Shown here one piece after another: positions 1 to 45,766 of a stretch of DNA of 45,766 nucleotides. Each line of letters opens with the position of its first letter. Position 1 is the stretch's first letter. The DNA is taken from positions 1 through 45,766 of the forward strand of contig CALMML010000389.1 in the NCBI GenBank assembly GCA_937868485.1, written 5' to 3'. A program made the translations under genes and the position numbers. Source of the DNA: an uncultured Myxococcales bacterium. Its GTDB lineage: Bacteria > Myxococcota_A > Polyangia > Palsa-1104 > JAEUJZ01. The notes beneath the pieces were generated by a model that ran no database searches, had not been told where the DNA came from, and saw only the letters and a list, made by a program, of their open reading frames with translations.

Positions 1-116
1 ACCGCCCGCTCCCGCCCCGGCCAAAACACGTTAGACGGCTTGAGATCCCGGTGGATCGCAGCCTAGAGGTGGGGATGCGCTTGGGTTTCACCCCTCGTCG
101 CGATGCGCGCGCCAAC
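1..116 (-). pseudogene. Ser/Thr protein kinase fragment (catalytic loop)
   Basis: Read on the minus strand, bases 53 to 1 encode HRDLKPSNVFWPGRERA, the classic Ser/Thr kinase catalytic loop with the catalytic Asp, the Lys two residues on and the Mg-binding Asn. Upstream in the same frame (to about 116) the peptide is weakly kinase-like, with a His six residues before the HRD His, but a TAG stop at 63-65 interrupts it. No start codon or N-lobe precedes it here, so this piece cannot make a kinase alone. The C-lobe presumably continues beyond the window. A kinase N-lobe that stops at the equivalent loop lies on the same strand at 4016-4465, so the two may be halves of one disrupted gene. The loop itself is certain; the relationship is inferred. 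Confidence 0.6.
42..53. other. Candidate left attachment-site core
   Basis: The 12-mer GAGATCCCGGTG inside the kinase HRDL codons matches GAGTTCCCGGTG at 4025-4036 in 11 of 12 positions. The two copies flank the recombinase-bearing segment in direct orientation, as att sites would. The match could equally reflect codons shared by two kinase genes, so this is a hypothesis only. Confidence 0.25.
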
Positions 117-231
117 GTTGATGCCTTGTGGGGATGAAAGGAAGCCTGCTCAGGTGGGCTCGCGTCGTCTCTGCATCGTGCATCCGTAGAAGTTGCTTGG
201 CGTTTTGCCTCGCGATTGAGAAACTGAGATC

Positions 232-1443
232 ATGGTGATTTATGGCCCTTATCCTCCTTCGCCGGGTAGGACGCGGTGGCGTGTGCAGGTCTATGATCCG
301 AAGACGCAGCGGAAGCTCTCTGTAACGGCAGAATCGCGTGAGGCTGCGCTGGCTCTGCGTGAGCGGCTGGAACAGGAAGTGAAGCATGCAGCGCCGCTTC
401 TCGTACATGATGCGATTGCGCAGTACCTGGATGTGAAGCGTCACGACATTCGATCGGACAAGCAGGTAGAAGACTTGGGACGGAAGCTGCGGCAGCTCTG
501 TCCGAACGTTCCGGTATCGTCGGTGACTCCGCAAAAAGCAGAGCAGTACTATCTGGAAGAAACCAGGCGTCAGGGGAAGTTTGGTGCGCTGCGTCCTGCG
601 ACTCATCATGCGCGGCTGCGACTTGCGAAAGCGATGTGGGCGTGGCTGATTCGTCGTGACTTGGCGTCGCAGAATCCGTGGGATCGCGTGGAGCCGATTG
701 GGAAGGTGAGCAGCGGAAAGCTCCAGCTGGATGAAGCGGATGCGCGCAAGCTCGACAAGTTTCTGTTTGCGCAGGCGGACGCCGGAGATGAAGGCGCGCT
801 GGCGCTGCTGTTGGAACTGTATCTGGGACTCCGTTCATCAGAGGTTCTGTCTTTGACCGTGGGCGCGTGTCAGGGACAGATTGTGTACGTTCATGGCACC
901 AAGACCAAGAATGCACGGCGGAAGCTCGAGCTGTATGCTCCCGTCGCTGCGATTCTTTCGAAACACTGTAGGAATCGTCCAGAGTCAGCGCGTGTGTTTG
1001 CTGCGAACTTGCCCAAGCAGCCCAGTGCAAACTGGGCGTACAAGCGACTAAAAAAGATCTGCGCGCAGCTTGGCATTCCTTCGATCTGTCCGCACAGTCT
1101 GCGTGGTCTGCACTCTTCACTGGCGCTTGAAGCGGGAGCCACCACGCATCACGTTGCGAAAGCGCTGGGTCATGCAAGCTTTGGAACAACGGCGAGACAC
1201 TATGCCAAGCCAGAGTCTATCGAAGTAGGAAGGGCTCATCGATTCGTCGCTGCGCTGCATGGAGAGAACACGCAGAGTGAGTCCGCGTCAAGTGCCGCAA
1301 GTGACTCGCACGCTGTGAGCGGAAGTGCAAGCGGATCAGCAGCGTCGGATGCACTGTCTCAGATCCTAGCGGGACTGACGCCAGAGCTTCGCGAGCAAGT
1401 GGTTGCGCAGCTTCGCCTTCGTGCAGATGGAAGTGGTCGTTAG
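232..1443 (+). CDS. Tyrosine recombinase / phage-type integrase
   Basis: A 403-residue site-specific recombinase that would cut and rejoin DNA through a 3'-phosphotyrosine intermediate. Residues about 1-50 form a basic N-terminal arm-type domain, 55-155 a SAM-like core-binding domain, and 165-340 the catalytic domain. The full catalytic set is visible: Arg201 (GLRSSEV), Lys224/226 (TKTKN), His288 and Arg291 (HSLRG), His314 (LGHASFG) and the nucleophile Tyr324 (RHYAKPE). A Ser/Ala-rich linker (348-372) leads to a short C-terminal helix, an unusual add-on. The gene points into the islet and lies 180 bp inside the left kinase fragment, a typical place for an integrase near an att site. The ribosome site is weak. 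It converges on the DUF2325 gene with a 34-bp gap. It looks intact, so the element could still be mobile, but excision cannot be judged from sequence. Confidence 0.93.
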   Translation: MVIYGPYPPSPGRTRWRVQVYDPKTQRKLSVTAESREAALALRERLEQEVKHAAPLLVHDAIAQYLDVKRHDIRSDKQVEDLGRKLRQLCPNVPVSSVTPQKAEQYYLEETRRQGKFGALRPATHHARLRLAKAMWAWLIRRDLASQNPWDRVEPIGKVSSGKLQLDEADARKLDKFLFAQADAGDEGALALLLELYLGLRSSEVLSLTVGACQGQIVYVHGTKTKNARRKLELYAPVAAILSKHCRNRPESARVFAANLPKQPSANWAYKRLKKICAQLGIPSICPHSLRGLHSSLALEAGATTHHVAKALGHASFGTTARHYAKPESIEVGRAHRFVAALHGENTQSESASSAASDSHAVSGSASGSAASDALSQILAGLTPELREQVVAQLRLRADGSGR

Positions 1444-1477
1444 GAATGTGAATCAGATCAGTCATCGTGCGCGGTGA

Positions 1478-2830
1478 CTACTGCTTGGCATCGACGACAG
1501 AGATCACGCGCGCAGAGACCTCCTTCATCGTCACTTGTCCCACAGTCTGTAGTCCCAGCGCGAACGAAGACAGACCCGAGCTGCGCAGCACAATCAGCTG
1601 TTTCGCCAGGTGCTTGCATGCGCGCTTCACTTTCCAATAGGCCGCGTGACTGACGCAGTCCACTGGACACACCACGGCATCAATGGTGCTGAGCGCTCGC
1701 GTCACCGCATCCAGTGATTCCTCCAGTCCGCCGTCATGATGCAGGAAGGCTCCGCCACGTCGTTCCACCAGGGCGCGATAGTGCTGTACCAAGCTGCTGC
1801 GACCCCCAACGCAGAGAATTCGCTTTCCGGTCAGATCCGCCTGATGCGCAAGCGCTGCGGGATCTTTGAGCGGACACGGTGTCACCCGACAGAGAAGCTC
1901 TCTTTCCAGCGCTTCATTTTCTAACGACAGATCGAGCGCCAGCTCACACGCTTGCGCTTCTGCTCGACGTGATTCTGCCAGGTCCGATCGCGTCTGAGAC
2001 AGAGTCTGTTCCATCCGCAGCAGACGCTCATTTGCCGTCGCAAGCAGCTGTTCTAAGGAACCCTGCTGCTGTCGCATTTCATCGATCAGCGTTTGCGATT
2101 CCAGCTCCACGATCCGCTGCTGGGCCGCAGCCAGACGTAGCTCCGCCAGCGCGAGTGTCCGTCGGCTGCGTTCCTTCTGTTCTTCTTCAAGTCGCTGCTG
2201 TTTTTGAAGCGCGCGATGGTCGTGCGTAAGCTGCGCGAGCTTGCCGTCCAGCGCAGCGCAGGAACCTTCCAGCACATGCAGCCGCGCCAAGTCCGCTTGT
2301 CGCGATGCACCGACGAGATGAGACAGCATGTGAATCTCTCCGAACAGTCGCCAGCGCAGCGTTCCGGTACACAGCGGATGACTCATTGCACCCCAGTACG
2401 CACCCGCAATGTGACCGCTTGCACAGACCTCCTGAAAGCGCGCTTGCAGCTCTTCCGGTGTCCGCGCACGACGTACGATCGATGCAGATCTTGCGTGGCG
2501 TCGTTCCAGCTCTTTGTCGACGATCTTCGATAGATCATTGGGATTCGTCACCATCTCGACAAACCACGAGTGAAGCTGATACGCGGCAGTGGTCGGCTCG
2601 ATTCGATACCGTGCACGACGCGCGATGACATGTAGATCATTGAGCGTCAGACAAGTACCCAGCACCGAGCAGAGCATTCCTGGATCGACCTGCCAGATGC
2701 GCAGACGCGATGCGGTGACGGTCTGCTTTTCCTGCTGGGGATCGGTGCAGACAGTCTCTCCGCCACCGATTTCTCCCGGTCGATCGGGAGGATGCAGACC
2801 AACGACTTTGAGGCTGTGCTGCTGGTTCAT
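1478..2830 (-). CDS. DUF2325 domain protein with central coiled coil
   Basis: A 450-residue cytoplasmic protein with no signal peptide. Residues about 45-180 form a conserved helical region with fixed Cys, His and Trp residues (LGTCLTLNDLH, GAYWGAMSHP, FGEIHMLSHL). Residues about 178-312 are a long Glu/Gln/Arg-rich coiled coil. Residues 336-420 are the DUF2325 domain (ILCVGGRSSLVQHYR, then CPVDCVSHAAYWKVKRACK), a small Rossmann-like fold with conserved Cys and His that could bind a metal or nucleotide. The biochemical role of the family is unknown to me. The gene is divergent from a siderophore-interacting protein, with a Fur box between them, which points to iron-dependent expression. It could be a metal sensor, a scaffold or a regulator; the sequence does not decide. 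Confidence 0.82.
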   Translation of the reverse strand: MNQQHSLKVVGLHPPDRPGEIGGGETVCTDPQQEKQTVTASRLRIWQVDPGMLCSVLGTCLTLNDLHVIARRARYRIEPTTAAYQLHSWFVEMVTNPNDLSKIVDKELERRHARSASIVRRARTPEELQARFQEVCASGHIAGAYWGAMSHPLCTGTLRWRLFGEIHMLSHLVGASRQADLARLHVLEGSCAALDGKLAQLTHDHRALQKQQRLEEEQKERSRRTLALAELRLAAAQQRIVELESQTLIDEMRQQQGSLEQLLATANERLLRMEQTLSQTRSDLAESRRAEAQACELALDLSLENEALERELLCRVTPCPLKDPAALAHQADLTGKRILCVGGRSSLVQHYRALVERRGGAFLHHDGGLEESLDAVTRALSTIDAVVCPVDCVSHAAYWKVKRACKHLAKQLIVLRSSGLSSFALGLQTVGQVTMKEVSARVISVVDAKQ

Positions 2831-2901
2831 CGGTCGAGTCGCTCCGTGTTTTGCTTGTCGCTTCGTCGATTTTCCGTCGCTAAGATCCGTAAGCTGACTG
2901 T

Positions 2902-2920
2902 GATATTGAAAATCATTATC
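2902..2920. promoter_or_regulatory. Fur box (ferric uptake regulator operator)
   Basis: The 19-mer GATATTGAAAATCATTATC matches the classical Fur consensus GATAATGATAATCATTATC at 17 of 19 positions. It lies 72 bp upstream of the DUF2325 start and about 210 bp upstream of the siderophore-interacting protein start, in the shared divergent promoter region, in an AT-rich patch unlike the surrounding DNA. It predicts repression of one or both genes by Fe-Fur under iron sufficiency. Confidence 0.85.
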
Positions 2921-3044
2921 AATTAAGTAATCGGAAGCATCCCAGCTGTCAAGCGCAAGCGGACCTCTGCCTCGTGTGGAGCCTTCCGACGCACAAGACT
3001 TCTTTGCGCGGATCGCTTCGCAACTTTCTGGTTGAAAGACAAGT

Positions 3045-3058
3045 TAAGATATATCTTA
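3045..3058. promoter_or_regulatory. Perfect 14-bp palindrome, candidate operator
   Basis: TAAGATATATCTTA is a perfect inverted repeat in the leader, 70 bp before the siderophore-interacting protein start. The size and symmetry suit a dimeric winged-helix repressor. The E. coli homologue of the downstream gene (yqjH) is repressed by the PadR-family protein YqjI as well as by Fur, so a PadR-like regulator is a reasonable guess. No such regulator is encoded in this window. Confidence 0.5.
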
Positions 3059-3127
3059 GATGCATCAAAGATAGAGCGAGCACTTCCCATACACAGCTGC
3101 GCGCTGCACCAAGAAAAGGGGTGTGAC

Positions 3128-3910
3128 ATGGAACCTTCCGCACACAGTTCGTCCGCAAAGCACGTCATCGTTCGTCAGCGACATGAGCTAAGGAGACGCA
3201 GTCTGATCGTCAGCGCTGTGCATGACTTGTCGCGGCGTATGCGTCGCATCGTGCTGACTTCTCCAGAGCTTGCGGACTTCCGCAGCTTGTCTCCTGATGA
3301 TCATGTGAAGGTCTTTTTTCCTACCGATCAGGGGGAACAGATGCGGGACTTCACGCCGCGTCGGTTTGATGTGCAGGCGCAGACGCTGACCATCGATTTT
3401 GCGCTGCATGAATCGGGAATTGCGACGCGCTGGGCGACCCAAGCTACCGTCGGACAGCGACTGATTGTGGGCGGTCCTCGGGGGTCCCGCGTGGTGCCAG
3501 ATGACTTCGACTGGTACGCCTTCTTTGGGGATGAGACTGCGCTTCCAGCCATCGGACGCTGGGTCGAGTCGCTTCGTCCACAGGTTCCGGTGCTGACTGC
3601 TGTGGTGATTGCGGATGAGTCAGAGTCGCAGCAGCTCCAGACACGCGCCGATCATCGTGCGGTCTGGATTTCGCGTGGTGAGCCAAGTGAAGAGGACTCC
3701 GAACGGCTGCTTCCGTACGTCGAGCGTCTCGCCAACTGTTCAGGGGATGGCTTCGTGTGGATCGCAGGAGAATCGCACATGGTCGGCGTCATTCGTGATC
3801 AAGTGCTGGCTGCTGGACATCCGCGTGACTGGCTGGAAGCAAGAGGCTACTGGAAGCGTGGCGAGACAGATTCTTTCAGCGATTCCGCATCGCGTGAACG
3901 GCACCGCTAG
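3128..3910 (+). CDS. Siderophore-interacting protein (NAD(P)H-dependent ferric-siderophore reductase)
   Basis: A 260-residue flavoprotein of the SIP/ViuB/YqjH family, which reduces Fe(III)-siderophores in the cytosol to release Fe(II). The N-terminal FAD-binding barrel contains RDFTPRRF (73-80), equivalent to the R-x-[FY]-T-P-R-R-[FY] flavin-binding signature, followed by the family-typical ATRWA and GGPRGS segments. The C-terminal NAD(P)H-binding half has GDETALPAIGRW, WIAGE and the terminal GYWKRGE. ATG 3128 is chosen because AAGGGG lies 7 bases upstream. An upstream in-frame ATG at 3032 would put the palindromic operator inside the coding sequence and adds residues not typical of the family. 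The divergent Fur box implies iron-starvation induction. The 3' end runs into the antisense tail of the broken kinase. Confidence 0.92.
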   Translation: MEPSAHSSSAKHVIVRQRHELRRRSLIVSAVHDLSRRMRRIVLTSPELADFRSLSPDDHVKVFFPTDQGEQMRDFTPRRFDVQAQTLTIDFALHESGIATRWATQATVGQRLIVGGPRGSRVVPDDFDWYAFFGDETALPAIGRWVESLRPQVPVLTAVVIADESESQQLQTRADHRAVWISRGEPSEEDSERLLPYVERLANCSGDGFVWIAGESHMVGVIRDQVLAAGHPRDWLEARGYWKRGETDSFSDSASRERHR

Positions 3911-4465
3911 CCGGCGATCTTGGAGCCTCTGCGCGGACACGTTGCGGACTCCTTTTGGGGGTTCGCTCGCACTTCCCCCGCGCTGCATGATTTGATGAAT
4001 CACCGACGGAAATGTACTCGGGCAGAGTTCCCGGTGAACCACTCCTTCGCCGTGAATGTAGGCCAGTGCATCACACAGAGACAGCGCGCGGATCAGTAGT
4101 TCTTGCAGTGCGGTCTGCGGCAGCGGCTTGCGCTTGCCTGCGCTGGCTTGGTGATGATGCTCGTTGAACTGTTCCCAGGTTCCGCAGTCAAACAGCTCCA
4201 TCGTGTACCACGGTAGGTTGCGGAACACGCCATCGTCGCGAAGCTGCACCACACCGGGATGCGATAAGCGCCGAAGTCTCTGGATTTCGCGCCGAATGCT
4301 CGACAGAAGGTGTGGGCTCTGGGCCTTCACCGTCTTGAGCGCATACAGCTTTCCGTTCTGAATGTGTCGAGCACGAAAGACGACGCCCATACCGCCCCGA
4401 CCCAGCGTATCCAGGACTTCATACGGACCGACCTGGGCTCCAGGTACGATGGCGAAGGCATCCAA
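3740..4465 (-). pseudogene. Truncated Ser/Thr protein kinase (N-lobe only)
   Basis: The frame encodes 241 residues, but only about 1-150 are kinase-like. These include the glycine loop LGRGGMGVVFRA (21-32), the ATP-anchoring Lys in YALKTV (about 44), the helix-C Glu in RREIQRL, a hinge region, and the start of the catalytic loop, HRELCPST (144-151), where the catalytic Asp of HRD is Glu. After that, near base 4016, similarity ends. The frame has no DFG or APE motif and runs antisense over the end of the siderophore-interacting protein gene. AAGG lies 8 bases before the ATG, and the gene follows the GST gene by 42 bp, so it was probably the last gene of the MoxR operon. The missing C-lobe may be the fragment at the window start. 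It cannot be an active kinase as it stands. Confidence 0.75.
4025..4036. other. Candidate right attachment-site core
   Basis: GAGTTCCCGGTG is the near-repeat (11 of 12) of the 42-53 sequence. It lies at the exact point where the kinase reading frame stops resembling kinases. It would be the right junction of an approximately 4.0-kb insertion if the islet is an integrated element. Confidence 0.25.
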
Positions 4466-4507
4466 GCTGCCTTGTATCGTTTCATCAAAGCGGAAGTGAG
4501 GTCAATA

Positions 4508-5257
4508 CTACGTGCGCATCAGTCCGCGTCGCGGGGACTCTGCCGCAAAGCTATCCGGTGTCAAGGGAACCTGCAGCTCGGCGAGCACTGCTCGATGCTG
4601 ACGCGGTGGCGTGCGAATCAGTCGATGCTCAATTGGAAACAGCTTGGCAAAGGACTCCAGCGAGTGCACGCGCTCTAGGTAGTACACCGTCTTCGGCCAG
4701 CGACTTGCATCCAGCGAGATCCGCGACAGCATCACATTGCGGAACATCGCACCCAGTGCGACATCGGCGATCGAGACACTTCCGTATAAGAAGCCTGAAG
4801 AAGGCATCTTTTGTTCGAGGTAGTCCATGATTCCGGGAAGCTCTTGTTCGCGCGCACGCTCAACCACATCGTGATTCGCGGGCTCTTCCCAGACTGCGGG
4901 ACCGATGGCGACTTGGTTAAAGATGCGCCAGATGAAGACCTCTGCCATGCGCGTGTCGGAATACTCTTCGATCCAGCGCGCCTGGGCTCGCTTCACAATG
5001 TCTTGCGGATACAGCGCTGGCGTCGGATAGCGATCTTCCAGGTACTGACAGATCACCGATGAATCGCTGAGCGTCACCTTGTCATCCACGAGCACCGGAA
5101 TACGCCGCAGCGGACTGACCTGCGAAAAGCGATCATCACCGAAAAACGGAATGATCGGATCGATCTGATACGGAATCCCTTTTAGGTCCAGAAACACCAA
5201 GACCTTGCGAACGAAGGGAGACAGATAGCTACCGACGATGCGAACGGGTGTGGTCAT
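4508..5257 (-). CDS. Glutathione S-transferase family protein
   Basis: A 249-residue soluble protein. The N-terminal thioredoxin-like domain begins VRIVGSYLSPFVRKVLVFL and contains the cis-Pro segment RRIPVLVDD and the glutathione gamma-Glu-binding DSSVI motif (about residues 66-70). An all-helical C-terminal domain follows (about 90-215). The Ser in the SPFVRK segment is at the position that activates glutathione in several bacterial and zeta/omega-like classes. The substrate is unknown; GST-fold proteins without transferase activity are common. It starts 59 bp after the molybdoenzyme stop, with AGGA 7 bases before the ATG. That AGGA belongs to the last copy of an 11-bp tandem repeat. The gene is probably co-transcribed with the MoxR operon. 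Confidence 0.88.
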   Translation of the reverse strand: MTTPVRIVGSYLSPFVRKVLVFLDLKGIPYQIDPIIPFFGDDRFSQVSPLRRIPVLVDDKVTLSDSSVICQYLEDRYPTPALYPQDIVKRAQARWIEEYSDTRMAEVFIWRIFNQVAIGPAVWEEPANHDVVERAREQELPGIMDYLEQKMPSSGFLYGSVSIADVALGAMFRNVMLSRISLDASRWPKTVYYLERVHSLESFAKLFPIEHRLIRTPPRQHRAVLAELQVPLTPDSFAAESPRRGLMRT

Positions 5258-5259
5258 GA

Positions 5260-5313
5260 CGATTCCTAAGGCGATTCCTAAGCGATTCCTAAGCGATTCC
5301 TAAGCGATTCCTT
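5260..5313. repeat. Tandem 11-bp repeat, five copies
   Basis: GCGATTCCTAA occurs in tandem about five times (first and last copies imperfect) in the space between the molybdoenzyme stop and the GST start. On the coding strand each copy reads TTAGGAATCGC and carries an AGGA ribosome-binding-like core; the last AGGA is the apparent GST ribosome site. The inverted sequence TTAGGAATC at 5317-5325 can pair with the repeat units and form a small hairpin over the upstream stop codon. Confidence 0.9.
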
Positions 5314-5316
5314 CGG

Positions 5317-7482
5317 TTAGGAATCTGCGCTGCGAACGCGGACTGGAACGCCGTTGAGGCTCGCGGTTCCAGACAGCGGATCCAGAAAATGATCGTCGGT
5401 GATGAGGTTCACGTTGGCTCCTTTGAGAGATCCGGCCACGGGCAGCGTGTCTTGTACCTGCTGGTGTCCGAAGCCGTGCGGAAGCGATACGACACCGGGC
5501 ATGACTTCGTCGCTTACCGCCAGCGTGACCGTGATCGATCCGACCCGCGTATCGACCTGGACGCGCTGTCCTGCTTGCAGTCCCTGCGCGCTTGCATCGT
5601 GCGGATTCATGATCAGCATCGAGCGATCGGGACCTTTGACCAGCGACGGACAGTTGTGCATCCACGAGTTGTTGGTACGAAGCTGTCGTCTTCCGATCAG
5701 CACAAGCCCACGATCGCTGGATTTTTGCTGCATCAGCCAGGTCTTTACGCGCGCGACATCATCGATCAGAACCTGGGGCGCAATCTGGATCATGCGATCT
5801 TTGGTCTGAATTCGCTCGGACAGACACGGACGCAGCGGTCCCAGATCGACTCCGTGCGGCGCCTCCTTGAGCTTCTGTAGACTCAGTCCGTGACGACCGG
5901 GAAGGAAGCGATCTCCGTAGCGGCCCGTGCGCAGCATCAGATCGAGGATGTGTTCCGGCGTGATGCGCAGTCCGACGCGATGTCCAAGCTGTAGCGCGCG
6001 ATCGACCAGCGGCAGTCCGGTGCGCAGTCCGCCGAGTCGCATCGACAGCTCATACAAGATGTCAAAGTCGGTGCGCGAGTCGGGCGCAGGCTGCAGGACG
6101 GGCAGCGAATACTTGGCGGTGTTGCGCACTTGCAGCGAGTGAAACACCAAGTCGTAGTGCGAGCGCTCCAGCGCGTGTCGGCCCGGCAAGATGATGTGCG
6201 CGTGACGCGAGGTTTCGTTGATGTAGTAGTCGAGCGACACCATGAACTCGAGGCTGCCGAGCGCTCGATCGAGTCGCGCACTGTTCGGTACCGACATCAC
6301 GGGATTGCCGAGCATGCAGACGAGCGCGCGAATCTGTCCGGGTCCAGCGGTGTCGATTTCTTCGGCGAGCGCGGCGGCGGGCAAGTTGCCAGCGACCTCG
6401 GGAAGGCTGCGAACCCGCGAGCGCCAGCGTGCATAGCTTTGGCCCGTGACCTTGCGTCCGACGCTGCCCAGGTCAAACGCCGGGCTTGGGAACATCGATC
6501 CGCCTTCGCGATCGAGGTTTCCTGTAAACAGGTTGAGCACATCGATCAGCCAGTTGGTGACGGTGCCAAACTCTTGCTGACACGTTCCAACCCGTCCGTA
6601 GGCGACGGCGCGCGGGGCGGCGGCAAACTCACGGGCAATGCGTACGATCGTCTCCGCTGCGATTCCGGTCGCATCGGCCACAGCGGCGGGCGGAAAGTCT
6701 TTGACCAGCGACTCGATCCGCTCTGCTCCGACGGCAACTTTGCGAATCTCGGCAAAGCGGACGCGCTGCTCCTGACACAGCACATGCAGGATCGAAAGCA
6801 GCAGCGCAGCGTCGGCACCGGGACGGATGAAGTGATGTTCACTGGCCCAGGCTGCACTTTCGCTGCGACGAGGATCGATAAGGACCAGCTTGCCGCCACG
6901 CTCGGTGATGCCACGCAGGCGATTTTTGACGTCACCCAGCGTCATTAGGCTTCCGCCCGACGCTGCGGGATTGGCGCCGAACATCAGCATGTAGCTTGTG
7001 CGATCGACATCTGGGACGGGAATCGTGGTGTTTTCGCCGTACAGCAGCAGGCTGGTCAGCAGGCGAGGGTTTGCGTCTTGCGAGTTTGCGTCGAAGCGAT
7101 TGCGGGTTCCGAGTGCGCGCGTAAACCCGGCATAGCCAAGCAGCGCGTGCAGGTTGTGAACCATCGGGTTGCCAGCGTAGATGCCGATCGCATGTCTGCC
7201 GTCGCGCTCCCGAATGTGCAGGAGGTTGCGTGCGACCTCGTCGAAGGCTTCTTCCCAGTCCATTTCGACAAAGCCGCTGGTGGTGCGACGCATCGGCTTT
7301 CGCAAGCGGCTGGGATCGTCGTAGGTTTCGCGCAGGGCGAAGGCTTTGGGACAGATGTGTCCGGCGGAAAACGAGTCTTCGCTGTCGCCACGCAGGCTGG
7401 TAACGCGGTTGTCTTCGACGGTGATGGACAAGCCGCACATGGCTTCACACAGGTTGCAGGTCGTATGGTGCGTGCTGGGCAT
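5317..7482 (-). CDS. Molybdopterin (MopB-type) oxidoreductase
   Basis: A 721-residue member of the DMSO-reductase/formate-dehydrogenase superfamily, predicted to bind a bis-MGD Mo or W cofactor and one [4Fe-4S] cluster. The cluster motif is Cys9-x2-Cys12-x3-Cys16 with Cys44 (GHICPKA). Cofactor-binding signatures include FGANPAASGG, VLIDPRRSE, IRPGADAALLL and LGNPVMS, and the C-terminal MGD-binding domain ends in SLPHGFGHQQ. The metal ligand lies near NSQDANP (133-139) but I cannot assign it safely. There is no Tat signal peptide and no partner subunit nearby, so it is probably a single-subunit cytoplasmic enzyme; the substrate is unknown. The ATG has AAGGA 9 bases upstream, overlapping the MoxR stop region, which suggests translational coupling. 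Confidence 0.9.
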   Translation of the reverse strand: MPSTHHTTCNLCEAMCGLSITVEDNRVTSLRGDSEDSFSAGHICPKAFALRETYDDPSRLRKPMRRTTSGFVEMDWEEAFDEVARNLLHIRERDGRHAIGIYAGNPMVHNLHALLGYAGFTRALGTRNRFDANSQDANPRLLTSLLLYGENTTIPVPDVDRTSYMLMFGANPAASGGSLMTLGDVKNRLRGITERGGKLVLIDPRRSESAAWASEHHFIRPGADAALLLSILHVLCQEQRVRFAEIRKVAVGAERIESLVKDFPPAAVADATGIAAETIVRIAREFAAAPRAVAYGRVGTCQQEFGTVTNWLIDVLNLFTGNLDREGGSMFPSPAFDLGSVGRKVTGQSYARWRSRVRSLPEVAGNLPAAALAEEIDTAGPGQIRALVCMLGNPVMSVPNSARLDRALGSLEFMVSLDYYINETSRHAHIILPGRHALERSHYDLVFHSLQVRNTAKYSLPVLQPAPDSRTDFDILYELSMRLGGLRTGLPLVDRALQLGHRVGLRITPEHILDLMLRTGRYGDRFLPGRHGLSLQKLKEAPHGVDLGPLRPCLSERIQTKDRMIQIAPQVLIDDVARVKTWLMQQKSSDRGLVLIGRRQLRTNNSWMHNCPSLVKGPDRSMLIMNPHDASAQGLQAGQRVQVDTRVGSITVTLAVSDEVMPGVVSLPHGFGHQQVQDTLPVAGSLKGANVNLITDDHFLDPLSGTASLNGVPVRVRSADS

Positions 7483-7494
7483 GGTTGCGGTTCC

Positions 7495-8682
7495 TTATCC
7501 GATCGGTCCGCTGTGGACGACGCTGTCGAGGAGCGCGTCGATGTCGCTGACGGCTCGCTGGCTTTCCGCGCTGCCGTGATGTTGTAGTGCGGCGCGTAGC
7601 TCACCGAGCGTGCGCAGCTTGGCAAAGAGCTGAACGTCGGACAGCTCACCGGCGCGCTGAAGGCTCAGTCGCAGCGACGACAGCTCCTCTATCATGGCTG
7701 CCAGGCTCTGTCCGCTCATCGCATCGGTCTGGCCGTGACTCTGACGATGTCTGCGCAGCACGGGATCGACGATGCCTGCCAAGATCTCGGCTTGCTCGAC
7801 GGTGTTCCAGGTGTGCTTGAGGACAAACAGATCGCTTACGTCCGCTTGCGCCCGTCCGTCGAGCAGCGCCGATGCCGCGCACAGCTTGAGCAGCTTGATG
7901 AGCCGGCGGTCCGACACAAAGATGCCTTCGCTGCGAATCTGCGCGAGCAGCGTCTTATATTCCGTCAGAAACTCCTCGGAAAACTGAAGCCGTGAGGCCA
8001 GCTCTCGGCGAAGCAGCAAGATCTCACGCGCGGACAGAAGCGGCGACGAAGCTGTACCCGATGGGAACACTCCGAGGAGCTTTTTTTCCTGCTCGAGGCC
8101 AAACCGCACAAGCTGCTGAAAGTGAAAGCCTTCCAGGTTGTGCGAGCGGACGCGCAGCAGGAAGCGATCGAGCAGCGCGGCCAAGCTGTCGTCTGACGGA
8201 ACCTCATTGCTCGCGGCAAACAGCGCCAGCAGCGGTACCGTGACGCGCTCGGCGCCAATCTGCACCGTTCGTTCGTTGAGCAGCCCGAGCAAGCTGTTCA
8301 AGATCGCTGAGCTGGCTTTGAAGATCTCGTCGAGAAATGCAATCTCCGCCTCGGGTAACATCTGCTCGGTGCGACGCCGGAAGCTGCCTTCGCGAAACGC
8401 TTGAATGTCGACGGGACCGAGCAGCTCGTTGGGCTCGGAAAAGCGCGTCAGCAGGTATTCGAAGTAGCGAGCGTCGAGCTTGTTCGCGAGCGATCGCACG
8501 AGCGCGCTCTTGGCGGTTCCTGGCGGACCGACGATCAGCATGTGCTCTCCGGCGATCACCGAGAGGAGCAGCAGCCGAATGATCTCGTCTTTGGCCAGAA
8601 ACTCGCGCGACAGACGCCGTCCCAGCTCTTGCAGCAGCAGCGGCAGCCGTTGGATGTTGGATTCAGTCGTATTCATCGCCAC
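7495..8682 (-). CDS. MoxR-family AAA+ ATPase, RavA-like
   Basis: A 395-residue AAA+ ATPase. MoxR proteins act as chaperone-like remodellers that help mature or activate specific partner complexes. Visible motifs are Walker A GPPGTAKS (52-59), the RavA-type segment YFEYLLTRFSEPNELLGP (73-90), Walker B AFLDEI (115-120), sensor 1 ASNE (157-160) and an arginine-finger LLDRF (170-174). The C-terminal part has the helical lid and an extra helical extension. The start is GTG 8682 or ATG 8676; GAAG lies just upstream and the difference is two residues. It is downstream of two unknown proteins and only 12 bp upstream of the molybdoenzyme. The usual vWA-domain partner of MoxR is absent from the window. 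Confidence 0.92.
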   Translation of the reverse strand: MAMNTTESNIQRLPLLLQELGRRLSREFLAKDEIIRLLLLSVIAGEHMLIVGPPGTAKSALVRSLANKLDARYFEYLLTRFSEPNELLGPVDIQAFREGSFRRRTEQMLPEAEIAFLDEIFKASSAILNSLLGLLNERTVQIGAERVTVPLLALFAASNEVPSDDSLAALLDRFLLRVRSHNLEGFHFQQLVRFGLEQEKKLLGVFPSGTASSPLLSAREILLLRRELASRLQFSEEFLTEYKTLLAQIRSEGIFVSDRRLIKLLKLCAASALLDGRAQADVSDLFVLKHTWNTVEQAEILAGIVDPVLRRHRQSHGQTDAMSGQSLAAMIEELSSLRLSLQRAGELSDVQLFAKLRTLGELRAALQHHGSAESQRAVSDIDALLDSVVHSGPIG

Positions 8683-8703
8683 ACACTTCGTCGGAAAACG
8701 GGA

Positions 8704-9759
8704 TCAAAGACCTTGCCAAAGCGGCGCACAGCGCTCCTCGAGCTGGCTCAGTCGGCTGAGACCGGCGCGCTCACCACAGGCTTGCTGATGGTGCAGCACG
8801 CGCTGTTTCAGTCGAGCATCGCTCAGCACGTCGTCGGGAATCGCAAGCTTGGGCAGCCTTCGACCGATCAGCGCGTACAGCCCGAGTGCATTGCGCAGCG
8901 TCTCGTCGGCTGGCGTCGAAAGCTGCGTATCGGTCAGCGCCGCTCGCAGGTGAAACAGGCTCAGCACGGTCCACAGCGTCTTGCGTAGCTTCGTCGCCAG
9001 CGCGTCGGGATCTTCCGAAAGCTGCTGGGAAATCGTCAGCAGCGACGATCCAATCCGACCGAGCGCTTGCGCCATGCCGTATCGAAGCTGCGTGTTCACA
9101 AACAGCCGCGTCACGCGCGAAAGCTGAAGCCAGGGCACAAGCTCCAAGAGCAGCAGCGGTCCAGGCGGTGGACGCAGCAAGAGCAGCAGCGGACAGCTTC
9201 GTGCCAGATAGTGCGCGAGCGGCTGGGCCTCGGAATCCAGCACCAGATCGAGCACCTCGGCTTCGACGGTCAGCGACGGACCCATCGCAGGCTTCAGACG
9301 CCACAGCTTCGCAAGCAGGCTGTAGCGACCAAGGAGCTGTTCGTACAGGGCTCCATCGCGGGCTGAATCGAGGCTGGGCGCGGGCAGCGACTGACTGCTT
9401 ACGACGAGCTGGCGACGGATGTGCTGAATCAGACCAGCCCGTCGCGAGGCCGACAGCTCTTTGCCATATGGATGCGAAAGAAACAGCACGTCGTGCAGCG
9501 CAGCCAGCAGGCGCACCGCGTCGCGATCGGAAGAAAGCAGGATCTCGTCGCGCAGCGTGCCAAGCTCAGCCAGCATTTGTCGTCGCAGCCGCGAGAGCGT
9601 CTGACCTTGGGCGCTGTGATCAAGTCCAGCGTCGACGGCACGCAGCAGTCGCTCGGTTCCTTTTTGCAGCAGTGGAACACCGACGGATACGTTTCCGCCC
9701 GTCAGCAGCGGCAGCGCAAAGCGTGTCAAAAATGCCGTCGCCCAGTCGAGGTCTTTCAC
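8704..9759 (-). CDS. Uncharacterised Leu-rich helical protein of MoxR operon
   Basis: I do not recognise this 351-residue protein. It is rich in Leu, Arg and Gln, looks mostly helical, has no signal peptide, and contains one hydrophobic stretch (CPLLLLLRPPPGPLLLLELV) that is Pro-broken and not a convincing membrane helix. GTG 9759 is chosen as start because an excellent AAGGAGGA lies 5 bases upstream. Its GTGA overlaps the stop of the upstream gene by 4 bases, so the two are translationally coupled. The MoxR gene follows after 21 bp. Position and coupling suggest a dedicated partner of MoxR, in the manner of the MoxR-vWA ternary systems described by comparative genomics, but I cannot assign it to a named domain. 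Confidence 0.75.
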   Translation of the reverse strand: MKDLDWATAFLTRFALPLLTGGNVSVGVPLLQKGTERLLRAVDAGLDHSAQGQTLSRLRRQMLAELGTLRDEILLSSDRDAVRLLAALHDVLFLSHPYGKELSASRRAGLIQHIRRQLVVSSQSLPAPSLDSARDGALYEQLLGRYSLLAKLWRLKPAMGPSLTVEAEVLDLVLDSEAQPLAHYLARSCPLLLLLRPPPGPLLLLELVPWLQLSRVTRLFVNTQLRYGMAQALGRIGSSLLTISQQLSEDPDALATKLRKTLWTVLSLFHLRAALTDTQLSTPADETLRNALGLYALIGRRLPKLAIPDDVLSDARLKQRVLHHQQACGERAGLSRLSQLEERCAPLWQGL

Positions 9760-11348
9760 GCGTCCTCCTTGCTGCTCGACAGACCCCACAGCGGCATCGT
9801 CGAAAAGAAAGACAGCGACTCATGCTGGACCGTCGGTGACTCTGCTTGCTGGGTCACAGAAGAGGGCACAGCCAGTCCTTCTTGGACGGACAGCCCCGAC
9901 AACAGCTGCAGCGACAGCGGCTGACTCAGCGTGTGCGACAGCGACAGGGGCTGCGCTTCACCCGGCAGAAACAGGATCAGCTGCTCATCGCGTTGCGCGA
10001 GCAGCGCCCGAAGCTGCGTCGACGGAAGCTCTGGCTGAAGCTGATGGCTGCGCGGCACAAACAGCAGCGGTGCAGGCTCGTCGAGAAGCTGTCCCGACAC
10101 CAGCTGCTGCACTGCGTCATTTCCGAACACAAACAGTCCCGACGGAAGACCCACCGCTCGCAGCGACCACAGCGCATCACCCGATAGCAGTCCAAGCAGT
10201 CGCTGGAGCGTCGCGAGGCGTGCCCACGGAATCAGCGTTGCCGTCGGTGGCCGCTGTATCGATCCATCTCGCCGAGGCGTAAGCCGAAGCGTAATCGGTA
10301 GCGGCAGCGGCTTTGTCGTCGCCACAGGTAGCGTTTGAAACGGCAGCGACGCGTCTTGTTCGATCCGGCCAGAACCAGCCTGACTCTCGATCGTCAGCGA
10401 CGGTGAGATCAGTCGAGTGAGCGGAATCCGAGTCGGAGACGTGGCGCGAACGGAGCCTCGTCGCTGACCGTAAAACAGCAGCAGATCCGTGCTCGGGAAC
10501 AGGCTTTGCAGCGACGACAGCCGCAGTGGATGCGCAAAGCCCAGCTCGATCAGAATGCCCGGACCTTCGGGACGAAGCAGCTTCACCGTCGGCAAGCTCG
10601 CGAGTCGCAGCAGCAGATCCGTCGGTGGCGACGACATCCGAATCAGTGACTCTCGCAGCCGCGGCTCGGTTTCCTGCACATCGGGACGCGGCAGACCGTC
10701 GGGAACCAGCAGCTCTGCGTCGACACCGTGCTGCCACAGATAGCGCAACAGCCGCTCGGACAGCCCGATGCCGCACGTCAGATACAGCTCGCTGTGAGAC
10801 TCGGACTGCTGCTCGATTCCGTCGAGAACCGGACGCTGTAGCGCTGCCGAAAGTCCGCCGGGAAGCGGGAGCAGCTGAAGCTGGGACAAGAGCTGCGACA
10901 GACGAAGCGACCGGATGCGACGGTAGGGCTGGACAAAAGCCGGTGTGTACAGCGTCAGATCGGCGGGCTCTGTCAGCGGCTGCGCGTCGTAGCCAAGCGG
11001 TGCGTGCTCATCACGATAGGCCACAAAGTGCGGGCTGTTTCCGACGCACAGTGGCGATCCAACCAGCCGGGCCAGCCGCGCGATTCGATCAAGAAGCAGC
11101 GAGTCGCTCGTCTGAAAGCTGAGCAGATACGACGTCGAGCGCAGCATGTTTTCGACGACTTCGATGCGCAGCGTCGGCAGCAGATCATCAAGCGATAGCT
11201 CTTCGCTCAGCAGCCGCAGCATCGACACGACACGCTCGACGCTGAGCAGCAAGATTGCCGCAGCTTGACCGACGACAACGCCACGGCCATCCTGAAACAG
11301 GCCGAGGACGCGGAAGCTGAGCTTGTTGCGCGCGACGGGCTCTAGCAT
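9756..11348 (-). CDS. Uncharacterised 530-residue protein of MoxR operon
   Basis: An unrecognised 530-residue protein encoded by the first gene of the minus-strand operon. It is very rich in Leu, Ser, Pro and Gln. The N-terminal third is helical and Leu-rich (AAAILLLSVERVVSMLRLL); the rest looks beta-rich with repeated [LV]PLP-type segments. No signal peptide, catalytic motif or zinc site is evident. The ATG at 11348 has no clear ribosome site, unlike the next gene. It overlaps the downstream gene by 4 bp. It could be a substrate-recognition or scaffold subunit working with MoxR. The start is 43 bp from the divergent subtilase gene, so a compact divergent promoter must lie between them. Confidence 0.72.
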   Translation of the reverse strand: MLEPVARNKLSFRVLGLFQDGRGVVVGQAAAILLLSVERVVSMLRLLSEELSLDDLLPTLRIEVVENMLRSTSYLLSFQTSDSLLLDRIARLARLVGSPLCVGNSPHFVAYRDEHAPLGYDAQPLTEPADLTLYTPAFVQPYRRIRSLRLSQLLSQLQLLPLPGGLSAALQRPVLDGIEQQSESHSELYLTCGIGLSERLLRYLWQHGVDAELLVPDGLPRPDVQETEPRLRESLIRMSSPPTDLLLRLASLPTVKLLRPEGPGILIELGFAHPLRLSSLQSLFPSTDLLLFYGQRRGSVRATSPTRIPLTRLISPSLTIESQAGSGRIEQDASLPFQTLPVATTKPLPLPITLRLTPRRDGSIQRPPTATLIPWARLATLQRLLGLLSGDALWSLRAVGLPSGLFVFGNDAVQQLVSGQLLDEPAPLLFVPRSHQLQPELPSTQLRALLAQRDEQLILFLPGEAQPLSLSHTLSQPLSLQLLSGLSVQEGLAVPSSVTQQAESPTVQHESLSFFSTMPLWGLSSSKEDA

Positions 11349-11391
11349 CGGTACAGAGCGAGAATCATAGCACCCATGGTAAAACCGACCT

Positions 11392-13695
11392 ATGGTGCAA
11401 AAGCCAGGCTCGAAACCGCTGCGTCGTCGGCTGGTGGTGCTGATCGGTCTTTGGGGCGCGTGTGCGGCGGAACCTTCGTCGGTTTTCGTCGCGCAGCCGG
11501 TTCGTCACGTGCTGGGCGATCAGTTTGTGCTGACGCTGCCGCAAGATGCGCGCTCGCTAGAACCGATGCCGCGTGAGTCGCTGCGACGACGAATTGCGCA
11601 GCTCGGGCTCCGGCTGGACTACGAGTTCAGTGATCGCGTCGGCTTGGCACATAGCGTGACGGTGTCGGGTGAGCTTTCGTCGGTCATGGCGCTGCGTGCG
11701 GAGCTTCCGGGACTGCGGGTGGCTCCGTCGGTGTTGCGTGGTCCCGTCGAGACAAGCTGCGGAAACAAGGTCTGTGATTCCGACGAAGCTGCGACGAGCG
11801 TGCGCGGCAGTACGTGCAGCTTGGACTGTGGCGCGCATCCGATTCGACCGCTGCGCGACGAGCTATCGAACAGCTGGCAGGTTGCTCACGTCGGTGCCGA
11901 TCGGGTCTGGCCCACCAGCCTTGGGCAAAACGTCCCGGTCTGCATCATCGACACGGGCTTTGACAGCGGTGCCGTCTCGACGCATCCAGACCGTCCCAGC
12001 GTGCTCTCGGCGGGCTATAACTTCGTCAGTCGCAGCGCGGACTATCGTGACATCGGCGACCATGGAACGCACGTCACCGGCATCGTGGCGGCTGCGCGAA
12101 ACGGCACAGGCAGCGTCGGAATTGCCCCCGAAGCGAGCATTCGGATCTATCAAGTGTTCCGTCTGAGAAACGGCATTCCCGTCGCCAGTGATGCGGATGT
12201 AATCGCTGCGCTTGATGCTGCCGTCGGTGATGGCTGTCGCGTGGTCAACATGAGCCTGGGCGGATCGAGCGATAGCGAAGCGGAGCACACGGCGATTCAG
12301 CGCGCGTATCAGTCAGGCATCTTGGTCGTCGCTGCGGCAGGAAATTCTGAGGATGCCGCGCGCGGTGCGATTGGAACCGCTGCGAGCAGCTTCCCTGGCG
12401 CTTATCCAGAGTCCTTTACCGTCGGTGCTGTCGATCGCTCAGACGCGCTGGCTTCGTTTTCCGGCACGGGTCCGTCGGTGTCGGTGGTGGCTCCGGGCGT
12501 TGACATCTATTCGTCAGTTCCCGTCGGAAAAGGCCAGCGTGAAGTGGTTGCCTCGTTTGTGACAGACCGTGGATCCATCGCGCTGGATGTGGTCTTGCCC
12601 GACGGAAGCGCTGGCACTTCGTTTTCGCAGACGCCGGTGACAAGCTGTGGATTCGGCAGCCCAAGCGAGGTGCAAGCGTGTCAGCCCGTCGGACAGGTTG
12701 CGCTGATCGCGCGGGGACCGAGTGCGCCGGGACAGACCGCCATCCCATTTTACGACAAAATTCGCAGCGCCAGACAGGCCGGAGCCGTCGGTGTGCTGCT
12801 CTACAACCATCGCTTTGGCGATCCGCAGACCGCTGGAGCCATCGCAGAGAGCATCTCACTGGGCGGTGGCCATCCGGTTCCGGTGCTGTCGCTGGCTGCG
12901 GGCGACGGAGAAGCGCTGGTGAATCGCGTCGAGCAAGGCACGCTGTCGGTGTCTGCTCAGGTGTCGCCGAGCGATTATGCAGTTCTGGAAGGAACCAGCA
13001 TGGCCGCTCCCGTTGTCTCGGGTGTGGCTGCGCTGCTCTGGTCGGCTTATCCGTCGCTGAGCCATGTCGCACTGCGTCAACTTCTGTCGGAAAGCGCGGT
13101 GGACTTGGGCGCTCCGGGTCGCGACGACTTCTATGGCTCGGGGCGGATTGACGCGGGCCGTGCGCTTTTACAAGCCAGTCCGCGTGGACGCTGCGGCGAT
13201 GGCATTCGTGATCGACAAAGCGAGATCTGCGATGGAAGCAGCACCGATGGAAGCACCTGCGATGATCTCGGCTACGACGGAGTGCTTGGCGGTCAGCCTG
13301 GCTGTAACGTCGGCTGCACCGGACTTGTGACGGGAACTTGCCAGTGCGTCGCGGGACGAACCCCGTTTGAAAGCCAGCTCAGCGTCGATGAAGACTTCCA
13401 AGTCAGCGGCGGACTAAAGGGCACTCGCTTTCGCTATCGCATCGTCTTGCAAGGACAGCCCGCGCAAGGCGTTCGCGTCCAGGTTCGAATAGCTCGCGAC
13501 GGAAAACCGCTCATCTTGTACGTCACCGAGCCAAGCGACAGCAGCGGCATCGTCACCGACTTCATCCCCTACGACGGCACCGGACTTGCTGCCGGCACCT
13601 ACCAAGTCATCCCGCTGCTCACCAAGGGCGACGAGCGCTGCCGCGACAACCAGCCCGTCCGTCCCGCTGAAGTCAGCATCAAGATCCGCAGCTAG
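11392..13695 (+). CDS. Secreted subtilisin-like (S8) serine protease with PA insert
   Basis: A 767-residue exported protease. A basic, hydrophobic N-terminus ends in GLWGAC (19-24), a weak lipobox, so a lipoprotein is possible. Residues about 35-115 resemble an I9-type propeptide. A Cys-rich CGNKVCDSDE...CSLDCG segment (123-147) precedes the S8 domain. The triad is Asp187 (IDTGF), His224 (GDHGTHVTG) and Ser536 (GTSMAAP), with oxyanion Asn318 (AAAGNS). A protease-associated (PA) domain is inserted between Asn and Ser (about 385-525, with a Cys pair at 419/430). The C-terminus has a second Cys-rich motif (CGDGIRD...) and a beta-sandwich-like tail. Such Cys-rich repeats are common in myxobacterial surface proteins. 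It probably degrades extracellular protein. All catalytic residues are present. Confidence 0.93.
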   Translation: MVQKPGSKPLRRRLVVLIGLWGACAAEPSSVFVAQPVRHVLGDQFVLTLPQDARSLEPMPRESLRRRIAQLGLRLDYEFSDRVGLAHSVTVSGELSSVMALRAELPGLRVAPSVLRGPVETSCGNKVCDSDEAATSVRGSTCSLDCGAHPIRPLRDELSNSWQVAHVGADRVWPTSLGQNVPVCIIDTGFDSGAVSTHPDRPSVLSAGYNFVSRSADYRDIGDHGTHVTGIVAAARNGTGSVGIAPEASIRIYQVFRLRNGIPVASDADVIAALDAAVGDGCRVVNMSLGGSSDSEAEHTAIQRAYQSGILVVAAAGNSEDAARGAIGTAASSFPGAYPESFTVGAVDRSDALASFSGTGPSVSVVAPGVDIYSSVPVGKGQREVVASFVTDRGSIALDVVLPDGSAGTSFSQTPVTSCGFGSPSEVQACQPVGQVALIARGPSAPGQTAIPFYDKIRSARQAGAVGVLLYNHRFGDPQTAGAIAESISLGGGHPVPVLSLAAGDGEALVNRVEQGTLSVSAQVSPSDYAVLEGTSMAAPVVSGVAALLWSAYPSLSHVALRQLLSESAVDLGAPGRDDFYGSGRIDAGRALLQASPRGRCGDGIRDRQSEICDGSSTDGSTCDDLGYDGVLGGQPGCNVGCTGLVTGTCQCVAGRTPFESQLSVDEDFQVSGGLKGTRFRYRIVLQGQPAQGVRVQVRIARDGKPLILYVTEPSDSSGIVTDFIPYDGTGLAAGTYQVIPLLTKGDERCRDNQPVRPAEVSIKIRS

Positions 13696-13933
13696 GCCTG
13701 TTTCTTCGCCGCTTGGACACCGATTTTTGGCGGCTCGTGCATGGCGACTGCCGGTTGGTGGTTCCGATCCGCCTGTTGGTCGGAAACGGCTGGGCGCAGC
13801 GACGTCGGCGTCTACCTTAGTTTTATCAGCAGCCTGGCTCTCGGAATCGATGAAAACCGCGACGGGCTTTCTGGTCTACACGAATACAGAAGTGGCACTT
13901 GGTGTGCGGACGCCGCCGCAAAAAGGAGAGACT

Positions 13934-14803
13934 ATGAAGGGCTTATCTCGACGCAACGTGCTTGGTGCTTTTGGTGGATTCGGTGCGCTGATGCTGTTTG
14001 GCTGCGACACGTCGTCCAGCGGTGGCAGCGGTGCGGATGGCGGTGGAACCTCGTCGGGCGGCGATGGTGGGCTCAGCAGCGATGGCGGCATCTTGTCCAG
14101 TGGCTTCGCCGTCGGTTCGGGCGCGTTTTTGACCGGCAAAGACTACGGCAACCCGTTCAGCAGCGGCATCGGATCGAGCTGCGTGGCGTTCGGTGCGGCG
14201 ACCAAGGGTCCGTGTCACTCGAACACCTATCTGCGCAAGGATCTGTCCGACGGTCTGGTGGGTCTGCCGACGCGATTTGAGCTGATGATCGTCGACACCT
14301 CGTGCAAGCCGGTGCCTAACGCGATTGTCGAAATTTGGTACGCATCGCCGGCGGGAACCTATTCAAAGGCGGCACAGGCGATTGACTCGGGCACGGGCTA
14401 TAGCGGATCGCTGTCGGACCTGAACACGTCGTTTTGCACGGGCAACGATGCAGCGGCGCTGGCTTCGAACTGGCTGCGTGGCTTTCAGATGACGGGCACG
14501 GATGGACGGACGACGATCGACGGCATTTTCCCAGGCTGGTATGCCGGTCGTACGACGCACATTCACTTCATCATCACGGCGAACGGCAAGACCTATGTGA
14601 CGTCGCAGCTGCTGTTTGATGAGTCGCTCACGTCGGAGGTCTACACCAAGCACAGCTCGTACAGCTACCGAGGCAACAAGGACACGAGCAACGCGACCGA
14701 CAACATCGTGCGCGGCGGACTGTCGCTCAGCTCTTCGGTGATGTCGTTCGCTCAGCAGAGCGACGGGGCCATCGTGACGTGGAAGAGCATCACCATCGCG
14801 TAG
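13934..14803 (+). CDS. Tat-exported lipoprotein, intradiol ring-cleavage dioxygenase family
   Basis: A 289-residue protein. The start is set by AAGGAGA 5 bases before ATG 13934. The N-terminus has a twin-arginine motif, SRRNVLG (5-11), and a lipobox, LFGC24, so the folded, cofactor-loaded protein should be Tat-exported and lipid-anchored, followed by a Gly/Ser-rich linker (28-56). Residues about 85-289 form the intradiol dioxygenase-like beta-sandwich. FPGWYAGRTTHIHF (199-212) supplies Tyr203, His209 and His211 as Fe(III) ligands and Arg206; G-x-Y-S (141-144) probably supplies the other Tyr. Cytosolic relatives open catechol or protocatechuate rings. The substrate of extracytoplasmic members is not established; lignin-like or humic aromatics are a guess. 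It follows the subtilase after 238 bp with no obvious terminator. Confidence 0.87.
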   Translation: MKGLSRRNVLGAFGGFGALMLFGCDTSSSGGSGADGGGTSSGGDGGLSSDGGILSSGFAVGSGAFLTGKDYGNPFSSGIGSSCVAFGAATKGPCHSNTYLRKDLSDGLVGLPTRFELMIVDTSCKPVPNAIVEIWYASPAGTYSKAAQAIDSGTGYSGSLSDLNTSFCTGNDAAALASNWLRGFQMTGTDGRTTIDGIFPGWYAGRTTHIHFIITANGKTYVTSQLLFDESLTSEVYTKHSSYSYRGNKDTSNATDNIVRGGLSLSSSVMSFAQQSDGAIVTWKSITIA

Positions 14804-14863
14804 CGACGTCGGCTCACTGCGTTGATGACTCGCCCGCGCTCCGCGAAATCCCCCCAAGCCGCA

Positions 14864-14895
14864 GTGCCCGATGTCGTCCCCGTGGCATCGGGCGC
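14864..14895. terminator. Hairpin between convergent genes, possible terminator
   Basis: GTGCCCGATG (14864-14873) pairs with CATCGGGCGC (14886-14895), 9 of 10 bases, across a 12-base loop. It lies between the stop codons of the intradiol dioxygenase gene (+) and serS (-). It has no U-tract, so it may act weakly or with Rho. Confidence 0.45.
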
Positions 14896-14900
14896 TGTGG

Positions 14901-16184
14901 CTACTTGATGAACTCTCGACCGCGCAGATACGGACGTAGCACCGTCGGCACTCGCACCGATCCATCGGCCTGCTGGTAGTTTTCCAGGATCGCAATCACC
15001 GTACGCGGCAGCGCCAGACCCGATCCGTTGAGCGTGTGAACCAGGCGCGGCTTGTCTTTTTTGTCTTTGCCCGGACGGTAACGAATCTGCGCGCGACGAG
15101 CTTGGAAGTCACCGAAGTTGCTGCACGACGACACTTCCAGCCACTCGTTGACGCCCGGCGAAAACACTTCCAGATCGTACTTTTCACACGCGGCAAACGA
15201 CAGATCGCCGGTACACATCTGGATGACGCGATAGGGCAGCTCGAGCTGCTTGAGGATCTCTTCGGCGTCGGACAGCAGCGTGCGCAGTGCCTGCTTGCTG
15301 TCTTCGGGACGGACAAACTGCACCATCTCGACTTTGTCGAACTGGTGACCGCGCTTCATGCCGCGCGTATCGCGTCCCGCCGCCATCTTTTCCCGTCGGA
15401 AGCACGCCGTGTACGCAACGTGCCGCAGCGGAAGCTGATCATTTTCGAGGATCTCATCGCGATACAGGTTCGTCACCGGCACTTCTGCCGTCGGAACGAA
15501 GTAAAAGTCTTCTTCCGCGTCGCGATACAGGTTTTCACCAAACTTCGGCAGCTGCGCCGTTCCGTACAGACACAGCTCTTTGACCATGAACGGCGGATAG
15601 ACTTCCGTGTAGCCCTGGTCGAGGTGTACGTCGATCATCCAGCTGATGAGCGCGCGCTGAAGCTGAGCGCCCGCGCCCTTCAGGATGTAGAAGCGACTGC
15701 CCGAGATCTTGACGCCGCGCTCGAAGTCGATGATTCCGAGCGACTCACCGATTTCCCAGTGCGGCTTTGGCGTAAACGTGAACGAAAACTGCTTGCCTTC
15801 CTCGCGGACGACCTTGTTTTCGCTGTCGCTCTTTCCCGTCGGAACTTCTGGATCGGGCAGGTTCGGAAGCTGAAGCAGCAGCTTGTCTAGCTCGGTTTCC
15901 GTCTCCGCGAGCTGCGCGTCATAGCCCGCGATCTCGCTCTTCACCGATTCCATGTCCTTGATGAGCGCCGCGCGTTTTTCCGCGTCTTTCTCTCGACCGA
16001 TGAGCTGCGAGGCACTGTTGCGCTTGTTCTTCAGCTCGTCAGCGGCTTGCAGCAGGTTGCGACGCTTGTCATCGAGCGCCAGCGCGGCCTGAGCCAGCTC
16101 TGCGGCGGCATCGTCAAACAGCCGCTCTCGGTAAATGGAAAGCACTTCAGAAGGACGTTCGCGAAGGATTTTGGCGTCGAGCAT
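14901..16184 (-). CDS. serS: Seryl-tRNA synthetase
   Basis: A 427-residue class II aminoacyl-tRNA synthetase that charges tRNA-Ser (and tRNA-Sec) with serine in the cytosol. Residues about 1-110 form the antiparallel coiled-coil arm that grips the long variable arm of tRNA-Ser. The catalytic domain contains the TAEVP serine-binding motif, motif 2 (ACFRREKMAAGRDTRGMKRG) and motif 3 (GSGLALPRTVIAILENYQ). Motif 2 reads RREKMAAGRD rather than the common RSEAGSAGRD form, a lineage variant also seen in other phyla; catalytic Arg residues are kept. The length is normal. ATG 16184 begins the typical MLDAKILRERP. It is divergent from the TIG lipoprotein gene. Confidence 0.97.
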   Translation of the reverse strand: MLDAKILRERPSEVLSIYRERLFDDAAAELAQAALALDDKRRNLLQAADELKNKRNSASQLIGREKDAEKRAALIKDMESVKSEIAGYDAQLAETETELDKLLLQLPNLPDPEVPTGKSDSENKVVREEGKQFSFTFTPKPHWEIGESLGIIDFERGVKISGSRFYILKGAGAQLQRALISWMIDVHLDQGYTEVYPPFMVKELCLYGTAQLPKFGENLYRDAEEDFYFVPTAEVPVTNLYRDEILENDQLPLRHVAYTACFRREKMAAGRDTRGMKRGHQFDKVEMVQFVRPEDSKQALRTLLSDAEEILKQLELPYRVIQMCTGDLSFAACEKYDLEVFSPGVNEWLEVSSCSNFGDFQARRAQIRYRPGKDKKDKPRLVHTLNGSGLALPRTVIAILENYQQADGSVRVPTVLRPYLRGREFIK

Positions 16185-16361
16185 GGAGCCGCATTCTTTT
16201 CTGCGTGATGGCTTGTGTCAACTTCGCTAGCTCGACGAACCTGTCTCGGGCGCTTCAGATTTTCACGATCGCGCCAAGTCGCTGGCTGCCTGCTCGATGG
16301 GCGACGCGAGAGCAAATGGCTTGCCGTGTACTCTGCCTCGATTTTGCGACAGGATGGATCT

Positions 16362-18122
16362 ATGAACCAGACTCTGAACCAGACTGTGCAAGGCGCGATG
16401 CGGAAGCGTATTGGACTGTGTGCGATCGGGCTGTTGCTGACTGGATCGCTGGGCTGTGGTGCGACGCTGTCGAGGGTGAGTCAGCCTGCGCTGCTTTCGC
16501 CGCAGCAGCCACCGACGATTGATCGCACGCAGGATCTCGGTGGGCTGCCGCTGCCGTCGCTGGGTCCGATTTCTACCGAGCAGTCCGACGGGCTGTACAC
16601 ACCGGGAGAGTGGATCGCGCTGCACGGCAAACACCTGGGCCCTTCGACGAAGGTGACGATCGGTGGACAGCCTGCGCAGGTGCTGGGATTCCTCGAAGGA
16701 GGCGCGCTGCTCGCACGGATGCCGCGTGGCGTGGTTCCTGGTTCGCAGACGCTGTCCGTCGACAACGGAATCGGCTCGGCGCAGGTTAGCATTCCGACGG
16801 CGATTTATGCGTTTGGCGGTGATGCGCAAGGGAACTCGGTGCGGATTCGGCGCATGTCGGGACAGTCGGACAGCGCGCTGGATCAAGAGTCCTTCGACGT
16901 GGCGTTTCCGCTGGCTCGCTTTGTGGCGCTTTCTTCCGACGGAGGTTCGCTGTACGTGCTGCAAGAACCGACGGGAGAGCTGGAGCCTGCCGATCCCTCG
17001 TCGGGATACAGCGCTTCATCGGGTCAGCCTGGCGCAGCGCGTCAAGTCAGCGAGCTGCTGAGCATTCACTTGGGCGCCAAAGGTGGGCCGCAGGTGGTGA
17101 CGCGACTGCCGCTCGCGCTGCAAGGGAAACCGACGGGACTGAAGCTTGGTCCGTTTGGTCAGCTCGTGGTGCTGCAAGCGCGTCAGCTGACGGTGGTTGA
17201 GACGGCAGGTCCGGGTCAGCTTCGTCCCCTCGCGCAGCTTCCGCTCGCGTCGCCGCAGGAAGAGCGCGCGCTCATCGACGCAGAGTTTATTGGCGATGGT
17301 CAGCTTCTGACGGTGCTCGAAGCGTATACAAACCAGCTACATTTGATCGATCTGCATCAGCCGAGTCAGCCGCAGCTCGTCGGTGGTGTCGCTTTGTCGC
17401 AGGCCTACGATCAGCCGTTTTCGATCGACTTGGCGCCAGGGGACGACGCTGACTCGGTGTGGGTGCTGCAAGGTCCGAACTTTCGTCTGGCTGGCAAGCG
17501 GCTGACCGACGGACTGGGCGGTGTGTGGCGCGATGCCAAAGCGCTGGAGCTGCGCGCCGCCGGCAAGACGCTGGGTCAGACGGTTGTGGGGGCTGCGATG
17601 CTTCCGAATGAGTCGCTGACGCGGCTCGAACAGGTGCGGCTTACGGGTGGTGCGCTGACGGTGGTGAAGTCGCTGCCGCTGCCTCCCGATGTGTTTCCGT
17701 TCTTCGTGCAGCCGGACTATCGCGGCTCGCTGTTTGTCAGCGGCATCAACCGCAAGAACCAGTTCACCGATCTGGACGCGTCGCTTGACGGAGTTCGTCG
17801 CGTGCTCGGGGCGGTCAAAGACACGGCGCAGCTTGGCGTGGTGCTGAAAGTGGGCGCAGAGACGGGCACAGTGACGACGGCGCTGCAAGGTATGGCGATC
17901 TATTACGATCTGGCGCTTCTGCCGAGCGGAGAGCTGCTCACTTCGACGGTGAGATTGGGCGCAGGCTACATTCCGCCGCGAGTGACGCTCGACTGGGGAC
18001 TGGAAGTTCCGGGACGCTCATTTGCCAAGCTGCGAGAGGTTGCCAACACTGGGCTCAAGATCACCGACGCGGTGCAGCGTCTGCTTCCGCCCTATCGATA
18101 TGAGCGCATTGGTGTGCAGTAG
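16362..18122 (+). CDS. IPT/TIG-domain lipoprotein with propeller-like body
   Basis: A 586-residue predicted lipoprotein. ATG 16362 is chosen because AGGA precedes it by 7 bases and it is followed by a basic, hydrophobic signal (KRIGLCAIGLLLTGSLGC) with the lipid Cys near residue 30. Residues about 75-150 are an IPT/TIG Ig-like fold (YTPGEWIALHGKHLGPSTKVTIGG and the following strands). The rest has recurring short strands with phrases such as SLYVLQEP, GQLVVLQA and DSVWVLQG, suggesting a beta-propeller. No catalytic motif is seen. It is probably a surface-exposed binding or structural protein. It is the first gene of the plus-strand run; 75 bp separate it from the M48-like gene. Confidence 0.75.
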   Translation: MNQTLNQTVQGAMRKRIGLCAIGLLLTGSLGCGATLSRVSQPALLSPQQPPTIDRTQDLGGLPLPSLGPISTEQSDGLYTPGEWIALHGKHLGPSTKVTIGGQPAQVLGFLEGGALLARMPRGVVPGSQTLSVDNGIGSAQVSIPTAIYAFGGDAQGNSVRIRRMSGQSDSALDQESFDVAFPLARFVALSSDGGSLYVLQEPTGELEPADPSSGYSASSGQPGAARQVSELLSIHLGAKGGPQVVTRLPLALQGKPTGLKLGPFGQLVVLQARQLTVVETAGPGQLRPLAQLPLASPQEERALIDAEFIGDGQLLTVLEAYTNQLHLIDLHQPSQPQLVGGVALSQAYDQPFSIDLAPGDDADSVWVLQGPNFRLAGKRLTDGLGGVWRDAKALELRAAGKTLGQTVVGAAMLPNESLTRLEQVRLTGGALTVVKSLPLPPDVFPFFVQPDYRGSLFVSGINRKNQFTDLDASLDGVRRVLGAVKDTAQLGVVLKVGAETGTVTTALQGMAIYYDLALLPSGELLTSTVRLGAGYIPPRVTLDWGLEVPGRSFAKLREVANTGLKITDAVQRLLPPYRYERIGVQ

Positions 18123-18197
18123 GCTTTTTGGCGAGCCCGAGAGAAGACGCCAACTTAGGTAGCGCGTAAGCGCCCAACTTGTGTAACGTCTTGAGAC

Positions 18198-19061
18198 ATG
18201 CCGACCGTGGACTTTGACTTCCAGCGCTACGTGCAGCGCAAAAAGGGCGCTCGTGCCGCCCAGGTTCGCGAGGGAGCGGCCTATGCCTATCCCGGAGATG
18301 TTCGCCTGCTTCGGACGCTCGATCGTCTGCGTCCCGTCGAGCTGGCTCTACTTGAAGCGGGTCGTCTGTGGCAGAGCGTGGCGCGTGCCGAGCTGCTCGG
18401 TCCGGCGGTGCGCGCGGTGGCTCCGCGTTATGCGCAGGTTGCGGCGGCGGCCAAGCGCTGCGCTGAGATCCTGCACATCGACGTTCCTGTGATCTACATC
18501 GCGCCGCGTCCGTCGGGCGTGCTGACGCTGGGAACCGAAGCTGAGACGTACATTGTGCTCAGCCAAGGACTGCTCGATAGCTTAAGTCCCGACGAGCTGC
18601 TCGACGTGATAGGCCGGGAGTGTGGTCGCATTCAGAACGGTCACGTTCCGTTTCGGACCGCGCTGCACTATCTGACGCACAACGCGAGCACGATGACGCG
18701 CTGGGCGGTTCGTCCGGCGACGCTGACGCTGCTGGCCTGGGCTCGTCGGGCCGACATCACCGCCGATCGCGCGGGCGTGCTCTGTGCGCGCAGCGTCGAT
18801 GTATCGCTGATTGCGATGCAGAAGGCCTTTCCTGAAGACGACAGTCGCGAGCTGGCTCGTCGCTATCGTGCGATTCAGCGCTTTTCCGGCAGCCTGTATT
18901 ACAAGACGGTGGTCGGTCAGGATGCCGACGACGGAGAAAGCACAGAAGACTGTGACGCGGCGGTGGCACAGATTCTAGACGACAAAGACGTTCCGCCTCC
19001 GGTGCCCAAAGGTAGCGGCGGTGCAGCAACCAGCACGACCGGCGAGGGCGAAGGACGATGA
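18198..19061 (+). CDS. M48-like protein lacking zinc ligands (pseudo-peptidase)
   Basis: A 287-residue protein with the layout of an M48 (HtpX/Oma1-like) metallopeptidase core but no metal site. Where M48 enzymes have HExxH, this has Arg140-Glu141-Cys-Gly-Arg144 inside DVIGRECGRIQNGHV, checked codon by codon (CGG GAG TGT GGT CGC). The third ligand, Glu of the ExxAD motif, is Asp186 in ADITADRAG. The fold-defining residues around these sites are preserved, so both zinc His residues were replaced without loss of the frame. Peptidase activity is very unlikely; a binding or regulatory role is more plausible. There is no clear membrane helix. The acidic, Gly/Pro-rich tail (245-287) is probably disordered. 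The stop overlaps the GTPase start as ATGA, so the two are translationally coupled. Confidence 0.78.
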   Translation: MPTVDFDFQRYVQRKKGARAAQVREGAAYAYPGDVRLLRTLDRLRPVELALLEAGRLWQSVARAELLGPAVRAVAPRYAQVAAAAKRCAEILHIDVPVIYIAPRPSGVLTLGTEAETYIVLSQGLLDSLSPDELLDVIGRECGRIQNGHVPFRTALHYLTHNASTMTRWAVRPATLTLLAWARRADITADRAGVLCARSVDVSLIAMQKAFPEDDSRELARRYRAIQRFSGSLYYKTVVGQDADDGESTEDCDAAVAQILDDKDVPPPVPKGSGGAATSTTGEGEGR

Positions 19062-20848
19062 GCGTACTTAGCAGACAGCATCGCGAGCTCAAAGACGGGC
19101 TTCTGAGCGCGCTTCGAGATGTCGCGCGACTGGCCGACGACACCGGCATGCAGACGCTGACGTCAGAGCTTCTACGCGAGCGGATTCCCAAGCTGGAAGA
19201 AGAGCGCTTTGTGCTGGTGGTCCTCGGTGAGTTCAATCACGGCAAGTCGACGTTTGTGAACGCGCTGCTCGGGTCCAGCGTGCTGCCTGCGGGCATCACA
19301 CCGACGACAGCGACGATCAATCACTTGGTGTATGCGGACAAGCCGTGTGCCAAAGCAGTGCTCGTCGATGAAACCCAGCGCGTCGTCGATCCCAAGTCGC
19401 TGGCCGAGTGGGTGACGATCGAGAGCACCAAGGCCGAAAAGGTGCGCTACGTCGAGGTCGGCTGGCCAGCGGAGATCCTGCGCGATCGAGTGACGCTCGT
19501 CGATACGCCCGGTGTGAACGACATCAACGAAGCCCGCGCCGAGATCACCTACAATTACATTCCGCGTGCCGACGCTGTGCTGTTTCTGCTCGATAGCTCG
19601 CAGGTTCTAAAGCAGTCGGAGCGATCGTTTTTGGAACAGCGGATTTTGCGACGCAGCCGCGACAAGCTGCTGTTTGTGATTGGCAAGGCGGATCTGCTGT
19701 CTCCCGAAGAGCGTGCCGAGGCGACGCGCTACGTGCGCGACAACTTGCAGCCGCTGCTCGGTGCGGAGCCGATGATCTTTCCGGTGTCGGCGCGGCTCCA
19801 GCTGGCGGGACGCAGCGCAGAGAGCGGAATTCCCGAGCTCAAGAGCTACCTTCAGCGCTATCTATCCGACGAGCGTGGTCGGGTTTTGCTTGACAATGCG
19901 TCGTCGGATGGTCAGCGGCTGTGCGCGTATCTGCGACAGAACCTGGGAATCAAGGCGCGCTCACTCGGGCTGACGCTGGAAGAGCTGGAAGCGCGGATTG
20001 CGCGCGTTCAAAAAGAGCTGTCGGGCAAGCAGCAGACGATGCGTCAGCTTCAGGCGCGGATCGTCGCAGAGTCCGATGCCATCAAGGCGCGGATTCGGCT
20101 CGATCTGGAAGAGTTTGTGGCCGCGTTTCAGGCCGCTCTCCCGAGTGAGATTGACAAAGCCAGCGCCGACGACGTGCGCAAGTACTTGCAGCTGTTTTTG
20201 CAAGACACGTTCAAGCAGTGGGCCGAGCAAGAAGGCGATCGCGTCGCGTCAGAGCTGGAGCGTCTGGCCGAGCAGATCATCCAGATCACCAACGAAAACG
20301 TCCAGCAGGCGATGGCGACGCTGGCGGCAGAGCTGGGACCGGCGGATACGCGCGTGGACTTGCAGGTCGACACGCTCAAGTACGACGTGGGAATCTTTGC
20401 GCTCGGTGCGCTCGGAACTGGCATCTTCCTGTTCGTGAACACCTTCGTCGGTGGCATGCTGACGCTGGCTGCGCCGATCATCGCGGTGCTGATTCACAGT
20501 CGAATGGCCGACGAGATCAAGCGTCAAGCCAAGCTCCAAGCTGCGCAGGCGGTTCAGACGGCGGCGCAGGCGATCTTGCCGCGCTTTCAGCAGATCGTGG
20601 ACGACTTTGCGGCGCGACTGGCTGACTTTGTGACGGCGGCGGGTCAAGCGCTGCATCGCGGGATCTCAGAGATGCTGGATCGCGCACTGGCCGAGCGAAA
20701 AGCGACGGGGCTCGACGTGGCAGTGCGGCAGCGCGAGATTGACGTGCAGGTCGAAGAGCTTCGCAAGCTGGAGGCGCGTCTCGACGAGATTCGTCAGACC
20801 TTGTGGGCTCCGAGTGTGGATGGAGAAACCGAAGGATTTCCTTCGTAG
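19058..20848 (+). CDS. Bacterial dynamin-like GTPase
   Basis: A 596-residue large GTPase of the dynamin/Fzo-like superfamily, which bind and remodel membranes. The G1 loop is GEFNHGKST (57-65); G2 is TPTTATIN (81-88); G3 is DTPG (149-152); G4 reads GKAD (209-212), with Gly in place of the usual Asn of NKxD. Helical stalk segments (about 295-440) with strong coiled-coil character follow. A hydrophobic hairpin at 444-479 (VGIFALGALGTGIFLFVN, then MLTLAAPIIAVLI) is the likely membrane paddle. A C-terminal coiled coil (about 480-585) returns to the neck. It overlaps the pseudo-M48 gene by 4 bp and is followed 10 bp later by glyoxalase II. Its role may be membrane repair, fusion or stress; the sequence does not choose. 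Confidence 0.9.
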   Translation: MSVLSRQHRELKDGLLSALRDVARLADDTGMQTLTSELLRERIPKLEEERFVLVVLGEFNHGKSTFVNALLGSSVLPAGITPTTATINHLVYADKPCAKAVLVDETQRVVDPKSLAEWVTIESTKAEKVRYVEVGWPAEILRDRVTLVDTPGVNDINEARAEITYNYIPRADAVLFLLDSSQVLKQSERSFLEQRILRRSRDKLLFVIGKADLLSPEERAEATRYVRDNLQPLLGAEPMIFPVSARLQLAGRSAESGIPELKSYLQRYLSDERGRVLLDNASSDGQRLCAYLRQNLGIKARSLGLTLEELEARIARVQKELSGKQQTMRQLQARIVAESDAIKARIRLDLEEFVAAFQAALPSEIDKASADDVRKYLQLFLQDTFKQWAEQEGDRVASELERLAEQIIQITNENVQQAMATLAAELGPADTRVDLQVDTLKYDVGIFALGALGTGIFLFVNTFVGGMLTLAAPIIAVLIHSRMADEIKRQAKLQAAQAVQTAAQAILPRFQQIVDDFAARLADFVTAAGQALHRGISEMLDRALAERKATGLDVAVRQREIDVQVEELRKLEARLDEIRQTLWAPSVDGETEGFPS

Positions 20849-20858
20849 CGAGCGTGCG

Positions 20859-21644
20859 ATGCTGACGGTGACGCTGGTTCCTTGTTACAGCGACAACTAT
20901 GCGTACTTGCTTTCCCGACCGGGGAGCAGCGAGGCGATGGTTGTCGACGGATGTGAAGCGGGACCGATCATGGCTGCGCTGGATGGTCGACGACTGACGG
21001 CGATTCTGGCCACGCATCATCATCTTGATCACATCGGTGGACACGAGCAGCTGCTCGCACACTTTCCGTCGCTGAAGATCTTTGGTCACGCGCAAGAGCT
21101 GTCGTCGCAGCGCATCTTCGGTCAGACCCACGGCCTGTCCGATGGTGAAGATCGTCAAATCGAGGGCGAGCGCGTCGTCGCGCTGCATGTTCCAGGGCAT
21201 ACGCTGACCGCTGTGGCCTACTACTTTCCCGACGCGGAGATGGTCTTTACCGGCGATACGCTGTTTGGGGCAGGCTGTGGGCGGCTGTTCGAGGGAACTC
21301 CGCCGCAGATGTTTCAGTCGCTTCGGCGGCTGGCGACGCTGCCAGCGCAGACGCTCGTCTACAGTGGGCATGAGTACTTGGCGAAAAACCTCGGCTTCGC
21401 GCGTCACATCGAGCCCGACAGCGAGGCGATTCGAGTGCGGCAGAAGGACTGCGAGCACAAGCGCTCTGCGGGGCTGCCGTGTGAGCCGTCGACGATTGCG
21501 CTGGAGCGAGCAACCAATCCATTTTTGCGTAGCGAGGAGCCGTCGGTGCAGGCGGCTGTGACGGGACGACCAGAGGAGCTAGGTCCGGAGATTTCTTCCG
21601 TCGAGGCATTTGCCAGACTTCGACGGTGGCGCAACACATTTTAG
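20859..21644 (+). CDS. gloB: Hydroxyacylglutathione hydrolase (glyoxalase II)
   Basis: A 261-residue metallo-beta-lactamase-fold thioesterase that hydrolyses S-lactoylglutathione to lactate and glutathione, the second step of methylglyoxal detoxification. The binuclear metal site is complete: THHHLDH supplies His53, His55, Asp57 and His58, followed by His114 (VPGHT), Asp133 (TGDTLF) and His171 (SGHEY). The C-terminal helical domain has the family motif RATNPFLR, which helps bind glutathione. The length is standard. ATG 20859 gives the canonical start with the N-terminal strand and SDNYAYLL. It is 10 bp after the GTPase and 32 bp before the next gene, so it is operonic. Confidence 0.93.
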   Translation: MLTVTLVPCYSDNYAYLLSRPGSSEAMVVDGCEAGPIMAALDGRRLTAILATHHHLDHIGGHEQLLAHFPSLKIFGHAQELSSQRIFGQTHGLSDGEDRQIEGERVVALHVPGHTLTAVAYYFPDAEMVFTGDTLFGAGCGRLFEGTPPQMFQSLRRLATLPAQTLVYSGHEYLAKNLGFARHIEPDSEAIRVRQKDCEHKRSAGLPCEPSTIALERATNPFLRSEEPSVQAAVTGRPEELGPEISSVEAFARLRRWRNTF

Positions 21645-21676
21645 CAGCGACGAGCTTTGCGGAAGGTAGGGCGGCG

Positions 21677-24334
21677 ATGATTCGAACCTTTCAGCAGATT
21701 TCTTCGAGCGATTTGTCCGTGGTCGGCGGCAAGGGCACAAACCTGGGCGTCCTGCTTCGTGCGGGATTTCCGGTTCCGCCGGGCTTTTGTGTGACGACGC
21801 TGGCTTTTTCGGCCTTCGTCGCTGGCTGTACGCAGCTTGACCTGCTGTATGACGAATTGGATGCGCTCGCTGCCGATGATGTCAAAGCCGCATCTGTCGT
21901 CGGTGCCAAGGTTCGCTCTGCGCTTTTGTCGGTACCGCTTCCCGAACAAGTGGCCACGGCGTGTGTGGCGGCTTGGCACGAGATTGGATCGGACTTTGCC
22001 TATGCCGTTCGTTCCAGTGCCACGGCTGAAGATCTGCCCGGTGCATCGTTTGCCGGTCAGCAAGATACGTTTCTGAACATTCGCGGAGAAGCGGCGCTGC
22101 TCGACGCGGTTCGTCGCTGCTTCGTCAGTCTGTTTACCGATCGCGCCATCTTGTACCGTCAGAAGAACCACTTTGGGCATCGCGATGTTCGCTTGTCCGT
22201 GGTGGTTCAGCGAATGGTCTTTCCCGACGCTGCTGGCATTCTGTTTACCGCCGATCCGCTGACTGGCCATCGCGGCACGATGACCATCGATGCGGGCTTT
22301 GGACTCGGGGAAGCGCTGGTGAGCGGGCTTATCACCGCGGATCTTTATCGCATCGACAAAAAAACGGGCTCGCTCAAAGAGCTGCGGATCGGCGACAAGA
22401 TGCTGGCCGTGCGTGCGCTGCGTGGAGGCGGCACCGCGACGGAACGTCTGTCCGATTCGCTGCGTAGCATGCGAGTGCTCGACGGAAAAGATCTGCGGGA
22501 GCTGTGCGCGCTGGGTCGTCGCGTCGAAGCGTTTTACGGCGGGGTCCCGCAGGACATCGAGTGGTGCAAGGAAGGCCGCGAGCTGTTTTTGGTGCAAGCG
22601 CGTCCGGTGACGTCGCTGTATCCGCTGCCCGAGCCGCTGCCGAGCGGCGATGCGGTTCACGTCTACTTCGGCTTCAGTCACGCGCAGAACATGACCGCGC
22701 CGATCTCTCCGCTGGGACGAGATCTGTGGCAGGTGATGTTTCCCGTCGGAAAGCGTCATCTCTCGGACATTCCAGAGTCACCGACGGTGATGGTGTCTGC
22801 GGGCGGACGGCTCTACATCGATGTGACGAGCGTGCTCAAGGTTCCGGCGCTGCGTCGGATTGTGATTGGCGCGCTGTCGGCGGTGTATCCCGACTTGGCG
22901 ACGCTCATCGAGCAGCTCGCCGATCGTCCCGAAGTGCAAGCGGTGTCTCCGCCGAGCATGGCGAGTCTGCGCTCGCTCATCAGCCTGCTTGGTCCGGTGC
23001 CGCCGCGTCTTCTGCGCGAGCTGCTGATTGGTCATCCCGAAAAGCTGCGCTCGTCGCTCGAAGAGCTGATCGAAGAAAAGCTGGAGACGTTTTCGCGTGA
23101 GCTGGCGGCGCTGCCGTTCGGGCTGCCTCGTCTGCAAAAGCTGCTGCCGCTATTGTCCGAGATGTTCGAGATCCTGCCAAACTTCATCCCGCGCTTTGGC
23201 GTCGGAATGCTGTCGCTGCGGCTGCTTCGTCAGCGCTTTGCGGGAACGCCTCACGCGCCCGATGTCGAAGCGCTGCAGCGCGGCCTGTTTGGCAACATCA
23301 CCACCGAGATGGACTTGCTCGTTGGAGACTTGGCCGATCTGGCCAGGCCCCATCGTGAGCTGTGTGATGCGCTGCGTCGCGGCCTGCCCGATCGTGCGGG
23401 CATCGAGTCGCTGAGGACCCTGCCGGGCGGTGCAGCGTTCGTGCTGGCGTTCGAGTCGTTTTTGACCCGCTTTGGCATGCGTGGCCCAAGTGAGATTGAC
23501 GTGGCGCGGCCTCGCTATCGTGATCAGCCAAGCCTGCTCATCAGTAGCATCGTCGGCAACCTGTCGCGGTCCAGTCCGCCCGGTGCCCATCGCGCCCACT
23601 TTCAGCGTCTGCAAGCCGAAGCCGAAGCGGCGGGACTGCGTCTTGTTGCGGCATCCGGTGGGGGATTTGCGGCCCGGCTCGTCGCGCGCGAGGTTCGCTG
23701 CGTTCGCTACGCGCTCGGCCTGCGGGAACATCCCAAGTATCTGCTCGTGCGCTGTCTGTCGGAGTTTCGACGGGAAGTCCTGGCCGTTGCGGCAGAGCTG
23801 GTGGCCGAACAGCGACTGGTCTGTGTCGAAGATGTCTGGTTTCTGCGCTTCCAAGAGCTGACCGAGCTGCTGTCCAACCCGAGCGTCGATCTGCAAAACT
23901 TGATCGTCTCTCGACGGGCCGAGCACGCGCGCTTTGCCCATCTGAGCCCGCCGCTCGTGATGACCAGTGAAGGGGAAGTGCCGCGACTTTTGCCACCGAC
24001 GGATCTACCCGAAGGTGCGCTCGCCGGACTGGGCGCTTCCGCAGGTGTTGTCGAAGGAATCGCCAAAGTGGTGCTCGATCCATCCGTCGACATCCTGCAT
24101 GCAGGCGAGATCTTGGTGGCGCCCTTTACTGATCCCGGCTGGACGCCGCTGTTTGTGCATGCAGCGGGCCTGGTCTGCGACGTGGGCGGCATGATGACTC
24201 ACGGCTCGGTCGTCGCCCGCGAATACGGCATCCCCGCTGTTGTCGGTGTCACAAGCGGCACCAGACGAATCCGCAGCGGTCAGCTCCTGCGCGTCGATGG
24301 CAGTCGCGGCATCGTCGAGATCTTGGCCGACTAA
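21677..24334 (+). CDS. PEP/pyruvate-binding-domain phosphotransferase, rifampicin phosphotransferase-like
   Basis: An 885-residue protein. Residues about 5-320 are the ATP-grasp domain shared with PEP synthase (VGGKGTNLGVLLRAGFPVPP; AVRSSATAEDLPGASFAGQQ; LVQARPVT). About 330-770 is a large helical middle domain. About 780-885 is the swivelling phosphohistidine domain, with the catalytic His842 in MMTHGSVVAREYGIPAVVG. The TIM-barrel PEP-binding domain of true PEP synthase is missing. This three-part order and length match rifampicin phosphotransferase (about 865 residues), so it should move a phosphate from ATP through His to a small acceptor in the middle domain. Rifampicin is one possible acceptor; many relatives have unknown substrates. 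ATG 21677 has GAAGG/AGGG upstream. Confidence 0.82.
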   Translation: MIRTFQQISSSDLSVVGGKGTNLGVLLRAGFPVPPGFCVTTLAFSAFVAGCTQLDLLYDELDALAADDVKAASVVGAKVRSALLSVPLPEQVATACVAAWHEIGSDFAYAVRSSATAEDLPGASFAGQQDTFLNIRGEAALLDAVRRCFVSLFTDRAILYRQKNHFGHRDVRLSVVVQRMVFPDAAGILFTADPLTGHRGTMTIDAGFGLGEALVSGLITADLYRIDKKTGSLKELRIGDKMLAVRALRGGGTATERLSDSLRSMRVLDGKDLRELCALGRRVEAFYGGVPQDIEWCKEGRELFLVQARPVTSLYPLPEPLPSGDAVHVYFGFSHAQNMTAPISPLGRDLWQVMFPVGKRHLSDIPESPTVMVSAGGRLYIDVTSVLKVPALRRIVIGALSAVYPDLATLIEQLADRPEVQAVSPPSMASLRSLISLLGPVPPRLLRELLIGHPEKLRSSLEELIEEKLETFSRELAALPFGLPRLQKLLPLLSEMFEILPNFIPRFGVGMLSLRLLRQRFAGTPHAPDVEALQRGLFGNITTEMDLLVGDLADLARPHRELCDALRRGLPDRAGIESLRTLPGGAAFVLAFESFLTRFGMRGPSEIDVARPRYRDQPSLLISSIVGNLSRSSPPGAHRAHFQRLQAEAEAAGLRLVAASGGGFAARLVAREVRCVRYALGLREHPKYLLVRCLSEFRREVLAVAAELVAEQRLVCVEDVWFLRFQELTELLSNPSVDLQNLIVSRRAEHARFAHLSPPLVMTSEGEVPRLLPPTDLPEGALAGLGASAGVVEGIAKVVLDPSVDILHAGEILVAPFTDPGWTPLFVHAAGLVCDVGGMMTHGSVVAREYGIPAVVGVTSGTRRIRSGQLLRVDGSRGIVEILAD

Positions 24335-24356
24335 GCCGCGTCTTTTTCGCGCTTAG
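24331..24356. terminator. Hairpin joining two convergent stop codons
   Basis: CTAAGCCGCG and CGCGCTTAG pair across the loop TCTTTTT with one bulged C. The left arm contains the TAA of the phosphotransferase gene and the right arm contains the TAA of the pilZ gene on the other strand. It is likely a compact bidirectional terminator, without a clear U-tract after the stem. Confidence 0.5.
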
Positions 24357-24805
24357 GCGCTGCCGACGATCTCTTCGTCTTCATCGGGAAGATACGCAAA
24401 CGTGCGCACCAGCCGGACCAGCTGCTCGCGCTGCGCATCATCGAGATCCACAAACTGTAGTCCCATGCCCGGCTGCCGACTGCGATCTCGATCGTCACGC
24501 GGCGGGTTCACCCAGATCACTTCCCCTTCGAGATCCATGCGCGGTCCACCCGGTGGACTGAAGCTCAGGTTCAGGCGCGTTCCCGGCGGCTCTGGCGACT
24601 GTGTGCGGATGAAGATGCCCATCGCGCTGATGTCTGAGATGTACGCAAACAGGAACGTGTCCATCGCCCGATAATCGACCGCCCAGTCGACCAAAATTCG
24701 CTCGTGGATGCGACGGTCCCTGCCGCTGCGCCGATCTCCGAGCCCCGCGCCGTCTGTTCTGTCACTTTCCCGACGATCTTTGGCTAGCTGTGGGGGCTTG
24801 ATCAT
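24353..24805 (-). CDS. PilZ-domain protein (candidate c-di-GMP effector)
   Basis: A 150-residue single-domain protein. After a basic N-terminus rich in DRRS-type repeats, the PilZ barrel has the two c-di-GMP binding signatures: RxxxR as RIHER (about 32-36) and [DN]xSxxG as DISAMG (about 58-63). The later strands read GEVIWVNPP and PGMGLQFVDL, as in PilZ proteins common in Myxococcota. With both motifs intact it should bind c-di-GMP and act by protein contact, perhaps on motility or exopolysaccharide; no partner gene is adjacent. ATG 24805 is the natural start. It is divergent from uvrC. Confidence 0.9.
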   Translation of the reverse strand: MIKPPQLAKDRRESDRTDGAGLGDRRSGRDRRIHERILVDWAVDYRAMDTFLFAYISDISAMGIFIRTQSPEPPGTRLNLSFSPPGGPRMDLEGEVIWVNPPRDDRDRSRQPGMGLQFVDLDDAQREQLVRLVRTFAYLPDEDEEIVGSA

Positions 24806-24992
24806 GGCTGCTGGGTTCCTCGCCTACGAAGAGTTCGCGCCTTCCATACTGCGCCCGCTTGCAGCCGAAAAGTTTTTTATGCGTCGTTCCCTCTGGGCTG
24901 CTGTGCGTGCAGTGACTGCCGATACCGATTGTTCCACGGACTGATTCGCCCAGGGCTTGGGCCGCGTGGCCGAGTTGGCTACAGTAGCCGCC

Positions 24993-27539
24993 ATGCCTGC
25001 CCGAGGTCGTAAAGCCGCTTCTTCGTCCACATCTCCCACGGAGCCGCCTGCCCCTACTGCGGCTGACGTTCCGTCGGTGATATCGACAAGCGACACGACA
25101 CCGAACCCGGGCTCCGATACAGAGCCAGCCCCGCGCGGTCGTCGCAAGCAAGTGCCGGTTCTGACCGAAGACGATCTGACGATTCGACCCTCGATTGCAG
25201 AGCTGCTCGACAAGCTACCGACCGATCCCGGCGTCTACCTGATGAAGGACAAGCGCGGGCGCATCATCTACGTCGGCAAAGCCAAAAACCTCAGAAGCCG
25301 CGTTCGCAACTACTTCCAGCGCTCCGGCGACAACCGACCGTTTGTGAAGCTGCTCGATCGGATCTTGGCCGACATCGAGACGGTCATCACCAGCAGCGAA
25401 AAAGAAGCGCTCCTGCTTGAAAACAACCTGATCAAGCAGCACAAGCCGCGCTTTAACGTCCGTCTCGTCGATGACAAGAACTACCTGGTGCTGCGGCTCG
25501 ATCCCAAGGCGCGCTATCCCCGTCTGGAAGTGACCCGCAAGATTCGCGAAGACGGCGCACGCTATTTCGGTCCGTATCACTCCGCGCGAGCCTGTCGTCA
25601 GACGCTGGAGGTGATCGGTCGGCACTTTCGGCTGCGCACCTGCACCGATCAAGTGATGAACGGTCGTCGCAGGCCGTGTCTGGAATATCAGATCAAGCGC
25701 TGTGATGCGCCGTGTGTGCTGCCGGTGCCTCCGTCGCAGTACGCCGAGCAGGTTCGTGACGTTGCGCTGTTTTTGGAACACAAGTCGAGCGAGCTGCTCG
25801 ATCGGCTGCGCAGCCGCATGATGTCGGCGTCCGATAGCCTGGAGTTTGAGACGGCAGCGGCGCTGCGTGATCAGCTCAAAGCGATCGAAATCACGCTGGA
25901 ACGTCAGCACGCCGTGGCGACCCAGTTTGTCGATCAAGATGTGATCGGCTACTACCGCGAAGGCGACGTGCTGGAGATCGCGGTGCTGCTCGTTCGCCAA
26001 GGAAAGCTCGTCGGTCGGCGGACGTTTCGCTGCACCGGACAAGAGTTTCCCGACGAAGAGTCGATCTCGTCGTTTGTCAGCCAGTATTACGATCGTCCCG
26101 GCATCGAGATTCCCGACGAGGTGCTCTTGCCGCTGGCGATTGAAGATCAGCAGGCCAAGTCCGACTGGCTGCGCGAGCGCACCGAGGAGCTGTTTGGCCG
26201 CGCGCGCAAGGTCGAGGTGCAAGCGCCAAAGCGTGGGCCTCGGCAAAAGCTCGTCGAGCTGGCCAGCAAGAACGCGGCGGCGGCCTATGCGTCGCGACGG
26301 AATCGCACCAAAGACACCGAAGCGGCGCTCGGTAAGCTTCAGCGGCGGCTCGGGCTCAAGAAGCTGCCGATGCGCATCGAGTGCTTCGACATCTCGCACC
26401 TGCAAGGCACCGATACCGTGGCCTCTCGCGTGGTGTTTCTCGATGGAGAGCCCGCCAAACACCTGTATCGGACCTTCAAGGTTCGCTCGGTGGAAAACGA
26501 CGACTTTGCCGCGATGTATGAGGTCCTGTCGCGGCGCTTCCGACGCGCGCTCGGCAAGACAACAGGGCAGGGCGGCGGTGGCGAAGACGTCGGCTTTTCG
26601 TCCGCCAACGTGGCACGGCGACGTTCCGAAGCGCTGCTGCCGGTTGCGATCCGCGCTCCTTCTGCCGAAGCCCCCGCCGAAGTCGTCGATGTTCCTGAGT
26701 GGAGCGATGCCGAGCCCGATGATGTCGAAGCCGCCGATGCCCAGGCCGAAGCCGCGCTTGGGGACTTGGCCCTGATCGATGGCGACGAAGCGTCCGATCC
26801 CAAGAGCGAAGATCCGTGGAGCTTGCCCGACCTGCTGGTCATCGATGGTGGCAAAGGACAGCTGGCAACGGCGCTCGCGGCGCTCAAAGACATTGGCATC
26901 AACTGGGCGACGGAGCTGGATGTCATCGGCCTGGCCAAAGAGCGCGAAGACGTACGCGGCGATCGCAAGCCGGATCGCGTGTTTCTGCCTCGGACCAAAG
27001 ATCCGATTCGGCTGCGCGACAACACCGCAGAGCTGTTTGTGCTGTCACGGATTCGCGACGAAGCGCACCGCTTTGCCGTCAGCTTTCACCAGAAGCTGCG
27101 GGAAAAGCGCACGATCCGATCGCAGCTCCAAGAGATTCCAGGCATCGGGCCTCGGCGTCAGCAGGCGCTGCTGCGGGCGCTCGGCAGTGTTCGGCGGATT
27201 CGGGTGGCCAGTCGCCAAGAGCTGCTGGCGGTTTCCGGCATGACCGAAGCGGCGGCGGATGCGGTGCTGCGCTTCTTTGTCGATGCGCGCGGCGGCGAGC
27301 CAGCGCCCCTGTCAGTCGAGAATCAGCCAATGACCCGACCGATCGCCACGCCACGCCCGCCCAGCGCGCCGCCGCCTGGGAAGGACGCGGACAGTCCCGC
27401 TGAAGACGTGGTGGAACACGCAGCCGCCGCAGAGCTAACCGCCCTGGCTGTCGACGAAAGCGAAGACGATCTGGCGCGCTCGGTGGCGGAGCTGTTGACC
27501 GATGAAGCCGCAGCGGCTCGGTCCGATTCGGGAAGCTAG
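24993..27539 (+). CDS. uvrC: UvrABC system protein C, with extra segments
   Basis: The nuclease subunit of nucleotide excision repair; it makes both incisions around a lesion held by UvrB. From ATG 24993 it has 848 residues, against about 600 usually. A disordered N-terminal extension of about 65 residues precedes the GIY-YIG domain (GVYLMKDKRGRIIYVGKAKNL). A Cys-containing region, the UvrB-binding UVR motif (about 280-315), the RNase H-like endonuclease (IECFDISH; LLVIDGGKGQL) and a helix-hairpin-helix pair (IPGIGPRRQQALL) follow. An insert of about 85 acidic, Ala/Asp/Glu-rich residues interrupts the endonuclease between FRRALGK and DLLVIDGG. A disordered acidic tail of about 80 residues ends it. 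A TTG at 24957 is an alternative start. Neither start has a good ribosome site. Confidence 0.93.
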   Translation: MPARGRKAASSSTSPTEPPAPTAADVPSVISTSDTTPNPGSDTEPAPRGRRKQVPVLTEDDLTIRPSIAELLDKLPTDPGVYLMKDKRGRIIYVGKAKNLRSRVRNYFQRSGDNRPFVKLLDRILADIETVITSSEKEALLLENNLIKQHKPRFNVRLVDDKNYLVLRLDPKARYPRLEVTRKIREDGARYFGPYHSARACRQTLEVIGRHFRLRTCTDQVMNGRRRPCLEYQIKRCDAPCVLPVPPSQYAEQVRDVALFLEHKSSELLDRLRSRMMSASDSLEFETAAALRDQLKAIEITLERQHAVATQFVDQDVIGYYREGDVLEIAVLLVRQGKLVGRRTFRCTGQEFPDEESISSFVSQYYDRPGIEIPDEVLLPLAIEDQQAKSDWLRERTEELFGRARKVEVQAPKRGPRQKLVELASKNAAAAYASRRNRTKDTEAALGKLQRRLGLKKLPMRIECFDISHLQGTDTVASRVVFLDGEPAKHLYRTFKVRSVENDDFAAMYEVLSRRFRRALGKTTGQGGGGEDVGFSSANVARRRSEALLPVAIRAPSAEAPAEVVDVPEWSDAEPDDVEAADAQAEAALGDLALIDGDEASDPKSEDPWSLPDLLVIDGGKGQLATALAALKDIGINWATELDVIGLAKEREDVRGDRKPDRVFLPRTKDPIRLRDNTAELFVLSRIRDEAHRFAVSFHQKLREKRTIRSQLQEIPGIGPRRQQALLRALGSVRRIRVASRQELLAVSGMTEAAADAVLRFFVDARGGEPAPLSVENQPMTRPIATPRPPSAPPPGKDADSPAEDVVEHAAAAELTALAVDESEDDLARSVAELLTDEAAAARSDSGS

Positions 27540-27874
27540 TTGCCCGACCACTTGGCCAATTTTTTGCCCTGCGTTGGGGCTGTCTTCCCGTCGCTGGCTG
27601 GCAACTTAGCGGCCTGGAGCGTTTCCAGAATTGCACTGCCTTACCCTACATGTTAAGTAGCGATCCTCTTGTGGTTACGGCGGCTTGTGCGGTGGTTTTT
27701 CGTCAGTTTCCGTCGTCACTTCGAGGGAAAAGCAAGACCTGAATCGGTAACACAACTTTTTTTCAGCCCGTAGGTCCGGGGGGCTGAAGCGCTTGGCCTG
27801 TAGCTAGCCTGTTGGGCATCCTTTTGTCCGACGGACGACCTGCCTGGCCAACGCTCGAATTGAGGAATGAGCAC
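27540..27874. other. Intergenic leader of nrdJ, no gene seen
   Basis: A 335-bp stretch between uvrC and nrdJ, less GC-rich than its flanks, with T-runs near 27560 and 27752. I see no ORF with coding character. I found no cobalamin riboswitch core and no NrdR-type box by eye, though a B12-dependent enzyme follows. A hairpin at about 27759-27781 (CAGCCC with GGGCTG) is preceded, not followed, by T7 on the plus strand, so it is not a standard terminator. Promoter elements for nrdJ presumably lie here. Confidence 0.6.
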
Positions 27875-30901
<3,027 letters not shown>

Positions 30902-30936
30902 TCTCTTCGTCTCCCCCCGCTTCCAAAGCCCCCTGA

Positions 30937-31088
30937 GCGCGATCGGAATGAAACGGATCGCGCGCCCAGCACTTCCCCCCGCGATCAAAATGAAACAACC
31001 CGCGATCTAGGCGCTTCCGCCCTCGATCGGAATGAAACGACCCGCGATCTGGGCGCTCCCCAGCGCGATCGGAATGAAACGGATCGCG
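30937..31088. repeat. Four tandem copies of a 42-bp hairpin-containing repeat
   Basis: The core GATC-[GA]2-AATGAAAC begins at 30941, 30983, 31025 and 31067, exactly 42 bp apart. The bases between cores are also related (CGCGATCTGGGCGCTCCC-like), so the whole 42-mer is duplicated, unlike CRISPR spacers. In copies 1 and 4 the core is flanked by GCGCGATC and GATCGCG[CT], a 7-8-bp stem with an 11-base loop. The period is a multiple of three, and on the minus strand each unit reads [RC]FI[PL]I..., but an in-frame stop argues against coding. The array sits between the convergent nrdJ and hypothetical genes. Confidence 0.92.
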
Positions 31089-31133
31089 TCTTGGGGAGCT
31101 TTCCCTACATGGCGGATGAGCGCAGGCGTTGGC

Positions 31134-31901
31134 TTAGCTGCCGAGCGGCGGTCCATCCGGTGGGGCACCAGGATCATCGGGCGGATCAGCGTCTTTGCGA
31201 CGACGGCCCGACAGCGGACGGAGCTTGTCGGCCAGCGCCTGCTCCCCCGCAGAGAGCAGAAGGGCCGACAGCACGGCGGTGGTGGCGCTGTAGCGGCGGT
31301 CATACTCGGCCATGGCCTGGTTGCGCGCCGACAGCGTGACCTCGGCCTCGCGCACTTCCCGAGACACCGCGCTCAGCGCCTTGCTCAGGCTGGCGGCGGC
31401 GGGTCGTAGCTCTGCCTCGATCTCTTTGAGGTTTACTTCCGCCCCCTTGCGACGCGGCTTGGGCAGCTTGACCGTGCCCAGCGCCGACAGCACCGCCGTC
31501 GCTTGACGGGACACCGCGACCGCATCCGAGGGCGTGTCCCCGATGATGCCCAGCTCCTGCACCGCCGACGGGTCGTACATCACCGACACCATCTCGCGCA
31601 GTGAAATGAGCTGTCCCCGCACCTCGCTCGCCGCGTCATCACGGGCCCGACGCGGGGCTGCGTCATCGGCCAGCTCGCGCTCATGCGCCAGGTCCGCCGC
31701 GATCAGGGTCTTTTGCGCGTCCGCCAGCCAGCGCAGAAACAGCGCCGACACCTGCGCAAAGTCGGGCAGCGTCTCCCCCCGCTGAAGGTGCGGCGACAGC
31801 TCGCTCTTGAGCCGTGCCGTCAGCGCCGTTACATGTGTCTCGCTGGTGGCCAGCACCAGCTCCCCCAGCTTCTGTCTGTCAATGACCTGCTTGGATGCCA
31901 C
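31134..31901 (-). CDS. Hypothetical helical protein downstream of polA
   Basis: A 255-residue protein I do not recognise. GTG 31901 is chosen because GAGG lies 5 bases upstream and because codons before it look non-coding. The protein is almost entirely helical and rich in Ala, Leu, Arg and Glu, with no signal peptide. It ends in a basic patch (SGRRRKDADP) and a Pro/Gly/Asp-rich tail. The middle has heptad-like spacing, so an oligomeric helical bundle is possible. It starts 77 bp after the polA stop on the same strand and may be co-transcribed with it. No function is assigned. Confidence 0.68.
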   Translation of the reverse strand: MASKQVIDRQKLGELVLATSETHVTALTARLKSELSPHLQRGETLPDFAQVSALFLRWLADAQKTLIAADLAHERELADDAAPRRARDDAASEVRGQLISLREMVSVMYDPSAVQELGIIGDTPSDAVAVSRQATAVLSALGTVKLPKPRRKGAEVNLKEIEAELRPAAASLSKALSAVSREVREAEVTLSARNQAMAEYDRRYSATTAVLSALLLSAGEQALADKLRPLSGRRRKDADPPDDPGAPPDGPPLGS

Positions 31902-31977
31902 GTCAGCCTCACTCCCAGGCGTGAATCGCCGGTGGCCCCTGTAGTAGACATCCTGCTGCGGGCGCGCAAGGGGTGGA

Positions 31978-34893
31978 TTAACAGTCCGACCAGTTTGTTG
32001 CGGAGCCGACGTCCACCACCAGCGGCACCGACAGCGTCTCGGCCTGCTCCATCGTCTGCTTGACCAGCGCGCAGACCGAATCGGTGGCGGCGATCGGCGC
32101 TTCCAGCACCAGCTCATCGTGGACCGTCAGCAGCATGCGGGTCGTCGGAGCCTGCTGTTCCAGCACCCGCTGCACGTCGATCATCGCCTGCTTGAGAATG
32201 TCCGCCGCCGTCCCCTGAATCGGCGTGTTCTTGGCCATCCGCTCGGCGTAGCCACGCATCGGAAAGTTCTTGCTGGTCAGATCGGGCAGGGGCCGGAAGC
32301 GACCACGCAGGGTCCGGGCACCTCCGTCGCTGCGAGCCCGCCGCACCAGCTCGTCCATGAACGATCGGACGCCGTGGTAGCGCGCGAAGTATTCCTCAAT
32401 GTACTTTTTGGCCAGCCGCCGTTCGATCTGAAGGCGCGTCGCCAGGCCGTAGTCGGTCAGGCCGTAGACGATGCCGTAGTTGATCATCTTGGCGGCGCGG
32501 CGCTTGTCGGACTGCTTGCCTTCTTCGGGGCCAAACATCTCGATCGCGGTGCGGGTGTGAACGTCTTCGCCCGACCGGAAGCTATCGACGAGCAGCGGAT
32601 CTTGCGACAGGTGGGCCAGCACCCGCAGCTCAATCTGCGAGTAGTCGGCGGCAATCAGGACATGGCCGGGCGCTGCGACAAAGGCGGCGCGGATCTGTTG
32701 GCCCAGCTCGCTGCGGATCGGGATGTTTTGCAGGTTGGGATCGGTCGAAGACAGCCGTCCGGTCGCGGCCACCACTTGCTGGTAGGTGGTATGCAGCCGT
32801 CCGCTCTGCTTGCTGACGAGCAGGGGCAGCGCATCGATGTACGTGCCCTTGAGCTTGGTCAGGCTGCGGTGCTCCATGATCTGCTCGGCGATCGGATAGT
32901 CGGCGGCCAGCGCTTCGAGCACCTCGGCATCGACCGACAGGCCGGTCTTGCCCTTGGTCTTCTTCATCGGCGGCAGACCCAGCTTCACAAACAGCAGCTC
33001 GGCCAGCTGCTTGGGCGAGTTCAGGTTGACCCCGGTGCCTGCCTGCTGCTCGATCTGCGTCTCCAAGGCGTCGAGCTTGGCCGCGACCTCGGTCGAAAGC
33101 GCTGCCAGCACCGACGTATCCAGGCAGATGCCGTAGCCTTCGATGTCGGCCAGCACCGTCGCGAGCGGCAGCTCAAGCTGCTGGAGCAGTGCATAGGACG
33201 CGGCGCTAAGCGCTGGCAGCAGCGCGCCCCCGGTCAGCAGCGTGGCCCGCGCTTCCCCGCCCGTCAGCTCGGCAGCACGGCGAAGCTCGACCGCATCAAG
33301 CCGCAGCGTGGTCTTGCCCGCCTGACAGACCGCCTTGCGCTCCAAAAGCGGCGGATATCCCGGCGGCAGGGTCCGGGTGATCAGCGCCGAGAGCGCATGA
33401 TCTTCGCCCGCATCAAGCAGATACGAGCACAGCGCCGGGTCGGTGATCATCCCGCCCAGCCGAATCCCGAGCCCGAGCAGCGCTTGCTGCGTCTCTTTGG
33501 CCCCGTACACCGCTTTGGGCAGGCGCGCATCTTCCAAGATCGGACGCAGCCGCTCGATGACCAGCTCTCGGCCAAGCTGCGGCTCGACGCCCAGGTAGCG
33601 ATGGCCAAACGGCACGTACCACGGCGGCTGACTCGCGACGCACAGCGACAGCCCACACAGCGGAGACAGCCGCGCGTTGTGCCCGCTGTGTCCGTCGTCG
33701 CACCAAGCGGGCGTAACCGCCACGAGCGGCGCTTGTCCAGGGGCCACCAGGGCCGACAGCGCCTGCGTCACCTGCGCAAGGGCCGCTTCCGTCAGCACGA
33801 GCTGGGGGGGACCGTCCGTAGCGGCGATGGCAGCGGCCAGGTCAAAGGCGGGGGCCGGACTTCCTTGTTCCGGGGCCGTCGGAACCACGGGGGCGGCAGC
33901 GGCAGGGCTTTCGGCAGGCGCGGCGGCAGCGGTCGGCAGCGGGACGGGGGCGGGTGTCGCGGCTCCAGACTCCAGGGCCTTGGCGGCTTCCGACAGATCG
34001 GGCATTCCCGGCATGCCACCCGGTGCCACGAGCCGCCGATAGAGCGTCGTAAACTCCAGCTCTTTGAGCAGCTGGAGCAGCGGCAGCGGGTCGACGGTCT
34101 GGCGGCTGAGCGCATCCAGCGCAGGCAGCCCCGGCAGGTCTTCTTCGAGCGCCACCAGCTCTCGCACCAGGCGAAGCTGCGCTTCATGTGACGTGAGCGC
34201 CGCGATGATCTTGTCTTTGCCTCGGACGCTCACTTCGTCTCGCCGGGCAATCAGCGACTCCAGCGAGCCAAACTGCACGATGAGCTGCGCGGCGGTCTTC
34301 GGTCCGACACCGGGGATGCCAGGCAGGTTGTCGCTGGCGTCGCCCATCAGCGCCAGCACGTCGCCGAGCTGACTGGGCGGCACGCCCCACTTTTCGACGA
34401 CCTCTGCTTCGCCAAACAGCTTGCCGCGTCCCTCTTCCTTCATCGTATCGAGCAGCTGAATGTGGCCATCGCGACACAGCTGCATCAGATCTTTGTCGGA
34501 CGAGACAATCACGACCTGCTCGCCGCGCTGCTCGGCCCGCCGCGCAAGCGTCGCCATCACGTCGTCCGCTTCCGCATCGCGGGCTTGCAGGCAGACCACA
34601 CCCAGCGCGGACACCAGCTTGGCGGCCAGGTCAAACTGCGGCACCAGCTCGACGGGACACTCGGCGCGATTTTGCTTATAGGCCGGGAACCGCTCGGCGC
34701 GCTTGTCTTTGCCGCCTGCGTCGAACACCACCGCCAGGTGCGTTGGCTTGTGCTCGCCGATGAGCCGCAGCAGCATGGACGCAAAGCCCCGCACCGCGCC
34801 CGTCGGGACGCCTTTCGACGACACCATCATGGGCATCGCGTGAAACGCCCGAAACAGAAAGTTAGAACCGTCCACCAAGTAGAGCGAAGACAT
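31978..34893 (-). CDS. polA: DNA polymerase I
   Basis: A 971-residue repair and Okazaki-fragment-processing polymerase. Residues 1 to about 290 are the 5'-nuclease (LYLVDGSNFLFRAFHA; DAEADDVMA; SSDKDLMQL; GIPGVGPKTA). About 300-350 is an Ala/Pro-rich linker. About 350-560 is the 3'-5' exonuclease fold, but the DxE pair is missing (PLVAVTPAW at that place) and the final acidic site is also absent, so proofreading is probably dead. About 570-971 is the family A polymerase: DYSQIELRVL (motif A Asp), KRRAAKMINYGIVYG (O-helix, motif B) and TVHDELVLE (motif C). The start matches the family. The short leader separates it from a tRNA terminator upstream. A hypothetical gene follows. Confidence 0.96.
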   Translation of the reverse strand: MSSLYLVDGSNFLFRAFHAMPMMVSSKGVPTGAVRGFASMLLRLIGEHKPTHLAVVFDAGGKDKRAERFPAYKQNRAECPVELVPQFDLAAKLVSALGVVCLQARDAEADDVMATLARRAEQRGEQVVIVSSDKDLMQLCRDGHIQLLDTMKEEGRGKLFGEAEVVEKWGVPPSQLGDVLALMGDASDNLPGIPGVGPKTAAQLIVQFGSLESLIARRDEVSVRGKDKIIAALTSHEAQLRLVRELVALEEDLPGLPALDALSRQTVDPLPLLQLLKELEFTTLYRRLVAPGGMPGMPDLSEAAKALESGAATPAPVPLPTAAAAPAESPAAAAPVVPTAPEQGSPAPAFDLAAAIAATDGPPQLVLTEAALAQVTQALSALVAPGQAPLVAVTPAWCDDGHSGHNARLSPLCGLSLCVASQPPWYVPFGHRYLGVEPQLGRELVIERLRPILEDARLPKAVYGAKETQQALLGLGIRLGGMITDPALCSYLLDAGEDHALSALITRTLPPGYPPLLERKAVCQAGKTTLRLDAVELRRAAELTGGEARATLLTGGALLPALSAASYALLQQLELPLATVLADIEGYGICLDTSVLAALSTEVAAKLDALETQIEQQAGTGVNLNSPKQLAELLFVKLGLPPMKKTKGKTGLSVDAEVLEALAADYPIAEQIMEHRSLTKLKGTYIDALPLLVSKQSGRLHTTYQQVVAATGRLSSTDPNLQNIPIRSELGQQIRAAFVAAPGHVLIAADYSQIELRVLAHLSQDPLLVDSFRSGEDVHTRTAIEMFGPEEGKQSDKRRAAKMINYGIVYGLTDYGLATRLQIERRLAKKYIEEYFARYHGVRSFMDELVRRARSDGGARTLRGRFRPLPDLTSKNFPMRGYAERMAKNTPIQGTAADILKQAMIDVQRVLEQQAPTTRMLLTVHDELVLEAPIAATDSVCALVKQTMEQAETLSVPLVVDVGSATNWSDC

Positions 34894-34984
34894 GGCGGCA
34901 GACTAGCAGAACCCACCGACATGACCGCGACGGCACCGCTGGAAAATGACAGCGAAGGGCGGCGGGGCTGCACACGGAGCCCAG

Positions 34985-35096
<112 letters not shown>

Positions 35097-35112
35097 AAAC
35101 GACGAGAGACAC

Positions 35113-35141
35113 ATCTATCAAAGGGCTTCCGCAAGCGTCAA
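35113..35141 (-). promoter_or_regulatory. Sigma-70-type promoter of tRNA-Pro
   Basis: On the minus strand TTGACG (35141-35136) and ATAGAT (35118-35113) are separated by 17 bp, close to the -35/-10 consensus. The -10 ends about 16 bp before the mature tRNA, which fits a short 5' leader trimmed by RNase P. Confidence 0.55.
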
Positions 35142-35232
35142 GAAATACTTCAGGAAATCCTACATTTACACCCGACGGAGCCCGCGCACTGCGGATCGGG
35201 CTGCGCAAGACTGGCCGAAGGGCCCGGCGTGG

Positions 35233-36663
35233 CTAGTCTTCGTCGCGACCGCTGCGCATGGCGGCTACAAAGGCGGCCAGGGCGGCTTCTTCTTCGTCGT
35301 GAAGCTGCTCATATTCGCCGGATGGAATCGTGCGGGCGGCGGGGGTCGTCTCTTCGACGACGGCTTCCGCTGCGGGCGGGCGATCGTGCTCGTGTTCATC
35401 GAAGCTGCGACGCCGACGCCGATCCCCGTGCTTGCGCTCGCGCTCGGGGGCAAAGTCCCGACGGCTGCCTTCGCTCTCTTCGCCGAGCACGTACGGTCCG
35501 GGCAGCGGCCACTCGGCAATCTCTTGGGCAATCGCTGCTTCACTTTCGCCCATCGCCAGTCGCTGCACCTTATAGAACAGCGCATGGAGTCCCTGGGCGG
35601 GCCGTAGCTCGTCGCGGTGCAGCAGGCTGGGGGGCAGCTTGCCGCCGCGCAGTCGGGCTTGGGCGATCCGCCGCTGAACCAGCAGCAGGTGCTTGGCTTG
35701 GTCAACATCGCGACGGGCAATCCGCAGCCGCGCACACAGCGGCGACAGCAGATCGGTGATGAAGTCGAGCGGCGCGGGCTGCTTGCGGCTCTCGGGCTCG
35801 AAGATGGGCAGCAGCTGCGGCAGAAACAGCGTGACCAGCAGCACGGCATTGACCGGCACATCACCAGCGGCAACGTGGCGATCGATCTCATGCAGATAGG
35901 GGTCGAGCAGGCCCGGCTGCTCCACAAGCTGAGGGGCCACTTCCGGCAGCAGCACGTCGAGCAGACCGCACTCCCGCAAGAGCATCAGCGATTCCACCGC
36001 CGCGCCACCCCGCAGCAGCCGATAGATCTCTTCCAGCACGCGCGGCACCGGGCTCTTTTCCAGCTCTTTGCCGTGGCTGAGCAGCGCGCGATAGGTCTGG
36101 TCTTCGATGTCAAAGCCAAGCCGCGCCGCAAACTTGACCGCCCGCAGCATGCGCACCGGATCTTCGCGGAAGCGGACGTTCGGGTCGCCAATGGTGCGCA
36201 CCGATCGGCTGGCGAGATCGGACAGACCGTCTACGTAGTCGATGACCTGCTCGGCGCCGATGTCATAAAAGAGCCCGTTGACGGTGAAGTCGCGGCGGCG
36301 GGCGTCCTGCTCCGCGGTGCCAAAGACGTTGTCGCGATGGATGTACAGCTCGTCACCGGGGGCGTTTTCGTCTTCCTCGCGAGGGTTTGCGCGGAAGGTC
36401 GCCGTCTCGATGATCTTGTTTCCGAAGATGATGTGCGCGAGTCGGAAGCGTCGACCGATGATCCGACAGTTGCGGAATAGCTCGCGGACTTCACTCGGCG
36501 TGGCATCGGTGGCGATGTCGAAGTCCTTGGGCGAGCGACCGAGCAACAGATCGCGGACGCAGCCACCGACGAGATAGGCTTTGTGGCCGCTCCGCGTCAG
36601 GTGACGAATCACCTTTTGGGCTTCTGGGATGATTTGATCGAGTGGAATGACCGGCGCCGACAT
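35233..36663 (-). CDS. pcnB: Poly(A) polymerase I (PcnB-type nucleotidyltransferase)
   Basis: A 476-residue class II nucleotidyltransferase. YLVGGCVRDLLLGRSPKDFD (30-49) contains the G-G and D-x-D catalytic motif for two Mg ions. LFRNCRIIGRRFRLAHI (62-78) is characteristic of the PcnB poly(A) polymerases rather than CCA-adding enzymes, as is RRRDFTVNGLFYD. The head, neck and body helices follow to about 390. A charged, low-complexity tail (about 400-476, RERKHGDRRRRRSF then acidic) resembles the basic RNA-binding tail of E. coli PcnB. It would add 3' A-tails that speed RNA decay. A CCA-adding role cannot be fully excluded from sequence alone, and the adjacent tRNA lacks an encoded CCA. Confidence 0.87.
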   Translation of the reverse strand: MSAPVIPLDQIIPEAQKVIRHLTRSGHKAYLVGGCVRDLLLGRSPKDFDIATDATPSEVRELFRNCRIIGRRFRLAHIIFGNKIIETATFRANPREEDENAPGDELYIHRDNVFGTAEQDARRRDFTVNGLFYDIGAEQVIDYVDGLSDLASRSVRTIGDPNVRFREDPVRMLRAVKFAARLGFDIEDQTYRALLSHGKELEKSPVPRVLEEIYRLLRGGAAVESLMLLRECGLLDVLLPEVAPQLVEQPGLLDPYLHEIDRHVAAGDVPVNAVLLVTLFLPQLLPIFEPESRKQPAPLDFITDLLSPLCARLRIARRDVDQAKHLLLVQRRIAQARLRGGKLPPSLLHRDELRPAQGLHALFYKVQRLAMGESEAAIAQEIAEWPLPGPYVLGEESEGSRRDFAPERERKHGDRRRRRSFDEHEHDRPPAAEAVVEETTPAARTIPSGEYEQLHDEEEAALAAFVAAMRSGRDED

Positions 36664-36723
36664 ACCGTGGAGGGGCGTACCATATCATCGGGGCTGCTGC
36701 AATGTTTCCCCTCGGTGGATTCG

Positions 36724-38220
36724 CTATTCGACTCGGTGAATCTGCATCGTGTTCGTGGGCTGACCCGATCGGAACGGAATGGCCATGGTCAAGATGACGT
36801 GCTGACCGCTCTTGGCGAGTCCTTGGTCGCGCAGCAGGGCGAGCACCGAGCGGATCATGGTGGCCTCGTCGTCCGCTTGCGGCGCCATCATCGGCAGCAC
36901 ACCCCAGTAGGCGGCCAGCTGGTTGTAGACCTCGACGCTGGAGGTCATGCCGACGAGCAGTGCTTCGGGGCGATATTCCGACAAGAGGCGCGCGGCCCCA
37001 CCGGAGTTGCTGAGCGAGACGATCACGGGCGCTTCGACCAGCCGCGACGCCACCACCGCTGCGTGGGCCACGGCGTTGGAGGTCACGCGGATCATCGGCC
37101 AGTCGAGCTTGTGCCGGAGCTTGAAGTAGCGCTCGCTCTGCTCGACTTCGCGGATGATGCGATCCATCGTGCGCACCGCGAGGAGCGGGTACTTGCCCGA
37201 CGCCGACTCTGCCGACAGCATCAGGGCATCGCTGGCGTCCATGACGGCGTTGGCTACGTCGCTCGCTTCGGCTCGGGTCGGGCGCGCGTTCTGCGTCATC
37301 GACTCCAGCATCTGGGTCGCGGTGATCACCAGCTTGGCGCGGCGGTTGGCCAGCTCAATGGCGGCCTTTTGCACGAGCGGAACTTTTTCCGGGCCCAGCT
37401 CGACGCCGAGATCGCCACGCGCGACCATGATTCCATCGGCGGCATCGATGATCTCTTCCAGGTGATCGACCGCTTCGGGCTTTTCAATCTTGGCGATGAT
37501 CAGCGTGGGGGGACGGCTCTGGCTTTCGGGAATGCTGGTGCGGGCGGCGGCAATCGCGGCGCGGGCTTCGTGAATGTCTTGGGCGGTGCGCACAAACGAC
37601 AAGGCCAGAAAGTCGACGCCGAACTGCTGACCAACGATCAGATCGGCCAGGTCTTTTTCGGGCATCGACGGGGCGGAGACGTGAATCCCCGGCAGGTTGA
37701 TGCCTTTGTTGTTCGACAGCGGTCCGCCGATCAGCACGCGGGTGACGACTTCGCTGCCTTCGACCGACAGGACTTCGATCTGAAGCAGTCCGTCGTCAAG
37801 AAGCAGCACGTTTCCGGGCCTGACATCGCGCGGCAGCCCTTCATAGGTGACGCTGGCGCGGGCGGCATCGCCCAGGATCTCCTCGGTGGTCAGGATGAAC
37901 TCGGTGCCCGCTTCAAGGACGGTGCCCGGCTTCATCTTGCCAACGCGAATCTTGGGCCCTTGGAGGTCTTGCAAGATGGCGACGGCGCGACCACGGCGGG
38001 CGGCCTGTTCGCGAATGGCGCTGTAGACGCGACGATGGTCGTCTACGGTGCCGTGCGAAAAGTTCAGCCGCGCGACGTTCATGCCTTCATCGATCAAGTG
38101 ACCAATGACCTCGGGCGTGCGGCTCGCCGGTCCGATGGTGCAGACGATCTTGGCCCGCCGAAACGGGCTCGCGAAGGGATGTTTTTTTAGGGAATGAGAG
38201 GAGGAAGCGGCCTCAGACAT
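36724..38220 (-). CDS. pyk: Pyruvate kinase
   Basis: A 498-residue enzyme converting phosphoenolpyruvate and ADP to pyruvate and ATP, the last step of glycolysis. The TIM barrel starts AKIVCTIGPASRTPEVI, with the nucleotide and K+ site NFSHG, the catalytic Lys in IIAKIEKPEAVDHL, the Mg-binding Glu of that segment and Asp of MVARGDLGVELG, and MLESMTQNARPTRAEASD. The B-domain lid lies between about 90 and 190 (LQDLQGPKIRVG to the GGPLSNNKG stretch). The C-terminal alpha/beta allosteric domain follows, without an extra PEP-utiliser domain. Its ATG is 56 bp after the alpha-amylase stop on the same strand, so starch-derived sugars and glycolysis may share expression. Confidence 0.96.
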   Translation of the reverse strand: MSEAASSSHSLKKHPFASPFRRAKIVCTIGPASRTPEVIGHLIDEGMNVARLNFSHGTVDDHRRVYSAIREQAARRGRAVAILQDLQGPKIRVGKMKPGTVLEAGTEFILTTEEILGDAARASVTYEGLPRDVRPGNVLLLDDGLLQIEVLSVEGSEVVTRVLIGGPLSNNKGINLPGIHVSAPSMPEKDLADLIVGQQFGVDFLALSFVRTAQDIHEARAAIAAARTSIPESQSRPPTLIIAKIEKPEAVDHLEEIIDAADGIMVARGDLGVELGPEKVPLVQKAAIELANRRAKLVITATQMLESMTQNARPTRAEASDVANAVMDASDALMLSAESASGKYPLLAVRTMDRIIREVEQSERYFKLRHKLDWPMIRVTSNAVAHAAVVASRLVEAPVIVSLSNSGGAARLLSEYRPEALLVGMTSSVEVYNQLAAYWGVLPMMAPQADDEATMIRSVLALLRDQGLAKSGQHVILTMAIPFRSGQPTNTMQIHRVE

Positions 38221-38276
38221 CGTAGCTTTGGTTATATCGCGACCGGACTACGCTGTGTGTGGCTTTCGTGGACGGG

Positions 38277-40343
38277 CTATTTGGAAAGGATGACAAAGCC
38301 TCGGGCAGGGACGGAGAGGGTGGGTCCGCTGACCATGCCGCCGCTTACTTGGTCGGTGAGCGACATGGCAGGCAGACCCGAGACGGTCTTTGCGGAGTCG
38401 GCGCGATTGATCGCGACGTAGACGGTGTCGGCTCCGTCGACCATGCTGTAGACCCAGGTGTCGTCGGTCTGGGATAGCGTGGTGCGGTTTCCGCGACGGA
38501 GGCTGCTGTGGGCTTTGCGGATGGCGCCGAGCTTCTTGGTGCGGTCGAGCAGCCACTTTTGTCCGCCGTTATAGCCGCCGCTGTTCCAGTCCATCATGCG
38601 GCGGTTGTCGGGATCGCCTGCGCCCGCAAGTCCGATCTCATCACCGTAGTAGAGAAGCGGCACGCCCTTGTTGGTCATCAGGATCGCGACGGACAGCCCG
38701 AGTCGCTCGTAGGCTTCGGTCTCGCCGACGGTGCCGGGACGGTTCGGGTCGAAGTTGCGGTCTTTGCCGCCGGCCCACACGTCGGTCCACAGCGGGCTGT
38801 TTTGGGCAAAGTGAATCGAGCGCGGCACGTCGTGGTTGCCAATGAACGTCGAGTTGAGCCCGGTGCCGTAGAAGTTGGTGTTCGAGTCCATAAAGTTCAC
38901 CAGATCCTGCATCCGGCCCTGGCGGAGCAGGACTTTGCTGGTCAGCTCGGCGCGCAGCGGGAAGTCAAACTGTCCGTCGAGCTTTTTGCACGGATCGATG
39001 AACGACTTGATGAGATCGCGGTTGCCTGTGTAGGTCTCGCCGACGAGGTAGATGTGCTGTTTTTTGACCAGCTCGACGTCTTTGGTGATGCGCTCGCGCA
39101 GGTCGGTGAGCCAGGACTGCTCGATGTGCTTGACCGCGTCGAGCCGGAAGCCATCCAGGTCGTAGTTTTGCATCCACGACAGGGCGTTATCGACGGAAAA
39201 CTTGCGCGCAGCGGCGTTGTTGAAGTCAAAGTCGGGCAGGTAGTCGCGGAACCAGCAGACCGACGCTTTGCTGCCTTCCCACGGACAGTCGGACGAGCCG
39301 CAGATGCACTGGCGGCCCCCGCCGAGGTCGAGCGGATTGAACCAGCCCTTGTTCATCGCGTAGACCGGCGAGTCTTTGTGAACGTGGTTCATCGCATAGT
39401 CGACGAGGACCTTGATGCCGCGCTTGTGGGCCTCGGCGATGACGGCTTTTAGCTCGGACTCGGTGCCAAAGCGACGCTCGGGCTTGGTCAGATCGCGCGG
39501 CCAGTAGCCGTGATAGCCGGTGTAGTTGCGTCCGTCGTCACCGATGCCGATGCCGTCGGTGTTGTCCATGGGAACGGTCAGCCACAGCGCGTTCACCCCG
39601 AGCGCGTCGAAGTAGCCGTCCTTGAGCTTCTGCAGCAGTCCGGCCCAGTCGCCGCCTTTCCAGTTCGCCGACGCATCGACCATGCCGCCGCCGCTGTACG
39701 GGATGTTGTTGGCAGGGTTTCCGTCGAAGAAGCGATCGACGAAGACGAAGTACATGACCGCGTCGCGCCAGTCGAAGTCTCCGGCGGTGGCAGAGCAGGT
39801 CGGTGCGGGCGCTTCGCAGGTGTACTTGACACAGGTGACGCCGCTTCCGACGGAGTTAAAGCCGCCAAAGCCGTCCGATTCCTTGTTGGGGTTTTCGGGA
39901 TCGGCGATCCAGCTCTCTTTGCCGGTGGCATCGACGATGCGGAACTTATATAGAAACTTCGATACCCAAGGCACCGTGACCTTGACGCGCCAGGCGGTGC
40001 CGTCGAAGGTCATCACGTCGCCCGTGACCCAGCCGTTTGCCTTGTGGTCGCCACGTAGCTCGACGACTTTTTCATCGCCTTTGGTGCTGGTGCCGCCCAT
40101 TCCTCGGTAGACAAACTCTTGCTCGCAGCGGCGCTCGCTGACATCGCACATCGGCGGGGGCGGCGGCATCATTCCCGAGCCAGAGCCTGACCCGTAGCCG
40201 GATCCTTCCTTGCGCGGTCCGGGGTCCCACGGATCAGACATCTTGCCGTTGTAGATGCTGTAGTCACCACAGCCGGCGACCACCGACGAAACGAGCAAAA
40301 GGAGCGGGGCAAGCTGACGACGGGCTTGCAGCAAAAGCGACAT
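38277..40343 (-). CDS. Alpha-amylase family (GH13) lipoprotein
   Basis: A 688-residue exported glycoside hydrolase. ATG 40343 is set by a strong AAGGAGGT 5 bases upstream. The signal ends in SVVAGC25, a good lipobox, followed by a Gly/Ser/Pro-rich linker (38-65). A starch-binding-like (CBM48/CBM20-type) sandwich covers about 75-165. The GH13 barrel then shows DGFRLDAVKH (nucleophile Asp402), LVGETYTG (acid/base Glu436) and FIGNHD (transition-state Asp505), plus DYAMNHVH for region I. A C-terminal beta domain ends the protein. Paired Cys residues suit an oxidising compartment. It should hydrolyse alpha-1,4-glucans at the cell surface. It is divergent from the AraC regulator, with a gap of about 100 bp. 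Confidence 0.93.
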   Translation of the reverse strand: MSLLLQARRQLAPLLLLVSSVVAGCGDYSIYNGKMSDPWDPGPRKEGSGYGSGSGSGMMPPPPPMCDVSERRCEQEFVYRGMGGTSTKGDEKVVELRGDHKANGWVTGDVMTFDGTAWRVKVTVPWVSKFLYKFRIVDATGKESWIADPENPNKESDGFGGFNSVGSGVTCVKYTCEAPAPTCSATAGDFDWRDAVMYFVFVDRFFDGNPANNIPYSGGGMVDASANWKGGDWAGLLQKLKDGYFDALGVNALWLTVPMDNTDGIGIGDDGRNYTGYHGYWPRDLTKPERRFGTESELKAVIAEAHKRGIKVLVDYAMNHVHKDSPVYAMNKGWFNPLDLGGGRQCICGSSDCPWEGSKASVCWFRDYLPDFDFNNAAARKFSVDNALSWMQNYDLDGFRLDAVKHIEQSWLTDLRERITKDVELVKKQHIYLVGETYTGNRDLIKSFIDPCKKLDGQFDFPLRAELTSKVLLRQGRMQDLVNFMDSNTNFYGTGLNSTFIGNHDVPRSIHFAQNSPLWTDVWAGGKDRNFDPNRPGTVGETEAYERLGLSVAILMTNKGVPLLYYGDEIGLAGAGDPDNRRMMDWNSGGYNGGQKWLLDRTKKLGAIRKAHSSLRRGNRTTLSQTDDTWVYSMVDGADTVYVAINRADSAKTVSGLPAMSLTDQVSGGMVSGPTLSVPARGFVILSK

Positions 40344-40440
40344 ACGCACCTCCTTGCGGATTGGGACGGTACGATACCGAATCGGACAGTCCTTAACAGG
40401 GCAAAATGCTGCGCGAGAGGCGGTCCTGTATGCTGCGCGC

Positions 40441-41253
40441 GTGGCGACTCCTAGAACCGCTGCGGACTTGGTGGATGTCGATGCGGCGCTGGCCCCGGCG
40501 TTTGGGCTCAGCGACGAGCTGTCCCCGCTGGTTTCGGAGTGGCACGCGCACAACCGACACCAGATCTTGTATGCCAGCGCGGGGCTTTTGCATCTGACGG
40601 TGGGCACAAGTGACTGGGTGCTGCCTCCGCATCGGGCGGCGTTCCTTGTGGCGGGAACGCAGCATCGGGTGCGCTGTGACCAGCAGGTTTCGCTGCGGAC
40701 GATCTATCTGGCACCGTCGATTGTGGCCGCGCCGCCGTGGGACTGTCGGGTGTTTACGGTGTCGCCGCTCGCCAAAGAGCTGCTGCTGTACGCGATGCGC
40801 TGGAACCACCAAAGCGATCCGCGCGATCCGCTGCTTCAGTCGTATTTTTCGACGCTGGGTCAGCTTGCGGCAGAGTGGAGCGAGCACGGTGCGCTGCCGT
40901 TTCGTCTGCCGGTGCCACAGTCGGAAGCGCTGCGGCGGGCGACCCGAATCATTGTGGACCGACTGGACGAAGCGCTGTCGGTGACGGACCTGGCCAAGGC
41001 GGTGGCCCTGTCCGAGCGCACGCTGCGTCGACGGTTTGTGACCGAGCTGGGCCTGACGCCGCACGCCTATGTTCATGCGCAGCGGATGCTGGCGGCGCTG
41101 GATCGGCTGACGGACCCGTCGCTGTCGATCACGGAAGTGGCGCTTTCGGTGGGCTTTGAGACGCCCAGCTCGTTTAGCCATGCCTTCACCGCGTTCGTCG
41201 GCGAATCCCCACGCGATTACCGACAGAAACTTCGCTATGATCACAAGTCATGA
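40441..41253 (+). CDS. AraC-family transcriptional regulator
   Basis: A regulator of about 270 residues. An N-terminal cupin sensor (SEWHAHNRHQILYASAG, then LPPHRAAFLVAGTQHRV) is followed by two helix-turn-helix motifs at the C-terminus (LSVTDLAKAVALSERTLRRRF and ITEVALSVGFETPSSFSHAF, then the typical GESPRDYRQ). No ATG is available in frame near the start of similarity; GTG 40441 is the best choice but lacks a good ribosome site, and a TTG at 40354 would add 29 residues. It is divergent from the amylase gene and its stop overlaps the amidase start (ATGA). It may control either neighbour; its effector is unknown. Confidence 0.9.
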   Translation: MATPRTAADLVDVDAALAPAFGLSDELSPLVSEWHAHNRHQILYASAGLLHLTVGTSDWVLPPHRAAFLVAGTQHRVRCDQQVSLRTIYLAPSIVAAPPWDCRVFTVSPLAKELLLYAMRWNHQSDPRDPLLQSYFSTLGQLAAEWSEHGALPFRLPVPQSEALRRATRIIVDRLDEALSVTDLAKAVALSERTLRRRFVTELGLTPHAYVHAQRMLAALDRLTDPSLSITEVALSVGFETPSSFSHAFTAFVGESPRDYRQKLRYDHKS

Positions 41254-41963
41254 AGCCGATCCTGGATCTGTCGCTCGCGTCGGAGCTGCCGTGCGGTCCG
41301 TTTCAGGATCGTACGGAGCACAGCCATGGTGCGCTCCATCGTCCGCATCGCGAAGAGTCGTGCCGCGCGCTGGTCTTTCATCGCATCGGTGAGCCGCTTT
41401 CCCCGCCATCGCCCGAGGAGACGGCGCACCTGCCCGGCGGCGTGCTGCCCGGCGGAGAAGGTCGCGACACCGATGGCATCATTCGCTTTTTTACCAGTCA
41501 TCCCGAAGGCGTGGCGACGGTGACACTGGATGGTAGCTACGATGACAAAAAAGCCACCATCGACAAGTGGACCCGTGATGGTGTGCCCGCTGCGTATCAG
41601 GAAAAAGCGTTCGTCCCGTACACGTTTGTGATCGAGCCGGACGGCGCGGTGCATCAGCTTTTGCGACTGGATGTAGCGGGGGCGCACGCGCGGGGCTTTA
41701 ACCACAGCGGGATTGGCGTGGCGTTTGTGGGGGACTTCCGCTTTGAAGCGCCGACGGACGAGCAGCTGGAATCGGGCCTGGCGGTCAGCGTGGCGCTGCT
41801 GCGTCAGCTGGGACTTTCGGCGTCAGCGGTCAAGCTGTACAGCCACGACGAAGCCAGGGCGGTGATTGGACAAGGTCCAAAGGAGTGTGTGGGGAAGCAC
41901 TTTCCGCTCGACGCCTTTCGTCAGCGCATTCGGGAGCAGGCTGCTGCCCCCGAGCGCGGCTGA
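41250..41963 (+). CDS. N-acetylmuramoyl-L-alanine amidase (Amidase_2/PGRP family)
   Basis: A 237-residue zinc amidase of the T7-lysozyme/AmpD fold, which cuts between N-acetylmuramic acid and L-Ala in peptidoglycan or muropeptides. The ligands are His44 (LVFHRIG), His199 (LYSHDEA) and Cys213 (KECVGKHFP); the core strand FVIEPDGAVHQ and the NHSGIGVAFVGDF segment fit the family. CVG replaces the usual CPG. There is no signal peptide, so it should act in the cytoplasm on recycled muropeptides, like AmpD, unless the start is wrong. The ATG lies inside the AraC gene's last codons (ATGA overlap), so it is translated together with the regulator. Its stop is 2 bp from the convergent lipoprotein stop. 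Confidence 0.88.
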   Translation: MKPILDLSLASELPCGPFQDRTEHSHGALHRPHREESCRALVFHRIGEPLSPPSPEETAHLPGGVLPGGEGRDTDGIIRFFTSHPEGVATVTLDGSYDDKKATIDKWTRDGVPAAYQEKAFVPYTFVIEPDGAVHQLLRLDVAGAHARGFNHSGIGVAFVGDFRFEAPTDEQLESGLAVSVALLRQLGLSASAVKLYSHDEARAVIGQGPKECVGKHFPLDAFRQRIREQAAAPERG

Positions 41964-41965
41964 CG

Positions 41966-44900
41966 TTACGGTGCGCGATGGAGGATGGAGCCGGTGTTTC
42001 CGACGAGGAAGATGTTGCCGGTTCCGATGCCAAACACGCCGTTGAGGAGCTGCGAGCTGCCGCTCACCTGCGGCGTCCACGACGTACCGTTGTAGCGAAG
42101 CAGGGTGCCTTTGTCTCCGACGGCGTAGATGTTGTTTGCGTCGCTGCCCCAGATGCTATTGAGCTGGGTTGTGACGCCGCTCGGCGCGGAAGAGAACGAC
42201 AGACCGTTCCAGCGCTTGAGCAGGCCCGCTGCGCCCGTCACCCAGACGTTGTTGGGACCGCTGGCAAAGACGCTGCTGAAGTAGGACACGCCGTCAGACG
42301 ACAGCAGGGACCAGGCACTGCCGTTCCAGCGCAGAAGCACGCCACCTGCGCCGACGACAAAGACGTTGTTTGCGTCGGTGCCAAAGACGCCGGTGAGGTG
42401 ATAGGTGGTGCCGCTCGTCTGCGTCGTCCAGCTGGTGCCGTCGTAGCGGAGCAAGGTGCCGTTGTGTCCGACGGCCCAAGCGTTCTTGCTATCGGACGCC
42501 CAGACGGCGCGCAGAAACTCGCTGGTGCCGCTGGCCTGTGGGGTCCAGGCGGTGCCGTCCCAGCGCAGGATGGTGCCAGCAGCACCGACGGCCCAGGCAT
42601 TCCTACTGTCGGTGCCCCAGATGGCAGACAGGCCCTCGCGGCTGCCGCTGCTCTGCGGGCTGAGCGTGTAGCCGTTCCACTTGACGATGCTGCCACCGGC
42701 CCCGACGAACCAGACGTTGCTGGCGTCGCTGCCCCAGGCGGCGTAGTACCCGGCGCGGCTCCAGGCGGGCGGTGCGGTCCAGGTCGTGCCGTTTGAGCTG
42801 AGGACAAGGCCAGCATCACCGACGGCCCATAGGCTGGTTGGCGAGCTGCCCCAGATGGCCAGCAGGTTTTCGCTGACGCCGCTCGACTGCGATACCCAGG
42901 CGCTGCCGCTCCACTTGAGCACCGTGCCGCTGTAGCCGACGATCCACAGGTTGCTGGCGCTGGTTCCCCAGACGGTGCGGAGCATTTCCAGCGTGCCGCT
43001 CGTCTGCGTCGTCCAGGTTACGCCGTCCCACTTGAGGATGACGCCGTTTGCACCGACGGCCCAGACGTTACTGGCGTCGGTTCCAAAGATGCTGCGCAGG
43101 TAGGCCAAGCTGCCGCTTGTCTGCGTCGTCCAGGCCGCGCCGTCCCACTTGAGGATGACGCCGTTTGCACCGACAGCCCAGATGTTGCTGGCATCAGAGC
43201 CCCAGATGCCGCGCAGATACGAGAGAGAGCCGCTGGTCTGTGCCGAGAAGCTCGCGCCGTTCCAGCGCAGGATGGTTCCGCCGTCGCCAACGATCCAGAG
43301 GTTGCTGGCGCTGGTTCCCCACACGCCCGACAGGCTCGCGGTGGTGCCGGTTGGCAGCTGCGTCCAGGTTGTCCCGTCCCACTTGAGGACGGTGCCCGAC
43401 ACACCGACGGCCCAGACGTTCTTCGCGTCGATTCCCCACACCGCAAGCAGGTTCTTGGTCGTCGGGGTGCTCTGCTGCGTCCAGGCGGTTCCGTCCCACT
43501 TGATGATGACGCCGTAGTCGCTGACGGCCCAGACGTTGTTTGCGTCGCTGCCCCAGATGGACGGCAGGTAGTTTCCTTGCGGCGTCGGGCTGCGCCAGCA
43601 GTAGCCATCGACCGAGCAGACGCCTCGCGGCATTCCGACGGACAGCACGGTGTCGGCCTTGAGCCCTACGTACGTCACCGCGATGGTGCTGCGACCCTTG
43701 GCAAGTCCCGTCGCCAGACCGCTTGCGCTGATGCTGGCCACGCCGGTTGCTGGGGCAATGTCGACGGCAGAATAGGTCGCGCTGCTGCTGACATCTTTGG
43801 TGGTTCCGTCTGAAAACAGCGCTTCCACCGTGAACTGCTGCGTCGCGGAAACGGCAATGGCTGGCCCTTGCGGGCTCAGGCGCAGGCTGGTCGCAACCGC
43901 CGGGGTCACTGTCACAGCTGCCGTCGCTGTCTGCGCCATGTGTACCGCCGTCACCTGCGCTTGACCGATGTTCTTGGCGTAGGCACTGCCGATGCCGCTC
44001 ACCGACAAGACATCAGTTCCCAGCAGATCCGTCGTCGTCCAGACCGCAGACGTCGTGACATCTTGGGTCGTCGCGTCGGTGTACGTTGCCATCAGTCGGA
44101 ATGCCTGCGTCTGACCTTTGGCCAGCGACGTGCTTGCGGGACTGATCGCCACCGAAACCAGCGCCGCCGGACGAACCGTCAGCGTTGCCGCTGCTGCGTA
44201 GCCTCGGAAGCTGGCACTGATGGTCGCGGTTCCCACGGCATTTCCCTTGGCGAGACCGCTTGCGTCGACGGAAGCCACACCCGTGCCGGACAGATCCGTC
44301 GATGTCCACGTCGTCAGCGCCGATACGTTTTGTGTGGTTCCGTCGGTAAACGTCGCGGTGGCCGTAAACTGCTGGGTGGTTCCCTTGGCCAGCGTCGCAG
44401 TCGCAGGGCTGAGCGCAAGTGCCGTCGGTGCGGCTGGATTGATCGTGAGATCTGTCTCGGCAATCACGCCCAGGTATTCGGCGCTGACGGTTGCTTTTCC
44501 GACGGCGTCACCGTGTGCAATGCCGGTGCCATCGATCGACGCAACACCCGAGCCCACCACATCGAGCACGGCCCAGTCGGCACTGGCGGTGACATCTTGA
44601 ACCGTGCCATCGGAAAAGGCCCCGACGACGTTGAACTGTTGTGAAGTTCCTTTGGCAATCGCGACGCTGAGCGGGCTGAGCGTCAGCGTCTTGACCGTCG
44701 CTGCCGTGACTTCCAGGGTCGTGCTGGTGGTCTTCGTTAGATATCGCGCCGAGATCCGTGCCTTGCCGACGCTCTTTGCGGTGGCAAGCCCAACGGAGTT
44801 TACGACCGCGACACCGGTTCCGAGCGTGTCCTTGACCGACCACGCCGATGCCGTCGTGACATCTTGCGTCGTGCCATCGCTGAACGTCGCCATCACCTTG

Positions 44901-45346
44901 AACTGCTGCGTCAGCCCTTTGGGAACTTTCGGCAGACTGGGACTTACCGACAGCGTCGATAGCGTCGCTGCGGTGATGTGTAGATCCGTCTCGGCCTTCT
45001 GTCCTTCATAGTCCACCGTGACGTGATAACGCCCCGGCTTGTCGAGCTGGACCAGTCCCGATTCGCTCGCTACCAGCGCGGTGCCATCCGCTCCCGTGAC
45101 CGTCCAGCTTCCTTTGCCGGTCAGATCGCGCACCCGTCCATCTTGTGAAAAGCCACGAAGCTGAAACTGCTGCGAGGTTCCGTGCGCAATCTGCGGATTC
45201 GAGGGAGACAGCGCGAGCTGCAGCGAATCCGGTCCACGCGGATCGGGCGATCCGCAGTGAACTCCGACAGCTGCCATCAGCATCAGCGCCCAGAGTTGCA
45301 ACCAACGAACGCGTAACAAGTGAGTGGTCTTTGTGCGTGCTTTCAT
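41966..45346 (-). CDS. Giant surface lipoprotein: six Ig-like (Big) domains plus 14-repeat propeller-like array
   Basis: A 1126-residue exported protein. ATG 45346 is chosen because AGGAGG lies 5 bases upstream. A hydrophobic signal ends near HCGSPDPRG, a non-ideal lipobox. Six bacterial Ig-like (Big_2) domains of about 88 residues follow (about 42-570), each with a GTSQQF-like strand and an FSDGTTQDVT-like turn. A short Cys pair (CSVDGYC) then leads to 13 full 39-residue repeats plus a 26-residue partial one to the end. Each repeat has the pattern L-x-x-[IV]-[WF]-G-[ST]-D-x-x-N-[VIL]-[WF]-x-V-G, then KWDG-x-x-W. The array should form one or more beta-propellers. A stalk with a distal binding head (adhesin or sugar-binding) fits best; no catalytic residues are seen. 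Confidence 0.88.
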   Translation of the reverse strand: MKARTKTTHLLRVRWLQLWALMLMAAVGVHCGSPDPRGPDSLQLALSPSNPQIAHGTSQQFQLRGFSQDGRVRDLTGKGSWTVTGADGTALVASESGLVQLDKPGRYHVTVDYEGQKAETDLHITAATLSTLSVSPSLPKVPKGLTQQFKVMATFSDGTTQDVTTASAWSVKDTLGTGVAVVNSVGLATAKSVGKARISARYLTKTTSTTLEVTAATVKTLTLSPLSVAIAKGTSQQFNVVGAFSDGTVQDVTASADWAVLDVVGSGVASIDGTGIAHGDAVGKATVSAEYLGVIAETDLTINPAAPTALALSPATATLAKGTTQQFTATATFTDGTTQNVSALTTWTSTDLSGTGVASVDASGLAKGNAVGTATISASFRGYAAAATLTVRPAALVSVAISPASTSLAKGQTQAFRLMATYTDATTQDVTTSAVWTTTDLLGTDVLSVSGIGSAYAKNIGQAQVTAVHMAQTATAAVTVTPAVATSLRLSPQGPAIAVSATQQFTVEALFSDGTTKDVSSSATYSAVDIAPATGVASISASGLATGLAKGRSTIAVTYVGLKADTVLSVGMPRGVCSVDGYCWRSPTPQGNYLPSIWGSDANNVWAVSDYGVIIKWDGTAWTQQSTPTTKNLLAVWGIDAKNVWAVGVSGTVLKWDGTTWTQLPTGTTASLSGVWGTSASNLWIVGDGGTILRWNGASFSAQTSGSLSYLRGIWGSDASNIWAVGANGVILKWDGAAWTTQTSGSLAYLRSIFGTDASNVWAVGANGVILKWDGVTWTTQTSGTLEMLRTVWGTSASNLWIVGYSGTVLKWSGSAWVSQSSGVSENLLAIWGSSPTSLWAVGDAGLVLSSNGTTWTAPPAWSRAGYYAAWGSDASNVWFVGAGGSIVKWNGYTLSPQSSGSREGLSAIWGTDSRNAWAVGAAGTILRWDGTAWTPQASGTSEFLRAVWASDSKNAWAVGHNGTLLRYDGTSWTTQTSGTTYHLTGVFGTDANNVFVVGAGGVLLRWNGSAWSLLSSDGVSYFSSVFASGPNNVWVTGAAGLLKRWNGLSFSSAPSGVTTQLNSIWGSDANNIYAVGDKGTLLRYNGTSWTPQVSGSSQLLNGVFGIGTGNIFLVGNTGSILHRAP
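41969..43567 (-). repeat. 117-bp tandem coding repeats (39 residues each)
   Basis: Thirteen complete units and one partial unit encode the propeller-like array of the giant lipoprotein. Every full unit is exactly 39 codons with no insertions. Units 4 and 5 share long identical protein stretches (NVWAVGANGVILKWDG-like), which suggests recent duplication or gene conversion. Confidence 0.92.
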
Positions 45347-45402
45347 GCATTCCTCCTGAGCTGCTTGGATACCACTTTGATCTGACAATGCGCAGTTCCT
45401 TG

Positions 45403-45500
45403 GGAATGCAAACAGAGTGCGTTTGGGAGTCTTCGGGCGCACTGTAGGAATCCAAACAGAGAGCGCCTAGGAATCGCTACAGAGTCGCGTGGGAACAGCG
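45403..45500. repeat. Imperfect repeats upstream of giant lipoprotein gene
   Basis: GGAAT followed by [AT]ACAGAG and a CGC-containing stretch begins at 45403, 45447 and 45470; the first two share AAACAGAG[TA]GCG. They lie 57 to 125 bp upstream of the lipoprotein start, between it and the divergent sigma-factor gene, so they may be operator half-sites or mere promoter-region duplications. Confidence 0.4.
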
Positions 45501-45602
45501 CCAGCGCGTGGCCAAATACGAGACAGAGCGCCGAACCAAGAAAAGAAACTCGCGTCGCTGACTTGACAGCTTGGCGGCTCGCAAGGGACTCTCCGCTGCG
45601 CT

Positions 45603-45766
45603 GTGGTGAAGTCTTCTGCACAGGATGTGGGTACGCTGTTTTCGCTGCACGGACCGATGGTGTTCCGTCGCGCGCTGCGGCTTATGGGTCGCAAAGAAGA
45701 TGCAGAGGAAGTGACGCAGGAAGTGTTTGTTCGGGTGATGCGAAGTGTGGCCCAGTTTGATGGACG
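45603..45766 (+). CDS. ECF-family RNA polymerase sigma factor (5' part)
   Basis: The window ends inside this gene. From GTG 45603 the frame reads VVKSSAQDVGTLFSLHG, then VFRRALRLMGRKEDAEEVTQ and EVFVRVMRSVAQFDG. This is sigma-70 region 2, with the helix that binds core polymerase (A-L-R-L-M-G...D-A-E-E-V-x-Q-E-V-F) and the start of the -10 recognition helix. AAGGGA lies about 15 bases upstream, so the exact start is uncertain; GTG 45606 is equally possible. A perfect TTGACA (45563-45568) is 35 bp upstream, but I see no good -10 partner. Whether an anti-sigma factor follows is not visible. Confidence 0.88.
   Translation, partial: MVKSSAQDVGTLFSLHGPMVFRRALRLMGRKEDAEEVTQEVFVRVMRSVAQFDG

Follow-up and report, generated by a model that had tools for sequence, protein, structure and literature searches.

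A repeatedly inactivated M48 metallopeptidase homologue encoded with a dynamin-like GTPase in Myxococcota is a probable binding regulator of a dynamin pair

Based on sequence comparison, phylogeny and structure prediction, we propose that the M48 homologue encoded in the window (the whole stretch of 45,766 nucleotides from an uncultured Myxococcales bacterium that was analysed) is catalytically dead family-wide and is probably kept as a binding regulator of a pair of dynamins, DLP1 and DLP2. More tentatively, the gene may belong to a dedicated myxobacterial M48-dynamin membrane-remodelling module in which a protease has become, on several independent occasions, a regulator that acts purely by binding, a soluble counterpart of the mitochondrial protease-dynamin pairing; this wider reading is possible, and we hold it with less conviction. 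The features of the M48-fold gene and of its downstream neighbour are as follows.

18198..19061, plus strand: M48-fold pseudoprotease gene, 287 aa, ATG start (ORF, Pfam, model, hydropathy)
18219..18398, plus strand: N-terminal helical block, residues 8-67 (FQRYV...AAYAYPGDVRLLRTLDRLRPV...LW), candidate partner-binding surface
18615..18629, plus strand: degenerate HExxH, CGG GAG TGT GGT CGC, read as R140 E C G R144
18753..18755, plus strand: Asp186 (GAC) in place of the third zinc ligand Glu, inside ADITADR
18807..18863, plus strand: shortened segment, where intact orthologues are ~30 residues longer and end in the M48 HPxLxxR
19058..19061, plus strand: 4-bp ATGA overlap of M48 stop and GTPase start, translational coupling
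19058..20848, plus strand: DLP1, BDLP/mitofusin-like dynamin GTPase, 596 aa (Dynamin_N E=6.2e-31)
19226..19249, plus strand: DLP1 P-loop GEFNHGKS, intact
20393..20497, plus strand: hydrophobic region of DLP1 (residues ~446-480) that may form a membrane-inserting paddle

Elsewhere in the window, the RNase H endonuclease domain of UvrC (24957-27539) spans 247 residues against a 159-position model, with an insert of ~90 residues. A subtilase (Peptidase_S8; 11392-13695) carries an inserted PA domain and Cys-rich stretches, and an intradiol dioxygenase-like protein (13586-14803; Dioxygenase_C E=2.5e-10) has its likely start within the ORF at MKGLSRRNVLGAFGGFG, resembling a twin-arginine signal.

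The M48-fold protein, whose sequence includes ...LLDVIGRECGRIQNGHVPF... and ...RRADITADRAGVL..., matches Peptidase_M48 (Pfam PF01435) (E=4.4e-8; 33.6 bits, gathering score 20.3). An AlphaFold2 model built from 74 sequences, the window protein and its relatives, has a mean pLDDT of 89.4. Structural matches (VIA-align) were returned for BepA (6ait, Z 9.5, 162 residues, 4.5 A), Ste24p (4il3, Z 8.6), 3c37 (Z 8.4) and HtpX (3cqb, Z 8.0); the Z values are all moderate, and BlaR1, which is a zinc metalloprotease too, equals the M48 enzymes, so the fold assignment leans on sequence and structure jointly. By sequence the nearest solved relatives are HtpX 3cqb and Ste24p 4il3. HtpX models reach at most 17.3 bits on the protein against cut-offs of 245 or more. 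No transmembrane stretch was found in it (top 19-residue Kyte-Doolittle mean 1.13), and as judged from its sequence the protein is cytosolic.

A first, sequence-only reading of the gene had both zinc histidines replaced by arginine and the third ligand by aspartate. This is borne out: RECGR stands for H140R and H144R with E141 retained, and Asp186 occupies the third position. The same reading called the motif context well kept, which holds for G139, E141, G143, N147, H149, D190 and R191 and fails for HPxLxxR, gone together with ~30 residues. What the protein shares with active M48 enzymes is the fold; the HExxH His pair, the third-ligand Glu (ExxxD) and HPxLxxR are all absent. Might metal still be bound through E141, H149, D186 and D190, so that the protein is still a metalloenzyme? 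E141, H149 and D190 do persist, and in some inactive relatives (HQLGH, HALGH, HHCGH) all three zinc ligands are present, the catalytic Glu alone is lost and zinc may still be held. Against this stand the Arg in both His positions of the window protein, the loss of HPxLxxR and a Val at the third position in the orthologue L064, and we regard an enzyme of this kind as hardly credible. As L064 combines RECGR with that Val, a fixed salt bridge between Arg140/Arg144 and Asp186 in place of zinc is likewise unsupported as a rule.

The altered motif is old. RECGR was found in 5/5 genomes of the window's family with a readable motif (G000-G004, three genera, G000 being the window's own), and most distant orthologues keep HExxH. 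The sequence-only reading had held that orthologues with HExxH would point to a recent mutation or a sequencing error; the alignment is split, with RECGR conserved among close orthologues and HExxH among most distant ones, and indicates that the loss is ancient and shared by the whole family, not a recent mutation. Sequencing error and recent mutation are ruled out by the five independent assemblies together with the dN/dS values. Between species of the genus these are 0.041, 0.060 and 0.072 for the M48 gene, about as low as those of the neighbouring GTPase gene in the same species pairs (0.039, 0.038 and 0.043), and the M48 amino-acid sequence is under strong purifying selection. The gene in G011 is not a broken M48 gene; a contig end cuts it. 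The window protein thus combines a protease fold, missing catalytic residues and purifying selection on its gene, which marks it as a predicted pseudoprotease and not the product of a decayed gene, as had been claimed from the letters. Annotating it as an active M48 peptidase or as HtpX would be wrong, and the case is a warning to annotation pipelines that label such proteins M48 peptidases.

Is the gene retained for its own sake? The frame had been described as full length and coupled to its neighbour, and the ATGA overlap with the GTPase ORF agrees with this description. The overlap would also suit a relic that does little and is kept mainly by translational coupling to DLP1, as would the loss of catalysis in many lineages and the greater divergence of M48 within the window's order (about 50% identity among orthologues, against 62-64% for DLP1). 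However, the selection recorded by the dN/dS of 0.04-0.07 acts at the amino-acid level. In G003, moreover, the M48 (L063), DLP1 (L230) and DLP2 (L234) genes lie on separate contigs and the inactive M48 gene is still kept, which argues against retention by coupling alone. A relic is accordingly improbable. A further thought is that the protein serves as a decoy regulating an active M48 relative, in the manner of iRhoms. Pseudoenzymes can regulate active cousins (PMC11266112), and the sister genomes G001-G004 carry further M48 genes; yet the window's own genome, 99.7% complete, is without any other PF01435 gene, and we consider a decoy very improbable.

How often has catalysis been lost? Across Myxococcota, 141 distinct M48 orthologues were collected. 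The His-Glu-His-Glu set is present at the four positions in 114/141 and lost in 27/141, and the 27 inactive orthologues display 19 different combinations of ligand states, among them RECGR+D, RECGH, RQFGK+L, HQLGH, QQCGH+V, GAFGH+Q, RTLGY+D and SALGR+D. On a maximum-likelihood tree computed with the catalytic columns left out, the active or inactive state requires 8 changes, 5 of them forced by well-supported branches; with six degenerate sequences of the divergent family f8 added, the figures are still 8 changes and 6 forced. Support on this tree is uneven and several branches are long. The change counts by themselves are silent on direction; as HExxH is the defining motif of the M48 family, however, they are most sensibly read as losses. 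Forcing all inactive forms together costs 298 log-likelihood units in the best such tree, and a single ancestral loss is rejected by the AU test (p-AU 0.00025). The phylogeny shows at least six separate losses in the family, and probably eight or more. The genomes are mostly drafts, largely metagenome assemblies, and are related to one another, which bears on these branch counts and on the co-occurrence described below. In families f58 and f67 (L206-L211) 6/6 M48 orthologues are degenerate, and the gap to DLP1, where DLP1 was found, measures 301-963 bp.

Loss of the zinc site is accompanied by other changes. HPxLxxR, an element that occurs in Ste24p too, is present in 107/114 intact and 1/27 inactive orthologues. 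In intact orthologues it closes a stretch of 56-62 residues (window residues 204-229), which most members of the window's order have shortened to 20-26 residues. When HPxLxxR or segment-length loss was compared on independent pairs, the differing pairs agreed in direction and were too few for significance. Cys189 to Ala was considered as a co-varying second site and set aside: the raw counts are suggestive, with Cys in 109/114 intact and 11/27 inactive orthologues, but independent pairs lent no significant support. Conservation has shifted along the protein. Compared with intact members of the same large clade, the inactive order is more alike at N-terminal residues 6-29 (identity 0.82 versus 0.50) and less alike at residues 198-230 (0.46 versus 0.62), the clades being only roughly matched in diversity. 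A YAYxxDxRR-like core of the N-terminal block recurs in the divergent family f8. Taken together with the lost HPxLxxR, the conservation shift is suggestive of selection moving from catalysis to binding. Since the active site is complete in most M48 orthologues, catalysis matters in other lineages, and the inactive protein may differ in its job from the ancestral one.

The dynamin beside it appears intact. At the sequence level DLP1 matches BDLP 2j68 (E=2.5e-40), its fold matches BDLP 2j69 (E=2e-23), and its GTP-binding motifs are preserved. Its hydropathy over 19 residues peaks at 1.97 at residue 446, and G453, G465 and A476 are invariant. No DLP1 change clearly tracking the loss of M48 catalysis was found; a lost cleavage site in DLP1 was considered and dropped, as neither a length change nor a motif loss was seen.

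Across genomes the M48 protein is genetically tied to this dynamin-family GTPase. DLP1 lies downstream of M48 in 133/141 loci, 4/8 exceptions being at or near a contig end. Searches of 41 genomes in which no M48 orthologue had been found returned no close DLP1, the top score being 293 bits; in nine genomes with an M48 orthologue DLP1 scores 723-848 bits. In six of those 41 genomes, all of family f8, a divergent dynamin directly follows a divergent degenerate M48; the motifs read SGLGH, HGLGH, VGLGH, HALGH and GALAD, the third ligand is lost, and every copy examined is degenerate. The f8 loci (L239-L244) are operons of M48 and DLP1, with DLP2 as well. Adjacency or overlap of M48 and DLP1 is conserved in many families. 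In several relatives, G004 and G007 among them, M48, DLP1 and a TPR-dynamin of 945-967 aa, DLP2, are overlapping genes, and the two dynamins share an operon in G004, G007, G008, G010 and others; in the window's genus DLP2 is located elsewhere (G002:C17, G000:C9). The earlier suggestion that the M48 domain serves the GTPase is supported by this co-occurrence and operon structure. The recurrence of the loss, the second, TPR-bearing dynamin of the module and the disappearance of HPxLxxR go beyond what had been noticed from the single sequence.

DLP2 itself is a fusion of a TPR array with a dynamin GTPase, ~945-975 aa in length (L228:2561-5395, L227:5267-8167, L233:4386-7304). In many relatives it shares an operon with DLP1, and it is found in most Myxococcota searched, often unlinked. 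Its presence was rejected as the cause of catalysis loss, since DLP2 is widespread where M48 is intact. A phage-defence role was likewise discarded: M48 has no PADLOC match, and the matches of DLP1 and DLP2 to LeoA/LeoBC, with DLP2 also hitting a TPR model, reflect dynamin kinship only. A START-like DUF2505 gene (PF10698, E=1e-18, L225:3333-3872) lies upstream of M48, with a look-alike by sequence at L226:11500-12009; in the two families where it precedes M48 it is a possible lipid-binding member of the module.

Could the maintained pseudoenzyme have a partner other than the dynamins, its position beside them reflecting shared expression or membrane-stress physiology? The unlinked genes of G003, the DUF2505 gene ahead of M48 in two families and the lack of any DLP1 change that tracks the loss would fit such a partner. 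The near-strict coupling of M48 and DLP1 in presence and absence, which extends to the degenerate f8 proteins beside their divergent DLP1, and the adjacency or overlap conserved in many families speak against it, and we judge a non-dynamin partner unlikely, with more to be said for it than for a relic or a decoy.

What, then, would a dead M48 protein do for two dynamins? We favour a cytosolic binding partner that would control the assembly or membrane recruitment of DLP1 and DLP2 by scaffolding, recruiting or restraining them. Ancestrally the M48 protein would have been a functional protease belonging to the dynamin module. As catalysis was lost, the selected function would have become the binding surface of the M48 protein, most likely its N-terminal helices. 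In species with HExxH the M48 protein may also cut a substrate, and in the window's lineage the binding role alone would remain. The module would remodel or repair the cytoplasmic membrane, as is thought for other bacterial dynamin pairs. The partners of bacterial dynamins are poorly known, and a strictly co-occurring M48 protein offers a direct handle on the control of the GTPase. The recurrent losses of catalysis amount to a natural experiment in which the features that stay constant among dead copies should mark the binding surface. If the wider reading of a dedicated module is true, active and dead versions of one regulator can be compared in nature.

How does this arrangement relate to known systems? 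Our searches found no literature on bacterial M48-dynamin pairs or on M48 pseudoproteases, many subscription papers lying outside them, and a 2024 review of inactive metallopeptidases is silent on M48, HtpX and Ste24 (PMC11266112). Pseudoproteases are an established kind. The window protein has its fold in common with HtpX, Ste24 and BepA, but has neither zinc His ligands nor HPxLxxR nor transmembrane helices, and its N-terminal helical block is its own. Bacterial dynamins usually come as operon-encoded pairs, of which the Campylobacter one tethers membranes (PMC6104087). DLP1 matches the Campylobacter protein 5owv, and in the relatives where two dynamins are adjacent in an operon they recall Campylobacter DLP1/DLP2, LeoABC and DynA; here, in contrast, the TPR array of DLP2 is long and the first gene of the operon encodes an M48 protein. 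In mitochondria the dynamin OPA1 is cleaved by OMA1, a membrane protease with catalytic activity (PMC8027119, PMC10078952). The link of an M48 protein to a GTPase from the membrane-fusion branch of the dynamin family resembles that pairing by analogy only: by sequence the window protein is soluble and without a catalytic site, unlike OMA1, and DLP1 is closer to BDLP and mitofusin than to OPA1. Like iRhoms and other inactive metallopeptidase homologues, the M48 protein keeps a protease fold without catalysis and likely acts by binding, whereas in this case a single orthologous gene of an operon has lost catalysis many times over.
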